Origin: Streptomyces sp. SUK 48
GTDB taxonomy: Bacteria; Actinomycetota; Actinomycetes; Streptomycetales; Streptomycetaceae
Assembly: GCF_009650765.1 (NCBI RefSeq)
Contig: NZ_CP045740.1
Span: 5,556,001 to 5,620,000, forward strand
DNA length: 64,000 nt
Direction: 5' to 3'
Program-made: the position numbers and the translations under genes
Part shown: positions 1-64,000 of the stretch, piece after piece
Layout: every line of letters starts with the position of its first letter
Position numbering within the stretch: the stretch's first letter is position 1
The notes under the pieces: generated by a model
What the model saw: only the letters and a program-made list of their open reading frames with translations
Told to the model about the DNA's origin: nothing
The model's database searches: none

Positions 1-39
1 CCTCCGCCACGGGGACGCGGCTTTGGTCACGGCGTTCAC
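1..39 (-). CDS. Start of an ABC transporter gene, probably the second ATPase (partial)
   Basis: A minus-strand reading frame opens at a GTG (37-39) that overlaps the TGA of the upstream permease-ATPase gene in a GTGA arrangement. It runs off the left edge after about 13 codons (N-terminus V-N-A-V-T-K-A-A). Oligopeptide importers carry two ATPases and only one is seen in the window, so I infer this is the DppF/OppF-type subunit. No domain is visible. Confidence 0.45.
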   Translation of the reverse strand, partial: MNAVTKAASPWRR

Positions 40-1994
40 TGGACGGCCTCCTCGCGGTCGGCGGGTGCCGGGTGGTGGCAGGCGACCGTGTGGGTCGCGG
101 GGCCCGTGAGGACCGGAGCCCGTGTGCGGCACACCTCGCTCGCCAGCGGGCACCGGCCGGCGAACCGGCAGCCGGGCGGGAAGTCGGCGGGGGACGGTAC
201 GACGCCCGGGATCTGTGTCATCCGTTCCGCGGCGGACTCCAGCGAGAGCACGCTGCCGAGCAGAGCGCGCGCGTAGTGGTGGGCCGGCGCCGCCACCAGC
301 TCGGCGGTCACCCCGCTCTCCACGATCTGCCCGCCGTACATCACCACCACCCGGTCGGTGACGTCCGCGACCAGCGCCAGATCGTGCGAGACCAGGACCA
401 GCGCGAAGCCCAGTTCCGCGCGCAGCCGCAGCAGCAGTTCCATCACCTGGGCCTGCACGGTGACGTCCAGCGCGGTCGTCGGCTCGTCGGCGATGATCAG
501 GCTCGGGTCGCGGGACAGCGCCATGGCGATCAGCACCCGCTGGCGCTGCCCGCCGGACAGCTCGTGCGGATAGCTGCGCAGGGTGCGCTCGGGATCGAGG
601 CCGACGAGTCCCAGCAGTTCGGCCGGGCTCCGGCGTCCGCCACGCCGTACCAGCTGCCCCAGCTGGGCGCGGACGGTCATGGCCGGGTTCAGGGAGGACA
701 GCGCGTCCTGGTAGACCATCGCCATCTCGTGGCCCAGCAGCTTCCGCCGGGCGCGGGCGGGTTCGGCGAGCAGATCGCGCCGCCGGAAGCGGACCTGGCC
801 GCGCACCCGGGCGCCGGGCGGCTGGAGCCCCATGACGGTGAGCGCGGTCAGCGACTTCCCGCACCCCGACTCGCCGACCAGGCCCAGCACTTCACCGGGG
901 TACACCTCGAAGCCGACCCCGGCGACGATGTCCACGCCCCGGTGCCGGCCGGGGAATCCGACGGCCAGGTTCTCCACGGCGAGCACGGGCGGCCCGGTGC
1001 GGTCCGGGAGCGGCCGGGCACGGGAGCGCAGCCTGCCGGCGGCCTCGGCGAGGCCGGGCAGCCGCAGCACCTCGCCCGGACCCGCCGCTGCCCCGGGCTC
1101 GTCGGCCGCCTCGACCTCCCGGGGCGCCGGGGCGGCCCACGCGTCCGAGACGCCCTCGGCGAGGATGTTCAGCGAGAGCACGGTCAGCAGGATCAGCAGC
1201 CCGGGGAAGACGGTCGCCCACCAGCCGCCGGTCAGCACCATGTTCTTGCCGTCCGCGATGACACTGCCCCACGAGGGGTCCGGGGGCCGCACCCCCGCCC
1301 CGATGAAGGACAGCGACGCCTCGAACACGATCGCCTCGGCGACCTGCACCGTGCAGAACACCAGTACCGGGGCGGCACAGTTGACGGCCACATGGCGCAG
1401 CACGATGTGCGGGGTGCGGGCGCCGATCACCCGTTCCGCGGTGACGTAGTCCTCGCCGTACTGGTCGAGCACATTGGCCCGTACGACGCGTGCCACCGGC
1501 GGCGTGAACAGGAAGGCGATGGCGCAGATCAGCACGCCGATCCCGCCGCCGAACACCGCGACGAGCACGGCCGCGAGGGCGATCCCCGGGAACGCCATCA
1601 CCACGTCCAGACAGCGCATCAGCGTCTCGTCGACGGCCTTGCGCGAGGTCGCCGCGACCGCCCCGAGCACCGCCCCGACGACCAGGGCCAGCGCGGTGGC
1701 GCCGAGCCCGATCGCGAGCGACCACCGGGCGCCGTACATCAGCCGGCTGAGGATGTCCCGGCCCAGGCTGTCCTGGCCCATCCAGTGCGCGGCGGACGGA
1801 TGTCCGGTGCCGCCCACCGGGTCCTGCTGGTCGAGCGGGTCGTCGGGGGCGAGCAGGGGCGCGAGGAGGGCGACGAGGACGACGAGGGCGAGGAAGCAGG
1901 CGGCGGCCTGGGACAGCGGTGGCAGCCGGCGCCGGCCGCGCGGCCGCACCCGGGGGGCGGCGAGCCGTTCGGCGAGCCCGGCACGGGTGATCAT
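36..1994 (-). CDS. Oligopeptide ABC transporter, fused permease and ATP-binding protein (DppC-DppD type)
   Basis: A 652-residue membrane protein that joins two subunits normally made separately. Residues about 1-290 are a DppC-type permease with several hydrophobic segments and the conserved EAA-like loop (FEASLSFIGAGVRPPDPSWG). After a linker of roughly 45 residues rich in Ala, Pro and Glu, residues about 340-600 form an ABC ATPase: Walker A GESGCGKS, signature LSGGQRQRV, Walker B LIIADEPTTALD. The last ~50 residues have the Cys-rich oligopeptide-type tail (PPGCRFAGRCPL). It should import peptides or similar solutes with the neighbouring DppB-type permease and lipoprotein. Its ATG overlaps the stop of that permease by one base, so the genes are translationally coupled. 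Substrate is not deducible. Confidence 0.93.
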   Translation of the reverse strand: MITRAGLAERLAAPRVRPRGRRRLPPLSQAAACFLALVVLVALLAPLLAPDDPLDQQDPVGGTGHPSAAHWMGQDSLGRDILSRLMYGARWSLAIGLGATALALVVGAVLGAVAATSRKAVDETLMRCLDVVMAFPGIALAAVLVAVFGGGIGVLICAIAFLFTPPVARVVRANVLDQYGEDYVTAERVIGARTPHIVLRHVAVNCAAPVLVFCTVQVAEAIVFEASLSFIGAGVRPPDPSWGSVIADGKNMVLTGGWWATVFPGLLILLTVLSLNILAEGVSDAWAAPAPREVEAADEPGAAAGPGEVLRLPGLAEAAGRLRSRARPLPDRTGPPVLAVENLAVGFPGRHRGVDIVAGVGFEVYPGEVLGLVGESGCGKSLTALTVMGLQPPGARVRGQVRFRRRDLLAEPARARRKLLGHEMAMVYQDALSSLNPAMTVRAQLGQLVRRGGRRSPAELLGLVGLDPERTLRSYPHELSGGQRQRVLIAMALSRDPSLIIADEPTTALDVTVQAQVMELLLRLRAELGFALVLVSHDLALVADVTDRVVVMYGGQIVESGVTAELVAAPAHHYARALLGSVLSLESAAERMTQIPGVVPSPADFPPGCRFAGRCPLASEVCRTRAPVLTGPATHTVACHHPAPADREEAVQ

Positions 1995-2950
1995 CAGGAC
2001 GCCCGCAGCCGGGGGTTGACCAGCAGATACAGGAGGTCGATGACGAGGTTGACCACGACGAACCCGGTGGCCGTGGTCAGGACGACGCCCTGGACCACCG
2101 CGGGATCGCCGTTCTGCACGGCGTCGATCATCAGCTTCCCCATCCCCGGCAGCGAGAAGATCGTCTCGATCACGACGGCGCCGCCCAGCAGATAGCCGAC
2201 CCGCAGGCCGAGCACGGTCAGCGGGTTGACCAGGGCGTTCCGAAGGACGTTGCGCCCGACGACGACCCAGGGCGGCAGCCCGCCGCCGATCGCGGTGCGC
2301 ACGTAGTCCTTGTCCAGCTCCTCCACCACCGAGGTGCGCACGATCCGGGTGAGCTGGGCGGCCACCGGCAGTGACAGCGCGACGGCGGGCAGTGCCATGG
2401 TTCTGAGCCAGCCGGTGACGGAGTCGGCCGGGTTGATGTAGCCGCCGGCCGGGAACCAGCCCCGGTCCACCGCCAGGTACTGGATCATCAGCAGCGCCAG
2501 CCAGAAGCCGGGCGCGGCGACCCCGATCAGCGACAGGACCCGGATGGCCTGGTCGGGGAACCGGTCCCGGTACACCGCGGCCGTCACCCCGCCCGCGAGC
2601 GCCAAGGCGACCGCGAACGCGAGGCCCAGGAAGGTCAGTTGGAGGGTGAGGGGGAGCGCGGTGGTGACCTGGTCGGCGACGGGGGCGCGGGTCAGGGCGC
2701 TGGTGCCGAGGTCGCCGTGCAGCAGGGCGCCGACGAAGTGGACGTAGCGCAGGGGCAGCGGGTCCGACAGACCGTTCGCTTCACGGAATTCGTGCAGCTG
2801 CCGGGGGGTCGGGTTCGCGCCCTGGAAGAACGCGGAGGCCGGGTCGACGTCCGAGAACCGCATCACCAGGAACACGAAGAGCACGATCCCCAGCATCAGC
2901 GGCACCAGCAGGGCGATCCGGCGCAGCAGGATGCGGACGACGGCCGTCAT
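1994..2950 (-). CDS. Oligopeptide ABC transporter permease (DppB type)
   Basis: A 318-residue inner-membrane permease of the DppB/OppB family, with an N-terminal transmembrane helix (LLVPLMLGIVLFVFLVMRF), the periplasmic-side loop typical of the family (ANPTPRQLHEFREANGLSDP) and the EAA-type loop near residue 225-260. It pairs with the fused DppC-DppD protein to form the membrane channel. It lies four bases after the substrate-binding lipoprotein gene and overlaps the next gene, so the three form one operon read on the minus strand. Confidence 0.93.
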   Translation of the reverse strand: MTAVVRILLRRIALLVPLMLGIVLFVFLVMRFSDVDPASAFFQGANPTPRQLHEFREANGLSDPLPLRYVHFVGALLHGDLGTSALTRAPVADQVTTALPLTLQLTFLGLAFAVALALAGGVTAAVYRDRFPDQAIRVLSLIGVAAPGFWLALLMIQYLAVDRGWFPAGGYINPADSVTGWLRTMALPAVALSLPVAAQLTRIVRTSVVEELDKDYVRTAIGGGLPPWVVVGRNVLRNALVNPLTVLGLRVGYLLGGAVVIETIFSLPGMGKLMIDAVQNGDPAVVQGVVLTTATGFVVVNLVIDLLYLLVNPRLRAS

Positions 2951-2954
2951 CCGG

Positions 2955-4586
2955 TCAGACCCACGTGGCCTGGAGCACGTTGATCCCCGGGTACGGCTGC
3001 GCCCTTATCCCGGTGAGCAGGCGCGGGTCCCAGGCGGTCATCAGCTCGTTGTGGACGACCGGGTAGAGCACGGCCTGTTCGGCGACGACGTCGATGTAGT
3101 CCTGGACCATCGCCCTCTTCCGCGCGGGGTCCGGCTCCCGGGTGGCGCGGTCCATGTCCGTGAAGAGCCGCTTGGCGACGGGGTGGCCGGCCCAGCGGGT
3201 GTACCGCATCCAGAGGTTCTGCGGCCCGTAGTTGTAGTGCATGATCAGGTCGGCGTCGAGCCCGAACTGGTTCGGGTCGGACGCCGCGGCGACGACTTGG
3301 TAGTCCTGCCGCTGATCCATCTTGGTGAAGACGGCGGTGGTCTCCTGCGGGGCCAGGGTGGTGCGGACGCCGATCGCGTCCCAGGACGCCTTGACGGTCG
3401 GCAGGCAGTCCACGATCCAGCTGACGTCGACAGCCAGGAGGTTGATGCCGAGGCCGGAGACGCCGGCGGCCCTCAGCAGCGCCTTCGCCTTCTCCGGGTC
3501 GTAGTCGTACACGGTCCTGGCCCGCCGGTACGCGGGGTTGCCCTGGTCGAGGAAGGAGGAGGCGGCCTTCCCGTGCCCCTTGAGCGCGACCCTGACCATC
3601 TTCTCCTTGTCGATGGCGTAGTGCAGGGCCTGGCGCACCCGGACGTCGTCGAAGGGTTTGTGCTGGGTGTCGAACATCAGGAACAGGTTGTTCATCCCGG
3701 CCCCGCCGGCGACCTTCAGGCCGCCCTGTTCGAGCCTGCCGATGTTGGCGTACGGGATGTTGTCCGCGATCTGCGCGCCCGCGTCGGACCCGGAGATCCT
3801 GGCGACGCGGGGGGCTGCGTCCACGATGGTCAGCCAGTTCATCCGCCGGAACGCGGGTCTGCGGGGGCCGTTGTAGCCGTCGTACGCCTCGAACGTCGTA
3901 TTGGACTTCGGGTGGTGCGCGGTCTGCCGGTACGGCCCCGACCCCACCGCCAGCCCCTTGATCGCGTCGTCCCACGCGCCGGGCCGCCCGAACACGTGCC
4001 GGGGCATGATCTTGGCGAGCGTGAGCCGTGAGAGCCCGTCCGGGAAGGGGAACTTGAGCACCAGCTCGACGCTGTCGCCGCCGGTCCTCCGGACCTCCTT
4101 CAGCCAGCTCTCGAAGAATCCCTTGGCGAGGGTCGGGGTCTTCGGGTCGAGGATTCTGTCGAACACGAAGACGACGTCGTCGGCGGTGACGGGCCTGCCG
4201 TCGTGGAAGGTGGCGCCGGGCCGCAGCCGGAAGTGCCAGGTGGTGGCGCCGCGGTCGCTCGGCACCTCGGTGCCGAGCGCGGGGTACGGCACCCGGGTGA
4301 TCGGATCGGTGTCCAACAACCCTTCGTAGACATGGTTGTTGGCCGCCATCGAGAACGCCGACGCGGTCTGCGTCGGATCCCAGCTGCCGTCGTTGCCGTA
4401 CCCGATCACGGCGGTGAGCGTCCGGTCCCTGCCGCTGCCGCCGCTCCCGGTGTCGTTCGTGGACTGCGGCCCCGCGGAGCAGGCACCGAGGCCGGGCAGC
4501 GCGGCGGCCAGCCCGAACGCCCCGACCCCCCTGAGCAGAGACCGCCGGCCCGGGGCCGTCACATCGCGGGTCACGTCGTCGCGCAC
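2955..4586 (-). CDS. Oligopeptide ABC transporter substrate-binding lipoprotein (SBP family 5)
   Basis: A 543-residue extracytoplasmic solute receptor. I choose the GTG at 4586 because a GGAGG lies just upstream; longer in-frame starts up to 4682 lack one. The N-terminus has a twin-arginine lipoprotein signal (GRRSLLRG, then a hydrophobic stretch and lipobox LGAC). The body shows the family-5 pattern: TWHFRLRPGATFHDGRPVTADDVVF and VRQALHYAIDKEKMV. It is the first gene of the importer operon. The ligand cannot be read from the sequence; family 5 binds peptides, nickel, opines and some oligosaccharides. Confidence 0.92.
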   Translation of the reverse strand: MRDDVTRDVTAPGRRSLLRGVGAFGLAAALPGLGACSAGPQSTNDTGSGGSGRDRTLTAVIGYGNDGSWDPTQTASAFSMAANNHVYEGLLDTDPITRVPYPALGTEVPSDRGATTWHFRLRPGATFHDGRPVTADDVVFVFDRILDPKTPTLAKGFFESWLKEVRRTGGDSVELVLKFPFPDGLSRLTLAKIMPRHVFGRPGAWDDAIKGLAVGSGPYRQTAHHPKSNTTFEAYDGYNGPRRPAFRRMNWLTIVDAAPRVARISGSDAGAQIADNIPYANIGRLEQGGLKVAGGAGMNNLFLMFDTQHKPFDDVRVRQALHYAIDKEKMVRVALKGHGKAASSFLDQGNPAYRRARTVYDYDPEKAKALLRAAGVSGLGINLLAVDVSWIVDCLPTVKASWDAIGVRTTLAPQETTAVFTKMDQRQDYQVVAAASDPNQFGLDADLIMHYNYGPQNLWMRYTRWAGHPVAKRLFTDMDRATREPDPARKRAMVQDYIDVVAEQAVLYPVVHNELMTAWDPRLLTGIRAQPYPGINVLQATWV

Positions 4587-4701
4587 GGGTCCTCCAGCGA
4601 GGTCGGGGAGGCGAGAAGAGGTACGACGTCCTACGTCCGGTTCGATCAGCGTGACCATAAAAGCACCCATGTGGGCGGTCAAGGGGGCCTACACGAATGG
4701 G

Positions 4702-5841
4702 TTAGTCGCGCATCGTGAAGAACGTGAGCATCCGGGCCATGCCGTCGTCGGCGAACATGGCGTTCAGGCTGGCGGCGGATTCGCGGGCGGAGGATTCGGC
4801 GCGGGGGAAGAGGGCCGACTCGTAGGCGGCCAGGGCGGATTCGGTGTCGCCGGGGTGGGCGGCGATGGCCTCGGCGAGCAGCGCGCCGTCGTACATGGCC
4901 AGGTTGGCGCCCTCGCCGGCGAAGGGGGACATCAGGTGGGCGGCGTCGCCCAGCAGGGTCACCCCCGGGACCCGGTCCCAGCGGTGGTCGGCGGGCAGGG
5001 CGTGGATATGGCGCGGCGTGAGCGCGCCGTCGGCGTCCGCGACCAGCCCCCGCAGGCCCTCGTCCCAGCCCTCGAAGCCCGCCAGCACCGCCGCCTTCGC
5101 GGCCGCCGTGTCGCCGAAGTCGATCGTGCCGAGCCAGCCCTCGTCCGCCCGCACCGCCGTGTAGACGTGCAGGCTCCCGTCGGTCTCCCGGTGGGCCAAA
5201 AAGCCGCGGCCGCCGCCCAGGCTGATGAAGAACCCGCCCCCGATCAGCGCCGCACTGCGCGGATGGCGGGCGTCGGCGTCCAGCAGATCCGTCTCCACGA
5301 AGGAGATCCCGGTGTACGCGGGCCGCGCGGACGACACCAGCGGCCGGACCCGTGACCACGCGCCGTCCGCGCCGATCAGCAGATCCGTGGTGACGGCGGA
5401 ACCGTCGGCGAACGTCACCTCGTGCCGGCCCCCGCCCAGGGGCCGCGCCCCGGTCACCTTGGCGCCCCACCGGATCGTGCCCTCGGGCAGCGAGTCCAGC
5501 AGCAGATCGCGCAGGGCACCGCGGTCCACCTCCGGGCGGCCGCCCGCGCCGTCGTCCGCCCGGGACACGTGCACCGTGCCGTCGGGGCCGACCAGCCGCA
5601 TCGCCTGGCCGCCCTCGTGGATCAGCTCCCGGAACGCGTCGTGCAGTGCCGCGGCGTGCAGTGCCCGCTGCCCGTTCTCCTCGTGGATGTCGAGCATCCC
5701 GCCCTGCGTACGCGCCGCCGCGGACGCCTCTGCCTCGAAGACCGCCGCCTCGATCCCGTGCACCCGCAGCACCCGGGCGGCCGTCAGACCGCCGAGGCCC
5801 GCGCCGACGATCGCGATGGGGACGTGGTTGTCGTACGTCAC
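4702..5841 (-). CDS. FAD-dependent monooxygenase (TetX/PHBH-like class A)
   Basis: A 379-residue flavoprotein of the class A aromatic hydroxylase group. Seen: the N-terminal Rossmann motif GAGLGGLTAARVL, the DG motif (LLIGADGAWSRVR) near residue 160, and the GD motif (LLGDAAHLMSPFAGEGAN) near residue 290. These bind FAD and NADPH for hydroxylation of a small molecule, and members such as TetX inactivate antibiotics. The substrate is unknown. Two TetR-type operator boxes lie 50-80 bases upstream and the TetR gene follows upstream on the same strand, so it is probably an inducible detoxification or tailoring enzyme. Confidence 0.9.
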   Translation of the reverse strand: MTYDNHVPIAIVGAGLGGLTAARVLRVHGIEAAVFEAEASAAARTQGGMLDIHEENGQRALHAAALHDAFRELIHEGGQAMRLVGPDGTVHVSRADDGAGGRPEVDRGALRDLLLDSLPEGTIRWGAKVTGARPLGGGRHEVTFADGSAVTTDLLIGADGAWSRVRPLVSSARPAYTGISFVETDLLDADARHPRSAALIGGGFFISLGGGRGFLAHRETDGSLHVYTAVRADEGWLGTIDFGDTAAAKAAVLAGFEGWDEGLRGLVADADGALTPRHIHALPADHRWDRVPGVTLLGDAAHLMSPFAGEGANLAMYDGALLAEAIAAHPGDTESALAAYESALFPRAESSARESAASLNAMFADDGMARMLTFFTMRD

Positions 5842-5891
5842 AGGGGGCCTCCCGAGCGGCCAAGGGGTCTCTACCGAACGCCGTCACTGTA

Positions 5892-5920
5892 ACGAACATG
5901 TTCGTGACGAACAAGTTCGT
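5892..5920. promoter_or_regulatory. Two TetR-type operator boxes upstream of the monooxygenase
   Basis: Two 14-base inverted repeats sit 15 bases apart: ACGAACATGTTCGT (5892-5905) and ACGAACAAGTTCGT (5907-5920). Both share the arms ACGAAC/GTTCGT with a third copy at 6676-6689 in front of the TetR gene. Spacing and symmetry suit a TetR dimer on each box. Confidence 0.75.
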
Positions 5921-5967
5921 CGCAGCGCACGGCGAGGCCGGGGGAGGGGGGGCGAGGGTGGCTCCGC

Positions 5968-6663
5968 TCAGTCCGCCGGGTCCGGGACCGGGGTCCGTGT
6001 GATGCCGTTGACCAGCACGTCGAAGCTCCAGCGCATCCGGTCCGCGACCGCGCCGCCGAGCAGCATCGGCATGTGCGCCGCGATCGCCGGATGCGTCGTC
6101 CCGCTCACCGCGTGCAGGGCCCGGGCGAGGGCGTCCCAGTCGTCCGTGTGCGCGGGATCGTGCGCCTGCGTCGCGTGCTCGGCGGCGGCCGCCGTGGCGT
6201 CCTGGAGCAGCTTGTCGACGCCCCACGCGACCTGCTCGCGCGCGGCGCCGCTGCGGGAGAGCAGGTCCAGAATCCGTTCCAGCAGCCGCAGGTAGTTCGC
6301 GCCGCTGGGCCGCGCGACCAGGGCCGACCGCGCGAGCTGCGGGTGCGTGAACAGGACGCGGGTGTACGACGCGAGGACGGCCCGCAGCCGCTCCCGCCAG
6401 TCCTCCCCGGCGCCCTCGGCCGCCAGGTCCACCTCGCCGAGCAGCGCGTCCAGCACGGCCGCGTGCAGCTCGGCGGTGTTGGCCACGTACACGTACAGCG
6501 AGGCCGGGCCGGTGTCCAGCTCCTGCGCCAGCCGGCGCATGGTGACCTTCTCCAGCCCCTCGGCGCGCATGAGCCGTACGGCGGTGTCCACGATGCCCCG
6601 CCGGGTCAGCGCGGGCTTCGCGGGCCGCTCCCGGCGGCTGGCCGGCTCTCTTCTCGCTGTCAT
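5968..6663 (-). CDS. TetR family transcriptional regulator
   Basis: A 231-residue repressor. The DNA-binding helix-turn-helix lies at about residues 20-65 (GIVDTAVRLMRAEGLEKVTMRRLAQELDTGPASLYVYV). The C-terminal helical part resembles the TetR C-terminal ligand-binding class. The start at 6663 is chosen because the basic lead-in and helix-turn-helix follow directly; the frame upstream is only the antisense of recO. An operator box starts 13 bases upstream, matching the two boxes before the monooxygenase, so it probably represses both itself and that gene. The inducer is unknown. Confidence 0.9.
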   Translation of the reverse strand: MTARREPASRRERPAKPALTRRGIVDTAVRLMRAEGLEKVTMRRLAQELDTGPASLYVYVANTAELHAAVLDALLGEVDLAAEGAGEDWRERLRAVLASYTRVLFTHPQLARSALVARPSGANYLRLLERILDLLSRSGAAREQVAWGVDKLLQDATAAAAEHATQAHDPAHTDDWDALARALHAVSGTTHPAIAAHMPMLLGGAVADRMRWSFDVLVNGITRTPVPDPAD

Positions 6664-6675
6664 GCCGCGATCGTA

Positions 6676-6689
6676 ACGAACGCGTTCGT
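6676..6689. promoter_or_regulatory. TetR-type operator box in the TetR/recO intergenic region
   Basis: The perfect palindrome ACGAACGCGTTCGT has the same arms as the two boxes at 5892-5920. It lies between the TetR gene and recO, so it can autoregulate the former and could affect the latter. Confidence 0.72.
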
Positions 6690-6726
6690 GCCCCTGACCG
6701 GTTCCCGGTACGGGACAATGGACCGC

Positions 6727-7476
6727 ATGAGTCTGTTCCGCGACGACGGCATCGTGCTGCGCACCCAGAAACTGGGCGAGGCGGACCGGATCATCACCCT
6801 GCTCACCCGGGGGCACGGCCGGGTGCGGGCCGTGGCGCGGGGCGTGCGGCGCACCAAGTCGAAGTTCGGGGCCCGCCTTGAGCCCTTCTCCCACGTGGAC
6901 GTGCAGTTCTTCGCGCGCGGCAGCGAACTGATCGGCCGGGGGCTGCCGCTGTGCACCCAGAGCGAGACGATCGCGCCCTACGGCGGCGGCATCGTGACCG
7001 ACTACGCGCGCTACACCGCCGGTACGGCCATGCTGGAGACCGCCGAGCGGTTCACCGACCACGAGGGCGAGCCGGCCGTACAGCAGTACCTGCTGCTGGT
7101 CGGCGCCCTGCGGACGCTGGCCCGGGGGGAGCACGCCCCGAACCTCGTGCTGGACGCGTTCCTGCTGCGCTCGCTCGCCGTCAACGGGTACGCGCCCACC
7201 TTCGGCGACTGCGCCAGGTGCGGGATGCCCGGCCCCAACCGGTTCTTCTCCGTCGCCTCCGGCGGCTCCGTGTGCGTGGACTGCCGGGTGCCCGGCAGCG
7301 TCGTACCGTCCCCGGGGACCCTGGTACTGCTGGGCGCGCTGCTTACGGGAGACTGGGAGACGGCGGACGCCTGCGAGGCGCGGTTCGTCCGGGAGGGCAG
7401 TGGGCTGGTCTCCGCCTATCTGCACTGGCATCTGGAACGCGGGCTGCGCTCGCTGCGGTACGTGGAAAAGTCCTAG
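6727..7476 (+). CDS. recO: DNA repair protein RecO
   Basis: A 249-residue protein that loads RecA onto SSB-coated single strands in the RecF pathway. The N-terminus (SLFRDDGIVLRTQKLGEADRI) is the diagnostic OB-fold start of RecO. The C-terminal part carries a zinc-binding pair of CxxC motifs (FGDCARCGM at about residue 160 and SVCVDCR). The ATG at 6727 gives the usual family length. It is followed 48 bases later by uppS, the common actinomycete order. Confidence 0.96.
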   Translation: MSLFRDDGIVLRTQKLGEADRIITLLTRGHGRVRAVARGVRRTKSKFGARLEPFSHVDVQFFARGSELIGRGLPLCTQSETIAPYGGGIVTDYARYTAGTAMLETAERFTDHEGEPAVQQYLLLVGALRTLARGEHAPNLVLDAFLLRSLAVNGYAPTFGDCARCGMPGPNRFFSVASGGSVCVDCRVPGSVVPSPGTLVLLGALLTGDWETADACEARFVREGSGLVSAYLHWHLERGLRSLRYVEKS

Positions 7477-7524
7477 CCGGGCCAGGAGAGCCGGCCCGGA
7501 GAAGTCGTAGAGGAGTCGGAGCAC

Positions 7525-8355
7525 ATGGTGGTACGCGGGATCCTGGGGCGCCAGCGGCGCGAGTACACGGCGCCGGAGCCGCACCCCTCCGGGGCCCGTC
7601 CGCCGAGGCTCCCCGGTGAGCTGGTCCCGAACCACGTGGCGATCGTCATGGACGGCAACGGGCGCTGGGCCAAGGAGCGGGGGCTGCCGCGGACCGAGGG
7701 GCACAAGGTCGGCGCCGAGCAGGTGCTCGACGTGCTCCAGGGCGCGATCGAGATGGGCGTGGGCAACATCTCGCTGTACGCCTTCTCCACCGAGAACTGG
7801 AAGCGCTCGCCCGAGGAGGTGCGCTTCCTCATGAACTTCAACCGCGACTTCATCCGCAAGAGCCGGGACCAGCTGGACGCGCTGGGCGTGCGGGTGCGCT
7901 GGGCCGGGCGGATGCCCCGGCTGTGGAAGTCGGTCGCCAAGGAGCTCCAGGTCGCGCAGGAGCAGACCAAGGACAACGACAAGCTCACCCTGTACTTCTG
8001 CATGAACTACGGCGGCCGGGCCGAACTCGCCGACGCGGCCAAGGCGTTGGCCGAGGATGTGCGGGCCGGGCGGCTGGACCCGTCGAAGGTGTCCGAGAAG
8101 ACGATCCAGAAGTACCTGTACTACCCGGACATGCCGGACGTCGACATGTTCCTGCGGCCCAGCGGGGAGCAGCGGACGTCCAACTACCTGCTCTGGCAGA
8201 GCGCTTACGCCGAGCTGGTCTTCCAGGACGTGCTGTGGCCGGACTTCGACCGGCGCGACCTGTGGCGGGCCTGCCTGGAATTCGCCTCCCGCGACCGGCG
8301 GTTCGGCGGCGCGATCCCGAACGAGGAGCTGCTGGCGATGGAGGGCGACGGCTGA
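7525..8355 (+). CDS. uppS: Isoprenyl transferase (undecaprenyl diphosphate synthase)
   Basis: A 276-residue cis-prenyltransferase that condenses isopentenyl diphosphate into the C55 carrier lipid for peptidoglycan and teichoic acid assembly. It has the signature MDGNGRWAKERG at about residues 41-52, the catalytic Asp lying in that motif. Other conserved blocks are YAFSTENWKR and the C-terminal DMFLRPSGEQRTSNYLLWQ...FQDVLWPDF. A GGAG precedes the ATG at a good distance. Peripheral membrane enzyme; essential in relatives. Confidence 0.96.
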   Translation: MVVRGILGRQRREYTAPEPHPSGARPPRLPGELVPNHVAIVMDGNGRWAKERGLPRTEGHKVGAEQVLDVLQGAIEMGVGNISLYAFSTENWKRSPEEVRFLMNFNRDFIRKSRDQLDALGVRVRWAGRMPRLWKSVAKELQVAQEQTKDNDKLTLYFCMNYGGRAELADAAKALAEDVRAGRLDPSKVSEKTIQKYLYYPDMPDVDMFLRPSGEQRTSNYLLWQSAYAELVFQDVLWPDFDRRDLWRACLEFASRDRRFGGAIPNEELLAMEGDG

Positions 8356-8374
8356 GCCGTCCCCCCGAACGGCT
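8352..8374. terminator. Possible hairpin between convergent uppS and zur
   Basis: AGCCGT (8355-8360) can pair with ACGGCT (8369-8374) across an eight-base C-rich loop, immediately at the uppS stop. The stem is short and there is no T tract, so this is a weak call. Confidence 0.3.
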
Positions 8375-8406
8375 GGGCCGCCCCCTGGACGACCGAGCCG
8401 CCGCCC

Positions 8407-8823
8407 TCAGCCGTTCCGCGTGGCGCACTCCGCGCACGTACCGAAGATCTCCACGGTGTGCGCCACGTTCACATACCCGTGCTCCGCGGCGATCGCCTCG
8501 GCCCACTTCTCCACCGCCGGGCCCTCCACCTCCACCGCCTTGCCGCAGCCGCGGCAGACCAGGTGGTGGTGGTGTTCGCCGGTGGAGCAGCGGCGGTAGA
8601 CGGACTCGCCCTCGGAGGTGCGCAGCACGTCGACCTCGCCGGCGTCGGCGAGCGACTGGAGCGTGCGGTAGACGGTGGTGAGCCCGACGGAGTCGCCCTT
8701 GTGCTTGAGCATGTCGTGGAGCTCCTGCGCGCTGCGGAACTCGTCGACCTCGTCCAGCGCGGCCGCCACTGCTGCCCGCTGACGGGTCGCGCGGCCCTTC
8801 ACGGGCGGTCCAGCGGTCGTCAC
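8407..8823 (-). CDS. zur: Zinc uptake repressor Zur (Fur family)
   Basis: A 138-residue metalloregulator. The GTG at 8823 is chosen over 8844 because GGAGG lies about nine bases before it and the N-terminus then reads TTAGPPVKGRATRQRAAV, as in known Streptomyces Zur. The winged helix is at about residues 10-80, followed by the metal region GEHHHHLVCRGCGKAVEV and a C-terminal GTCAECA; the two CxxC pairs form the structural zinc site. It lies 61 bases after znuB on the same strand, so it is probably the last gene of a znuACB-zur operon. Zinc-loaded Zur would close the promoter at the boxes near 11534-11573. Confidence 0.95.
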   Translation of the reverse strand: MTTAGPPVKGRATRQRAAVAAALDEVDEFRSAQELHDMLKHKGDSVGLTTVYRTLQSLADAGEVDVLRTSEGESVYRRCSTGEHHHHLVCRGCGKAVEVEGPAVEKWAEAIAAEHGYVNVAHTVEIFGTCAECATRNG

Positions 8824-8884
8824 TGCTGCCTCCTCACGTCTCACCCCTGACGCGGGCCATTGTGCCAGCCCGCGGCCCCGGGGG

Positions 8885-9787
8885 TCAGGCGCCGATCTCC
8901 TCCCCCGTGCCGCGCGCGGCCGGAATCACACACTCCGCCGGGTCCCCGCCGGACCCCGCGGCCGTGGCCGCGCGGGCGCGTCGGCGGGCCAGCGGGGCGG
9001 CCAGCGCGGTCAGGACGACGAACGCGGCGATGGTGAGCAGGACGATCGTCGCGCCGGGCGGAACGTCCTGGTAGAACGACGCGATCGTGCCGCTGACGGT
9101 CACCGTGATGCCGAGCGCCACCGCGATCGCGAACGTCATGGCGAAGCTGCGGGTGAGCTGCTGGGCCGCCGCCACCGGCACCACCATCAGCGCGGAGACC
9201 AGCAGCAGCCCGACGACGCGCATGGCGACCGTCACCGTGATCGCCGCCGTGACGGCCGTCAGCAGGTTCAGGGCGCGCACCGGCAGCCCGGTGACCCGCG
9301 CGAACTCCTCGTCCTGGCTGACCGCGAACAGCTGGCGGCGCAGGCCGAGGGTGACCAGCACCACGAACGCGGCCAGCAGGCAGATCGCGAGGACGTCGGA
9401 CGGGGAGACCGTGGACAGGGAGCCGAAGAGGTAGGTCGTCAGGTTGGCGTTGGAGCCCGTCGGCGCCATGTTGATGAACATCACGCCGCCCGCCATGCCG
9501 CCGTAGAAGAGCATGGCCAGCGCGATGTCGCCGCGCGTCCTGCCGTACCAGCGGATCAGCTCCATCAGGAGGGCGCCGAGCACGGAGACCGCCGTCGCCA
9601 TCCAGACCGGGGAGGTGGACAGCAGGAAGCCGAGGCCGACGCCGGTCATGGCGACGTGTCCGATGCCGTCGCCCATCAGGGCCTGGCGGCGCTGGACCAG
9701 GTAGATGCCGATGGCGGGGGCGGTGATGCCGACCAGGACGGCGGCGAGCAGGGCCCGCTGCATGAAGGCGTAGTTCAGGAAGTCCAT
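8885..9787 (-). CDS. znuB: Zinc ABC transporter permease ZnuB
   Basis: A 300-residue polytopic permease of the ABC-3 family (Mn/Zn/Fe type). It begins with FLNYAFMQRALLAAVLVGITAPAIGIYLVQRRQALMGDGIGH, in pieces the usual start of the family, and has about eight hydrophobic segments. Its ATG overlaps the znuC stop by one base. With ZnuC and ZnuA it imports zinc. Confidence 0.93.
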   Translation of the reverse strand: MDFLNYAFMQRALLAAVLVGITAPAIGIYLVQRRQALMGDGIGHVAMTGVGLGFLLSTSPVWMATAVSVLGALLMELIRWYGRTRGDIALAMLFYGGMAGGVMFINMAPTGSNANLTTYLFGSLSTVSPSDVLAICLLAAFVVLVTLGLRRQLFAVSQDEEFARVTGLPVRALNLLTAVTAAITVTVAMRVVGLLLVSALMVVPVAAAQQLTRSFAMTFAIAVALGITVTVSGTIASFYQDVPPGATIVLLTIAAFVVLTALAAPLARRRARAATAAGSGGDPAECVIPAARGTGEEIGA

Positions 9788-10563
9788 CAGCTCAGCAGTC
9801 CCGTGCGGATCGGTTCGGCGCCCGCGGGCGCGTGCGGGTGTACGTGGTCATGGCCCGGCAGCGCATGCTGGCCGACGGCTCTCGGGGGCGGCCCGTCGTG
9901 CAGCACGCAGCCGTCGCGCAGGACGACCGCGCGGTCGATCAGCGGTTCCAGGGGCCCCAGTTCATGCAGCACGAGGAGGACCGTCGTACCGGCCTCCACC
10001 TGCGTCTTCAGCGTCCGGGCCAGGATCTCCTGGCTGGCCAGGTCGACGCCGGCCATCGGCTCGTCCATGATCAGCAGTTCGGGGCGGGCGACGAGCGCGC
10101 GGGCGATCAGCACGCGCTGGTGCTGGCCCCCGGACAGGGCGTTCACCGAGTCCCTGGCCCGGTCCGCCATGCCGACGTGCTCCAGGGCCTCGCGCACGGC
10201 GTCCCGGTCGGCCCTGCGGAAGGGGCCGAAGCGGGTGCGGGCGAGCCGGCCGGAGGAGACGATCTCGGTGACGGTCGCCGGGACACCGCCCGCGGCCGTG
10301 GTGCGCTGCGGTACGTAGCCCACCCGGGACCAGTCGCGGAAGGCGCGCCGGGGGGTGCCGAACAGCTCGATGGCGCCGTCGGCGAGGGGGACCTGGCCGA
10401 TGATCGTACGGATCGCCGTGGACTTGCCGGAGCCGTTGGCCCCGAGCAGGGCGACGACCTCGCCGCTCCCGACGGTCAGATCGATGCCGCGCAGCACCGG
10501 GCGGCCGCCGAGGTCGGCCCGTACACCGCGCAGGGATATGACGGGTTCGCCGTGCGTCTCCAT
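9787..10563 (-). CDS. znuC: Zinc ABC transporter ATP-binding protein ZnuC
   Basis: A 258-residue ATPase with Walker A GANGSGKST, signature LSGGQHQRV and Walker B ELLIMDEPMAGVD, plus a His-rich C-terminus (HALPGHDHVHPHAPAG) that fits a metal transporter. The ATG at 10563 is chosen since GGAG lies seven bases upstream; a GTG at 10578 is possible but lacks a site. It follows znuA closely and is coupled to znuB. Confidence 0.94.
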   Translation of the reverse strand: METHGEPVISLRGVRADLGGRPVLRGIDLTVGSGEVVALLGANGSGKSTAIRTIIGQVPLADGAIELFGTPRRAFRDWSRVGYVPQRTTAAGGVPATVTEIVSSGRLARTRFGPFRRADRDAVREALEHVGMADRARDSVNALSGGQHQRVLIARALVARPELLIMDEPMAGVDLASQEILARTLKTQVEAGTTVLLVLHELGPLEPLIDRAVVLRDGCVLHDGPPPRAVGQHALPGHDHVHPHAPAGAEPIRTGLLS

Positions 10564-10574
10564 GCTGACTCCTG

Positions 10575-11534
10575 TCACTTGGTGCCCAGCGCCTTCTGGA
10601 GCGCCTTGAGATTGGCGTTCTGGACGGAGAAGTAGTCCTTGCCGCGGGACTTGCCCGTGATCCCCTCGATCGGGTCGAGGACATCGGTCTTCAGGTCCGC
10701 GTCGTGCGCGATGGTCTTCGCGGTCTTGTCGCTGACGAGCGTCTCGTAGAAGACGGTCGAGACGTGGTCGGCCTTCGCCAGCCGCTCCAGGTCCCGCACG
10801 CGTGCGGCGCTCGGCTCCGAGTCGGGGTCGAGGCCGTTGATCGCCTCCTCGGTGAGGCCGTAGCGCTCGGCGAGGTAGCCGAAGGCGGCGTGGGTGGTGA
10901 TGAAGACCTTGGACTCGGTGTGCGCGAGGCCGGTGCGGAAGCGCCGGTCCAGGTCACCGAGCTGCCCGACCAGGGCCGCGGTGTTCTTCCGGTAGTCGGC
11001 CGCGTGCCGGGGGTCGGCCTTCTCCAGGGCCTTGCCGACGCCCTGGGCGACCTGGGCGTAGCGCACCGGATCGAGCCAGATGTGCGGGTCCCGGCCCGCG
11101 GACTCCTCGCCCTTGCCGGTGTCGTGCGCGGCCGCGTGCCCGCCGACCTCGTTGCCGTGCGCCTCCATGGAGACCAGGGAGGCGGCGTCGACCTTCGTCC
11201 TCACCGAGGACTGCGCGACCGCGGCGTCCACGGAGGGCTGGAGGTTCTTGAGATAGAGGACGGCGTCGGCGTCGTCGATCGCCGCGATCTGCTTGGGGCT
11301 GATCTCCAGGTCGTGCGGCTCCTGGCCGGGGGTGGTGAGACTGGTGACGTGGACGTGGTCGCCGCCGATCCGCTCGGCGAGGAAGGACATCGGATAGAAG
11401 GACGCGATGACGTCGAGCCTGCCGTCACCGGTCGCCGCCGTGCCGCTCCCGGAGCAGCCGGAGAGGGTGCCGAGGCCGAGGGCGGTGACGGCGGTCAGGG
11501 CGGCGGCGGGTATGAGGCGTCCACGTATGTTCAT
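10575..11534 (-). CDS. znuA: Zinc ABC transporter substrate-binding lipoprotein ZnuA
   Basis: A 319-residue extracytoplasmic zinc receptor of the cluster A-I (SBP family 9) group. Signal peptide with lipobox LGTLSGC, family start [17 protein letters not shown], then a His-rich acidic loop (residues about 120-145: [22 protein letters not shown]) and [13 protein letters not shown]. The start is uncertain: ATG at 11534 or 11543. Neither has a Shine-Dalgarno, so the transcript may be leaderless. Zur-like boxes overlap this start, so the operon should open under zinc limitation. Confidence 0.93.
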
Positions 11535-11573
11535 GACAGTCATTTTCAACAAAAATGGAAACCGTTGTCAACA
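11534..11573. promoter_or_regulatory. Two Zur-like boxes overlapping the znuA start
   Basis: Two adjacent sites read TGACAGTCATTTTCAACA (11534-11551) and TGGAAACCGTTGTCAACA (11556-11573). Both fit, with mismatches, the Streptomyces Zur consensus as I recall it (TGAAAATCATTTTCA core). They cover the likely promoter/start of znuACB; the gene context (znu operon plus zur) supports the assignment. Confidence 0.75.
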
Positions 11574-11706
11574 AGCCGCCCGAGATGCCCCCGAGGTGCC
11601 CGTATACCGGGGCCGATTTGGTTGTGGGGGAGCCTGCGCCGGTAACCTGAAGCATTCGCTGGAAGCATCTCGCTTCAACGCCCGTCGTCGTAATGAAGAG
11701 AGCACC

Positions 11707-13089
11707 GTGGCCGCCGACAAGATCGACACCATCGTCAGCCTGAGCAAGCGCCGTGGCTTCGTTTTCCCGTGCAGTGAGATCTACGGCGGTCAGCGTGCCG
11801 CCTGGGACTACGGACCGCTGGGTGTCGAGCTCAAGGAGAACATCAAGCGCCAGTGGTGGCGCTACATGGTGACGTCCCGCGAGGACGTGGTCGGTATCGA
11901 CTCGTCCGTCATCCTGGCCCCCGAGGTCTGGGTCGCGTCCGGCCACGTCGCCACCTTCACGGACCCGCTGACCGAGTGCACCGCGTGCCACAAGCGGTTC
12001 CGTGCCGACCACCTCGAAGAGTCCTACGAGGAGAAGAAGGGCCACGCCCCGGCGAACGGCCTGGCCGACATCAACTGCCCGAACTGCGGCAACAAGGGCC
12101 AGTTCACCGAGCCCAAGCAGTTCTCCGGCCTGCTGTCCACGCACCTCGGCCCGACCCAGGACTCCGGCTCGGTCGCCTACCTGCGCCCCGAGACGGCCCA
12201 GGGCATCTTCACCAACTTCGCCCAGGTGCAGACCACTTCGCGCCGCAAGCCGCCGTTCGGCATCGCCCAGATGGGCAAGTCGTTCCGCAACGAGATCACG
12301 CCGGGCAACTTCATCTTCCGCACCCGCGAGTTCGAGCAGATGGAGATGGAGTTCTTCGTCAAGCCGGGCGAGGACGAGCAGTGGCAGGAATACTGGATGG
12401 AGCAGCGCTGGAACTGGTACACGGGCCTCGGCCTGCGCACCGAGAACATGCGCTGGTACGACCACCCGAAGGAGAAGCTCTCCCACTACTCGAAGCGGAC
12501 CGCGGACATCGAGTACCGCTTCCAGTTCGGTGGCAGTGAGTGGGGCGAGCTGGAGGGTGTCGCCAACCGCACGGACTACGACCTCGGCGCGCACGCCAAG
12601 GCGTCCGGCCAGGACCTCTCCTACTTCGACCAGGAGGCCGGGGAGCGCTGGACGCCGTACGTCATCGAGCCGGCGGCGGGTGTCGGCCGCACCATGCTGG
12701 CCTTCCTGCTCGACGCGTACGTCGAGGACGAGGCGCCCAACGCCAAGGGCAAGATGGAGAAGCGCACGGTGCTGCGCCTCGACCACCGTCTCGCCCCGGT
12801 GAAGGTGGCCGTGCTGCCGCTGTCCCGCAACCCGGAGCTGTCGCCGAAGGCCAAGGGCCTCGCGCAGGCGCTGCGGCAGAACTGGAACATCGACTTCGAC
12901 GACGCGGGCGCCATCGGCCGCCGCTACCGCCGTCAGGACGAGATCGGTACGCCGTTCTGCGTGACCGTCGACTTCGACACCCTCGAGGACAACGCGGTCA
13001 CCGTGCGCGAGCGCGACACGATGAAGCAGGAGCGGGTCTCCCTCGACCAGATCGAGGGCTACCTGGCGCAGCGCCTGCTGGGCTGCTGA
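11707..13089 (+). CDS. glyS: Glycine--tRNA ligase (class II, alpha2 type)
   Basis: A 460-residue aminoacyl-tRNA synthetase that charges tRNA-Gly. The GTG at 11707 gives the standard length. Motifs seen: [27 protein letters not shown] at the N-terminus (in pieces), a Cys-rich insert (CTACHKRF ... CPNCG) likely to bind zinc, motif 2 [12 protein letters not shown] and [20 protein letters not shown], and the C-terminal anticodon-binding domain ([13 protein letters not shown]). It is divergent from znuA with a shared 170-base intergenic region. Confidence 0.97.
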
Positions 13090-13140
13090 CCCGGGCCGCC
13101 GTCGCCGTCCCGGGGGCCCCGCCCCCGGATTCCCGGCCCG

Positions 13141-13181
13141 CGCCCGCCCACCGTCCGATCCCGTCGGCCGGTGGGCGGGCG
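13141..13181. terminator. Bidirectional terminator between glyS and the chitinase
   Basis: A perfect 13-base stem (13141-13153 with 13169-13181, CGCCCGCCCACCG arm) and a 15-base loop, followed by CTTTCGTGTCT. It sits between two convergent genes and can end both transcripts. Confidence 0.75.
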
Positions 13182-13200
13182 CTTTCGTGTCTGTGGTGCC

Positions 13201-14247
13201 TCAACGCCCTTGCAGCGCCTTGACGTTGTCGCCGAAGGTCCAGTTCTTCGAGCCGTCCCAGTTGAGCGACCAGTCCATCAGGCCCTTGAGCGAGGTGCCG
13301 TAGTGCCGCCACGCCTGGGAGACCAGGGACGGGGACATGTAGCCGCCGCCCGCGCCGGGCTGGGCGGGCAGCCCCGGGACCTGCTTGTCGTAGGGCACCT
13401 TCACGGTCGTGCCCTGTACCACCAGGCCCTTGTTCAGGCAGTCGGTCTGGGCGGTGAAGCCCGCCACCGTGCCGGCCTCGTAGGAGTCGCCGGAGCAGCC
13501 GTACATGCTGCCGTTGTAGTACTGCATGTTCAGCCACCACAGCCGGCCGTTGTCCGCGTACTTCTTGATGATCGGCAGGTACGCGCCCCAGATCGAGCCG
13601 TAGGTGACGCTGCCGCCGGTGACGTACGCCGTCTCCGGGGCCATCGTCAGCCCGAAGCCGGCCGGCATCTGCGCGAGGACGCCGTCGATGATCCGGACCA
13701 GGTTGGCCTGGGACGTGGACAGTTGACCGATGTTCCCGCTGCCCGTCAGACCGGTCTCGATGTCGATGTCGATGCCGTCGAAGTTGTACTTCTTCAGGAT
13801 CGGTACGACGGTCGAGACGAACTTGTCCGCGACCGCGGTGGAGTTGAGGTCGATGCCGGCCGCCGCGCCCCCGATGGAGAGCAGGACCGTCTCGCCGGAC
13901 GCCTTCGCCGCGCACATCTCCGCGGGCGTGGGCACCTTCACCCCGGTGTCCATGCCGTCCTCCCACAGCGCCGTGCCGTCGGAGCGGATCACCGGGAAGG
14001 CCGCGTCCAGGACGTTGTAACCGTGCGCGGGGATACGGGAGTCGGTGACCGGGGTCCAGCCGAAGGGCGGGTGCACCCCGTTGGCGGCGCCGTCCCAGTT
14101 CTCCCAGTAGCCCTGGAGCACCTTGCCCGCCGGGCGGGACTTCACCGCGCAGGTGTCGGCGGCCGAGGCGGGGTGCGCGGCGGGGAGCTGGGTGAGACAG
14201 GCGGTCGCGAGGGCGGCGGCGAGCAGGGACAGCGGGCGGCGGAGCAT
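13201..14247 (-). CDS. Secreted chitinase, glycoside hydrolase family 18
   Basis: A 348-residue secreted enzyme that cleaves chitin. Residues 1-29 are a signal peptide ending near PASA. GH18 features are SIGG (124-127) and DGIDIDIE (157-164) with Glu164 as the catalytic acid. No carbohydrate-binding module is attached, so it is a single-domain form. AGGAGG lies just before the ATG. The divergent upstream region holds two DasR-like elements, which fits control by N-acetylglucosamine signalling, as known for Streptomyces chitinases. Confidence 0.93.
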   Translation of the reverse strand: MLRRPLSLLAAALATACLTQLPAAHPASAADTCAVKSRPAGKVLQGYWENWDGAANGVHPPFGWTPVTDSRIPAHGYNVLDAAFPVIRSDGTALWEDGMDTGVKVPTPAEMCAAKASGETVLLSIGGAAAGIDLNSTAVADKFVSTVVPILKKYNFDGIDIDIETGLTGSGNIGQLSTSQANLVRIIDGVLAQMPAGFGLTMAPETAYVTGGSVTYGSIWGAYLPIIKKYADNGRLWWLNMQYYNGSMYGCSGDSYEAGTVAGFTAQTDCLNKGLVVQGTTVKVPYDKQVPGLPAQPGAGGGYMSPSLVSQAWRHYGTSLKGLMDWSLNWDGSKNWTFGDNVKALQGR

Positions 14248-14310
14248 CAGGGCCTCCTGGTGGGGTGCAGTGAGGTACCGGATGGACGTGTCCTGTTCAT
14301 GACCATGCTG

Positions 14311-14343
14311 TGGTCCAGACCTTTCGTCAAGAGGTCTGGACCA
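14311..14343. promoter_or_regulatory. Pair of DasR-like elements (dre) upstream of the chitinase
   Basis: TGGTCCAGACCT (14311-14322) and its exact reverse complement AGGTCTGGACCA (14332-14343) flank a nine-base spacer. Each is itself close to the palindromic dre core (TGGTCTAGACCA) that DasR binds. They lie 64-96 bases before the chitinase ATG, where Streptomyces chi promoters carry their 12-base repeats. Confidence 0.7.
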
Positions 14344-14387
14344 AGTCGGCCCGCGCCGGACGGCGGGAGTGGTGACAGGTATGGAAT

Positions 14388-14407
14388 GACAGATATTGAA
14401 ATCTGTC
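14388..14407. promoter_or_regulatory. Inverted repeat before the aldo/keto reductase, candidate TetR operator
   Basis: GACAGAT (14388-14394) and ATCTGTC (14401-14407) form an inverted repeat around ATTGAA. More copies of TGACAG/CTGTCA lie on both sides (14373, 14409). It is 24 bases before the reductase ATG, and a TetR gene follows that gene, so it is a reasonable target. Confidence 0.5.
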
Positions 14408-14430
14408 AGCTGTCATGTCATGCTGAATCC

Positions 14431-15447
14431 ATGACGACGACACCGCACACCCGAAACCTCGGCACCACCGGCCCGCGGGTCTCCGCCCTCGGCCTCGGCT
14501 GCATGGGCATGTCCGCGCTGTACGGCGACGCCGACCGCGCCGAGTCCCTCGCGACCGTCCACGCCGCCCTGGAGGCGGGCGTGACCCTGCTGGACACCGG
14601 CGACTTCTACGCCATGGGGCACAACGAGACGCTGGTCGGCGAGGCCCTGCGCACCGCGCCCGCCGCACTGCGCGAACAGGCCCTGGTCAGCGTGAAGTTC
14701 GGCGCCCTGCGCGACCCGGAGGGCAACTGGTCCGGCTACGACGGCCGGCCCGCCGCCGTGAAGAACTTCGCCGCCTACTCCCTCCAGCGCCTCGGCGTCG
14801 ACCACATCGACGTCTACCGGATCGCCCGCCTCGACCCGGACGTCCCGATCGAGGAGACCGTCGGCGCCATCGCCGAACTGATCGAGAAGGGATACGTCCG
14901 CCATGTCGGCCTCAGCGAGGTCGGCGCCGAGACGATCCGCCGGGCCGCCGCCACCGCGCCGGTCTCCGACCTCCAGATCGAGTACTCGCTCATCTCCCGG
15001 GGCATCGAGCGGGACATCCTGCCGACCACCCGTGAGCTGGGCATCGGCATCACCGCCTACGGCGTGCTCTCCCGGGGCCTGATCTCCGGCCACTTCACCC
15101 GGGACCGGCAGCTCGCGGCCGGCGACTTCCGCGCCCACTCGCCGCGTTTCCAGGGCGAGAACCTCCGGCACAACCTGAACCTGGTGGACGCGCTGCGCGA
15201 GATCGCCGACCGCAAGGGCGCCACCGTGGCGCAGACCGCCATCGCCTGGGTGCTCTCCCGCGGCGAGGACATCGTGCCGCTGGTCGGCGCCCGCACCCGG
15301 GAGCGGCTGACCGAGTCGCTCGGCGCCCTCGACGTGACGCTGGACGCGGCCGACCTGGCGGCGATCGAGGAGGCCGTACCCGCGGACGCGGCGGCCGGCG
15401 ACCGCTACCCGAGCGCGCAGATGGCACACCTCGACAGCGAGCGCTGA
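14431..15447 (+). CDS. Aldo/keto reductase, catalytic His replaced
   Basis: A 338-residue NADPH-dependent oxidoreductase of the AKR superfamily (TIM barrel). The N-terminus TRNLGTTGPRVSALGLGCMGMS is typical in pieces. The tetrad positions Asp55, Tyr60 (LLDTGDFY) and Lys89 (VSVKFG) are present, but the usual His in YYQHRVDP is Ala here (VYRIARLDP, residue 132). The cofactor region near residues 290-300 (VGARTRERLTE) is intact. Twenty-five bases separate it from the TetR gene downstream, so the two form an operon. Substrate unknown; the missing His suggests altered proton donation or a different reaction. Confidence 0.9.
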   Translation: MTTTPHTRNLGTTGPRVSALGLGCMGMSALYGDADRAESLATVHAALEAGVTLLDTGDFYAMGHNETLVGEALRTAPAALREQALVSVKFGALRDPEGNWSGYDGRPAAVKNFAAYSLQRLGVDHIDVYRIARLDPDVPIEETVGAIAELIEKGYVRHVGLSEVGAETIRRAAATAPVSDLQIEYSLISRGIERDILPTTRELGIGITAYGVLSRGLISGHFTRDRQLAAGDFRAHSPRFQGENLRHNLNLVDALREIADRKGATVAQTAIAWVLSRGEDIVPLVGARTRERLTESLGALDVTLDAADLAAIEEAVPADAAAGDRYPSAQMAHLDSER

Positions 15448-15472
15448 TCCGGGCGCCGGGTACGGTCTAGGC

Positions 15473-16060
15473 ATGGCATCGACCAGCGAGACCCTGACCG
15501 CCGAGCGCATTCTGGCGGCGACCGAGGACGTGCTGCGCCGGCACGGCCCGGCCAAGGCCACCGTCGTGGACGTGGCCCGCGCGCTCGGCGTCAGCCACGG
15601 CAGTGTCTACCGGCACTTCCGTACCAAGGCCGCGCTGCGCGAGGCGGTCACCAAGCGCTGGCTGGACCGGACCTCCGAGAAGCTCGCCGTGATCGCCGCC
15701 GCGAGCGAGCGGGACCCCGAGGCCCGGCTGCGGGACTGGCTCGCCGCGCTGTTCGAGGCCAAGCGGCACAAGGCGGGCGACGACCCGGAGCTGTTCGCCA
15801 CGTACACCGTGCTGACGGACGAGAACGGCGCGGTCGTCGGCGAGCACATAGCCGAGCTGACCGCGCAGCTGACCGTGATCCTCACGCAAGGGGCCGGGTC
15901 GGGCACCTTCTCGGTGCCCGACCCGGCCGCCGCGGCCCGAGCCGTCTTCCAGGCCACCGGCCGCTTCCACGATCCCTGCTATGCGCGGGAGTGGACGCTG
16001 CCCGGTGTCGGCGAGGAGTTCACGGCCGTCGTGGACCTGTTGGTGCGGGGTCTGCGCTGA
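15473..16060 (+). CDS. TetR family transcriptional regulator
   Basis: A 195-residue repressor with N-terminal helix-turn-helix (about residues 10-55; ATVVDVARALGVSHGSVYRHF). The C-terminal effector region resembles the YbiH/TetR_C class. It follows the aldo/keto reductase in the same direction and probably controls that operon through the inverted repeat at 14388-14407. Confidence 0.9.
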   Translation: MASTSETLTAERILAATEDVLRRHGPAKATVVDVARALGVSHGSVYRHFRTKAALREAVTKRWLDRTSEKLAVIAAASERDPEARLRDWLAALFEAKRHKAGDDPELFATYTVLTDENGAVVGEHIAELTAQLTVILTQGAGSGTFSVPDPAAAARAVFQATGRFHDPCYAREWTLPGVGEEFTAVVDLLVRGLR

Positions 16061-16075
16061 CGCCGGTGACCGGCG

Positions 16076-16594
16076 TCAGCTGACCTTCACGCTGACCGGC
16101 GAGGACATGACCTTGCCGTCCTTCGTCACCACACGCACCGTCTCGTTGCCCTTGGCGGTGAAGGCGCGGCGGATGGTGAAGGTGCCGTTCCGGTTGACGG
16201 CGGTGGTGGACCGCAGCGTGGTCCACTTGCCGTTCATCCGGTGCTGGAGGACCAGCGTGGTGCCGGCCTTCACGCCCTTGACGCGACCGGCGAAGGCCAC
16301 GGACTCGCCGTGCTTCACGGTCTTGTGGGAGGCCGCGACGGTGATGGAGCCCGCGGCGGTGGTCACCGCGGCGGTCTTCGGCATCGCCTTCTTGGTCGCC
16401 GAGCGGGTCGGCATCGGTTTCGGCTTCATCGTCGCCGTGCGCGTGGGCATCGGCTTCTTGGTCGTGGTCACCTTCGGGCTGGGGGCGCTGGTCGCCGCGG
16501 CGGCTCCGGCCGTACCGCCGGAGAGCAGCGCCACGGACAGTACGCCGGCGCCCAGAGCACGCCCGTAGCGGTGGTGGCGGAGTACGGAGGTCAT
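16076..16594 (-). CDS. Secreted protein with Lys/Thr/Pro-rich linker and Ig-like domain
   Basis: A 172-residue exported protein of unknown function. The ATG at 16594 has GGAG upstream. Residues 1-36 are a signal peptide. Residues about 37-75 are a low-complexity stalk in which KPMPTR and TATMK/SATKK recur, and about 80-172 are a beta-rich domain (GSITVAASHKTVKHGESVAFAGRV, in pieces) like the bacterial Ig-like folds that read strands such as TTLVLQHRMNGKWTTL. There is no sortase motif or membrane anchor. It could bind cell wall or another surface protein. Confidence 0.72.
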   Translation of the reverse strand: MTSVLRHHRYGRALGAGVLSVALLSGGTAGAAAATSAPSPKVTTTKKPMPTRTATMKPKPMPTRSATKKAMPKTAAVTTAAGSITVAASHKTVKHGESVAFAGRVKGVKAGTTLVLQHRMNGKWTTLRSTTAVNRNGTFTIRRAFTAKGNETVRVVTKDGKVMSSPVSVKVS

Positions 16595-16606
16595 GGTTAT
16601 CTCCTG

Positions 16607-16629
16607 TCGCTCGATCGTTCGCTCGATCG
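16607..16629. repeat. 11-base tandem repeat upstream of the secreted protein
   Basis: TCGCTCGATCG occurs at 16607-16617 and again at 16619-16629, ending about 13 bases before the ATG of the minus-strand gene. It overlaps the 5' untranslated region, and could be an operator or a slipped-strand repeat. Confidence 0.55.
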
Positions 16630-16748
16630 GACGTAACCCAGGCTGACCCGACTTCGCTCCGTCGGCCACTCGAAGCGCTGCGTAACCGCCCCTGGTGATC
16701 TATGAAAGCGCAGGTCAGCGGCGCATTGCGACAGTTTTCTCGATCCCC

Positions 16749-18179
16749 TCAGCCCACCCGCCTCGGCAGCCGCAGCCCCAGCACCCCCGTCAGCACGATC
16801 CCCGCCAGCTGCGTGAGCAGCGTGACGACCAGCGCCTCACGCATCCCCACGTGCGGCACCAGCGTGAGGAACAGCGTCCCCAGCGTCGCCACCCCGAGCG
16901 CCAGCCCCGACTGCTGCGTGGTGACCAGCACCCCGCCGCCCACACCGGCGCGCGCCGCGGGCACCTCGGACAGCACCAGCCGCATCACATTGGGGAGTTG
17001 GAGCGCCTGACCGGCGCCGGCCACCGCCACTCCCGGCAGCAGCGCGGCGACACTCACCTGCGGCCAGTCGCGCCACACGGTCGCCGCGATCAGCAGCACA
17101 CCGACGCCCTGCACGGCGGACCCGACCGGTATCACCCGGGTGCCGAACCGCCCCATCAGCCGCGGGCCCGCGAGCGACACGAACAGGAACACCACGGCCA
17201 TCGGCGCGAGCGCCAGCCCCGCCGGCACCGGGCCCAGCCGCGCCCCCTCCTGGAGCGCCAGCGCGATCACGAACATGAACCCGCTGAAGCCGACCGAGAA
17301 CGGCACGATCAGCACCAGCCCGCGGCGCAGCGAGGCCGGCCGCAGCAGGCTCGGCGGCACCAGGGGAGTGCGCCCCGCCCGGTCCGCCCGCCGCTCCACC
17401 AGCCAGAACCCGGCCGCCGCGAACGGGAACGCGGCCAGCGACAGCCAGGTCCACAGCGGCCAGCCCGCCGCCCGGCCCTCGGTGAGCGGCGCGAGCAGCG
17501 TCAGCAGGGACACCGCGAGCAGCACGGTGCCGGGGCCGTCGACGGGCTCCGGGTGCCGCGAACGGGTCTCCGGTACGAGTCGTACGGCCAGCACCAGGCC
17601 CAGCGCGACCACCGGCACATTGACCAGGAACACCGACCGCCAGCCGCTGCCGGCGATGTCGGCGGCGACCAGCACCCCGCCGAGCACCTGCCCGGCCACC
17701 ATGGACAGTCCGGCCGTGGCGCCGTACAAGCTCATCGCCTTGGCGCGGCGCGCGCCCTGGGTGGCGGACTGGATGGTGGCGAGCACCTGCGGCAGCATCG
17801 CCGCCGCCGCGGCACCCTGCGCCACCCGCGCGGCCACCAGGCTCCACGCGTCCGGCGCCAGGCCGCAGGCCAGCGAGGTCAGCCCGAAGGCCGCCATGCC
17901 GCCGAGGAACAGCCGGCGGCGCCCGAACAGGTCCCCGAGCCGGCCGCCGAGCACGAGCAGCACGGCGTAGGCGACGCCGTACCCCGCCACGACCAGCTCC
18001 AGCACGGCCTCGCCCGCGTGCAGATCGGTGCCCATGGTCGGCAGGGCGACATTGACGATGAAGAAGTCGACCAGCGGCAGCGCCGCGGCCAGCAGAACGG
18101 TGAACAGCCCGGGGCCGCCGAGCACGGGCGCTGCGGCGGCCGCCCGGCGGGCGGCGGTGACGGTGACGGTCTCACTCAT
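16749..18179 (-). CDS. MFS drug efflux transporter, DHA2 type
   Basis: A 476-residue membrane protein with about 14 hydrophobic segments, typical of the DHA2 (14-helix) drug:proton antiporters. Seen: motif C-like GQVLGGVLV, the N-terminal LPLVDFFIVNVALPTMGTDL and loop 2-3 GGRLGDLFGRRRLF. It is divergent from an XRE-type regulator with a palindromic shared region, so it is likely repressed by it. Substrate unknown. Confidence 0.9.
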   Translation of the reverse strand: MSETVTVTAARRAAAAAPVLGGPGLFTVLLAAALPLVDFFIVNVALPTMGTDLHAGEAVLELVVAGYGVAYAVLLVLGGRLGDLFGRRRLFLGGMAAFGLTSLACGLAPDAWSLVAARVAQGAAAAAMLPQVLATIQSATQGARRAKAMSLYGATAGLSMVAGQVLGGVLVAADIAGSGWRSVFLVNVPVVALGLVLAVRLVPETRSRHPEPVDGPGTVLLAVSLLTLLAPLTEGRAAGWPLWTWLSLAAFPFAAAGFWLVERRADRAGRTPLVPPSLLRPASLRRGLVLIVPFSVGFSGFMFVIALALQEGARLGPVPAGLALAPMAVVFLFVSLAGPRLMGRFGTRVIPVGSAVQGVGVLLIAATVWRDWPQVSVAALLPGVAVAGAGQALQLPNVMRLVLSEVPAARAGVGGGVLVTTQQSGLALGVATLGTLFLTLVPHVGMREALVVTLLTQLAGIVLTGVLGLRLPRRVG

Positions 18180-18210
18180 GACACCGAGCCTGCGCCGCGG
18201 CCCAGACGGG

Positions 18211-18248
18211 TACCAGAGTGTTCTCATCCTGGTACCAGGAGTACCTGG
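18211..18248. promoter_or_regulatory. TACCAG-containing palindromes between MFS exporter and regulator
   Basis: The perfect palindrome CTGGTACCAG lies at 18229-18238, with further half-sites TACCAG (18211-18216) and GTACCTGG (18241-18248). It is in the middle of the 102-base divergent region, so it is the best candidate operator for the MmyB-type regulator. Confidence 0.55.
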
Positions 18249-18281
18249 AAACAGGCTGACCGGCACGGCACCCTGGAGGGC

Positions 18282-19163
18282 ATGGCCACCATGACGACCA
18301 CCGCACCCGGTCTCGGGAGCGCCGCGGGCGGCGCGGAGATCCGGCGCCACGAACTGGCCGCCTTCCTGCGCAGCCGGCGCGAGCGCATCAGCCCCGAGCA
18401 GGTCGGCCTGCCGCGCGGCCCCCGCCGCCGGACGCCGGGGCTGCGCCGCGAGGAGGTGGCGCACCTGTCCGCGGTCGGCGTCACCTGGTACACGTGGCTG
18501 GAACAGGCGCGTGCCATCCAGGTCTCCGTACAGGTCCTGGACGCCCTCGCGCGCACCCTGCGGCTCGACGCCAGCGAGCGTGCCCATCTGTTCCAGCTGG
18601 CCGGCGCCAACGACCCGACGCCGGGGGCCCGTTGCCCGAGCGTGACGCCCGCGCTGCGCGAGATGCTGGACCGGCTCGGGCCGATCCCCGCCGCCGTGCA
18701 GAACAGCCGGTACGACATCCTCGCCTACAACCGCCCCTACGCCCTCCTCATGGGCGCCGACCTGGACGAGATCCCGCCCGAGGACCGCAACTGCGTCCTG
18801 CTCGCCTACACCGACCCCCACTGGCGGGCCGCGATCGTAAATTTGGAGGAGACCCAGCGGCTGATGGCCGCCCGGCTGCGGGCCGCCCTCGCCGGTCATC
18901 TGGGCGAGCCCGCCTGGAAGATGCTGCTCAAACGCCTGGAGGAATCACCGGAGTTCCGGGAGAACTGGGAGCGCTACGAGGTGGTCGGGCACCGCTCCAA
19001 GACCAAGGAGTTCGTCAACCCCCAGGTGGGACACCTGACGTTGGAGCACACCGATCTGTGGCTGGCCCCCGAACTGGGCGGCCGGATGGTGACGTACACG
19101 CCCAAGAACGAGGAGACGCGCGAGCGGCTGGAGCGGCTCCACCGGCTGGCGCGGGGGAGCTGA
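18282..19163 (+). CDS. XRE family regulator, MmyB-like
   Basis: A 293-residue regulator with an N-terminal helix-turn-helix (about residues 20-85; PGLRREEVAHLSAVGVTWYTWLEQARAIQVS in pieces) and a C-terminal MmyB-like/PAS-related domain (NSRYDILAYNRPYALLMG, LAYTDPHWRA). GGAGGG lies before the ATG at 18282. Known relatives bind fatty-acyl ligands and control exporters. Divergent orientation indicates control of the MFS gene. Confidence 0.9.
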   Translation: MATMTTTAPGLGSAAGGAEIRRHELAAFLRSRRERISPEQVGLPRGPRRRTPGLRREEVAHLSAVGVTWYTWLEQARAIQVSVQVLDALARTLRLDASERAHLFQLAGANDPTPGARCPSVTPALREMLDRLGPIPAAVQNSRYDILAYNRPYALLMGADLDEIPPEDRNCVLLAYTDPHWRAAIVNLEETQRLMAARLRAALAGHLGEPAWKMLLKRLEESPEFRENWERYEVVGHRSKTKEFVNPQVGHLTLEHTDLWLAPELGGRMVTYTPKNEETRERLERLHRLARGS

Positions 19164-19298
19164 TCAGTCCGCCGCGTACGGGTGCGGCTTCGGTAAAAGA
19201 TTCGAAATCTACAGTTCAACAGGGTTGTCCTGTGCATGACTTGCTCGATGGGATGCGCGAGACCACTTCGGTCGACACCAGACCTCTCAGGGGATTTC

Positions 19299-20669
19299 AT
19301 GCACATATCCCGTACCGGGCGAGGCATCGCGGCCGCCACCACCGGGGCTGCCGCTCTCGTCGCCGCCGCGCTGGCGACCGCCGCCCCCGCGAGCGTCGCC
19401 ACCGCGGCTCCCGCGGCCGTGCCGCACACCTTCGCGGCTCCGGCCATCGCCGGGCACACCCTCGCCCACGACGTGGACAGCCCGATCTCCATCGCCCAGT
19501 GCCAGGCCAAGTGGCACATCAACTGCTACACCCCGCTCCAGTACCGCACCGCGTACAACCTGAACTCGCTCTACCGCAAGGGCGTCACGGGCAAGGGGCG
19601 CACGATCGTCATCGTGGACTCGTTCGGCTCCCCGACGATCCAGCACGACCTCGACGTGTACAGCAAGCAGTTCGGCATGGCGAGCACCAAGGTCTCGGTC
19701 GTCAAGTGGGGCAAGGTGCCCCCCTTCGACCCGAAGAACAGCGACATGACGGGCTGGGCGGGCGAGACCACCCTGGACGTCGAGATGGCCCACGCCGCCG
19801 CGCCCGGCGCCCGGATCGTGCTGGTCGAGACGGGGGTCGCGGAGACCGAGGGCGTCACCGGTCTGCCGGAGATGATGAGCGCCGAGAAGGCCCTGATCGA
19901 CCACGGGGTCGGCGACGTCATCACGCAGAGCTTCGACGCGACCGAGAACACCTTCCCGGGCGTCGACCAGGGCGACTCCTCCAGCATCCGCAACCTGCGG
20001 TACGCGTTCAAGGACGCGGCCCGCAAGCAGGTGACGGTCCTCGCCTCCTCCGGTGACGACGGCCCCACCAACGGCACGCTGGACGGCTCGGGCGACTACA
20101 CCAAGCAGGTCAACTCCTGGCCCTCCGCCGACCCGCTGGTCACCTCCGTCGGCGGCACCCAGCTGCACCTGGACGACCAGGGCAACCGGATCAAGCCCGA
20201 CAGCGTCTACAACGACTACGGCGCGGGCGGCGGCGGTGTCTCCCACGTGTTCTCCCGGCCGGCCTTCCAGAACGGCGTGAAGAAGATCGTCGGCAACCAC
20301 CGCGGCACCCCGGACATCTCGATGTCCGCCGCCGTCAACGGCGGTGCCTGGGTGTACTCCAGCTACGACCCGACGGCCGTCGGCTGGAACGTCTACGGCG
20401 GCACCAGCGAGTCCAGCCCGCTCTTCTCGGGCATCGTCGCGCTCGCCGACCAGGTCGCCGGGCACCGCCTGGGCAACGTCAACGCCGCGCTCTACCGCCT
20501 CGCCGGGCACAAGGGCACCGGCATCGTGGACGTCAACGACGGCACGGACAACACCTACGGCGGGGTCACCGGCTACCAGGCCGTCGACGGCTACGACATG
20601 GCCACCGGCGTCGGCACGCTGGACGCGCCGAGCTTCGTGAAGTCGCTGGCCAGGGCCGCCCGCCGCTGA
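19299..20669 (+). CDS. Secreted sedolisin-type serine-carboxyl peptidase (S53)
   Basis: A 456-residue exported protease. The ATG at 19299 starts a signal peptide (residues 1-37). The catalytic residues of the sedolisin family are visible: Glu156 and Asp160 in GETTLD, Asp253/254 in SSGDDGP (oxyanion) and Ser370 in GGTSESSP. The C-terminal calcium site is suggested by DMATGVGTLD. It is active at acidic pH in relatives. There is no long N-terminal propeptide, which is shorter than typical kumamolisin-like enzymes. A terminator follows. Confidence 0.92.
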   Translation: MHISRTGRGIAAATTGAAALVAAALATAAPASVATAAPAAVPHTFAAPAIAGHTLAHDVDSPISIAQCQAKWHINCYTPLQYRTAYNLNSLYRKGVTGKGRTIVIVDSFGSPTIQHDLDVYSKQFGMASTKVSVVKWGKVPPFDPKNSDMTGWAGETTLDVEMAHAAAPGARIVLVETGVAETEGVTGLPEMMSAEKALIDHGVGDVITQSFDATENTFPGVDQGDSSSIRNLRYAFKDAARKQVTVLASSGDDGPTNGTLDGSGDYTKQVNSWPSADPLVTSVGGTQLHLDDQGNRIKPDSVYNDYGAGGGGVSHVFSRPAFQNGVKKIVGNHRGTPDISMSAAVNGGAWVYSSYDPTAVGWNVYGGTSESSPLFSGIVALADQVAGHRLGNVNAALYRLAGHKGTGIVDVNDGTDNTYGGVTGYQAVDGYDMATGVGTLDAPSFVKSLARAARR

Positions 20670-20697
20670 CGCGGAGCACGGACCACCGAACGAGAGG

Positions 20698-20730
20698 GAG
20701 CCGGCCCGGGTGCCGTACCCGGACCGGCTC
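20698..20730. terminator. Terminator between sedolisin gene and MFS exporter
   Basis: A 14-base stem with one mismatch (GAGCCGGCCCGGGT / ACCCGGACCGGCTC) and a five-base loop, followed by TTCCTC. It lies between convergent genes. Confidence 0.7.
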
Positions 20731-20764
20731 TTCCTCGGCCCTCGCGGTCGCGGTCCCCGCGGTG

Positions 20765-22225
20765 TCAGACGCGGCCGGGCACGCCCACCGCCTGCCGGAT
20801 CTCCGTGCTCTCCAGCCGCTCCGCCGCGCGCTCGGCCGTACGGCGGGCCCAGTGGCCGCTGGTGAGCAGGCCCAGCGCGAGCACCGCGAGACCGCAGGCC
20901 GTGAGAATCCACCAGCCGGGCCGCGCGGCGTCGACGAAGGTACTGCGGTACGACGACGAGCCGATGCCCGCGGCGAGGACCGCGCCGATCACCGCGACGC
21001 CGAGGGTCTGGCCCAGCTGCCGGCTGGTGGAGGCGACGGCGGCGGCCACCCCGGCCTGGGCGCGGGGCATGCCGGAGACGGCCGTGTTGGTGATCGGCGC
21101 GTTGACGAAGCCGAAGCCGATGCCGAACAGGACGTAGCCGAGGAACAGGGTGGTGTTCGAGGTCTCGGCCTCGAACAGCGCGAACATGAGGCCGCTGAGC
21201 GTCATGGCCGTACCGGCGACCAGCAGCGGCAGCCGGGGGCCGCGGGTGCCGACCAGGCGGCCGGACAGGGGCGCGCACAGGAAGGTCGGCGCGGCCATGG
21301 GGAGCATCCACAGGCCCGCGTGCAGGGCGTCGAGGCCGCGGACGTTCTGCAGGTACAGCGTCGACATGAACAGGAAGCCGCCGAGCGCGGCGAAGGCGCT
21401 GATCGCGATCACGGTCGCCCCGCTGAACGGCGCGGAGCGGAAGAAGCGCAGGTCGATGAGGGGTTCGTCACGCCAGGGCTCGTACCAGAGCAGGGCGCCC
21501 AGCGCGGCTGCGGCGATCACGAAGTACGGCGCGACCGAGGCGAGGCCGGAGCCGGGCGCCTGGATGATGCCGTAGGTCAGCGCGCCGAACAGGGCGATCA
21601 CCAGCACCTGGCCCACCGGGTCGGGGCGGCGGCCCTTGGGGGCGCGGGACTCCGGGACGAAACGCAGGGTCAGCAGCAGCGCCGCGAGGCCGATCGGGAG
21701 GTTGATCCAGAAGATCGCGCGCCAGCTCACGGACTGCACCAGCAGGCCGCCGACCAGCGGGCCGAGCGCCATGGATATGCCGACCACCGCGCCCCAGACG
21801 CCGATGGCGCGGGCGCGCTCACGGGCGTCGGTGAAGGTGTTGGTGATGATCGACATGGCGACCGGGTTGAGCATCGAGCCGCCGATGGCCTGGACCATGC
21901 GGAAGACCACGAGCAGGGACAGGCTGGGGGCGAGCGAGCACAGCACCGAGCCGATGGTGAACACCACGAGGCCGGCCATGAAGACGCGCTTGCGGCCGAT
22001 CCGGTCGGCGGTGGAGCCGGCCAGCATCAGCAGCGAGGCCAGGACCAGGGTGTATGCGTCGATGGTCCACTGAAGACCGGAGGTGGTGGCGTGCAGATCG
22101 CGCTGCATCGAGGGCAGCGCCACATTCAGCACGGTGTTGTCGAGGCTCACGATCAGCAGGCTCATGCAGCAGATCGCGAGCACGAGCATGCGCCTGCGGG
22201 GACTCAGCTCTGGCATGCGCGTCAT
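20765..22225 (-). CDS. MFS drug efflux transporter, DHA2 type
   Basis: A 486-residue 14-helix antiporter. The N-terminus has the EmrB-type MSLLIVSLDNTVLNVALPSMQ motif, followed by GSTADRIGRKRVFM (loop 2-3) and GPLVGGLLVQ (motif C). It is the second DHA2 exporter in the window. The start could also be nine bases inside (ATG at 22216). No adjacent regulator; dusB starts divergently. Confidence 0.9.
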   Translation of the reverse strand: MTRMPELSPRRRMLVLAICCMSLLIVSLDNTVLNVALPSMQRDLHATTSGLQWTIDAYTLVLASLLMLAGSTADRIGRKRVFMAGLVVFTIGSVLCSLAPSLSLLVVFRMVQAIGGSMLNPVAMSIITNTFTDARERARAIGVWGAVVGISMALGPLVGGLLVQSVSWRAIFWINLPIGLAALLLTLRFVPESRAPKGRRPDPVGQVLVIALFGALTYGIIQAPGSGLASVAPYFVIAAAALGALLWYEPWRDEPLIDLRFFRSAPFSGATVIAISAFAALGGFLFMSTLYLQNVRGLDALHAGLWMLPMAAPTFLCAPLSGRLVGTRGPRLPLLVAGTAMTLSGLMFALFEAETSNTTLFLGYVLFGIGFGFVNAPITNTAVSGMPRAQAGVAAAVASTSRQLGQTLGVAVIGAVLAAGIGSSSYRSTFVDAARPGWWILTACGLAVLALGLLTSGHWARRTAERAAERLESTEIRQAVGVPGRV

Positions 22226-22355
22226 CGTACGCCGACTTCGATAGTGCGTCTAACTAATGACTAGTACACGGGCTCGGGGCACGCCGACCGGTGAGGGACA
22301 ATGGTTCCTTGCCCCCTTCCGTTGTACATCCGTACGTCCGTCCCGGAGCCGTCTG

Positions 22356-23486
22356 ATGACCAACCCGCTCTCCATCGGCCCGCACACCGTGACTCCGCCC
22401 GTCGTGCTCGCACCCATGGCCGGGATCACGAACGCGCCCTTCCGCACGCTGTGCCGCGAGTTCAGCGGGGGCAAGGGGCTGTACGTCAGCGAGATGATCA
22501 CGACTCGGGCGCTGGTCGAGCGCAACGACAAGACCATGCAGCTGATCAGGTTCGACGCGAGCGAGACGCCGCGGTCGATCCAGCTGTACGGCGTCGACCC
22601 CGCGACCGTCGGCAAGGCCGTCCGCATGATCGCGGAGGAGGGCCTGGCCGATCACATCGACCTGAACTTCGGCTGCCCGGTCCCCAAGGTGACCCGCAAG
22701 GGCGGCGGCTCGGCGCTGCCGTACAAGCGGAACCTGCTGCGGGCGATCCTGCGCGAGGCGGTGTCCGGGGCGGGGGACCTGCCGGTGACGATGAAGATGC
22801 GCAAGGGCATCGACGACGACCACATCACCTACCTCGACGCCGGGCGGATCGCCGTCGAGGAGGGTGTGACGGCGATCGCGCTGCACGGCCGTACGGCGGC
22901 GCAGCACTACGGCGGCACCGCCGACTGGGACGCGATCGCGCGGCTGAAGGAGCATGTGCCGGAGATCCCGGTGCTCGGCAACGGGGACATCTGGTCGGCC
23001 GAGGACGCGCTGCGGATGGTCCGGGTGACCGGGTGCGACGGGGTGGTCGTGGGCCGCGGCTGCCTGGGCCGCCCCTGGCTCTTCGCCGACCTCGTGGCCG
23101 CCTTCGAGGGCCGCTCCGACTTCCAGAGGCCCGAGCTGCGCCAGGTCGCCGACGTGATGGTCCGGCACGCCCGGCTGCTCGGCGAATGGCTCGGCGACGA
23201 GTCCAAGGGCGTGATCGACTTCCGCAAGCACGTCGCCTGGTACCTGAAGGGCTTCGCGGTCGGCTCCGAGATGCGCAAGCGCCTCGCCATCACCTCCTCC
23301 CTCGCGGAACTCCGCTCCGGCCTCGACGAACTCGACCTCTCCCAGCCCTGGCCCACCGGCGCCGACGGCCCCCGCGGCCGCACCTCCGGCAACAACCGGG
23401 TCGTCCTCCCGGACGGCTGGCTGAAGGACCCGTACGACTGCGCGGGCGTGACCGAGGACGCGGAACTGGACACATCGGGCGGCTGA
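22356..23486 (+). CDS. dusB: tRNA-dihydrouridine synthase DusB (NifR3 family)
   Basis: A 376-residue flavoenzyme that reduces uridine in tRNA D-loops. The N-terminus reads PVVLAPMAGITNAPFR, the flavin barrel start; the catalytic Cys is in FGCPVPKVTRKGGG; ALHGRTAAQ and VLGNGDIWS and VGRGCLGRPW complete the family signatures. The ATG at 22356 removes a spurious 33-residue extension. Confidence 0.95.
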   Translation: MTNPLSIGPHTVTPPVVLAPMAGITNAPFRTLCREFSGGKGLYVSEMITTRALVERNDKTMQLIRFDASETPRSIQLYGVDPATVGKAVRMIAEEGLADHIDLNFGCPVPKVTRKGGGSALPYKRNLLRAILREAVSGAGDLPVTMKMRKGIDDDHITYLDAGRIAVEEGVTAIALHGRTAAQHYGGTADWDAIARLKEHVPEIPVLGNGDIWSAEDALRMVRVTGCDGVVVGRGCLGRPWLFADLVAAFEGRSDFQRPELRQVADVMVRHARLLGEWLGDESKGVIDFRKHVAWYLKGFAVGSEMRKRLAITSSLAELRSGLDELDLSQPWPTGADGPRGRTSGNNRVVLPDGWLKDPYDCAGVTEDAELDTSGG

Positions 23487-23553
23487 GCCGTGCGCGGCCG
23501 GAGAGCCGGGCCGGGCCATGGGCCCATCGCCGGACTCCGGGCCGCAGAGCCGG

Positions 23554-23598
23554 TCCCGGCACCCCCCCGGGGCCCGGCACCCCCGGGGTCCCGGCACC
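23554..23598. repeat. Imperfect tandem repeat between dusB and the debranching enzyme
   Basis: Three copies of CCCGGCACCCCC with GGGG tails lie head to tail. The repeat sits in the intergenic space of two convergent genes. Its C/G runs would form mixed hairpins; a terminator role is possible. Confidence 0.4.
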
Positions 23599-23610
23599 CT
23601 CCTGGTGTCC

Positions 23611-25551
23611 CTACGCCCCTCCCACCGCTGTCAGCAGGGCCAGCGGGGCCGCCGCGGAGCGGGATTCGCGGGTGCAGGCGTGGGGGTAGGGGACCGGTTC
23701 GGGGTGGGTGGCGCGGGGGTAGCCGGCCAGCACCTCGGGGAGACGGTGGGCAGGGGAGAGGGACGCCGCCTCCACCAGCGCGTGCGCCACCGTCCGGGCC
23801 TCGTCGTGCAGGCCGTAACGGGCCAGGCCCAGGGCGATCAGGGCGTTGTCGTGGGGCCAGACGGAGCCGCGGTGCGGGGAGAGCGGGTGGTAGGCGGGCT
23901 GGTCGGCGGCCAGCGTGCGCACGCCCCAGCCGGAGAAGAAGTCGGGCTCCAGCAGCCGCCGCCCCACCACCTCGCCGTACTCCTTGTCCAGCAGACCGGT
24001 CCACAGCAGATGCCCCGCGTCGGAGGCCAGCGCGTCGATCCTGCGGCCCTCCGCGTCCAGGGCCAGCGCCGGGAAGGACGCCTCCCGCATCCAGAAGTCC
24101 CGCTGGAAGCGGTCGCGCAGATCGGCCGCCGCCTGCTCCAGCAGCGCCGCGTACGTCCCGTCGGCCCACACCGTCCGCGCCACCCACGCCGTCCGCCGCA
24201 GCGCGTCGTACGCATAGCCCTGCGCGCCCGCCGCCATCACCGCCCCGCTGGGCCGCGTACCGTCGGCGCGGCAGATCGCGCCGGGCGAGTCCTTCCAGTT
24301 CTGGTTGGCGAGACCGCCCTCGTCTGCGCGGTAGACGAGATAGCCGCGCGAGGTCAGCCCGCCGTGGTCCAGCATCCAGCCGACCGCGGCCCGCGCGTGC
24401 GCCTCCAGCCGGCGGGCCGGCGCCAGATCACCGGTCTGCTCGGTGTACGCGCCGAGCAGCACGAGGAACAGCGGGGTCGCGTCCACCGAGCCGTAGTACC
24501 GCGCGTACGGCACCTGCCCGAAGTGCGCCAGCTCCCCGTGCCGTACCTCGTGCACGATCTTCCCCGGCTCGGCGCCCCGCGCGCCCCCGGCACCGCCCGC
24601 CTGGGTCGCGGCCAGCGCGAAGAGCGTCGCGGCGGCCGGCCGGGGCCGGTAGGGGAGCGCGAACAGGGAGGTGAGCAGCGCGTCCCGGGCGAGCAGCGTC
24701 AGATACCAGGGCGCCCCGCCGGTCGGCACCCGCAGTTCCTCGCCGTCCGGACCCGTCGCCGCGACCTGGAGCGCCGCCAGGTCGGTGAGCCCCCGCGCAC
24801 AGGCCGCCGCCAGCTCCGGCCATCCGGTCGGGAACGCCACGCCCTCCACGAACTCGGCTTCCAGGGCGTTGAGTTGGTCCGCCATGGCGGACGGGTCCCG
24901 GGGCACCCGCAGCGCGCGCCGGTCGCCGTGCGGCCGCGCCATCACCCGCAGGACCAGCTCCCGCGTCCCGTGCGGCGGCAGTTCCAGCGTCCACACCAGC
25001 CGGCGGGCGCCCGTCCCCGTCTCCTCCACCGCCTGCGGCGCCGGATCCGCCGTGATCGTCGTACACGAACGCCATTCCGCGCGCCGGTACGTGAACTCGA
25101 TCCCGTCGTCCAGCACCATCCGCGAACGCAGCGCACCCGCCTTGACGTACGTCCGGTGATCGGGACGCAGCTCGAACTGGTCGGCGAAGTCCGCGTCCGC
25201 GGTGATCGCCAGCCGGATGGTCGTCGGCACCGGACGATTGCTCGTCACCCGGACCGTCTCCACGAACGAGTTGTCCCCGACCGCCTGTTCACGGAAGAGC
25301 GTGTGCGCGGGCGGCTCCGGACGCGCCCCGCGCGGTACGAGGACGCAGCGCGCGGTGCCGCCGTCCGCGACCGGGGTGAGCACCTCGGGCACCGCCCCGT
25401 CCACGGTGAGCTGCCAGCGGCTGAGATGCCGGGCGTCGCGCACGAACAACCCGTCCGGGGAGCCGCCGCCCCGGACCCCGCTGATGTCGCCCCGATCGCC
25501 CACGGCGGCGAACGTGGCGCCGTGCACGAGCAGATGCTGCCGGTCGGTCAT
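23611..25551 (-). CDS. Amylo-alpha-1,6-glucosidase-like glycogen debranching enzyme
   Basis: A 646-residue cytosolic hydrolase. Residues about 1-230 are the N-terminal beta-sandwich glycogen-debranch domain (VRDARHLSRWQLTVDG, FREQAVGDNSFVETV in pieces). Residues about 270-640 are the six-hairpin domain, with APWYLTLLARDALLTS, GSVDATPLFLVLLG, LANQNWKDSPGAI and PHRGSVWPHDNALIA. The last block is typical of the GH15/GH63-like clan. It likely acts on alpha-linked gluco-oligosaccharides. It is the second of two minus-strand glycosidases (145-base gap) beside a divergent ROK regulator. Confidence 0.85.
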   Translation of the reverse strand: MTDRQHLLVHGATFAAVGDRGDISGVRGGGSPDGLFVRDARHLSRWQLTVDGAVPEVLTPVADGGTARCVLVPRGARPEPPAHTLFREQAVGDNSFVETVRVTSNRPVPTTIRLAITADADFADQFELRPDHRTYVKAGALRSRMVLDDGIEFTYRRAEWRSCTTITADPAPQAVEETGTGARRLVWTLELPPHGTRELVLRVMARPHGDRRALRVPRDPSAMADQLNALEAEFVEGVAFPTGWPELAAACARGLTDLAALQVAATGPDGEELRVPTGGAPWYLTLLARDALLTSLFALPYRPRPAAATLFALAATQAGGAGGARGAEPGKIVHEVRHGELAHFGQVPYARYYGSVDATPLFLVLLGAYTEQTGDLAPARRLEAHARAAVGWMLDHGGLTSRGYLVYRADEGGLANQNWKDSPGAICRADGTRPSGAVMAAGAQGYAYDALRRTAWVARTVWADGTYAALLEQAAADLRDRFQRDFWMREASFPALALDAEGRRIDALASDAGHLLWTGLLDKEYGEVVGRRLLEPDFFSGWGVRTLAADQPAYHPLSPHRGSVWPHDNALIALGLARYGLHDEARTVAHALVEAASLSPAHRLPEVLAGYPRATHPEPVPYPHACTRESRSAAAPLALLTAVGGA

Positions 25552-25696
25552 CCCCGGTCCCTTCCCTCGTCGCTCTGTCGAACGTGCCGGTGCCCGCCTT
25601 GGACACGCCTCGCGACGGGCGCTTGAGCTCTTCATGCAGGTCGCTTGAGACGCCCTTTAGCCGCCCGAGACGCCCTTCGTGCGCGGGGGTGGCCCG

Positions 25697-27088
25697 TCAC
25701 CCGGGCCGGTCGAGCAGTCTGTGGTGCAGATCGAGCGCGAGCGCCGCCGTCCAGCCGAAGCCGGTCGCGCCGCACGCCTCGCCCGTGTACGGATCGACGT
25801 ACTCGGCGAAGCCGGACGCCTCGGCCAGCTCCAGCAGCGCCGCCCCGAGCGCGTCGGCCGGCCCCCGCTCGCCGTGCAGCCGCAGCCCCCGCTCCACCAG
25901 CCAGCTCGTGTTGAACCAGGCGGGGCCCCGCCAGTACCGGTGCGGATCGAACGCCTCGCCGAGCAGGTCGTAACTGGGCACCAGCCGGGTCGCGCCGCCG
26001 AACCCGAAGTGCGGCCCGGTCAGGGTGCGCACCAGCGCGGTGACCAACTCGCCGGGGAGCGTGGGCAGAAGAAGCGGAATCAGGCCGGACACACCGCGTT
26101 CGGGAATCAGTTCGCCGCCGCTCACATCCCGGCACAGGAACATCCCGGACTCCGCGCTCCACAGCCGCTCCACCAGTGCCGACGTCAGCCGCTCGGCCCG
26201 CGCGTGCCGGGCGCCGGGGCTCGCGCCCAACTCGGCCGCGATCTGCGCGAGGGCGTGCTCGGAGGCGATGAGCAGGGCGTTGAAGGACGGGTCCTCCACC
26301 GCGAACTCCCCGTGTCCGTCCTCGTACCGGTGGTCCCGGTAGGCCACGGCCAGCCGTACGTACCGCCCGTAGTCCAGATCCGTCGGCCGGTCCTCCGGCG
26401 CGCCGTGGTCCAGGTCGGCCCGGCGGAAGGAGCGGGCCGGCGCCGGCTCGATCCGCGCGAGCGGCGCGTCCCAGCAGGGGCTGTTGTCCATCCCCTGCTC
26501 CCAGGGGTGTACGACGGACACCAGACCGCCGCCGCCCAGGTCCCGGCGCCGCAGCAGATAGCGGTGCCAGGCCGCCAGCCTCGGGTAGACCCGGGCCAGG
26601 AAGCCCCGGGCGTGCGAGAGCCCGGGGTCGGCGCGGTGCACCAGCCAGGCCGCCAGCGCGTGCACCGGTGGCTGCACGATGCCGGACGTCTGTACGGTGC
26701 GCGGGGCGCCCGCCGCGCGTCCCGCGGTGCTGGAGCGCCAGAAGTCCGGGCCGGGGAAGTAGGCGTCGAGGGGGACGGAGGGGTTGAAGACGATGTGCGG
26801 CACGCGTCCGTCCGCCCACTGGGCGGACAGCAGCGTCTCCAGCTCGGTCTGCGCGCGCAGCGGCGACAGGTGCCGCAGCCCGATCGCGATGAACGCCGAG
26901 TCCCAGGACCACTGGTGCGGATACAGGCCCCGGGAGGGGACCGTCGAGGCGCCCGTCCAGTTGGCGTCGAGCACCCGCGCGGCCCGCACCGGCAGGGCGT
27001 CCGGGGGCGCGTACGACAGTGCGTGGGCGGTGAGTTGGGCGGTGCGGTCCACTCGGGGCTCCCCGAAGACGACGACGTCCGGACGCAC
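25697..27088 (-). CDS. Glycoside hydrolase of the GH63/MGH1-like clan
   Basis: A 463-residue six-hairpin glycosidase. Seen: GLYPHQWSWDSAFIAIGL (residues about 54-71), GIVQPPVHALAAW, MDNSPCWDAPL, YWRGPAWFNTSWL and FAEYVDPYTGEACGATGFG. These match the trehalase/mannosylglycerate-hydrolase-like fold, where the Asp of SWDSAF and a later Glu catalyse inversion. The likely substrates are glucosyl- or mannosylglycerate, or short alpha-glucans. It starts at a GTG at 27088 with no clear Shine-Dalgarno. Divergent from the ROK gene by 98 bases. Confidence 0.83.
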   Translation of the reverse strand: MRPDVVVFGEPRVDRTAQLTAHALSYAPPDALPVRAARVLDANWTGASTVPSRGLYPHQWSWDSAFIAIGLRHLSPLRAQTELETLLSAQWADGRVPHIVFNPSVPLDAYFPGPDFWRSSTAGRAAGAPRTVQTSGIVQPPVHALAAWLVHRADPGLSHARGFLARVYPRLAAWHRYLLRRRDLGGGGLVSVVHPWEQGMDNSPCWDAPLARIEPAPARSFRRADLDHGAPEDRPTDLDYGRYVRLAVAYRDHRYEDGHGEFAVEDPSFNALLIASEHALAQIAAELGASPGARHARAERLTSALVERLWSAESGMFLCRDVSGGELIPERGVSGLIPLLLPTLPGELVTALVRTLTGPHFGFGGATRLVPSYDLLGEAFDPHRYWRGPAWFNTSWLVERGLRLHGERGPADALGAALLELAEASGFAEYVDPYTGEACGATGFGWTAALALDLHHRLLDRPG

Positions 27089-27186
27089 GGCCGACCGGGT
27101 TCGGCATCGGCCGCCGTAGAGTTACGTCTATTTAACACGCAAAACCCACTATGTAATGCACGCTAGGGAAACACAAGGGGGTGCGC
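27089..27186. promoter_or_regulatory. Divergent promoter region of the glycosidases and ROK regulator
   Basis: A 98-base AT-rich island, unlike its neighbours. TTTAAC (27131-27136) and TAATGC (27154-27159) are 17 bases apart and could serve the ROK gene. No clean long palindrome is visible. Weak assignment. Confidence 0.4.
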
Positions 27187-28416
27187 ATGACCGGACGTCC
27201 GGGGAGGAACGGGATGAACTCCAGGAACGGCAGTCAGGCAGGCGCCGGAGATCTGCTCGAACTGGTGCGCAGCGGACGGGCGGTGACCCGGGGCGCGCTC
27301 CAGCAGGCGACCGGGCTCTCCCGGGCGACCGTCGGCCAGCGCCTGGACCGGCTGTTCCGGGCCGGCTGGCTGCGCGAGGGCGCCGGCGGGCCGGTCGACT
27401 CGCCGCTCGGCGGACGCCCCTCCATCACCCTGGAGTTCGACGGCGACCACGCGGTCGTCCTCGTCGCCGACCTCGACACCCGGCACGCGCGCGCCGCCGT
27501 GCTCTCCCTGACCGGCGAGATCCTGGCCGAGCACTCCGGCACCCTGGTGATCGAGGAGGGCCCGGACCTGGTCCTCGCCGAACTCGGCCGCTGGTTCGGC
27601 GAGTTGCTGGAGAAAACCGGGCAGCGGCCGGCCGAGGTGTGCGGCATCGGGCTCGCGGTCCCGGGCCCGGTGGACAGCGCGACCGGCCGGGTGGTGCAGC
27701 CCCCGATGATGCCCGGCTGGGACGGGTACGACCTGACGGGCCGCCTCTCCCGCGCCTTCACCGAACACACCGGGGCACCCCCGGTCCCGGTCCTGGTGGA
27801 CAACGACGCCAACCTCATGGCGTACGGCGAGCAGCGCGCCGGACACCCGGACTGCGCGGCCTTCGTGCTGGTCAAGGTGTCCACCGGCATAGGCGCGGGC
27901 GTCGTGGTCGACGGCTCCATATACCGGGGGATCGACGGCGGCGCGGGCGACATCGGGCACATAAGGGTGGGCGCGGACGCGCTGTGCCGGTGCGGTTCGT
28001 ACGGCTGTCTCGCCGCCGTCGCCAGCGGTGGCGCGGTGGCCCGGCGCCTCGCGGCCACCGGGGTGCCGGCCGCCTCCGGCTCGGACGTACGGGATCTGCT
28101 GGCGGCGGGGCACCCGGAGGCGGCGGCGCTGGCCCGGGAGGCGGGGCGCCGGGTCGGGGACGTCCTGGCGACCGTCGTCACGCTGCTCAACCCGGGCGTG
28201 CTGATGATCGCCGGAGATCTGGCCGGAACACCCTTCCTCACCGGCGTACGGGAACTGCTCTACCAGCGGGCGCTGCCGCGCTCCACGGCGCACCTGGACG
28301 TGGTCACCTCCCGGCTGGGGGAACGAGCCGCGCTCATCGGAGCGGGGGCGCTCGTGGTGGAACACCTGTATGCGCCGGAGCGGGTGGAGGAGAGATTGCG
28401 GGCGCTGGGGGTGTGA
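27187..28416 (+). CDS. ROK family transcriptional regulator
   Basis: A 409-residue sugar-responsive repressor. The N-terminal winged helix-turn-helix is at about residues 25-75 (VTRGALQQATGLSRATVGQRLDRLFRAGW). The ROK sugar-binding/kinase fold follows: VLVDNDANLMAYGE, VKVSTGIGAGVVVDG, GDIGHIR and the zinc-type Cys cluster CRCGSYGCLAAV. ATG at 27187 is about six bases after AAGGGG; a GTG at 27181 is also possible. It is divergent from the two glycosidases and so probably controls them in response to a sugar. The nucleotide-binding motifs look intact. Confidence 0.9.
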   Translation: MTGRPGRNGMNSRNGSQAGAGDLLELVRSGRAVTRGALQQATGLSRATVGQRLDRLFRAGWLREGAGGPVDSPLGGRPSITLEFDGDHAVVLVADLDTRHARAAVLSLTGEILAEHSGTLVIEEGPDLVLAELGRWFGELLEKTGQRPAEVCGIGLAVPGPVDSATGRVVQPPMMPGWDGYDLTGRLSRAFTEHTGAPPVPVLVDNDANLMAYGEQRAGHPDCAAFVLVKVSTGIGAGVVVDGSIYRGIDGGAGDIGHIRVGADALCRCGSYGCLAAVASGGAVARRLAATGVPAASGSDVRDLLAAGHPEAAALAREAGRRVGDVLATVVTLLNPGVLMIAGDLAGTPFLTGVRELLYQRALPRSTAHLDVVTSRLGERAALIGAGALVVEHLYAPERVEERLRALGV

Positions 28417-28813
28417 GAGGGCGCCGGAGCGGGGTCCGGATGGTGAAATCCGGGGCTCTGTGACAGCGTGATTCTCGCCACCCTTGATAAGGGTCGCGCT
28501 CATATGAGCGGTTGGAAGGTGGCTGCACTTCTCCAAAGGGTGGCACTGGGTGCCACCCTTTGATCGTTCATCGATCGAACTCAGGCGTGGCGTGTGACGC
28601 TCATGTGAGCATTAAACCCCCTCATTCGGTGGGTTTGTCTTCAAGAAGTGAACGTATGAACGCGTGTCGACTTGCCAAGCTTTGACTTTCGATCCGCTGG
28701 CGGACGGGTGGTTACATGCACATGACCCGCAAGTGGACGTACCCATGTGCCTTCGATCTGGGTATGTTCCTGGCCGTCAGGGCAGCCACCGTGGCCTCAA
28801 GGAGTCGAGTCCC
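28417..28813. promoter_or_regulatory. 397-base leader and promoter region of ppdK
   Basis: No gene is seen. The region holds a stem-loop (28536-28560) and two near-identical palindromes, GCTCATATGAGC (28498-28509) and GCTCATGTGAGC (28599-28610). An imperfect inverted repeat, GTTCATCGATCGAAC, lies at 28566-28580. It must contain the ppdK promoter, which I could not place with confidence. Confidence 0.6.
28536..28560. terminator. Perfect hairpin downstream of the ROK gene
   Basis: An 11-base perfect stem with a three-base loop: AAGGGTGGCAC / GTGCCACCCTT. It is 120 bases beyond the ROK stop and could end that transcript or act in the ppdK leader. Confidence 0.5.
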
Positions 28814-31534
<2,721 letters not shown>

Positions 31535-31615
31535 CCCCTGCCGGGCCCCGACCCCCGGGCCCGCCGTCGGCCCCGACCCTCACCCGACCGACGCCGGCCC
31601 GGCCCCGGCCCCGAA

Positions 31616-31650
31616 AAGAGGCGGCACCCTGTGCGGGGGTGCCGCCTCTT
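31616..31650. terminator. Terminator of ppdK
   Basis: A 14-base perfect stem (AAGAGGCGGCACCC / GGGTGCCGCCTCTT) with a seven-base loop, 80 bases after the ppdK stop. Confidence 0.85.
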
Positions 31651-31742
31651 CGTGCATGATCTGCGGAGGCTGTCAAGTCAGGCTGCTGACCAGCGTAAAT
31701 GGTGTTTGCTCGCGTTGGATTCCGTTGAACCCGCGTGACGCC

Positions 31743-31764
31743 GTTGTGCCCTCGTTGTGCCCTC
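31743..31764. repeat. Tandem GTTGTGCCCTC repeat
   Basis: GTTGTGCCCTC is repeated exactly at 31743-31753 and 31754-31764. It lies 93 bases after the ppdK terminator at the edge of the non-coding segment, which resembles arm-type repeats seen near integrase attachment sites; this is inference. Confidence 0.6.
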
Positions 31765-32071
31765 CCGGTGAGGCTGGTTCCTGCCACGCGCTGTGGCGGC
31801 CGCCAAGCCCGTGCAACCCACTTTGCAGGTTTGTCCGGGCTGGTGAGAGCGTGGTACCGATCGGTCGTCGGCGTTCGGAGCCGTACACGGGATGCACCCG
31901 CAGGGGAGCGGAGAACGGCTGTGGACGGTCTCGTACGGCGACGAACGAGAGGGAAACTGAGACGGGCGCCGCGCCCTCGGGAGCCTGAACAGACCAGGGC
32001 AACGGGCGGTTCAGAGTCGAGGGACGACGCCACCGACCCCCCGGCCTCTGCCGATCATGTGCATACGCCAG

Positions 32072-32159
32072 GATTCGCTACCCTGGCCAGCCCGCGACCA
32101 GCGCATTCCTGTTTCGCCACTTGGCGCGCCACCCTGTTCGCAAGGCAGATTCGCTACCC
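32072..32159. repeat. 12-base direct repeat GATTCGCTACCC
   Basis: GATTCGCTACCC occurs at 32072-32083 and 32148-32159, 76 bases apart, in the non-coding segment. It is upstream of the short frame at 32193. The function is unknown. Confidence 0.55.
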
Positions 32160-32192
32160 AAATTGGGGCAAACTGCCGAGCGTATCTTGACC

Positions 32193-32378
32193 ATGCTTGA
32201 GTACGCCGTCTACTTGCGGTTATCTCGTCTGGTGACGTCGGGCGAAGCAGTCGCCCGACGCGATGACTTCCCGCGTACGCAGAAGGCCCGGCCTCGGGAT
32301 GCACCCCGTAGCCGGGCCAGTGCGCGGGGACAGGGTGGGTCCGGCCGAGTATGCAGCGGTCGGGCCCACTCGCCCTGA
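32193..32378 (+). pseudogene. Short fragment resembling a serine recombinase N-terminus
   Basis: The frame from ATG 32193 begins LEYAVYLRLSRLVTSGEAVARRDDF. The Y-x-R-x-S order followed by a charged R-R-D stretch recalls the start of large serine recombinases, where the Ser is the nucleophile. The frame then becomes Arg/Ser-rich and runs into a hairpin, without later family motifs. If real, it is a truncated remnant. Only about 25 residues match the pattern, so chance similarity is possible. Confidence 0.25.
32236..32318. terminator. Two strong hairpins in the accessory segment
   Basis: The first is a 10-base perfect stem with a five-base loop (32236-32245 with 32251-32260, arm CGTCGGGCGA). 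The second pairs GGCCCGGC (32285-32292) with GCCGGGCC (32311-32318) and has an inner CGGG/CCCG stem. The second looks like a Streptomyces terminator without a T tract. Confidence 0.5.
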
Positions 32379-33044
32379 CCAGCCGTCCGGTTCACCCTCT
32401 TACGCGTCACATGAAGTGATCAACGCATCCCGCAATGGCCGTGACCGCCGTGAGGAATAGCGCCGCCAACTGCACCCAGTCCGCCTCTTGGCGTCGCCGC
32501 CGGCGCCTACTTCGTCCCGTCGATCGCTCCATCTCGCCGATCTCCCATCTCTCTGCGTTCCCAACCTTGTTGGGACCTGCCGATCCGGCAGGCGTTCCAG
32601 GAGAGACGCATCGGCCTCTGGCAACCTACCGGCGCGCCAGGGGTCCGCACGACCAGACGCACCCGTTCGCCAGGCTTCGCCAGGGTTAACTTCGGGGACC
32701 GCTGCCGGGGCAACGAACAGTGCTGGGCGGCACGGGGTCTAGGAGGGACGGGCGTCAGAAGGCGGACTGTCGACCAGCGCAGCCTTCGCTGCTGTATCGC
32801 CGACGGCCCGAAGCGGACGTCTCAGGCTTGATCGTGCGCCACGCCGCACGGCCATTCAGCGAGCAGCCTCCTACTCCCACCGGTTCGGCTGGCGCCTCGG
32901 GGTGCTCCTGGGCACCACCGCTGTCGTGCAGGACAGCTCTACGAACTTCCGGCTGATGCGCGTCCTTAGCTGGATAATACGGACACCAGGTGACCATTGT
33001 AGATTGCGCCACGGAAAGGTTAGGACTCATGGCAGCATGGCCTT

Positions 33045-33611
33045 ATGGATGGCGGAATCGCGGCGCTCCTTGGAGCGGTAGTTGGTGTCTCAGGGACGCT
33101 TGGGTCTGCATGGTTGGGGTATCAGACATCTCGGAAGCAGATAACGGATGGGGCCGCGCTGTCACATGCGACCAGACTGCGAGAGGAGCGACGTGAATCC
33201 TACCTCTCATATATTTCCACTACTGAGCAATTGGAACTTCTTCTAAGGCAATTCAACCCGATAAACTACACATCCCTGCAGGATGTCCCGAAGGCGGATT
33301 CAGGAGGATTCGACTGGGAACTCATCTCCCGAGTATCTAGCGAGCTGCAGGACGTGCAGCACGCCATGTTCCAAGCAGTCAGCAGGGTTGACCTGGCAGG
33401 ACCCAGCTCGGTCGCAAAGCACTCAGGGGATGCCTGGCTAAACCTATTGGCGGCACGTGACATATTGGATTCAATAGCGGCGTCAAGGGAATTGCCAGAG
33501 CGGCATCTTACTCAACTTAGGGTCGAGCTTTCCGCCTTTCAAGATGAGCATCATCTGTTCATGCGGAGCGCTGAAAAGGCGCTACAGAATCCACTCCTCG
33601 TCGAATCCTAA
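33045..33611 (+). CDS. Hypothetical membrane-anchored protein, AT-richer than neighbours
   Basis: A 188-residue protein not recognised. Residues about 5-25 (IAALLGAVVGVSGTLGSAWL) are a Gly/Ala-rich transmembrane helix. The rest is predicted helical and charged (RLREERRESYLSYISTTEQLELLLRQF in pieces), so it is likely an N-terminally anchored cytoplasmic protein with a coiled-coil start. The ATG lacks a good ribosome site. Codon use (ATA, TTA, CTA, AGA-like rare codons) and lower GC set it apart from flanking genes and point to recent acquisition. Short anchored helical proteins of this form are common in mobile elements. Confidence 0.65.
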   Translation: MDGGIAALLGAVVGVSGTLGSAWLGYQTSRKQITDGAALSHATRLREERRESYLSYISTTEQLELLLRQFNPINYTSLQDVPKADSGGFDWELISRVSSELQDVQHAMFQAVSRVDLAGPSSVAKHSGDAWLNLLAARDILDSIAASRELPERHLTQLRVELSAFQDEHHLFMRSAEKALQNPLLVES

Positions 33612-33767
33612 ACTTCGTAGCGAGAGGCAGGGTAGGGCGGGTTTTGGTTAGGGTCGGAACTCTCAGTCCTTCGGAGGTGTCCACTTGCACACAAAACGGA
33701 CCCGGCAACTCCGAGTCAGCCACTTAGGTTAACTGCAGCATGCGCGCCCTTATAGAAAGGAGATGCC

Positions 33768-34212
33768 GTACCGGACGTCAGCCCGCGCGGAACCTATCTG
33801 CTCATCGCTGATGCACTGCGGAAGGAGATCGAGGAGGGGCAGTTCAAGGACGTCGCTCTTCCGTCAGAGGCCGCCCTGATGCAGGCCCACGACGTCTCCC
33901 GCAACACGAGCCGTCGGGCCCTCAAGGCTCTGGAGTGAGAAGCTGATCACGTCCGTCCCGGGCGCCGGCTGGCGCGTGTCCCGAGCCCCCATCCCGCCTC
34001 TCGTCGAGCGTCTGATCGCCGTCATCACGGAGGACTCGCTCGAAGTCGGCGACAGATACCCGTCAGAGGCGAACCTCTGCGAGCGCTTCGGAATGTCCCG
34101 GACAGCTGTACGCCACGCGCTGGCCCAGATGGAAGGCACCGGCCTCCTCGCCACCGTGCACGGCAAAAGGCGCGCTGTGCTTGTCCTTTCGACCTCCCGA
34201 GAGGAGTCATAA
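33768..34212 (+). pseudogene. Broken GntR family regulator with two winged-helix domains
   Basis: The first half reads PDVSPRGTYLLIADALRKEIEEGQF and on to a GntR winged helix, stopping at a TGA (33936-33938). The second half (EKLITSVPGAGWRVSRAPIPPLVERLIAVI, in pieces) continues in another frame with a second winged helix and stops at 34210-34212. Two lesions are visible: the start position after AAAGGAG is GTA rather than GTG, and CTGGAG-TGAGAAG lacks two bases expected for LEAEKL. Alternative: a short second-half protein starting at 33976 (78 residues). It precedes an HD-domain gene with only two bases between. Confidence 0.7.
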
Positions 34213-34214
34213 CC

Positions 34215-34793
34215 TTGCCATCCATGGGGCTTACCAAGTGGGCGTACTCCCTCGCCGAAGCGATGCTGGCCGAACCGCTGCCGCGCCGCTGGGCGCACTC
34301 TCTCGGGGTAGCCAAAAGGGCTCGCTCCCTGAGCCCGATCCTCGGCCGCGACTCCGAGTTGCTGGAGGCTGCCGCCGTCCTGCATGACGTCGGATACTCG
34401 CCCTCCATTGCCGTCACCGGCTTCCACCCGCTGGACGGAGCCCGGTTCCTCCGCGAGCAAGAGGGCGTGGACGAGCGGGTCGTACGGCTCGTGGCGCACC
34501 ACTCCTGTGCGCTCCTGGAAGCGGAGGAGAGGGGGCTCCGGGATGATCTGGAGGCCGAGTTCGAGAGGGAGCGGCCGGAGCTGGTGGACGCGCTCATCGT
34601 GGCGGACATGACGACCACCCCGGACGGTGAGCACACGACGTCGGCGGCCCGGATCAACGAGATCGTGCGGCGGTACGGGGCGGACACGATCGTGGGCCGC
34701 TTCATCCAGCGGGCGGCGCCCGAGATCCACGCCGCCGTGGAGCGAGTGGAAAGCCGGATGGCCGCCGTCGAGGCGGGTACTCAGCCGATGTAG
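34215..34793 (+). CDS. HD-domain hydrolase
   Basis: A 192-residue protein of the HD phosphohydrolase superfamily. Seen: RRWAHSLGVAKRA (first His), AAVLHDVGYSP (His-Asp pair near residue 53-58), HHSCALLE and ALIVADMTT (late Asp), which form the metal site. The TTG at 34215 follows GAGGAG by nine bases; an ATG at 34224 is the alternative. It may hydrolyse a nucleotide or nucleotide-derived signal. It follows a broken GntR gene and ends convergently, overlapping the Nudix gene by 13 bases. Confidence 0.82.
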   Translation: MPSMGLTKWAYSLAEAMLAEPLPRRWAHSLGVAKRARSLSPILGRDSELLEAAAVLHDVGYSPSIAVTGFHPLDGARFLREQEGVDERVVRLVAHHSCALLEAEERGLRDDLEAEFERERPELVDALIVADMTTTPDGEHTTSAARINEIVRRYGADTIVGRFIQRAAPEIHAAVERVESRMAAVEAGTQPM

Positions 34794-35254
34794 GGCTCGC
34801 CGCGCGTCTCGTCCAGGCCGTGCTGGATCCGCAGTCGCATGGACGGGTGGATGTCCAGCGAATCGAGGTCCGCCGGGTCGATCCAGCGGACCTCCCTGGA
34901 TTCGCTGCTCGTGCGGAGGGTTCCGCCCACCGGATGGGCCCGGAAGCAGATGGAGAACTGCTGCCGCACCTCGCCGTCGTCGTAGGCGAGCACGTGCTCG
35001 GGATCGGTGTAGAGCCCGATGATGCCGTCCACCTCGACCTTGATCCCAGTCTCCTCCTCGACCTCGCGTACGACCGTGTCGCCGACGCGCTCGCCGATGT
35101 CGTGGCCGCCGCCGGGCAGCGCCCACAGGTTGTTGTCGGTCTTGTGGATGATCAGGAGCCTGCCCGCGTCGTCGCACACCACGGCCGTGACCGAGGGAAC
35201 GACAGAGTTGGCGGCAGGGGCGTCGGGGTCACGGAAGTAGTCGACTCGGCTCAT
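34781..35254 (-). CDS. Nudix hydrolase
   Basis: A 157-residue pyrophosphohydrolase. The Nudix box is complete: GHDIGERVGDTVVREVEEETGI, in pieces, with Glu residues for metal binding at about residues 70-90. It removes a nucleoside or other X-diphosphate. The substrate cannot be predicted. Convergent with the HD-domain gene (13-base overlap). Confidence 0.9.
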   Translation of the reverse strand: MSRVDYFRDPDAPAANSVVPSVTAVVCDDAGRLLIIHKTDNNLWALPGGGHDIGERVGDTVVREVEEETGIKVEVDGIIGLYTDPEHVLAYDDGEVRQQFSICFRAHPVGGTLRTSSESREVRWIDPADLDSLDIHPSMRLRIQHGLDETRGEPYIG

Positions 35255-35452
35255 GCGTGTGGGCCTCGCGGGTCGGTGGGTGAGGAGGCGGGGCGGGTCG
35301 TATCCCAGACCCGTTCGGCATCCTCAGCGTAGGCGTCGAGCCCTCACCCACCGTCCGCGCCCAGTGACACACCGCCGTAATCCCCCTTTCGTAATCGGCC
35401 CGCATGGTTGATCGTTGGGCCGTGCGTTGAGGACCGACGTCAGGGGGAGTGT

Positions 35453-36709
35453 GTGACGATCAGCCGTAGGACGCTGCTGGGTGCGGGTGCCGGGATCGGT
35501 GTGGGGGTGGTGAGTGGCTGTGGGTCCAATACCGGGCGCGGGGGCGGGGGTTTGGGGGGGACGCGGCTCGCGCAGTGGTATCACCAGTACGGGGAGCCCG
35601 GGACCGAGCAGGCGGTGAAGCGGTATGCCGCGGCCTATACGAAGGCGCGGGTCACCGTGCAGTGGCGGCCCGGGAACTACGATCAGCAGACGGCCGCGGC
35701 CCTGCTCACCGATTCCGGGCCCGATGTCTTCGAGGTCAACGGGCCCTCGCTGGACCAGATCCAGGGCGGCCAGGTCGAGGATCTGACCGCGTTGCTGGAC
35801 GGGGTCGAGGACGACTTCAATCCGGCGGTGCTGGCGCCGAAGACGTATCAGGGGAAGGTCTACGGCATTCCGCAGACCGTCGATACGCAGATGCTCTACT
35901 ACCGCAAGAGCATGCTGCGGGACGCGGGGGTCGAGCCTCCGCAGACGCTCGACGAACTGGTGGACAGCGCGCAGAAGTTGACCGGCAACAAGGTCAAGGG
36001 GCTCTTCCTGGGGAACGACGGGGGAGCCGGGGTGCTCGGCGGGACGCCCCTGTACGCGGCGGGGCTGCGGCTGGTCACCGAGGACGGGAAGGCCGGGTTC
36101 GACGATCCCGCGGCGGCGCGGGCGCTCGGGAAGCTGCGGGAGCTGTACGCCCGTAAAGCCCTGCTCCTCGGCGCGCCCACCGACTGGTCGGATCCCTCGG
36201 CCTTTCTCCAGGGGCTCACCGCGATGCAGTGGTCCGGGCTGTGGGCGCTGCCGCAGGTGCAGAAGGAACTCGGGGATGATTTCGGGGTGTTGCCGTTCCC
36301 GAAGGACGGCCCTGCGGGGAAGCCGACCGTTCCGGTCGGGGCGTACGGCGCAGCCGTCAGCGCGCGGAGCAAGGACAAGGCGGCCGCCAAGGCGTATGTG
36401 AAGTGGCTCTGGGTGGAACGGACCGACTATCAGGAGGACTTCGCGCTCGGCTACGGGTTCCACATCCCCGCGCGGATCTCGCTCGCGAAGAAGGCCGGCA
36501 AGCTGAGGACGGGCGCCGCCGCCGACGCCGTGCGGTTCGCCACCGAGCACGGGTACGCCCAGCCGCTGCTGTGGACCCCCGCCTCCCAGACCGCCTACCA
36601 GGACGCGCTGAGCCGGATCATCAAGGACGGGGCGAACCCGGAGAGCGAACTGCGAGGTGTCGTACGGAAGGTGTCCGCCGAACTCGACCGGGTCAAGCAC
36701 ACCTCGTGA
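35453..36709 (+). CDS. Sugar ABC transporter substrate-binding lipoprotein (SBP family 1)
   Basis: A 418-residue receptor for a carbohydrate importer. The GTG at 35453 follows GGGGGAG. A twin-arginine lipoprotein signal is seen (SRRTLLGAGAGIGVGVVSGC). The mature part has DVFEVNGPSLDQI and GIPQTVDTQMLYYRKSML, typical of maltose-type binding proteins. Two CGTAATC repeats (35376, 35390) lie upstream. Its stop overlaps the GTG of the permease, giving one operon. No ATPase gene is nearby; such importers in Streptomyces share the multiple-sugar ATPase MsiK. Confidence 0.9.
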   Translation: MTISRRTLLGAGAGIGVGVVSGCGSNTGRGGGGLGGTRLAQWYHQYGEPGTEQAVKRYAAAYTKARVTVQWRPGNYDQQTAAALLTDSGPDVFEVNGPSLDQIQGGQVEDLTALLDGVEDDFNPAVLAPKTYQGKVYGIPQTVDTQMLYYRKSMLRDAGVEPPQTLDELVDSAQKLTGNKVKGLFLGNDGGAGVLGGTPLYAAGLRLVTEDGKAGFDDPAAARALGKLRELYARKALLLGAPTDWSDPSAFLQGLTAMQWSGLWALPQVQKELGDDFGVLPFPKDGPAGKPTVPVGAYGAAVSARSKDKAAAKAYVKWLWVERTDYQEDFALGYGFHIPARISLAKKAGKLRTGAAADAVRFATEHGYAQPLLWTPASQTAYQDALSRIIKDGANPESELRGVVRKVSAELDRVKHTS

Positions 36710-37605
36710 GGCGCCGCAGGGCTCTCTGGTTCTGGGTGTTCGTCGGGCCCTTCGCGGCCGGCCTCGCGCTGTTCACGTACGTCCCGCTGCTGTGGAGCGT
36801 CGGCCTGAGCTTCTTCGACGCGCACAACACCGTGACGCCCACGGACTTCGTCGGCCTGGACAACTACACCGCGATGCTGAAGGACGGCGCGTTCACCGGG
36901 AGTCTGCGCACCTTCCTGGTGTTCACCGCCTTCATCGTGCCCGTCACCTTCGCCCTCTCCCTGGCCCTCGCGCTGATGGTCAACCGGGTGCGGCGGGCCC
37001 AGGCGTTCTTCCGGTCGGTGTTCTTCCTCCCGGCCGCGTGCAGCTACGTCGTCGCCGCCCTGATCTGGAAGATGTCGATCTTCAACGGGGTGCGCTTCGG
37101 GCTCGCCAACACCCTGCTCGGCTTATTCGGCACCGACTCCGTGGCCTGGCTGTCGACCACCCATCCGCCCTGGTACTGGCTGGTCATCGTGACCGTACGG
37201 CTGTGGCTCCAGGCCGGGTTCTACATGATCCTGTTCCTCGCCGGGCTCCAGCGGATCGATCCGGTGCTGTACGAGGCCGCCGCCGTGGACGGGGCCCGGC
37301 CCGGCTGGACGGTGCTGCGGCACATCACCCTGCCCCAATTGCGGGCCACTTCCGTCGCGGTGCTGCTGCTGCTCGTCATCAACGCCTTCCAGGCGTTCGA
37401 CGAGTTCTACAACCTGCTGTCGGACGCGCGGGGTTACCCGCCGTACGCCCGCCCGCCGCTCGTCTACCTCTACTACACCGCCCTCGGCCAGGGGCAGAAC
37501 CTGGGACTCGGCAGCGCGGGCGCCGTGATCCTCGCGCTGATCATCGCGATCGTCACGGTGGGCCAGGCGCGCTGGCTCAGGCTCGGGAAGAGCGGGGAGG
37601 AGTGA
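36706..37605 (+). CDS. Sugar ABC transporter permease (MalF/UgpA type)
   Basis: A 299-residue permease with about six transmembrane segments and the EAA loop (YEAAAVDGARPGWTVLRHITLPQL in pieces). Starts at GTG 36706, overlapping the binding-protein stop. Pairs with the second permease downstream. Confidence 0.92.
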   Translation: MRRRRALWFWVFVGPFAAGLALFTYVPLLWSVGLSFFDAHNTVTPTDFVGLDNYTAMLKDGAFTGSLRTFLVFTAFIVPVTFALSLALALMVNRVRRAQAFFRSVFFLPAACSYVVAALIWKMSIFNGVRFGLANTLLGLFGTDSVAWLSTTHPPWYWLVIVTVRLWLQAGFYMILFLAGLQRIDPVLYEAAAVDGARPGWTVLRHITLPQLRATSVAVLLLLVINAFQAFDEFYNLLSDARGYPPYARPPLVYLYYTALGQGQNLGLGSAGAVILALIIAIVTVGQARWLRLGKSGEE

Positions 37606-37614
37606 AGTGGAAAG

Positions 37615-37647
37615 AGGAGCAACGAGGGGCAACGAGGAGCAACGAGG
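37615..37647. repeat. Short tandem repeat between the two permease genes
   Basis: Three copies of a GCAACGAGG-type unit lie head to tail between the permease genes, ending about 12 bases before the second start. The unit contains GAGG, so each copy could present a ribosome-binding site. Confidence 0.6.
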
Positions 37648-37658
37648 GGAGGGGGTCG

Positions 37659-38492
37659 ATGGATGACGGCCTGGTGAGGGCCGGGCGGGCGCTGCGGGCC
37701 GTGGTGCTCGTCGTGCTCGCGCTGCTCTTCCTCATCCCCTTCTATCTGCTGGTCCGCAACGGGCTGTCCAGCGAGCAGGACATCACCTCGCCCGAATGGG
37801 CTTTCTTTCCGCGCGAGTTGAGGTGGGGGAACGTACGGGAGCTGTTCGACGACCCCTCCGTGCCGTTCGCCCGTTCGCTGCTCAACTCCGCGCTGATCGC
37901 CGTCGCCACCACCCTCGGCACCCTGCTGCTCGCCTCCCTCGCCGGGTACGGCCTCGCCCGCATCCCCTACCGGCACGCGAACAAGGTGTTCTACGGCATC
38001 CTCGGCACCCTCCTGGTCCCGGCCGCCGTCACCTTCGTACCGACCTTCGTGCTGGTGTCGTCCCTCGGCTGGGTCTCCACGCTGCGCGGACTGATCGTGC
38101 CGACCCTGTTCTCGGCGTTCGCCTGCTTCGTCTTCCGGCAGTACTTCCTGGGCTTCCCACGGGAGTTGGAGGACGCGGCCCAGGTCGACGGGCTCGGCCA
38201 CTGGCGGACGTACTGGCTGGTGGTCGTGCCCAACGCGCGGCCGGTGTTCGCGGCGGTCGGCACCATCGTCTTCCTCGGCGCCTGGAACTCCTTCCTGTGG
38301 CCGCTGGTGATCGGGCAGGACCAGAACGCCTGGACGGTCCAGGTGGCGCTGTCCTCCTTCACCACCGCCCAAGTCGTACGCCTGCACGAGCTGTTCATCG
38401 CGGCGGGCGTCTCGATCCTGCCGCTGCTGGTGGTGTTCCTGTGCTTCCAGCGGTGGATCGTGGCGGGCGTGGAGCGATCCGGCATCGACTGA
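37659..38492 (+). CDS. Sugar ABC transporter permease (MalG/UgpE type)
   Basis: A 277-residue permease, start MDDGLVRAGRALRAVVLVV. It has the MalG-type EAA loop (LEDAAQVDGLGHWRTYWLVVVP). GAGGGG precedes the ATG. It completes the importer membrane channel. Confidence 0.92.
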   Translation: MDDGLVRAGRALRAVVLVVLALLFLIPFYLLVRNGLSSEQDITSPEWAFFPRELRWGNVRELFDDPSVPFARSLLNSALIAVATTLGTLLLASLAGYGLARIPYRHANKVFYGILGTLLVPAAVTFVPTFVLVSSLGWVSTLRGLIVPTLFSAFACFVFRQYFLGFPRELEDAAQVDGLGHWRTYWLVVVPNARPVFAAVGTIVFLGAWNSFLWPLVIGQDQNAWTVQVALSSFTTAQVVRLHELFIAAGVSILPLLVVFLCFQRWIVAGVERSGID

Positions 38493-38531
38493 GACCGAGA
38501 CGGGGACCAGAGACGGAGACGGGACGGTGGC

Positions 38532-39209
38532 TCAGTGGCTGCCGGTCAGATGGGCGAAGACGACCACGTTGCCCTGGTAGCCGGTCGTCTTCGAGTAGCC
38601 GCCGCCGCAGGTGATCACGCGCAGCTCCGGGCGCGGGGCGGCGCCGTAGACCTTCTGGTCGGGGAAGCCGCTGGCGGGATAGACCTCGACCGCGTCCACG
38701 GTGAACTCGGCCACCGTGCCGTCCCGGCGGTCCACCTCGATCCGGGCGCCCCGCCTGAGCGCGCCCAGGTCGTAGAAGACGGCCGGGCCCTCCGTGTTGT
38801 CCACGTGTCCGGCGACGATCGCGGTGCCCCGCTCGCCGGGCATGGTCCCGGCCTCGTACCAGCCGGCCAGGTTCTTGTTCTGCGCGGGCGGCACGTCCAG
38901 GCTGCCGGAGGCGGTGAGGGCGAGGCCCATCAGCGGGGCGTTCACGCGGATGGCCGGGATGCGGATGCGCAGCGGCGGGGAGGGCGGCAGGGAGGGCGCG
39001 GACAGGCGCTCCTCGCCGGGGTCGGGGCGGCCCTCGGCGGCGGCCGGCTGCGGGGGAGTGTGCGACTGGCCGCCGAGCAGCCAGACCCCCGAGGCGAGGG
39101 CCACGACGGTGACCGCGGCTATCGCGGTGTCCCCGAGCCGCCGCGCGCGACGCCCGCGGACCCGGCGGATGCCACGGGTACGCCTCCCGGCCAGACGTGT
39201 GCTGCGCAT
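38532..39209 (-). CDS. Class F sortase
   Basis: A 225-residue membrane-anchored transpeptidase. The ATG at 39209 has GAGGGG upstream. A basic cytoplasmic N-terminus (RRTRGIRRVRGRRARR) precedes one transmembrane helix (residues about 27-46), then a Pro-rich linker and the sortase barrel. The catalytic His135 (AGHVDNT) and Cys201 (VITCGGGYS) are seen. The position after Cys where class F enzymes usually have Arg is Lys207 (SKTTGYQGNVVVF). It links a secreted protein to the surface; the neighbour is the natural candidate. Downstream in direction of the cargo gene by 135 bases. Confidence 0.88.
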   Translation of the reverse strand: MRSTRLAGRRTRGIRRVRGRRARRLGDTAIAAVTVVALASGVWLLGGQSHTPPQPAAAEGRPDPGEERLSAPSLPPSPPLRIRIPAIRVNAPLMGLALTASGSLDVPPAQNKNLAGWYEAGTMPGERGTAIVAGHVDNTEGPAVFYDLGALRRGARIEVDRRDGTVAEFTVDAVEVYPASGFPDQKVYGAAPRPELRVITCGGGYSKTTGYQGNVVVFAHLTGSH

Positions 39210-39344
39210 ACGAACCCCTCTCCCGGGAGCGGACCCCCGAACTGGACCTGGGGCGGACCCCCTCCCCCTCCGGGCCGCGAGGGGCATCGGACCCGGAGGG
39301 GGCGGGACATGCGGTACCGGCGGACGGACAGCGGAGGGTGTCCG

Positions 39345-39893
39345 TCAGATCCCGTCGCCTCTCGCCCGGCGATGCAGGAGCCAGGTACCGCCCGCGGCGG
39401 CGACGGCCAGCGCCGTCACGCCCGCCGCGGTCTGCACGGGGTCGGGACCGAGCGCGCCGCCGACCCCCGTCTTCAGGCTGCCGCGCGGCTGCACCTGCTC
39501 GTGCGCCGCGCCGAGGGCCACCACCAGGTCGCCGACGACCTGGGCGCTGCCCTCCGCACACTTCGCGACGATCTCGTACGTCCCCGGCTGCGCGCTCGGC
39601 GGCACCTGGAACTGTCCGATCGCCTCGCCCTGGTGCGTGGTGGGCGCCAGGGTGAAGACGCCGGCGCCGACCGCGCCCGCGTCCCCCGTCGCGCCGCTCT
39701 TGTCCCCGCAGGCGGCGGTGTTCACCGTGACCTGTCCGCCGGGGATGGCGGTGGACGGGTACACCTCCAGGGTGCCGGTGGGGGCGCGCAGGGGTCTCGC
39801 CGCCGTGGCGCTGCCGTAGGCGGGCGCGGCGGCCAGCGCCGCCGTCCCCACGGCGAGCGCGGTACCGGTCAGCAGACGGGCGGTGCGTCGCAT
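39345..39893 (-). CDS. Secreted protein with C-terminal membrane helix, sortase neighbour
   Basis: A 182-residue exported protein of unknown function. Residues 1-26 form a signal peptide (LLTGTALAVGTAALAAAPAYG). The body is an Ig-like/beta domain with two Cys pairs (NTAACGDKSG, VAKCAEG). The C-terminus has GVTALAVAAAGGTWLLHRRARGDG, a hydrophobic segment plus positive tail as in sortase substrates, but no LPxTG-type motif is visible before it. It precedes the sortase gene in the same operon. Probably a surface-displayed protein. Confidence 0.8.
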   Translation of the reverse strand: MRRTARLLTGTALAVGTAALAAAPAYGSATAARPLRAPTGTLEVYPSTAIPGGQVTVNTAACGDKSGATGDAGAVGAGVFTLAPTTHQGEAIGQFQVPPSAQPGTYEIVAKCAEGSAQVVGDLVVALGAAHEQVQPRGSLKTGVGGALGPDPVQTAAGVTALAVAAAGGTWLLHRRARGDGI

Positions 39894-40255
39894 GGTGCTC
39901 CCCAGAGCTTGTCGAGCTTGTCCGACGGGTGTGTCCTCTGCCCTTCCGAGGTAACGGGCTCGCGCCGGGATCCGCTTGCCGAGAGATCGGCCGGACTGCG
40001 GTGAACGGGTGGCGGGCCCGGCGGCCATACGGCTGAGCCGTGACGGAGTCGGGGCAGGTCAGGGCTGGTGTGCCGGGGAGCACGAGAAGAAAGTACGAAG
40101 AACACACGAATGGAGCGACGAGGGGCCGTTGAACGGGTGACGGGGTGGATGGCGGGGCGGGTGACGGGACGTCATACGGGCCCGGGGATACGCCCCCGGG
40201 CCCGTACCGCCGACCGGTTCGGCCGGTTCACGCCGACACGTCGACCGGCGTTCGG
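39894..40255. other. 362-base intergenic region without a gene
   Basis: Holds the promoter side of the secreted-protein/sortase operon and the 3' end region of the metallopeptidase gene, including the hairpin at 40175-40206. The short plus-strand frames here have no family features. Confidence 0.5.
40175..40206 (-). terminator. Terminator hairpin of the metallopeptidase gene
   Basis: A 13-base perfect stem (TACGGGCCCGGGG / CCCCGGGCCCGTA) with a six-base loop, 50 bases beyond the stop on the minus strand. No T tract. Confidence 0.65.
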
Positions 40256-41905
40256 TCAGTTCACGTTGACCGCGCTCCAGGCCGCCGCCACCGCGTTGTA
40301 CTCCGCGCTGCCCGCGCCGTAGAGGTCCTTGGCCGCGCCGAGGGTGGCCGTGCGGGCGCCCGCGTAGTTGGTGGAGGACGTCATGTAGACCGTCAGCGCC
40401 CGGTACCAGATCCTGCCGACCTTGTCGTGGCCGATCCCGGTGACCGTGGAGCCGTTGTACGTGGGCGAGTTGTAGCTGACGCCGTTGATGGTCTTGGCGC
40501 CGCTGCCCTCCGCGAGGAGGTAGGCGAAGTGGTTGGCGACGCCGGAGGAGTAGTGGACGTCGAGACTGCCGACCGAGCTGCTCCAGTAGTCGGCCGAACT
40601 GCCGTCCCTGGAGGGCTTGTCCATGTAGCGCAGCGCGGTCCCGCCGAAGCCGGAGCGGACGATCTGCTCGCCGATGAGGTAATCACCGGGATCCGAGGGG
40701 TTGTTCGCGTACCACTCGACCATGGTGCCGAGGATGTCGGAGGTGGCCTCGTTCAGGCCGCCGGACTCGCCCGAGTAGGTCAGGCCGGCCGTCTTGGAGG
40801 TGACGCCGTGCGACATCTCGTGCCCGGCGACGTCGAGGGCGACCAGCGGCCCGAAGGTCGTCCCGTCACCGTCGCCGTACGTCATGCAGAAGCAACTGTC
40901 GTCCCAGAAGGCGTTGTTGTAGTTGCTGCCGTAGTGGACGCGGTTGTACGAGCCCTTGCCGTCGCCCGCGATGCCGTTGCGGCCGTGCACGTTCTTGTAG
41001 TAGTCCCAGGTCTCGTCGGTGCCGTACTGGGCGTCGACCGCGGCCGAGGAGCGGTCGGCGGTGGCGCCCGTGCCCCAGTGGTTGTCGGTGTCGGTGAACA
41101 CCGTCGAGGGCGCCCGGCTGATGCAGATGCCGAAGATGCACAGGTCGGTCTTGTTCGCGGCGTCCCCGGTGTAGGTGTTGCCCCGGGTCGGGTCCTTGAG
41201 CTGGTACGACGATCCGGACGGGGTCGTCTCCAGCGGCACCGTTCCGCTGTACAGCGACCGGCCGTCGCCGGCGGCGGTCTCGATGCTGTCCCAGGCGTCG
41301 ATCCGGGCGCCGGTGCGGGCGTCGGTCAGCACGGTGCGCGCGACCGGGTTGCCGAGCGGGTCGAGGCCGACCGCGGTCGTCCGCCAGGCGAGCCGGGGCG
41401 TGCCGTGCAGCGCGTCCACGATCAGCTGCGGCTTGGCCTTGACCTGCCGCAGCCGCTGCCCGGGGTTGGCCGCGCGCAGCGCGTTCGCCGCGAGACCGGC
41501 GGCCTGGGGCGCGGCCACCCCGGGCGTGGTGGAGGGCAGCGCGATCGGGGCGCGGGCGGCCCGGTCGGCGCCCCGGTAGCCGCCGTCGGGGTTCAGGTGG
41601 ACGACGAAGTCGCCGCCCAGCACGGGGAGTCGGTGGTAGGTACGGTCGTAGCGGACGTGCTGGCTGCCGTCCTTGTCCACGATCACGTCCCGGACGCTCG
41701 TGGCCTGCGCGGAGTCGAGCCCCAGGCTCGACGCGTGCGCGCGCAGCGCCGACGCCGCGTGCCGCACTGCGGTGGCCCGGGTGGGTCCGGCCGCGGCGTG
41801 GGCGGCGGGGGAGAGGGTGGCGGCCAGCAGGGTCGCGCCGCTGACGGCGACACCGGCGGTGGCGAGACGACGGGATCCTCGGACGTGCTGCCGTATTCGG
41901 CTCAT
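40256..41905 (-). CDS. Secreted M4 (thermolysin-like) metallopeptidase
   Basis: A 549-residue exported zinc protease. The ATG at 41905 has GGAG just upstream. Signal peptide 1-37; FTP/PepSY propeptide at about 40-210; catalytic domain from about 215. Zinc ligands His362 and His366 with Glu363 as the base (GHEMSHGV), and Glu386 (GGLNEATSD) as third ligand. Catalytic domain ends with the usual C-terminal helices (VNVNAVAAAW-like). It digests external proteins for nutrition. Confidence 0.94.
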   Translation of the reverse strand: MSRIRQHVRGSRRLATAGVAVSGATLLAATLSPAAHAAAGPTRATAVRHAASALRAHASSLGLDSAQATSVRDVIVDKDGSQHVRYDRTYHRLPVLGGDFVVHLNPDGGYRGADRAARAPIALPSTTPGVAAPQAAGLAANALRAANPGQRLRQVKAKPQLIVDALHGTPRLAWRTTAVGLDPLGNPVARTVLTDARTGARIDAWDSIETAAGDGRSLYSGTVPLETTPSGSSYQLKDPTRGNTYTGDAANKTDLCIFGICISRAPSTVFTDTDNHWGTGATADRSSAAVDAQYGTDETWDYYKNVHGRNGIAGDGKGSYNRVHYGSNYNNAFWDDSCFCMTYGDGDGTTFGPLVALDVAGHEMSHGVTSKTAGLTYSGESGGLNEATSDILGTMVEWYANNPSDPGDYLIGEQIVRSGFGGTALRYMDKPSRDGSSADYWSSSVGSLDVHYSSGVANHFAYLLAEGSGAKTINGVSYNSPTYNGSTVTGIGHDKVGRIWYRALTVYMTSSTNYAGARTATLGAAKDLYGAGSAEYNAVAAAWSAVNVN

Positions 41906-42053
41906 CTGTCTCCTCGGAAAGGGCGCCATCCAGGCATGGGGGGATGGCGTGGACGCCCCTGAGATTTAAGGGGGCATGACAATCCATGTCCATAGGAAGT
42001 TCACAGGAAGAGGAGAAGGGCGCCCTGTCCGGCCGGTTTCGACCGTCCCCCGG

Positions 42054-43535
42054 CTACTGCCGGTTCAGGGAGCGGGTGACGCCCGCCGCGATCGTCGTCG
42101 CCAGCACCCAGCCCATCGCGATCAGCAGGTACGACAGCCACTGGAAGCCGCCGCGCGGGGCGTACGCGGATTCCTGGCCGAAGTCGATGATCGGGAGGAG
42201 CAGGTCCAGGGTGTAGAAGAGCGGATTGAAGGCGGGGGCCTCGGACGGCTTGAGGGCGGGCGGGTGGTGCAGGGCGAAGGCGAGGGTGCCCGAGCACAGC
42301 AGCAGGAGCAGCCAGAGCGCGGCGCGCATCGGACGGAAGCCGTAGCCGACGGCGGCGTCCTGGAGATGGCCCCACAGCCGGGCGTACGCCGGCAGGGTGC
42401 GGCGGTGCCGGCGCAGCTTGGCCAGCTGGACGGTGCGGGCGGCGGCGTCGTCGCCCACCGTGCGGTAGGCGGTGGTCAACTGCTCGTAGGGGTGCGGGAG
42501 ATAGCCCCCGTCCGGTTCCCGCTCCAGCAGCGGCAGGCGCTGTTCGGCGGGGAGGTGCGGGGTCAGGACGCGGTAGGCGAGACCGTCGAGCCGGACCCTC
42601 CCGGGCCACACCTTGGGCGGTACGTGCAGCAGGTCGAGCTGAGCGCGGCGCAGATTGACCGTGCCCTCGACCGGCGCGGCGTCGCGCAGCCACAGCTCGC
42701 CGACGACCGCGCTGCTGACGCGCAGCGCCTGGCCGCCGGGGTTCGCCAACCGGGCGTACGCCAGGTTGAGTTGGCGCGGGATGCGGGCGCCGCTCAGATT
42801 CACCCGGCCCCGCGCGCGCAGCCGCATCGCGTGCAGATCGGTGCCGACCGTGAGCACCTCGGCGTGCAGGGCGGTGCCGCCGGGGGCGTCGAGCACCGCG
42901 TCGTCGAGGCGCACCTGCCCGCCGACGACGGCCCCGTTCAGCTGCACCATGCCGTGCGCGACCAGCTCCGGCGCCCATACGTCCGCGGCCACCTCGGCGT
43001 GGTTGAGCTGGAGCACGGCCGTCTCCGGGGCCTGTCCTGGCCTGCCGAGCCGCGCCCCGTTGGCGAAGAACCCCCCGGCCAGCCTGGCGCCCTGGAGCCG
43101 TACCGGGCCCGCGATACGGCAGCAGGTGATCCGCACGACCCCGTCGGCGCGCAGCGTCCCCGCCGTCAGCCCCGGCAGCACCGAGTCGCTGAGGACCAGG
43201 GCGCCGATCCGCGCCCCGTACAGATCGGGTGCCTGCTCGAAGTGGCAGGAGCGCAGTCGGACGGCGCAGGTGACGGTGCCGTACTTCAGGTCGAGCCGCC
43301 CGGTGACGCGCGCGCCCGTCACCTTCAGGCCCGCCGTACGGCCCTGCGCCACCGGCCCGGCCAGCAGCAACTCCCGCAGGAACTCGGCCCGCAGCGTGCG
43401 CTCGGGCCCCCAGTCGGCGCCCCGCCCGGGATCGTCGTCGTCGCCCTCCCGGAAGTCGACCCCCTCGCCGAGCGGGAAGGCATGCCGGACCCGGCGCTCG
43501 GCGGGCGTGAGGTCGGTGAGGTCGGTGAGGTCCAC
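42054..43535 (-). CDS. Repeat-rich membrane protein (pentapeptide/beta-helix-like), unknown function
   Basis: A 493-residue protein, annotated in relatives as membrane-associated oxidoreductase without real evidence. The GTG at 43535 opens with VDLTDLTDLT, encoded by a nine-base triple repeat. Residues about 60-340 are long runs of short beta-strand turns (LDLKYGTVTC, VRLQGARLAGGFF, VRLDDAVLDAPGGT) that look like a right-handed beta-helix. The C-terminal part has two transmembrane helices (LWLLLLLCSGTLAFAL; LSYLLIAMGWVLATTIAAG). No catalytic or nucleotide-binding motif is seen, so I would not call it an oxidoreductase. Downstream of and near the SanA-like gene (four-base gap), so co-transcribed. 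Confidence 0.78.
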   Translation of the reverse strand: MDLTDLTDLTPAERRVRHAFPLGEGVDFREGDDDDPGRGADWGPERTLRAEFLRELLLAGPVAQGRTAGLKVTGARVTGRLDLKYGTVTCAVRLRSCHFEQAPDLYGARIGALVLSDSVLPGLTAGTLRADGVVRITCCRIAGPVRLQGARLAGGFFANGARLGRPGQAPETAVLQLNHAEVAADVWAPELVAHGMVQLNGAVVGGQVRLDDAVLDAPGGTALHAEVLTVGTDLHAMRLRARGRVNLSGARIPRQLNLAYARLANPGGQALRVSSAVVGELWLRDAAPVEGTVNLRRAQLDLLHVPPKVWPGRVRLDGLAYRVLTPHLPAEQRLPLLEREPDGGYLPHPYEQLTTAYRTVGDDAAARTVQLAKLRRHRRTLPAYARLWGHLQDAAVGYGFRPMRAALWLLLLLCSGTLAFALHHPPALKPSEAPAFNPLFYTLDLLLPIIDFGQESAYAPRGGFQWLSYLLIAMGWVLATTIAAGVTRSLNRQ

Positions 43536-43539
43536 GCGC

Positions 43540-44241
43540 TCAGCCCTTCGCGCGCCGGGCCGGGCTCCCCGCCCCGGCGAGCGCGTCGGCGACCCCCTTG
43601 TCCCGGGGGCCCAGGAACGTCGGGTCCGGGCGGAAGGCCGTGTCCAGCAGCGCCTTGCCCGCCGCGAACACCTCGCGCGTGCCGCCGTAGTACCAGGTGA
43701 CGTCGTGCGGCTCGTCGACCCCGACGCCGTACGCGTCGATGCCCGCCGCCTCGCACAGCGCGACCGCCCGCCGGATGTGGAAACCCTGGCTGACCAGCAG
43801 CGCGCGGTCCACACCGAAGATCTTCCTGGCGCGTACGCAGCTGTCCCAGGTGTCGAAGCCGGCGTAGTCCCGCACGATCCTGCCGCCCGGCACGCCGTGC
43901 CTGGTCAGATAGGTGCGCATGGCGTCCGGCTCGTCGTAGTCCTTGCGGCTGTTGTCGCCGGTGACCAGGACGACCTTGACCCGGCCCGCCCGGTACAGCG
44001 CCGCCGTCGCGTCCAGGCGGCGGGCGAGGTACGGCGACGGCTCCCCGTTCCACAGCCCGGCCCCGAACACCACCGCGACCGGCGCGGGCGGCGCGTCCGC
44101 GACCGTGCGCAGCCGGTCCGCCGTGGACGTGAACAGCCAGGCCCCCGGCAGCAGCGCCAGCACACAGCCGGCCACCACGGCCTGCACCAGCCGCCGCTGA
44201 CCGGCGCGGGTGCGCGGCAGCCGCGGTCTGCGGATCTTCAT
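43540..44241 (-). CDS. SanA/YdcF-type DUF218 protein
   Basis: A 233-residue protein with an N-terminal transmembrane helix (LVQAVVAGCVLALLPGAWLF) and a DUF218 domain (residues about 55-200): VAVVFGAGLWNGEPSPYLARRLDA, LVTGDNS, DEPDAMRTYL, ALLVSQGFHIRRAVALCEAAG. In other bacteria SanA proteins affect envelope barrier function. The ATG is at 44241. It leads a two-gene operon with the repeat protein and is divergent from dgt. Confidence 0.88.
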   Translation of the reverse strand: MKIRRPRLPRTRAGQRRLVQAVVAGCVLALLPGAWLFTSTADRLRTVADAPPAPVAVVFGAGLWNGEPSPYLARRLDATAALYRAGRVKVVLVTGDNSRKDYDEPDAMRTYLTRHGVPGGRIVRDYAGFDTWDSCVRARKIFGVDRALLVSQGFHIRRAVALCEAAGIDAYGVGVDEPHDVTWYYGGTREVFAAGKALLDTAFRPDPTFLGPRDKGVADALAGAGSPARRAKG

Positions 44242-44447
44242 ACGGTCCCCCCGGCACGAAGCTTTCTGCCCGGTCCCGGCTCTCGGCCCCGGTACTCCGC
44301 TCCGGTCATGGAGGACGCCACCGGGGGCCGTCCGGTTCGCCGCGGTGGGCGAATCCGCCCCGCCGGGCCTGCCGAATTCCCGCTCCCGCCATACGACTGG
44401 GCCACCCGGCACCCCCATCGGTCACCCCCTGCGTCTAGTGTCGAATC

Positions 44448-45722
44448 ATGGAAGGCAGCGCACCCCCCGATCCCTACGGCCCCGAGGACCTGGAACGCTG
44501 GGCGCCCGAGCCCGACAAACGCCCCGGCCGCACCGCCTTCCAGCGCGACCGCGCCCGCGTCCTGCACTCCGCCGCGCTGCGCCGCCTCGCGGGCAAGACG
44601 CAGGTCGTCACCCCGGGCAGCCACAGCCAGGTCTGGGACGCCAGCCCCCGCACCCGGCTCACCCACTCCCTGGAGTGCGCCCAGGTCGGCCGCGAACTGG
44701 GCGCGGCCCTCGGCTGCGACCCCGACCTCGTGGAGGCCGCCTGCCTCTCCCACGACCTGGGCCACCCGCCCTTCGGCCACAACGGCGAACAGGCGCTCAA
44801 CGCGTTCGCGGACGACTGCGGCGGCTTCGAGGGCAACGCCCAGTCGCTGCGGCTGCTCACCCGGATCGAGCCCAAGCGGTTCACCGAGCGGGGCTCCGTC
44901 GGCCTCAACCTCACCCGCGCCGCCCTCGACGCCGCCACCAAGTACCCCTGGCCGCGCGGCGCCCACCCCACCGACCCCGCCTCGGTGAAGTTCGGTGTGT
45001 ACGAGGACGACCGCCCGGTGTTCGACTGGGTCAGGGCCGCCGCCCCCGGCACCCGCACCTGCTTCGAGGCCCAGGTCATGGACTGGGCCGACGACGTCGC
45101 CTACTCGGTGCACGACGTCGAGGACGGCCTGCACGCCGGCCACATCGACCCCAACTGCCTGCACGCCGAGCCCGAACGGCAGGCCGTGTTCGAGGTGGCC
45201 ATCGGCCGCTACGTCCCCGCCGGCACCGATCCGGCCGAACTCGCCGACGCCCTCGACCGCCTCCAGGACGCCGAGTGGTGGCCGCACGGCTACGACGGCA
45301 CCGCGGCCGCCCAGGCCCGCCTGAAGGACGCCACCAGTCAGCTCATCGGACGGTTCTGCCTGGCCGCCGAGAGCGCCACCCGCGCCGCCTACGGACACGG
45401 CCCGCTCACCCGCTACGACGCCCGTCTCGTCGTACCCCGCGAGGCCCGGCTGGAGTGCGCGGTGCTCAAGGCGGTCGCCGACCGGTACGTGATGCAGCGC
45501 GCCGAGCAGGAGCGGCTGCGGGCCGATCAGCGGATCATCGTGGCGGAGCTGGCCGAGGCGCTCACCGTCCGCGCGCCGGACGGCCTGGATCCGCAGTTTC
45601 GGGCCCTGTTCGACGGGGCATCCGACGACCACGCGCGCAAGCGGGTGATCGTCGACCAGATCGCATCCCTCACCGACGCCTCCGCGCTCTCTCTGCACGC
45701 GAGACTGACCGGGCATATGTGA
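44448..45722 (+). CDS. dgt: Deoxyguanosinetriphosphate triphosphohydrolase-like protein
   Basis: A 424-residue HD-domain enzyme that splits dNTPs to nucleoside and triphosphate. Seen: [55 protein letters not shown] (HD pair and metal His), and the later [16 protein letters not shown]. It is 55 codons before the next gene's start on the same strand after a 104-base gap. Confidence 0.95.
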
Positions 45723-45826
45723 GAAGAACGTGCACCCGGTGGCCTGATCGGGTCACTCCCCCTTCCCGCGGCACGCCGTGTGCGGGACGCTCGCGGGTGG
45801 CGGCACCCTTACGAGGAGGCAGACAA

Positions 45827-47092
45827 GTGGTCGACGCGGATCAGACATTCGTCATCGTCGGAGGCGGCCTCGCCGGCGCGAAGGCGGCGGAGACGCTCCG
45901 CGCGGAGGGCTTCACCGGCCGGGTGATACTGATCTGCGACGAACGCGACCACCCGTACGAGCGACCGCCGCTGTCCAAGGGCTTCCTGCTCGGCAAGGAG
46001 GAGCGCGACAGCGTCTTCGTGCACGAACCGGCCTGGTACGCGCGCAACGACATCGAGCTGCACCTCGGCCAGAGCGTCGACCGCGTCGACCGTACGGCCA
46101 AGACCGTGCGCTACGGCGACGACGGCACCCTCGTCCGGTACGACAAGCTGCTGCTGTGCACCGGCGCCGAGCCGCGCCGCCTCGACATCCCCGGCACCGG
46201 TCTCGCGGGCGTCCACCATCTGCGCCGGCTCGCGCACGCCGAGCGGCTCAAGGGCGTGCTGGCCTCCCTCGGCCGGGACAACGGGCACCTGGTGATCGCC
46301 GGCGCCGGCTGGATCGGCCTGGAGGTCGCGGCGGCGGCGCGCGAGTACGGTGCGGAGGTCACCGTGATCGAGTCGGAGCCGACCCCGCTGCACGGCGTGC
46401 TCGGCCCCGAGCTGGGCAACGTCTTCGCCCAGCTGCACAGCGGCCACGGGGTGCGCTTCCAGTTCGGACGGCGGCTCACCGAGATCATCGGCCAGGACGG
46501 CATGGTCCTCGCGGTGCGCACCGACGACGGCGAGGAGCACCCGGCGCACGACGTCCTCGCGGCGATCGGCGCGGTGCCCCGGGCCGCGCTCGCCGAGGCG
46601 GCGGGCCTGGAGATCGCCGACCGGGCGCACGGCGGCGGCATCGTGGTGGACGAGCGGCTGCGGACCTCCGACCCCGACATCTACGCCGCCGGCGACGTGG
46701 CCGCCTTCCCGCTGGAGCTGTTCGGTACCCGGATCCGGGTCGAGCACTGGGCCAACGCGCTCAACGGGGGACCGGCGGCGGCGCGCTCCATGCTCGGGCA
46801 GGACACCGTGTACGACCGGGTGCCGTACTTCTTCACCGACCAGTACGACCTGGGCATGGAGTACAGCGGATGGGCGCCGCCGGGGTCGTACGACCAGGTG
46901 GTCATCCGGGGCGACGTGGGCAAGCGGGAGTTCATCGCGTTCTGGGTGGGCGAGGGGCGGGTGCTCGCGGGCATGAACGTGAATGTGTGGAACGTCACGG
47001 AACAGATCCAGCGGCTCATCCGCTCCCGGGCCCAGGTGGACACGGACGCGCTGGCCGACCCGCACATGCCCCTGGAGCAGCTCGCCCCCTGA
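45827..47092 (+). CDS. FAD-dependent ferredoxin reductase
   Basis: A 421-residue NAD(P)H oxidoreductase of the rhodocoxin/putidaredoxin-reductase class. GAGGAGG precedes GTG 45827. Two Rossmann motifs: [13 protein letters not shown] at the N-terminus for FAD and [18 protein letters not shown] around residue 155 for NAD(P)H. The C-terminal reductase domain has [15 protein letters not shown]. It would supply electrons to a ferredoxin/P450 partner; none is adjacent. Located between dgt and dnaG as in relatives. Confidence 0.93.
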
Positions 47093-47139
47093 ACCCCGGC
47101 GGCCCCGTGGTGCTCCCTCCGCCACCGTAGAATTCATCC

Positions 47140-49047
47140 GTGGCAGGACGGATCAACGACGAGGACGTGAAGGCGGTACGGGACGCGGTCCCGATCGACG
47201 CCGTGGTCTCCGAGTACCTACAACTGCGCAACGCGGGTGGCGGAAACCTCAAGGGACTGTGCCCGTTCCACGACGAGAAGTCGCCGTCCTTCCAGGTCAG
47301 CCCCGGCAAGGGGCTCTTCCACTGCTTCGGCTGCCAGGAGGGCGGCGACACCATCACCTTCGTGATGAAGGTGGACCACCTCTCCTTCTCGGAGGCGGTG
47401 GAGCGGCTCGCCGCCCAGGCCGGCATCACGCTGCGGTACGAGGAGGGCGGGTACAACCCCGCCCACCAGCGCGGCGAACGCATCCGGCTGGTCGAGGCGC
47501 ACAAGATCGCCGCGCAGTGGTACGCCGAGCAGCTGGCGGACAGCCCGGAGGCGGAGACCGGCCGGGTCTTCCTCGCCGAGCGCGGCTTCGACCAGGGCGC
47601 GGCGGTGCACTTCGGCGTCGGCTACAGCCCCCAGGGCTGGGACCACCTCACCCGCTATCTGCGCGGCAAGGGCTTCAGCGACAAGGAGCTGATCCTCTCC
47701 GGTCTCTCCCAGGACGGCCGGCGCGGACCGATCGACCGCTTCCGGGGCCGGCTGATGTGGCCGATCCGGGACATCGGCGGCGAGGTCGTCGGCTTCGGCG
47801 CGCGCAAGCTGTACGAGTCCGACAACGGGCCCAAGTACCTCAACACCCCCGAGACCGCGATCTACAAGAAGTCGCAGGTCCTCTACGGCATCGACCTGGC
47901 GAAGAAGGAGATCGCGAAGTCCAGCCGGGCGGTCGTGGTCGAGGGCTACACCGACGTCATGGCCTGCCATCTCGCCGGGGTGCGGACGGCCATCGCGACC
48001 TGCGGTACGGCCTTCGGCGGCGAGCACATCAAGATCCTGCGCCGGCTGCTGATGGACAACGGCTCGGCCCGGGTGATCTTCACCTTCGACGGCGACGCGG
48101 CGGGCCAGAAGGCGGCGCTGCGGGCCTTCGAGGACGACCAGAAGTTCGCCGCCGAGACGTACATCGCGATCGCGCCCGACGGCATGGACCCCTGCGAGCT
48201 GCGGCTCGCCAAGGGCGACGAGGCGGTGGCCGACCTGGCCGAACCGCGCACCCCGCTCTTCGCGTTCGCGCTGCGGCAGGTCGTGAGCCGGTACGACCTG
48301 GACACCTCGGGCGGCCGCGCCGCCGCCCTGGACGAGGCCGCGCCGATCGTGGCCCGGATCAAGAACAGCGGCGCGCAGCACGAGGTCGCGGTCGAACTGG
48401 CCGGGCTGCTCGGCATCCTGGACACGCAGTTCGTGGTGCGCAGGGTGGCCCAGCTGGCCCGCTGGGCGCGGGACCGGGGCGGCCGGGGCCCGGCGCAGGA
48501 CCGGCCGCGCGGCGGCGAGCAGCAGTGGGAGCAGGCCCCGCGCACCGCGAACTCGGGACCGGCCCTCACCCTGCGCAACCCGGTGTACGCCGCCGAACGC
48601 GAACTCCTCAAACTCGCCCTCCAGCGGCCCGAGTTGGTCTCACCCGCCTTCGACGCGTACGGGGTGGACGAGTTCACCGCCCCGCCGTACGCCGCCGTAC
48701 GGCAGACCATCGCGGAGGCGGGCGGCGCGGAGTTCGGCGTGTCCGACCCGCAGGAGTACCTGGTCCGGGTCCGCGAGGCCGCGCCGGACGACGCCGCGCG
48801 CGCCATGGTCACCGAGCTGGCCGTCGAACCGATCCTGCGCCGCACGGTCGACGAGACCTACGCCGGCACCGTCCTGGTCCAGATCCGCCGCCGCGCGGTC
48901 GAACGCCGCATCCGCGACATCGAGTTCCAGATGACCCGCCTCTCCTCCGGCGGCGACCCCGGCCAACTGGCCGCCGTCCAGAACGAGATGTGGATCCTCC
49001 AGCAGTACGACCAGTCCCTCCGGGAACGGGGCGCGACGGCGCTCTAG
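47140..49047 (+). CDS. dnaG: DNA primase
   Basis: A 635-residue primase that makes RNA primers for replication. GTG start at 47140. Domains: N-terminal zinc finger ([20 protein letters not shown]), catalytic core with TOPRIM ([24 protein letters not shown]) and C-terminal helicase-interaction domain. Directly upstream of the sigma factor gene, the conserved macromolecular-synthesis arrangement. Confidence 0.96.
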
Positions 49048-49187
49048 GAGCCCTTCGGGCGGGGGTCGTCAGCAGCGGGTCACGGATCGGACGCAAAAAG
49101 TCACCGCACACCCCTCGTGGCGGCGATGTGTCGTACTCCACACTGTGGGGGATGCCGAGTCCGGCGTACATCCTGGAGGTCGCCCTC

Positions 49188-50267
49188 GTGCAGACCCAGA
49201 CCCTCACCCCTACTGCCCAGAGCACCGGTGCCGGCGTGGACGAGACGGACGCGGAGCCCGACGGCGTCGCCGCCGTGCCGCCGCAGGGGCGTGCCCCCCT
49301 GCATCCGGAGGCGGCCGCCGAGGAGGCACCCGCCGCGGCGCGCACCGAGAGCGCCGGGCCGTCCGCCGATCTGTTCCGGCAGTACCTGCGCGAGATCGGC
49401 CGCATCCCGCTGCTCACCGCCGCCGAGGAGGTCGAGCTGGCCCGCCGGGTCGAGGCCGGGCTGTTCGCGGAGGAGAAGCTGAGCAACACCCCCGACCTGG
49501 ACGGCGAGTTGGCGCACGACCTGGACCGGCTGGTGGTCATGGGAAGGGTCGCCAAGAGACGGCTGATCGAGGCCAACCTGCGGCTCGTCGTCTCCGTCGC
49601 CAAGCGGTACGTCGGACGCGGGCTCACCATGCTCGACCTCGTCCAGGAGGGCAACCTCGGGCTGATCCGCGCCGTGGAGAAGTTCGACTACGCGCGCGGC
49701 TACAAGTTCTCCACGTACGCGACCTGGTGGATCCGCCAGGCCATGTCCCGCGCCCTCGCCGACCAGGCCCGCACCATCCGCGTCCCGGTCCATGTCGTGG
49801 AGCTGATCAACCGGGTCGTGCGGGTACAGCGCCGCATGCTCCAGGAGCGCGGGTACGAGCCGACGCCCGAGGAGGTCGCCGCCCATCTCGACCTGCCGCC
49901 CGAGCGGGTCGGCGAGGTGCTGCGGCTCGCCCAGGAGCCCATCTCGCTGCACGCCCCCGTCGGCGAGGAGGACGATGTGGCGCTCGGCGACCTCATCGAG
50001 GACGGCGACGCCGCGAGCCCCGTGGAGTCCGCCGCGTTCCTGCTGCTCAAGCAGCACCTGGACGCCGTGCTGTCCACGCTGGGCGAGCGCGAGCGCAAGG
50101 TCGTACAGCTGCGCTACGGCCTCCTCGACGGCCGCCCCCGCACCCTGGAGGAGATCGGCCGCCTCTTCGGCGTCACCCGCGAACGGATCCGCCAGATCGA
50201 GTCCAAGACGCTGAACAAGCTCCGGGACCACGCGTACGCCGACCAGCTGAGGGGCTACCTCGACTGA
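49188..50267 (+). CDS. hrdA: RNA polymerase sigma factor, RpoD-type (HrdA-like)
   Basis: A 359-residue group 2 sigma-70 factor. The GTG at 49188 is chosen because GGAGG lies eight bases upstream; an ATG at 49152 lacks one. Seen: region 1.2 ([15 protein letters not shown]), region 2 ([39 protein letters not shown]...[12 protein letters not shown]) and region 4 ([21 protein letters not shown]). It lacks the long N-terminal extension of the housekeeping HrdB. Position after dnaG supports hrdA rather than hrdC/D. Confidence 0.93.
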
Positions 50268-50298
50268 GGCCGGAGAGGAAGACCGAGGCCGGAGAAGG

Positions 50299-50340
50299 AA
50301 AAAGGGGCCGCCCGGAGACACTCCGGAAGCGGCCCCCTTT
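50299..50340. terminator. Terminator between hrdA and the ABC exporter
   Basis: AAAGGGGCCGC pairs with GCGGCCCCCTTT around an inner CCGGA/TCCGG stem. Convergent with the minus-strand gene at 50350, so it is bidirectional. Confidence 0.7.
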
Positions 50341-50349
50341 CCGTCCCGC

Positions 50350-52278
50350 TCAGTCCACCTCGGCCACCGCCTGCGCGAACTGCGCCTGGTACAGCCGGGC
50401 GTACGCCCCGTCCGCAGCCAACAGCTCGGCGTGCGCGCCCTGTTCGACGATGGAGCCGTTCTCCATGACGAGGATCGTGTCCGCGTCCCGGATGGTCGAC
50501 AGCCGGTGCGCGATCACGAACGACGTGCGTCCGGCGGCGAGTTTGGCCATGCCCTTCTGGATCAGCACCTCGGTCCGCGTGTCCACGGAACTCGTCGCCT
50601 CGTCCAGCACCAGGATCACCGGGTCGGACAGGAACGCCCGCGCGATGGTGATGAGCTGCTTCTCACCGGCGCTCACCCCCGTGCCCTCGTCATCGATCAC
50701 GGTGTCGTAGCCCTCGGGCAGCGTCCGGATGAACCGGTCGGCGTGCGCGGCCCGCGCGGCCTCCTCGATCTCGCCCCGGGTGACCTCCCGCGAGGCGCCG
50801 TACGCGATGTTCTCCGCGATGGTGCCGCCGAACAGCCAGGTGTCCTGGAGCACCATGCCGATCCCGGACCGCAGTTCGTCCCGGGTCATCCTCCGTACGT
50901 CCACCCCGTCCAGGGTGATCCGCCCGCCCGAGACGTCGTAGAACCGCATCAGCAGGTTGACCAGCGTGGTCTTGCCCGCGCCCGTGGGGCCGACGATGGC
51001 CACCGTGTGCCCGGGCTCCACCGTGAGCGAGAGGTCCTCGATCAGCGGCTTCTCCGGGTCGTACCGGAAGGACACGTGCTCGAGGTGCACCCGCCCGCGC
51101 AGCTGCTCCGGCCGCTCGCCCGGCACCGGGTCCGCCTCCTGCTCCTCGGCGTCGAGGAGTTCGAAGACCCGCTCCGCCGAGGCCACCCCGGACTGCACCA
51201 GGTTCGCCATGGAGGCCACCTGCGTCAGCGGCATGGAGAACTGCCGCGAGTACTGGATGAACGCCTGCACGTCACCGATGGACAGCGCGCCGGACGCCAC
51301 CCGCAGCCCGCCGACGACCGCCACCAGCACATAGTTCAGGTTCGACACGAACATCATCAGCGGCTGCATCACACCGCTGTTGAACTGCGCCTTGAACGCG
51401 GCCTCGTACAAAGCCTCGTTCTGCTCCGCGAACTGCTGCGCCGACTCCTCCTGCCGCCCGAACACCTTCACCAGCGTGTGCCCGGTGTACATCTCCTCCA
51501 CATGGGCGTTGAGCTTGCCCGTGGAGCGCCACTGCTGCACGAAGTGCGGCTGCGACCGCTTGCCGACCCGGGTGGCCACGAAGAACGACAGCGGCACCGT
51601 GACCAGCGCGACCAGCGCGAGGATCCAGGAGACCCAGAACATCATCACCAGCACGCCGACGATGGTCAGCACCGAGTTGATCAGCTGGCCCATCGACTGC
51701 TGGAGCGTCTGCCCGATGTTGTCGATGTCGTTGGTCGCCCGGGAGAGCACCTCGCCGCGCTGGCGCTTGTCGAAGTACGACAGCGGCAGCCGCGACAGCT
51801 TCGTCTGCACGGACTCGCGCAGCCGGTACATCGTGCGGTTCACCGAGCGGTTGACCAGCCGCGTCGCCACGGCCATCAGCAGCCCGGCGACCAGGAAGGT
51901 GACGAGCGCGAGCAGCAGCACGTCGCCGACCGCGCCGAAGTCGATGCCCTTGCCCGGGGTGAAGTCGGTGCTCTGGAGCATGTCCGCGACGGAGCCCTTG
52001 CCGTGCGCCCGCATCTGCGCCAGCACCTGCGCCTTGGTGGTCCCGGCCGGCAGCTGCCGGCCGATGATGCCGGAGAAGACCAGGTCGGTGGCGCGGCCGA
52101 GGATCTTCGGGCCGATCACGCTGAGGGCCACGCTGACCACCACGCAGACCAGCAGGCCGTACACGGTCAGCCGTTCGGGCTTGAACTGGGCGAGCAGTCG
52201 TTTGCCCGACCCCTTGAAGTCCATCGACCGCTGGTCGGGGCCGCCCCCCGCCATCATGCGTCCCATGGGCCCGGACAT
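50350..52278 (-). CDS. ABC exporter, canonical ATPase half (heterodimer subunit)
   Basis: A 642-residue half-transporter: six transmembrane helices (residues about 60-360) and an ATPase. Walker A GPTGAGKTT, Walker B LVLDEATSS with intact Glu, signature VSAGEKQLI (not the usual LSGGQ). The ATG overlaps the partner's stop by one base. With the upstream gene it should form a drug- or lipid-exporting heterodimer. The unusual signature belongs to the partner's degenerate site. Confidence 0.93.
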   Translation of the reverse strand: MSGPMGRMMAGGGPDQRSMDFKGSGKRLLAQFKPERLTVYGLLVCVVVSVALSVIGPKILGRATDLVFSGIIGRQLPAGTTKAQVLAQMRAHGKGSVADMLQSTDFTPGKGIDFGAVGDVLLLALVTFLVAGLLMAVATRLVNRSVNRTMYRLRESVQTKLSRLPLSYFDKRQRGEVLSRATNDIDNIGQTLQQSMGQLINSVLTIVGVLVMMFWVSWILALVALVTVPLSFFVATRVGKRSQPHFVQQWRSTGKLNAHVEEMYTGHTLVKVFGRQEESAQQFAEQNEALYEAAFKAQFNSGVMQPLMMFVSNLNYVLVAVVGGLRVASGALSIGDVQAFIQYSRQFSMPLTQVASMANLVQSGVASAERVFELLDAEEQEADPVPGERPEQLRGRVHLEHVSFRYDPEKPLIEDLSLTVEPGHTVAIVGPTGAGKTTLVNLLMRFYDVSGGRITLDGVDVRRMTRDELRSGIGMVLQDTWLFGGTIAENIAYGASREVTRGEIEEAARAAHADRFIRTLPEGYDTVIDDEGTGVSAGEKQLITIARAFLSDPVILVLDEATSSVDTRTEVLIQKGMAKLAAGRTSFVIAHRLSTIRDADTILVMENGSIVEQGAHAELLAADGAYARLYQAQFAQAVAEVD

Positions 52279-54011
52279 CAGGCGGCCTCCGCTTCCGTCA
52301 GCTGGGAGAGCACGATCTCCCGGTAGGTGTCGTTGCCCGCCATCAGCTCCTGGTGCCGGCCGGAGCCGACCACCCGGCCCTCGTCGAGGACGATGATCCG
52401 GTCGGCGTCCCGGATGGTCGCCACCCGCTGGGCGACGATGACGACGGTCGCCTCGGCGGTCTCCTGCGCCAGCGCGGCCCGCAGGGCCGCGTCGGTGGCG
52501 TAGTCGAGCGCGGAGAAGGAGTCGTCGAACAGGTAGATCTCCGGGCGCTGCACCAGCGTGCGCGCGATCGCGAGCCGCTGGCGCTGACCGCCCGACACAT
52601 TGGTGCCGCCCTGGGCGATCGGCGCGTTCAGGCCGCCCTCCAGCTCGGTGACGAACCCCTTGGCCTGCGCCACCTCCAGCGCGTGCCACAGTTCCTCGTC
52701 GGTGGCGTCCGGATTGCCGTAGCGCAGGTTCGTGGCGACGGTGCCCGCGAAGAGGTACGGCTTCTGCGGCACGAGCCCGACCGTGCGCGCCAGCAGCGCC
52801 GGCTCGACCTCGCGGACGTCCACGCCGTTCACCAGGACCTCGCCCTCGGTGGCGTCGAAGAGCCGCGGGACCAGCCCGAGCAGGGTCGACTTGCCGCTGC
52901 CGGTGGACCCGATCACGGCCGTGATCTCGCCGGGCCGCGCCGTCAGCTCCACGGCGTGCAGCACCGCCTCCTCGGCCCCCGGATAGCGGAAGCCGGCCGC
53001 GCGGATCTCCAGATGCCCGTGCCGGCGCAGCTCGGTGACCGGGGCGAGCGGCGGCAGCACGCTGGACCCGGTGTCCATGACCTCCTGGACCCGCTCGGCG
53101 CACACCTCCGCGCGCGGCACCATCATGAACATGAAGGTGGCCATCATCACGGACATCACGATCTGCATCAGATAGGCGAGGAACGCCGTCAGGTCGCCGA
53201 TCTGCATCCCGCCGCTGTCGATGCGGTGCGCGCCGAACCACACCACCGCGATGGAGGACACGTTCACCACGGTCATCACCATCGGGAACATCAGCGACAG
53301 CAGCCGCCCGGTGGCCAGCTGCATCTCGGTCAGCTCGCCGTTGACCCGGGCGAAGCGGGCCTGCTCGTACTCGTCGCGGACGAAGGCGCGGATCACCCGG
53401 TTGCCGGTGATCTGCTCGCGCAGCACCCGGTTCACCTTGTCCAGGCGGGTCTGCATGGTGCGGAACAGCGGCCGCAGCCGGCGCACGATCAGCGTCACGC
53501 AGACGGCCAGCACCGGGACGACCGCGATCAGCACCCCGGACAGCGGCACGTCGAGGCCGAGCGCCAGCACGATGCCGCCGACGCACATGATGGGCGCCGA
53601 CACCATCAGCGTGAACGTCATCAGGACCAGCATCTGGATCTGCTGGACGTCGTTCGTCGTGCGGGTGATGAGCGAGGGCGCGCCGAAGTGACCCACCTCA
53701 CGGGAGGAGAAGGACTGCACCCGGTCGAAGACGGCGGCGCGCATGTCCCGGCCGAGCGCCGAGGCGGTACGGGCGCCCAGGTAGACGGCGCCGATGTTGC
53801 ACACGACCTGCACCAGCGAGATGCCGATCATCAGGGCGCCGAAGGACAGGATGTAGCCCGTGTCGCCCTTCACGACGCCGTTGTCGATGATGTGGGCGTT
53901 CAGCGTGGGCAGGTACAGGGTGGCGCAGGTCTGCAGGAACTGGAGCAGGACCTGAACGGTGATGGGTTTCTTGTAGGGCCTGAGATAGGTCCGTAGAAGT
54001 CGTATGAGCAC
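52278..54011 (-). CDS. ABC exporter, degenerate ATPase half (heterodimer subunit)
   Basis: A 577-residue half-transporter with N-terminal membrane domain and ATPase. Walker A GSTGSGKST, signature VSGGQRQRL, and a non-canonical Walker B, YLFDDSFSALD, where the catalytic Glu is Asp. Such asymmetry marks heterodimeric exporters: this protein's Walker site is impaired while its signature completes the partner's active site. It starts at 54011 and is the first gene of the pair. Confidence 0.93.
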   Translation of the reverse strand: MLIRLLRTYLRPYKKPITVQVLLQFLQTCATLYLPTLNAHIIDNGVVKGDTGYILSFGALMIGISLVQVVCNIGAVYLGARTASALGRDMRAAVFDRVQSFSSREVGHFGAPSLITRTTNDVQQIQMLVLMTFTLMVSAPIMCVGGIVLALGLDVPLSGVLIAVVPVLAVCVTLIVRRLRPLFRTMQTRLDKVNRVLREQITGNRVIRAFVRDEYEQARFARVNGELTEMQLATGRLLSLMFPMVMTVVNVSSIAVVWFGAHRIDSGGMQIGDLTAFLAYLMQIVMSVMMATFMFMMVPRAEVCAERVQEVMDTGSSVLPPLAPVTELRRHGHLEIRAAGFRYPGAEEAVLHAVELTARPGEITAVIGSTGSGKSTLLGLVPRLFDATEGEVLVNGVDVREVEPALLARTVGLVPQKPYLFAGTVATNLRYGNPDATDEELWHALEVAQAKGFVTELEGGLNAPIAQGGTNVSGGQRQRLAIARTLVQRPEIYLFDDSFSALDYATDAALRAALAQETAEATVVIVAQRVATIRDADRIIVLDEGRVVGSGRHQELMAGNDTYREIVLSQLTEAEAA

Positions 54012-54175
54012 GCTACGTCTCTCGGAGTGGGCGGCAGGGGCAGGACGGTGTGCCCTTGGCCCCTATCGTCCGACACTCCACCCGCGTTACCTCAACTGAT
54101 TAACCCGACAGCGGATTTTCGTACGGCCTTCCGGGTGCCGGGTGGTACGGGGTGCTGTGCGGCGATTCGCTCCGC

Positions 54176-55624
54176 CTACTGGAACGCGCCCGGGTGGGTC
54201 TGCTCCCGCACCGCCGTGAACTGCTGCCGTACCGCCTGCCCCACGGCCAGCTCCTCGCCCGGCTCCAGGACCTGCGCCGCGGCCCCCTGCCAGGCCGGCG
54301 GGGTGCGCGGGTCCAGCGTGCCCTGCGAGACCCCGAGCGCCCAGGCGGCCTGCCGGGCCGCGCCGATCGCCGTGTAGTCCGCGGGCTGCGGTACGACGAC
54401 CTGCGCGCCGAACAGGGAGGGCGCCGCGGCCTGCACGGCGGGCAGCTCGGCGGCCGGCCCCAGCAGGAAGATCCGCCGCACCTCCACGCCCCGCCCGCGC
54501 AGCACGTCCAGCGCGTCGGCGAGCCCGCACAGCATGCCCTCGAACGCGGCCCGCGCCAGGTGCTCCGGCTTCATCGACTCGCGCCGCAGCCCGGTGAGGG
54601 TGCCCGCGGCGTGCGGCAGGCTCGGGGTGCGCTCGCCCTCCAGGTAGGGGAGCAGGACGAGGCCGTGCGCGCCCGGCGTCGACTTCATCGCCAGCTCGGA
54701 CAGGCTCTCCAGGTCGGGCAGCCCGAGGAGTTCGGCGGTGCCGCGCAGGGTGCGTACGGCGTTCAGGGTGGTGACGACCGGCAGGTGCATGCCGGTGGCG
54801 TCGGCGAGCGAGGTGATCATCCCGGACTGGTCGGCCAGTGGCTCGGGGTGTACGGCCATCACCGAGCCGGAGGCGCCGAGGGACACCACCGCGTCCCCGA
54901 GCCCGATGCCGAGCCCGAACGCGGCCGCCATGGTCTCGCCGGTGCCGGCCGAGATCAGCAGCCCCTCCGGGGTCGTACCGGCCGCCTCGGCGGGGCCGAT
55001 CACCTCGGGCAGCATCGCCTGGTGGCCGAGCGCCAGCTCGACCAGGTCGGGGCGGTAGACACCGGTGGCCGCCGACCAGTACCCGGTGCCGGAGGCGCCG
55101 CCCCGGTCGGTGGTGCGGCGCGCCGGGCGCCCCAGCAGCTGCCAGACCAGCCAGTCGTGGGCCTGGAGCAGGGCGGCGGTGCGCTGGGCGTTCTCGGGCT
55201 CGTTCTTGGCGAGCCAGCGCAGCTTGGTGACCGGCTGCGCGGCCCCCGGCACACAGCCGACGGCGTGCGCCCATGCTTCCCGGGAGCCGAGGGCGTCCAC
55301 GAGATCGGCGGCGGCGACCTGCGCGCGTCGGTCACCGCCGACCAGGGCCGGGCGCACGGTGTTGCCGTGGGCGTCCAGGGGGATCAGCGCGTGCTGCTGG
55401 GCGGAGACGCCGATGGCCTGGACACCCTCCAGCAGGCCGCCGCCGGCCGCCTCCCCGAGGGAGAGCAGCCAAGCCTGGGGGTCGATGTCGCTCGGGCGGC
55501 CGCCCTCCGGGGAGTCGACCGGATGGGGCGCGTACCCCTGCCTCAGTACGGCACCGGTGTCTGTGTCGCAGACCACGATGCGGGTGAAATCAGGTGAGCT
55601 GTCCAAACCGGCGACTATCCCCAT
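54176..55624 (-). CDS. FGGY-family carbohydrate kinase, xylulokinase-like
   Basis: A 482-residue sugar kinase. N-terminal ATPase signature VAGLDSSPDFTRIVVCDTDTG; QAIGVSAQQHALIPLD and the later GTGETMAAAFGLGIGLGDAVVSLGASG (in pieces) are the family blocks. Substrate is probably xylulose or another ketose. It is alone; the next minus-strand gene upstream is the YtxH-like one. Confidence 0.88.
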   Translation of the reverse strand: MGIVAGLDSSPDFTRIVVCDTDTGAVLRQGYAPHPVDSPEGGRPSDIDPQAWLLSLGEAAGGGLLEGVQAIGVSAQQHALIPLDAHGNTVRPALVGGDRRAQVAAADLVDALGSREAWAHAVGCVPGAAQPVTKLRWLAKNEPENAQRTAALLQAHDWLVWQLLGRPARRTTDRGGASGTGYWSAATGVYRPDLVELALGHQAMLPEVIGPAEAAGTTPEGLLISAGTGETMAAAFGLGIGLGDAVVSLGASGSVMAVHPEPLADQSGMITSLADATGMHLPVVTTLNAVRTLRGTAELLGLPDLESLSELAMKSTPGAHGLVLLPYLEGERTPSLPHAAGTLTGLRRESMKPEHLARAAFEGMLCGLADALDVLRGRGVEVRRIFLLGPAAELPAVQAAAPSLFGAQVVVPQPADYTAIGAARQAAWALGVSQGTLDPRTPPAWQGAAAQVLEPGEELAVGQAVRQQFTAVREQTHPGAFQ

Positions 55625-55651
55625 GCGGAGAATCTTGCCGTATGCCGGGGG

Positions 55652-55957
55652 CTAGGTGGTGCTGGTGCCCCAGTCGTCGCCCGCCGAGCCGTCCGCGGAG
55701 CGGTCGCGCAGGGAGCGGACCCGCTGGGCCACGGAGTCGGGCACATGGTCGCCCACCTTGTCCGCGACCGTGTGCACGGCCTTGCCGGCGTACGTGCGGC
55801 CCTGCTGGGCCGCGGTTTCGGCGGTGTTGCGGACGGCCGGGTTCTGGGCGAACTGACGAGCGGCCTTCCTCAGCTGCTCGTAGCGCTCGCGTCCGGCCCG
55901 TGTGCCGAGTACGTAACCGAGGGCCAGTCCGGCGATGAACGTGAGCCGGTAGCGCAT
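55652..55957 (-). CDS. YtxH-like small membrane-associated protein
   Basis: A 101-residue protein with an N-terminal hydrophobic helix ending in GYVLGTRAGRERYEQLR (YtxH signature) and an Ala/Gln-rich helix after it. ATG 55957 fits AAGGG at eight bases; a GTG at 55966 overlaps the ribosome site. Stress-related in relatives; function otherwise unknown. Confidence 0.85.
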   Translation of the reverse strand: MRYRLTFIAGLALGYVLGTRAGRERYEQLRKAARQFAQNPAVRNTAETAAQQGRTYAGKAVHTVADKVGDHVPDSVAQRVRSLRDRSADGSAGDDWGTSTT

Positions 55958-56115
55958 GGCTGTCACCCTTCCCGTGTGGAGGTGTCTGGTGCGGCGCAGG
56001 GTCCGGAGGGTACCGATTGGCGGAGCACCCCCCTGCTTGCGCTAATGTATGTGTCGCAGCGAGCAACCGCCCCCGGCGAATACCCAGGGAGGCGCGTTCG
56101 ATGCAATCGAGGCGA

Positions 56116-56188
56116 TCCTCCGTAGCTCAATTGGCAGAGCAGCCGGCTGTTAACCGGCAGGTTACTGGTTCGAGTCCAGTCGGGGGAG
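56116..56188 (+). tRNA. tRNA-Asn (GTT)
   Basis: A 73-base cloverleaf: acceptor TCCTCCG/CGGGGGA with one G-T pair, anticodon loop CTGTTAA (anticodon GTT), T loop TTCGAGT, discriminator G. CCA is not encoded. Confidence 0.97.
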
Positions 56189-56194
56189 CTTCGG

Positions 56195-56267
56195 TCCTCC
56201 GTAGCTCAATTGGCAGAGCAGCCGGCTGTTAACCGGCAGGTTACTGGTTCGAGTCCAGTCGGGGGAG
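56195..56267 (+). tRNA. tRNA-Asn (GTT), second identical copy
   Basis: Identical over all 73 bases to the copy at 56116-56188 and separated by only six bases, so both are probably processed from one transcript. Confidence 0.97.
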
Positions 56268-56279
56268 CACGCTGAACGA

Positions 56280-56302
56280 GGGCCCCTCAGGGGTCCTTTT
56301 TC
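56280..56302 (+). terminator. Terminator of the tRNA-Asn pair
   Basis: A stem GGGCCCC/GGGGTCC with a three-base loop followed by TTTTT, 13 bases after the second tRNA-Asn. The T tract makes this a convincing intrinsic terminator. Confidence 0.8.
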
Positions 56303-56444
56303 ATGTCCGCGGGAACCGCCGAGCCTGCACGGATGTCCTCATCGTCGTGAGCACGAGCGGAAGCCGACCATCCGAAGCAGGAGATCGTATGAGCGGCTAT
56401 GCTGCGGCAGACGGCGCGCACACTTGTACGCGACACGCCGCTAT

Positions 56445-56521
56445 GGGGCGGTAGCTCAGCCGGTTAGAGCAGCGGACTCATAATCCGTCGGCCGTGGGTT
56501 CGAGTCCCACCCGCCCCACCA
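56445..56521 (+). tRNA. tRNA with CAT anticodon (elongator Met or Ile2)
   Basis: A 77-base cloverleaf with encoded CCA; acceptor GGGGCGG/CCGCCCC, anticodon loop CTCATAA. CAT can be elongator Met, or Ile after lysidine modification by TilS. The sequence alone does not settle this. Confidence 0.9.
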
Positions 56522-56591
56522 AGAAGAATCGATCGCGACCTGGGTCTCCAGGAGCGATGTCCCCTGCGGGGGCCCGCGGTGTGGTGTCCCC

Positions 56592-56807
56592 ATGCCTGCG
56601 AGCAGCAGATCGACTACAGCGAGAAGTCCTTTCCGGGACGGCCTCGACGTCTCGGATCAGACCCTCAAGGGCATGGGGCGTGACCTGGCGACCGCGGAGA
56701 CGGTCCCCGGCGTGGAAGCGCCGGTTCTCGCCGGGATGGACAAGGACCAGTACAACGCCACGGTGAACAAGGAGTTCGGGCTGAAACTTTCTTCGGCGGC
56801 ATCGTAA
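56592..56807 (+). pseudogene. Short degenerate coding fragment after the CAT tRNA
   Basis: A 71-residue frame. Its second half (DGLDVSDQTLKGMGRDLATAETVPG, then MDKDQYNATVNKEFGLKL) looks protein-like. A neighbouring frame just upstream (EQQIDYSEKSF) would join it if one or two bases were added near 56630, suggesting a frameshifted remnant. The family was not recognised. No ribosome site is seen. Confidence 0.35.
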
Positions 56808-56812
56808 GTTGA

Positions 56813-56839
56813 AAGGCGAGTTCTTCTACTTCGCCTTCC
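56813..56839. terminator. Hairpin after the coding fragment
   Basis: AAGGCGA pairs with TCGCCTT around a 12-base loop. Possible terminator; weak. Confidence 0.35.
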
Positions 56840-56942
56840 AGTCCGCTAAGTCCGTTACGGCGCCCGGCTGTCGGCGCGCGGAGGCCACGGCGTGGATCCG
56901 TGGCGGCCGCGGGGCTTGAAGTCCCCCTTCCGTGGGCACGGA

Positions 56943-56966
56943 CCTCCTACCGATGTCGGCAGGAGG
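56943..56966 (+). promoter_or_regulatory. Hairpin that can hide the Shine-Dalgarno of the small ORF
   Basis: CCTCCT (56943-56948) is complementary to AGGAGG (56961-56966), the ribosome-binding site, with two more pairs (CC/GG) inside an A/C mismatch and a six-base loop (GATGTC). The fold would block initiation at ATG 56974. Confidence 0.5.
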
Positions 56967-56973
56967 AGGCGTC

Positions 56974-57075
56974 ATGGACCGTCGGATCCGAGTACGTGTC
57001 AGCCGGCGGCCCATCGCGCCGCGGGAGCAGGAGATCGATCGCAGGACGCCGTCGGGGCGCGTGCTGCCGTACTGA
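56974..57075 (+). CDS. Candidate 33-residue Arg-rich small protein
   Basis: The frame ATG 56974 to TGA 57075 encodes 33 residues, ten of them Arg (MDRRIRVRVSRRPIAPRE, then a tail ending VLPY). It has the strongest Shine-Dalgarno of the region (AGGAGGAGG, about four to seven bases before the ATG). No family recognised. It is too short to be judged by codon use, and a chance frame cannot be excluded. It may act in a regulatory way or be a leader peptide; nothing lies close downstream on this strand. Confidence 0.4.
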   Translation: MDRRIRVRVSRRPIAPREQEIDRRTPSGRVLPY

Positions 57076-57087
57076 AGCCGCCCCGCC

Positions 57088-57774
57088 TCACGGGACGTGA
57101 TGGGCCACCGCCGTGCGCAGGGCGCGGCGCAGCGGCTCCGGTGGGGGCGGGCCGCCGGGGGACGCGCTCGCGGTGATGGCGGCGGCGATCCGGTGGAGTT
57201 TGACGTTGGAGTGCTGGGACGCCTCGCGCAGGATCTCCCACGCCTGGTCGGGGGTGCAGCCATGGGCGGCCATCAGGACGCCGCGGGCCTGGTCGATCAC
57301 CGGGCGGGAGTCCAGCGCCTGCCGCAGCTGCGCTATCTCCAGGCGCAGCAGGTCCAGTTGCTCGGCGCGTTCCCGGGCGACCGCGGAGCCGGTGCGGGGC
57401 GGGAGGTCGGCGAACCCGGCGGTCCCGCCGGTGCGCGGGGTGTCCGTCGTGTCCAGGCCCACCAGTTCGAGGACGCGGCGCGGCTGGCCCCGCCACCCGC
57501 GCGTGGTGACCCGTACGCCGTGCTGCCCGCCGTACTCGTTCAGCAGATCCAGGCAGGCGAGGCCCGTCGTGTCCAGGAAGGACACCCCGGCCACGTCCAG
57601 TTCGATCGCGGTGATGCCCGGCGGCAGGGCGGCCAAGGCGTCGCCCAGGGTGTCCGTGCCGCCGTGGACCAGTTCGCCGCGGACCGTCAGCAGGGCGCGC
57701 CGGCCCTCCCGCCGGGCATCGATCACCAGGGCGTTCAGTCGCACGGTGTGAGTTGCGAGTCCCGCTGAGGTCAT
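57088..57774 (-). CDS. STAS-ANTAR domain protein
   Basis: A 228-residue regulator. Residues about 15-110 are a STAS (anti-sigma-factor antagonist-like) domain with GVSFLDTTGLACLDLL, where the phosphorylated Ser is Thr-rich; residues about 135-205 are an ANTAR RNA-binding domain (RPVIDQARGVLMAAHGCTPDQAWEILREASQ, in pieces). ANTAR proteins bind paired hairpins in leaders to stop termination. GGAG precedes the ATG at 57774. ANTAR is normally joined to GAF or response-regulator domains, so this pairing is less common. Confidence 0.85.
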   Translation of the reverse strand: MTSAGLATHTVRLNALVIDARREGRRALLTVRGELVHGGTDTLGDALAALPPGITAIELDVAGVSFLDTTGLACLDLLNEYGGQHGVRVTTRGWRGQPRRVLELVGLDTTDTPRTGGTAGFADLPPRTGSAVARERAEQLDLLRLEIAQLRQALDSRPVIDQARGVLMAAHGCTPDQAWEILREASQHSNVKLHRIAAAITASASPGGPPPPEPLRRALRTAVAHHVP

Positions 57775-57896
57775 GTCTCCCCTCCCGCTCGGTCCTTGGG
57801 CACCCAGCGGTCGCCTGCCCTGCGTGTGGACGCCTACACCCCCCGTGGTCGTAAGGGGGCCGAAACGCGAGCCCGCCGGTACGGCGATCCGCCGCC

Positions 57897-58745
57897 TCAG
57901 CGCATCAGCCCGATCCCCGTCAGCACCACCGCCCCCGCCACCAGCCGCAGCCGTCCGAACGGCTCCCGGAACAGCAGCGTCGCGATGACCGCGGCGACCA
58001 GGATGCCCGTCTCCCGCAGCGCCGCGACCGCCGCGACCTCGCCGTGCGCCTGGGCCCAGACGACCAGCCCGTACGCCGTCATGGACAGCACGCCGCCCAG
58101 CAGCCCGGTGCCGAGGACCGGGCGCAGCTGGGTGAGCAACCGCCCGCGGCGCCTGGCCAGCGCGATCAGCGGCATGAGCGGGCCCTGGAGCAGGAAGAGC
58201 CAGGCGGTGTAGGCCAGGGCGTCGGGTGAGTGCCGTACGCCCAGGCTGTCGACCAGGGTGTACGACGCGATGATCGTGCCCGAGCCGAGGGCTGCGCCGA
58301 GGGCCGGCAGCTGGTCGCGGCGGATGCGGCCGGAGGCGAGGGCCAGGGTGGCCAGGCCCCCGGAGACCAGCAGCACGCCCGCCGCCTGGAGCGCGGTGAG
58401 CACCCCGCCGAGCAGGGTCACCGAGGCGATGGCCACGAGCAGCGGGGCGACGCCGCGGGCCAGCGGGTACATCTGCCCGAAGTCGCCCAGCTGGTAGGCG
58501 CGCAGCAGGAACAGCTGCGAGGTGACCTGGAGCGCGGCCGAGGCCGCGAGGAACGGCCAGGCGCCCGCCGGAGGCAGCGGGGTGAGGCAGACCAGGACGG
58601 CCGCGCACCCGGTGCACGCGACGCTGATCAGCGTGAATCCGATGAGCTTGTCCGGTATCCGGTGGGCGATCGAGTTCCAGACGGCGTGCAGCACCGCGGC
58701 CGTCAGGACGGCGGCGAGCACGGGGGCGGACATGGTTCCTGGCAT
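57897..58745 (-). CDS. EamA/DMT superfamily transporter
   Basis: A 282-residue protein with about ten transmembrane helices and two EamA repeats (LTAAVLHAVWNSIAHR; LLQGPLMPLIALARR; ILVAAVIATLLFREPFGRLRLVAGAVVLTGIGLM). GGAG lies about 12 bases before ATG 58745. It is divergent from the RpiR regulator and probably controlled by it. Exports or imports a small metabolite. Confidence 0.9.
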   Translation of the reverse strand: MPGTMSAPVLAAVLTAAVLHAVWNSIAHRIPDKLIGFTLISVACTGCAAVLVCLTPLPPAGAWPFLAASAALQVTSQLFLLRAYQLGDFGQMYPLARGVAPLLVAIASVTLLGGVLTALQAAGVLLVSGGLATLALASGRIRRDQLPALGAALGSGTIIASYTLVDSLGVRHSPDALAYTAWLFLLQGPLMPLIALARRRGRLLTQLRPVLGTGLLGGVLSMTAYGLVVWAQAHGEVAAVAALRETGILVAAVIATLLFREPFGRLRLVAGAVVLTGIGLMR

Positions 58746-58843
58746 GGCGAAGCGACTCCTGGCGGGGAGGTGCGAGCGGGAGGGGAAGGGGGGCGGGGTG
58801 GGCACCGCGATCGGGATCGGGACCGTGCTCGTGGTCTGGAATT

Positions 58844-58890
58844 GTGGAATTTGATTCCACGGTACGCTATCTCCATGGAACAGAATTCCA
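58844..58890. promoter_or_regulatory. Two TGGAA-N5-TTCCA operators between EamA and RpiR genes
   Basis: TGGAATTTGATTCCA (58845-58859, with flanking G/C extending the palindrome) and TGGAACAGAATTCCA (58876-58890) share TGGAA-N5-TTCCA, centres 31 bases apart, about three helical turns. The second overlaps the ATG of the RpiR gene (58875-58877). Confidence 0.75.
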
Positions 58891-59777
58891 CCAGCGGTGC
58901 CGGGGGTGCCGGCGGCGCCACCAGTGGTCCCGGAGGTGCCGACGGCCCCCGTGGCTCCCTCTCCGCCCGGATCCGCGCCCGGCTGCCCGAGCTGCGCGAG
59001 ACCGAGGCCCGGGTGGCGCGCGCGGTGCTGGAGCAGGGCGCCGGGCTGGTCCACCTCAGCGTCAGCGACGTGGCCGCGCTGGCCGGCACCGCGTCCTCCA
59101 CCGTCGTACGCACCTGCCAGCGGCTCGGCTTCCGGGGGTTCCAGGAGCTGAAGCTTCAGGCCGCCCGGCAGGCGCCCGAACCGCCACCGCCGCTCGTGGA
59201 CGAACCCGCCGCGCACGCCCTCGCCGCCACGCTGCGCGCCTCCCGCGAGGCCCTGGACGGCGTCGCCGCGACCCTCGACACCGGCGCGCTCGCCGCCGCG
59301 GCCGAGGCCCTGCACACGGCGTCCCGGGTCGTCGTCGTGGGCGCGGGGCTCTCCGGCGCGGTCGCCCTCGACGTCGCCTACCGGCTGCGCGCCCTCGGCT
59401 GCCAGGTCGACGCGCCGCCCGACCCGCTCACCGCACAGCTCGCCGCCGCCCAGCTCCCGCCGGACGGCGTCTGTCTCGCGATCAGCCACACCGGGGCCAC
59501 CCGCACCACGGTCGACACCGCCCGGCGCGCCCGGGCGGCCGGGGCGAGCGTCGTCACGCTCACCAGCTACGCCCGTTCACCGTTGAGCGAGACCAGCAGT
59601 CAGGTGCTCGTCGCCGGCGGCCAGGACCTCGTGTTCGGCCTGGAGACCTCCGCCAGCCGGATCGCCCATCTCGCCGCGGTGGACGCCCTGACCCACCTCC
59701 TGATGGGCCTGCGCCCCGAGACCGCGCGCCGCCATCTCGACCTGTCGGCGGACATCACGGCCGACCACGCCTACTGA
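58875..59777 (+). CDS. MurR/RpiR family transcriptional regulator
   Basis: A 300-residue regulator. Residues about 28-105 carry the RpiR helix-turn-helix (LSVSDVAALAGTASSTVVRTCQRLGFRGFQELK, in pieces), and residues about 150-290 a SIS sugar-isomerase domain (VVGAGLSGAVALDVAYRL, AISHTGATRTTVDTARRARAAGASV). ATG 58875. The SIS domain binds a sugar phosphate. It is divergent from the EamA transporter and can bind its own start. Confidence 0.92.
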   Translation: MEQNSTSGAGGAGGATSGPGGADGPRGSLSARIRARLPELRETEARVARAVLEQGAGLVHLSVSDVAALAGTASSTVVRTCQRLGFRGFQELKLQAARQAPEPPPPLVDEPAAHALAATLRASREALDGVAATLDTGALAAAAEALHTASRVVVVGAGLSGAVALDVAYRLRALGCQVDAPPDPLTAQLAAAQLPPDGVCLAISHTGATRTTVDTARRARAAGASVVTLTSYARSPLSETSSQVLVAGGQDLVFGLETSASRIAHLAAVDALTHLLMGLRPETARRHLDLSADITADHAY

Positions 59778-59800
59778 ACCCCACGGAGAAGAAGGGGAGT

Positions 59801-60838
59801 TCACGCCGCCAGCGGGTCCAGGACCAGCGGCTCGATCCGGCCCTCCAGCATCTCGCCGAGCCCCCGGGCCGCGCACACGTCCGGGCGCTCGGCGATGAAC
59901 ACCGGCATCCCGGTGGCCTCGCGCACCATCTGGTCGAAGCCGGGCAGCAGCGCCGAACCGCCGACCATGATGATCCCCCGGTCGGCGAGATCGGCCACCA
60001 GGTCCGGCGGGCACTCCCGCAGCACCTTGCCGATGCCGTCCAGGACGGCCGTCAGCGGGGTCTGCACCGCCCCCCGCACCGCCGAGGTGTCCACCCGTAC
60101 GGTGCGCGGCAGCCCGGTGACCACGTCCCGGCCGTTGATCTCCGTCTGGGGCGGACCCTGCGGGGTGAGCCCGTTGCCGGACAGGGCCAGTTGCAGCGGC
60201 CGTACCGACTGGCTGGGCAGCAGCAGCTCATGCTGGTGCCGCAGGTACTGCACGACCGCGGTGTCCACGGCCTCCCCGCCCACCGGAATCCGCTCGGCCG
60301 TGACGATCGAGCCCAGCGACAGCACCGCGACCTGCGTGGCCGCCGCCCCGCACACCATGATCATGGTGGCCTCGGGCCGCTCCACCGGCAGCCCGCAGCC
60401 CACCGCCGCCGCGATCAGCGTGTCCACCAGCTCCACCCGGCGGGCGCCGAGCCCGAGCAGCGTCTCGATCGTCGCCCGCTGGGCCAGCGGATCGGCGTCG
60501 TGCGGGGTGCAGGCGGCCGCGCGCAGCCGGGCCTTGCGGCGCAGCGCCCGGCGCATCTTGTCGCCCATCAGATGCCGCAGCATCCGCTGGGCCATGTCGA
60601 TGTCGACCACCGTGCCGCCGGAGATGGGCCGTACGACCCTGATGTAGTCGGGGGTGCGGCCGGTCATCTGCTCCGCGAAGTCGCCCACCGCGATCAGCGA
60701 GCCTGACCGGACGTTCACGGCCGCCACCGAGGGCTGGTCCACGACGAGCCCCGCGCCCTTCACATACACCCGGGTACGGGCCGCGCCCAGGTCGACGGCG
60801 AAGTGACAGCGGCGCAACTGCTCCAGGCTGACGGACAC
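59801..60838 (-). CDS. mbl: MreB/Mbl-like actin homologue
   Basis: A 345-residue actin-fold protein. GTG 60838 has GGAAGGAG upstream; earlier starts are weaker. Seen: phosphate-binding loop FAVDLGAARTRVYVKG, which differs from the DLGTANT-type loop by Ala for Thr; MVCGAAATQVAVLSLG; IMVGGSALLPGFDQM. Likely the Mbl homologue of Streptomyces rather than MreB (no mreC/D neighbours). It helps build the spore wall in relatives. It lies 144 bases after the multidomain gene. Confidence 0.9.
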   Translation of the reverse strand: MSVSLEQLRRCHFAVDLGAARTRVYVKGAGLVVDQPSVAAVNVRSGSLIAVGDFAEQMTGRTPDYIRVVRPISGGTVVDIDMAQRMLRHLMGDKMRRALRRKARLRAAACTPHDADPLAQRATIETLLGLGARRVELVDTLIAAAVGCGLPVERPEATMIMVCGAAATQVAVLSLGSIVTAERIPVGGEAVDTAVVQYLRHQHELLLPSQSVRPLQLALSGNGLTPQGPPQTEINGRDVVTGLPRTVRVDTSAVRGAVQTPLTAVLDGIGKVLRECPPDLVADLADRGIIMVGGSALLPGFDQMVREATGMPVFIAERPDVCAARGLGEMLEGRIEPLVLDPLAA

Positions 60839-60982
60839 GGCAGCTCCTTCCGGGCGCGGGATTTCGGCTCTTCCTGCTCTTCGTATCCTGCGCGGCACGC
60901 GGCCCGGGCCGCCTTTTCTGGGGGGCCGGGCGGGGCGCCGCCGAACGGGGGTAATCGCCCGGGCTCCCGGAGTGTCGCCGGG

Positions 60983-63900
60983 TCAACCGGCGCGGACGGC
61001 CTCCAGCAGCGGTTCGAGCGTGCCGACCACGGCCTCCGCCCCGGCGTCCTGGAGCAGTTGGCGTGCGTCGGCGGACGGCGCGAACCCGATGAAGGGCAGA
61101 TTGAGCCGTTGAGCCGCCGTCAGCTCGGCCACCGAGGAACCGAGCAGGACCCCGGTGCGGGCCGGAGCGCCGAGATGCTCCAGGGCCCGCAGCAGACAGT
61201 GCGGGTTCGGCGTCAGCAGGCCGAGATCCGCGCGCCGCCCGTGCACCCCCGCGAGCGGCAGCCGGTACGACTGCACACCGTGCTGCACCGCCCGGGAACT
61301 CACGTCCGACACCACGCTCACCCGCCGACCCGACGTGTGCAGCGCCCGCACCAGCGCGAGCGAACGGTGCGTCATGGGCGCGTCCGGTACGGCGGCCAGC
61401 TCCAGCTCCTCCAGCCGGTCCCGCAGTGACGGCCCGAGCGGATCCCGCGCGAACGCGCGCAGCAGATCCAGCGGGTGCGGGAACGGACTCCTGGCCGCGG
61501 ACCACGGGGACACCGACAACGGCAGTCCCGCCAGGGCGCTCTCGGGGTCGCGGTTCTCGGCCACGACCTCCAGCAGGGTGAGGACGGCCGTCCGCGCGCG
61601 ATGCGCCGCGAACAGCCGGGTGAGGGGGCCGTCGAAGCCGATCAGCACATGTGCGGCGCCGGTGAGCGCGGCCACCGCCCGGTGCCGCGCGGTCACCGGC
61701 GATCGCGGGGCCGGGGCGGGCTCGGGCTCGCTCCGCGCCCCCAGCCGCACGGTGTACGTCACCGCGAGCCCCGGCACCGGCCAGTCGCGCACCCCGTCGT
61801 TCACCGCCCGCTCGGCCGCGCCCGGCCGGCGTGCCGGATGCCGGCCGGTGATCCGCGCCGCGGCCGCCCGCAGGCGCTCCCGCAACAGGGCGGAGATCCC
61901 GGTGGCGCCGGACCGCACGAAGGCGACCGGGTCCTCGACCCGCCAGGTCAGCTCCGCCGAGGCGGTGAACTCGGCCTTCCCGGAGCTGGGCAGGGACAGT
62001 CTGTGCCGCGCCTGCTGCACGGTGAGGTCCACGGTGTAGTACGTCTCCGCGCGCGGCGCCCGTCCGCCGTACGGCCGGATCGGGTCGAGCACGGTCAGCG
62101 GGCCGTCGGCGCGGGTGTGCACGACGGCGGCGCGGCCCGGGGTGGGCACGCCCAGCTCGCGCAGGTCCTGGGTGAGGAACGGGCCCTGGACCAGGTCGCG
62201 TCGGGGGTGCCCGGCGGTGAGCGGGCAGTACCAGGCCAGCGGCGGCGCGGCCGGGACGTCGTCGGCGTACAGCGGCTCGAACGGCGGGGCGCCCCGGGCG
62301 GCGGAGCTGGCGGCGAACTCGTCGTGGAGCGCGGGGGGACGAGGACGTCGATGCCGGTGGCGGCCTCCGGCAGCCGTACCGGACGCTGCCCGAACGCCAC
62401 CCGCAGCCGGGTGCGCTCGGCGAACCGGGCCAGGGCGGGCGGGAGTTCCCGCAGCACGGCGACCAGGACCGGCAGCAGATAGGTGCCGGGCTCGACGTCC
62501 ACCCGGTAGCCGTCCGGGCGGACCCGCACCTGGAACCGGCCCGGGGGCAGCGAGCGGGTGAGGATCTCGTGCACGGCGGCTTCGAGGGAGATCCGGGTCT
62601 CGGGGCGGCCGGTGAGATCGTCGGTGGTGAAGAGGACCCGGGTGGTGTCCGGGTGGGTGCTCAGGGGGCCGGGGGCGAGTCCGGCGAGGAGCTCGGTGAC
62701 CGTCCGCAGGGCCTCGGCGCGGCTGCCGGGCACGGCCGGCGCGGCGTCCAGGCAGGTCAGGACCGGCCCGTTCGGGGAGAGGACCACGGACCGGGCGGTC
62801 AGCTCGCCGCGCGGTCCCTGCGCCGCGTGCAGGGCGAGGACCGCCTCGCGCAGCCTCGGCCGCAGTTCGCGCACCTCGTCGGGGGACAGCCCGCCCGGAC
62901 CCTCGGCCAGACGCTCGTGCAGGGTGCTGCCCGCCACGAACTCCCGTACCAGATAAGGCTTTCCCTCGGCGAAGCCATGGTCGAGAACCCGCGCGATCCC
63001 CGGGTGCCGCAGCTCCGCGAGGTCCTGGCAGAGCGGGCCGAAGGGTTCCTGGTACTCGCCCGGCGCATACCGGCACACGACGACCCGCGCGTCCCCGTTC
63101 CACGCGTCCTCGGCGACCCAACCGCCGTGCCCCGCCGCCGACTTCCGCAGCAGCCGGTACCGCCCCGCGAGCAGTCCCCCGCCGCCGGCCGGTGCCAGCC
63201 TGCGCACGCTCTCCTCGCTGAGCATGGCGACCGGCTGCCGCTCCACCGGCGTCGGCGCGCCCCCCGGGGACGGCACCACCGCCCGGAACCCGCCCGGCGC
63301 CCGGCCCGCCAGCTCGTCGATGAACTCACCCATCCGGTCCAGGAGTTCGACCGTGCGGTTGCGTTCGGTGCGGGGCAGGCCGAGCAGCAGCAGTTCCCGT
63401 ACGCCCTCCCGGAACGCGTACGACCCGGCCGGTGCCCCCGGCAGCGCGGTGAGCATGCCGCTGAGCACCACCTCGGCCAGGTGCCGGGGCCTCGGGTCCG
63501 GCTCCACCGCGGCCTGCACCAGCCGCATCACCGGCAGATCCGGCCGCCCCAGCGCGAGATGCCCGGCCAGCCGGAACGCCTCCGGGGACGCCGTCGCCCG
63601 GAACCGCAGCACCAACTCCTCGGCGGACAGCCGGCCGACGTCCGTACGGTCCTCCGCGTCGACCGGCAGCGGACGCGTCAGCCGGGCCGCGGCGGCGGGG
63701 AACCGGGTGCCGCCGGGCGCGCTGACCAGCCCGGCCCAGTTCGCCAGCCAGCGCGGCTCGGGCTCCAGCACCGGCAGGACCACCGCGCCCGCCCCGGCGT
63801 CCGGCTCCGGGGTGTCGTACGGCTCCGGGGTGTCGTACGGAGTGAAGGTCAGCGCGGCCGAGGCTGCCGCGGGATGCGGGGCCGCGAGGCGGCCGGGACA

Positions 63901-64000
63901 GGCGGGCAACGCCGATTCCCGCCAGAGGTGTTCGGGCAGCGGCTGGACGACGGCCAGCGGCATCCGGCGTGCCCAGCGGTGCAGGGTGGCGTACCACCGG
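60983..64000 (-). pseudogene. Large SAV_2336-like / pseudokinase / HAD-like protein gene, frame broken and partial
   Basis: A minus-strand gene running off the right edge. From 64000 to about 62331 the frame encodes VVQPLPEHLWR and a helical region resembling SAV_2336-related proteins (FRATASPEAFRLAGHLAL, HLAEVVLSGMLTAL), then a kinase-like domain at about 63162-62668 without the catalytic Lys, HRD or DFG. The frame then shifts at a run of six G (62333-62338); the following frame (62330 to stop 60983) continues smoothly as ALHDEFAASSAARG and a conserved region (about 62330-61700) that may be SPFH-like. The end (60983-61657) is HAD-like but lacks the catalytic Asp (GFDGPLT), Lys and motif IV Asp. 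One G more would join both halves. Unshifted, the first frame ends at 62095 in low-complexity sequence. Confidence 0.7.

Follow-up and report, generated by a model that had tools for sequence, protein, structure and literature searches.

Degenerate kinase and HAD folds in a probable VMAP conflict-system protein encoded beside mbl in Streptomyces

What is the function of a protein that joins two apparently dead catalytic folds in one chain, and does its position beside an actin homologue tie it to the cell wall or to defense? The gene that raises this question lies on the minus strand of Streptomyces sp. SUK 48, in a 64,000-nucleotide stretch that we refer to as the window (positions 5556001-5620000 of an 8.34-Mb one-contig genome). 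A sequence-only reading had described a SAV_2336-like region, a dead kinase fold, a conserved middle, and a dead HAD fold, a layout that profiles, alignments, and structure models confirm. It had also called for extension to the right. In a 20-kb segment fetched around the right edge of the window (L009), the gene, which occupies window positions 60983-64000, starts 878 bases past the window end (L009 8878). Its parts and its neighbor within the window are as follows.

59801..60898, minus strand: Mbl (MreB-like actin homologue), a syntenic neighbor not judged part of the system
60983..61702, minus strand: C-terminal pseudo-HAD; nucleophile Asp, Lys, and motif IV Asp gone; motif I +2 Asp, motif II Ser, and motif IV Glu present
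61703..62317, minus strand: tentative Band7/SPFH-like region upstream of the HAD, from global hhalign against shuffles; no Pfam match
62325..62345, minus strand: frame break in a C-rich stretch; intact alleles known elsewhere
62344..62643, minus strand: conserved segment (RPExRxxLExxVHE...) between the kinase and the Band7-like region, from sequence conservation
62644..63171, minus strand: pseudokinase domain without VAIK Lys, HRD, or DFG; fast evolving
63244..64000, minus strand: part within the window of the SAV_2336/vWA-type core and helical extension, from NF041121 and a MIDAS-type Asp pair

In transcription order, the minus strand of L009 encodes Trypco1 (12260-11868), a trypsin-VMAP-C protein (about 11871-9958), MoxR (9923-8868), the SAV_2336-type protein (8878-4983), and Mbl (4898-3801). 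At two junctions, MoxR to SAV_2336 and Trypco1 to VMAP, the start of the downstream gene overlaps the stop of the one before it. Further upstream of this cassette come a subtilase gene on the plus strand (L009 12493-16194) and genes for a carboxyltransferase (ACC) and an acyl-CoA synthetase.

The upstream genes bear out the earlier suggestion of an association with MoxR/vWA-type NTPase systems. The VMAP protein matches the VMAP-C domain (PF20028, E = 3e-39) and Trypsin_2 (E = 1.6e-10), with the His, Asp, and Ser motifs of the protease intact; Trypco1 (PF19493, E = 1.7e-26) is encoded beside it. MoxR carries an AAA_5 domain (PF07728) with both Walker A and Walker B, and its N-terminal WPVYTG and PPWRAF correspond to the WxhapG and PsWRxa motifs of PMC7159879. 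The order VMAP, MoxR, vWA component on a single strand is that of VMAP ternary systems. As described in the available portion of Kaur, Burroughs, Iyer, and Aravind (eLife 2020, PMC7159879), MoxR-vWA subsystem 1 has the same order, trypsin-VMAP-C, Trypco1, and MoxR motifs, and its third gene also encodes an inactive kinase, Band7, and a derived inactive HAD without Lys; the SUK 48 copy differs in being frameshifted. The gene thus very probably encodes the component in the vWA position of a VMAP ternary conflict system, in an operon of Trypco1, trypsin-VMAP-C, MoxR, and the vWA protein. It is less novel than the earlier reading implied, since the architecture is already on record in that paper, where such systems are, in the same portion, reported as common in multicellular bacteria.

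A second comparison is with the DGR-linked VMAP systems of Thiohalocapsa (PNAS 2024, PMC10907252). According to the available sections of that paper, these also have MoxR, a vWA target protein, trypsin-VMAP, and Trypco1, but vary a C-type lectin domain by retroelement; the cassettes studied here vary by whole-module insertion and loss and by fast substitution. PADLOC named no system at the locus, returning weak kinase, AAA, and protease hits alone, and a search of open-access literature found no paper matching SAV_2336 or SCO2448-2451. A 2,038-aa minus-strand open reading frame upstream was considered as a giant VMAP protein and rejected, its first 1,200 or so residues being antisense to the plus-strand subtilase. 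That subtilase (Peptidase_S8), between ACC and the cassette, leaves an antisense frame open for more than 1,200 codons, which could be misannotated as part of a VMAP protein.

The N-terminal half of the chain holds a SAV_2336-type core of putative vWA type. The NF041121 match spans residues 46 to 525 of ORF1, the upstream piece of the broken frame. The MIDAS-type Asp of strand-1 and strand-4 (D, T, and D positions) are invariant in 120/120 relatives, in an alignment of the best 120 of 1,074 matches. The vWA fold itself gave no match to the core in Pfam (to E = 10) or in a PDB profile search; by hhalign it scored 15.3 locally, where 20 shuffles reached at most 14.5, and 2.4 globally, within the shuffle range. 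The [D/E]xxx[D/E]xxxa motif of the vWA N-terminal extension is present literally in 1/120 relatives, and a related ELAE[LV]LWLA in 112/120. A model of the protein's own N-terminal half, built from 18 rows, has a mean pLDDT of 53.5. The same genome encodes a second SAV_2336-type domain at 1283672-1284670 (L011), within a 1,414-residue open frame.

The gene is not intact here, as the earlier reading had said, and the break can be placed. ORF1 is 98.2% identical to residues 1 to 849 of P0018 (1,292 aa) and ORF2 is 98.2% identical to the remainder; since the two matches split P0018 after residue 849, the break lies near window positions 62332-62338. GC content by codon position switches frame over about 62239-62418. 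Could the break be functional, giving a two-part protein or a programmed frameshift rather than reflecting mutation or assembly error? It separates the pseudokinase and middle part from the Band7-HAD part, and each piece is a long open frame. However, the allele P0018, 98% identical, is one uninterrupted 1,292-residue chain, and 40 of 42 mbl loci with module matches read in a single frame, although the other two (L112 and L118) are broken too; we regard a functional break as extremely unlikely. Because the gene for the vWA component is frameshifted, either the system is inactivated in this genome or the sequence is misassembled at this point.

The C-terminal domain has the HAD fold and lacks the catalytic set of a HAD phosphatase (nucleophile Asp, motif III Lys, and motif IV Asp). 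In a model of the C-terminal half of a relative (L044; mean pLDDT, 82.1), the last 225 or so residues form a HAD fold. Among the best 120 of 1,074 relatives, the nucleophile Asp is found in 0/100 (97 Gly, 3 Ala), the Lys in 0/102, and the motif IV Asp in 0/99, while the +2 Asp/Glu is kept in 99/100, the motif II Thr/Ser in 98/100, and the motif IV Glu in 99/99. The HAD is present in 27 of 30 complete proteins from mbl loci, with the same pattern: Gly at the nucleophile position in 27/27, nucleophile Asp, Lys, and motif IV Asp in 0/27 each, the +2 acid in 26/27 (L077 has Asn), motif II Thr/Ser in 25/27 (Ala in L067, Gly in L116), and the motif IV Glu in 27/27. Motif II Ala or Gly also occurs in L025 and L032.

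HADs from elsewhere in Streptomyces provide a comparison. Of 18 loci examined, 17 gave a HAD alignment. Nine of these (L033-L041) lie outside the cassette in open frames of 230 to 603 aa and are 34 to 39% identical over the HAD region; all keep Asp, Asp, Thr, Lys, Asp, and Asp, whereas the eight cassette-type HADs lack the full site, without nucleophile, Lys, or motif IV Asp. Because the catalytic residues are gone while the +2 acid, motif II, and the motif IV Glu are near-universal, the pseudo-HAD appears to have lost its chemistry and mostly kept its other conserved residues. The kept residues may form a ligand pocket; they could instead serve fold stability rather than ligand binding. Kaur et al. 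(PMC7159879), in the available portion, note that the derived HAD without Lys often occurs with one inactive-kinase version and with cyclases.

The kinase domain is likewise without the residues of an active Ser/Thr protein kinase (VAIK Lys, HRD Asp, and DFG Asp), in line with the description of most kinases in such systems as inactive in the same part of that paper. Across the 120-protein alignment the VAIK Lys is found in 1/98, the HRD Asp in none of 97 listed letters, and the DFG Asp in 0/97, a last count to be read with the Asp that 61 rows carry one column past the DFG position, so that a shifted DFG Asp is possible. One protein, L105, retains the VAIK Lys. In the N-half model, the kinase part has block pLDDT values of 68 to 88, and its best Foldseek match is PknA.

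This part of the chain evolves fast, and modules are lost and inserted; the gene family has the hypervariable C-terminal effector modules of VMAP systems. In relatives the kinase domain is sometimes absent or has a wHTH-BTAD after it, and BTAD is found in 19 of 30 complete proteins from mbl loci. With kinase presence set by eye, 6 of 31 cassettes lack the domain, with at least 5 changes on the Mbl tree; a Band7 match is absent from 9 of 31, with at least 8 changes. Compared with S. griseofuscus DSM 40191 (L043), the kinase has dN 0.36 and dS 0.52, and the vWA core dN 0.04 and dS 0.15; MoxR, the vWA core, and Mbl together span dS 0.11 to 0.17 and dN 0.025 to 0.041. The Band7 part (dS 0.27) and the HAD part (dS 0.34) were measured against the same strain. 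The raised kinase dS suggests replacement by recombination in the L043 comparison alone: kinase dS is not raised against L044 (0.32; vWA core, 0.29) and slightly raised against L048 (0.49; vWA core, 0.41). The N-terminal linker (dN/dS 1.53) is poorly aligned and was not relied on.

Between these two folds, the Band7-like region is assigned tentatively. It has no Pfam match in the SUK 48 protein, and no relevant family was matched in the related proteins L154-L158; its global hhalign score against Band7 was 12.68, compared with at most 3.54 in 20 shuffles, but at a probability of about 1%. In the available portion of PMC7159879, Band7 is described as strongly coupled to a C-terminal HAD. A Band7-HAD query taken from L044 (E ≤ 1e-30) matched 6 of 121 genomes, all Streptomyces, and none in the other 16 genera drawn. 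Separately, the proteins L154-L158 (G075, G019, G006, G093, and G132) are Streptomyces open frames of 538 to 687 codons, 37 to 41% identical to the Band7-like region, which in them leads into a charged tail that is probably a coiled coil. The order of strands and helices in the model raised the idea of a class III cyclase fold for the segment preceding the Band7-like region. We rejected this: hhalign against PF00211 rows scored 14.2 locally over 12 columns (at most 13.3 in 8 shuffles) and 2.0 globally, below 10 of 20 shuffles.

We then asked how the cassette is distributed beside mbl. Loci were drawn as the best 80 of 467 Mbl matches, nearly all Streptomyces, and the sample is therefore biased to close relatives. 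Sixty loci had at least 9,990 bases upstream and were counted; the 20 shorter ones were left out (11 with cassette pieces, 2 with none, and 7 too short). VMAP-C, MoxR, and vWA are all present in 30 of the 60, L093 has a HAD stump alone, and 29 have no match to vWA, MoxR, VMAP-C, or HAD queries. Among the 29, ACC lies upstream in 25 (with the subtilase between in 5), and in the other 4 no ACC lies within 10 kb. The cassette has one slot, between the ACC gene and mbl. In four of five pairs of empty and occupied loci, homology ends near the end of ACC and restarts 63 to 134 bases upstream of the start of the mbl match in the empty locus. The empty member of the fifth pair, L106, is an apparent deletion scar, with a trypsin piece and a HAD tail (the tail read by eye) at about 9250-9870.

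The cassette has been gained and lost repeatedly at this fixed slot. On the Mbl tree (61 rows, SUK 48 included), its presence requires a minimum of 16 changes (bootstrap range, 14 to 17), of which starred branches force 9; shuffled presence requires a mean of 20.5, and 14 of 500 shuffles were as low as observed. Because 16 changes compare with a shuffled mean of 20.5, cassette presence seems slightly clustered yet prone to frequent turnover. Apparent relics beside mbl, namely, HAD tails in L106, L093 (8029), G067, and G040, suggest loss by internal deletion. One genome (G125:C2:819474-833536) has about 9 kb of other DNA between cassette and mbl, so the slot may collect further insertions. A bolder interpretation is that the slot is a dedicated Streptomyces immune site, at which versions of a MoxR-protease machine swap dead-enzyme baits and the pseudo-HAD is a selected ligand-holding sensor, its nucleophile removed and its pocket residues kept, that guards phospho-signaling against invaders; we consider this unlikely and offer it as speculation.

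Does the cassette work with Mbl, as a cell-wall regulator? The gene is the immediate same-strand neighbor of mbl in many Streptomyces strains, and NF041121, the SAV_2336 domain, lies within 10 kb of Mbl in at least 22 of 150 genomes (counted by eye). Against such a role, an Mbl- or MreB-type match is present in 150/150 genomes, whereas 29 of the 60 mbl loci lack module matches and 30 lack a complete cassette; NF041121 also occurs away from mbl, and the minimum of 16 changes on the Mbl tree, with those forced by starred branches, weighs in the same direction. Distance matrices of MoxR, VMAP-C, and vWA agree mutually at rho 0.80 to 0.88, values that cassette subtypes may inflate, and with Mbl at 0.23 to 0.31. 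The rho with Mbl exceeds all 500 permutations for each core gene, so some shared descent of cassette and Mbl remains. Because the core genes covary with one another and weakly with Mbl, the link looks positional, and a cell-wall regulator acting with Mbl is very unlikely. On present evidence Mbl is a neighbor, not a partner, and the functional tie to the actin homologue raised in the earlier reading is not supported. The words MreB and actin have no occurrences in the main text of PMC7159879.

The other half of the earlier proposal, a scaffold or sensor in defense, fares better: the protein is best read as a sensor, bait, or scaffold of a defense-like system. The explanation we favor overall, to which we give about an even chance, is a VMAP ternary conflict system with a dead-enzyme bait as its third component. 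The dead kinase and HAD folds, on a Band7-like multimerizing stalk, would act as baits or decoys for invader molecules aimed at live kinases and phosphatases. Through the vWA core, bait binding would signal to the AAA+ ring of MoxR; the ring would then remodel the complex and turn on the trypsin domain of VMAP, with proteolysis as the putative output and a presumed antiviral effect. Catalytic motifs are intact in just two parts of this operon, trypsin and MoxR.

The same system could run in the opposite direction. As proposed by Kaur et al., in the available portion of PMC7159879, VMAP would be the sensor and effectors would be freed by proteolysis: VMAP senses, MoxR remodels, and trypsin cleaves the vWA protein, so that the dead kinase and HAD are set free to act as decoys or dominant-negative effectors. 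A chain of several joined modules would lend itself to such release, and the proposal is summarized in the available sections of PMC10907252, which for its own loci favors sensing by the vWA protein, with the VMAP protease acting as effector. The modules, however, are dead and fast changing, without output activity of their own, and the trypsin motifs are intact. We hold this direction to be possible but somewhat doubtful. Because the protease and ATPase motifs are intact, whereas the vWA chain yielded no catalytic site, we infer that the vWA protein is the more plausible sensor. The literature searched, as far as it was available, contained no experimental test of a VMAP ternary conflict system.

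VMAP systems with an inactive kinase, Band7, and an inactive HAD in the third gene were already known from the available portion of PMC7159879, in which a fixed slot by mbl, its repeated emptying and filling, and a residue-level HAD pattern were not found. Added here are the residue-by-residue pattern of HAD loss, the turnover of the fixed slot by mbl, and the covariation of the core genes set against their weak covariation with Mbl. The finding is real and mostly explained, and it adds a population picture of cassette turnover beside mbl. Sister strains in which this fixed slot is naturally occupied or empty provide a ready comparison for dead enzymes as immune baits, and a HAD that has lost exactly its catalytic residues and kept others provides a handle for testing that idea.
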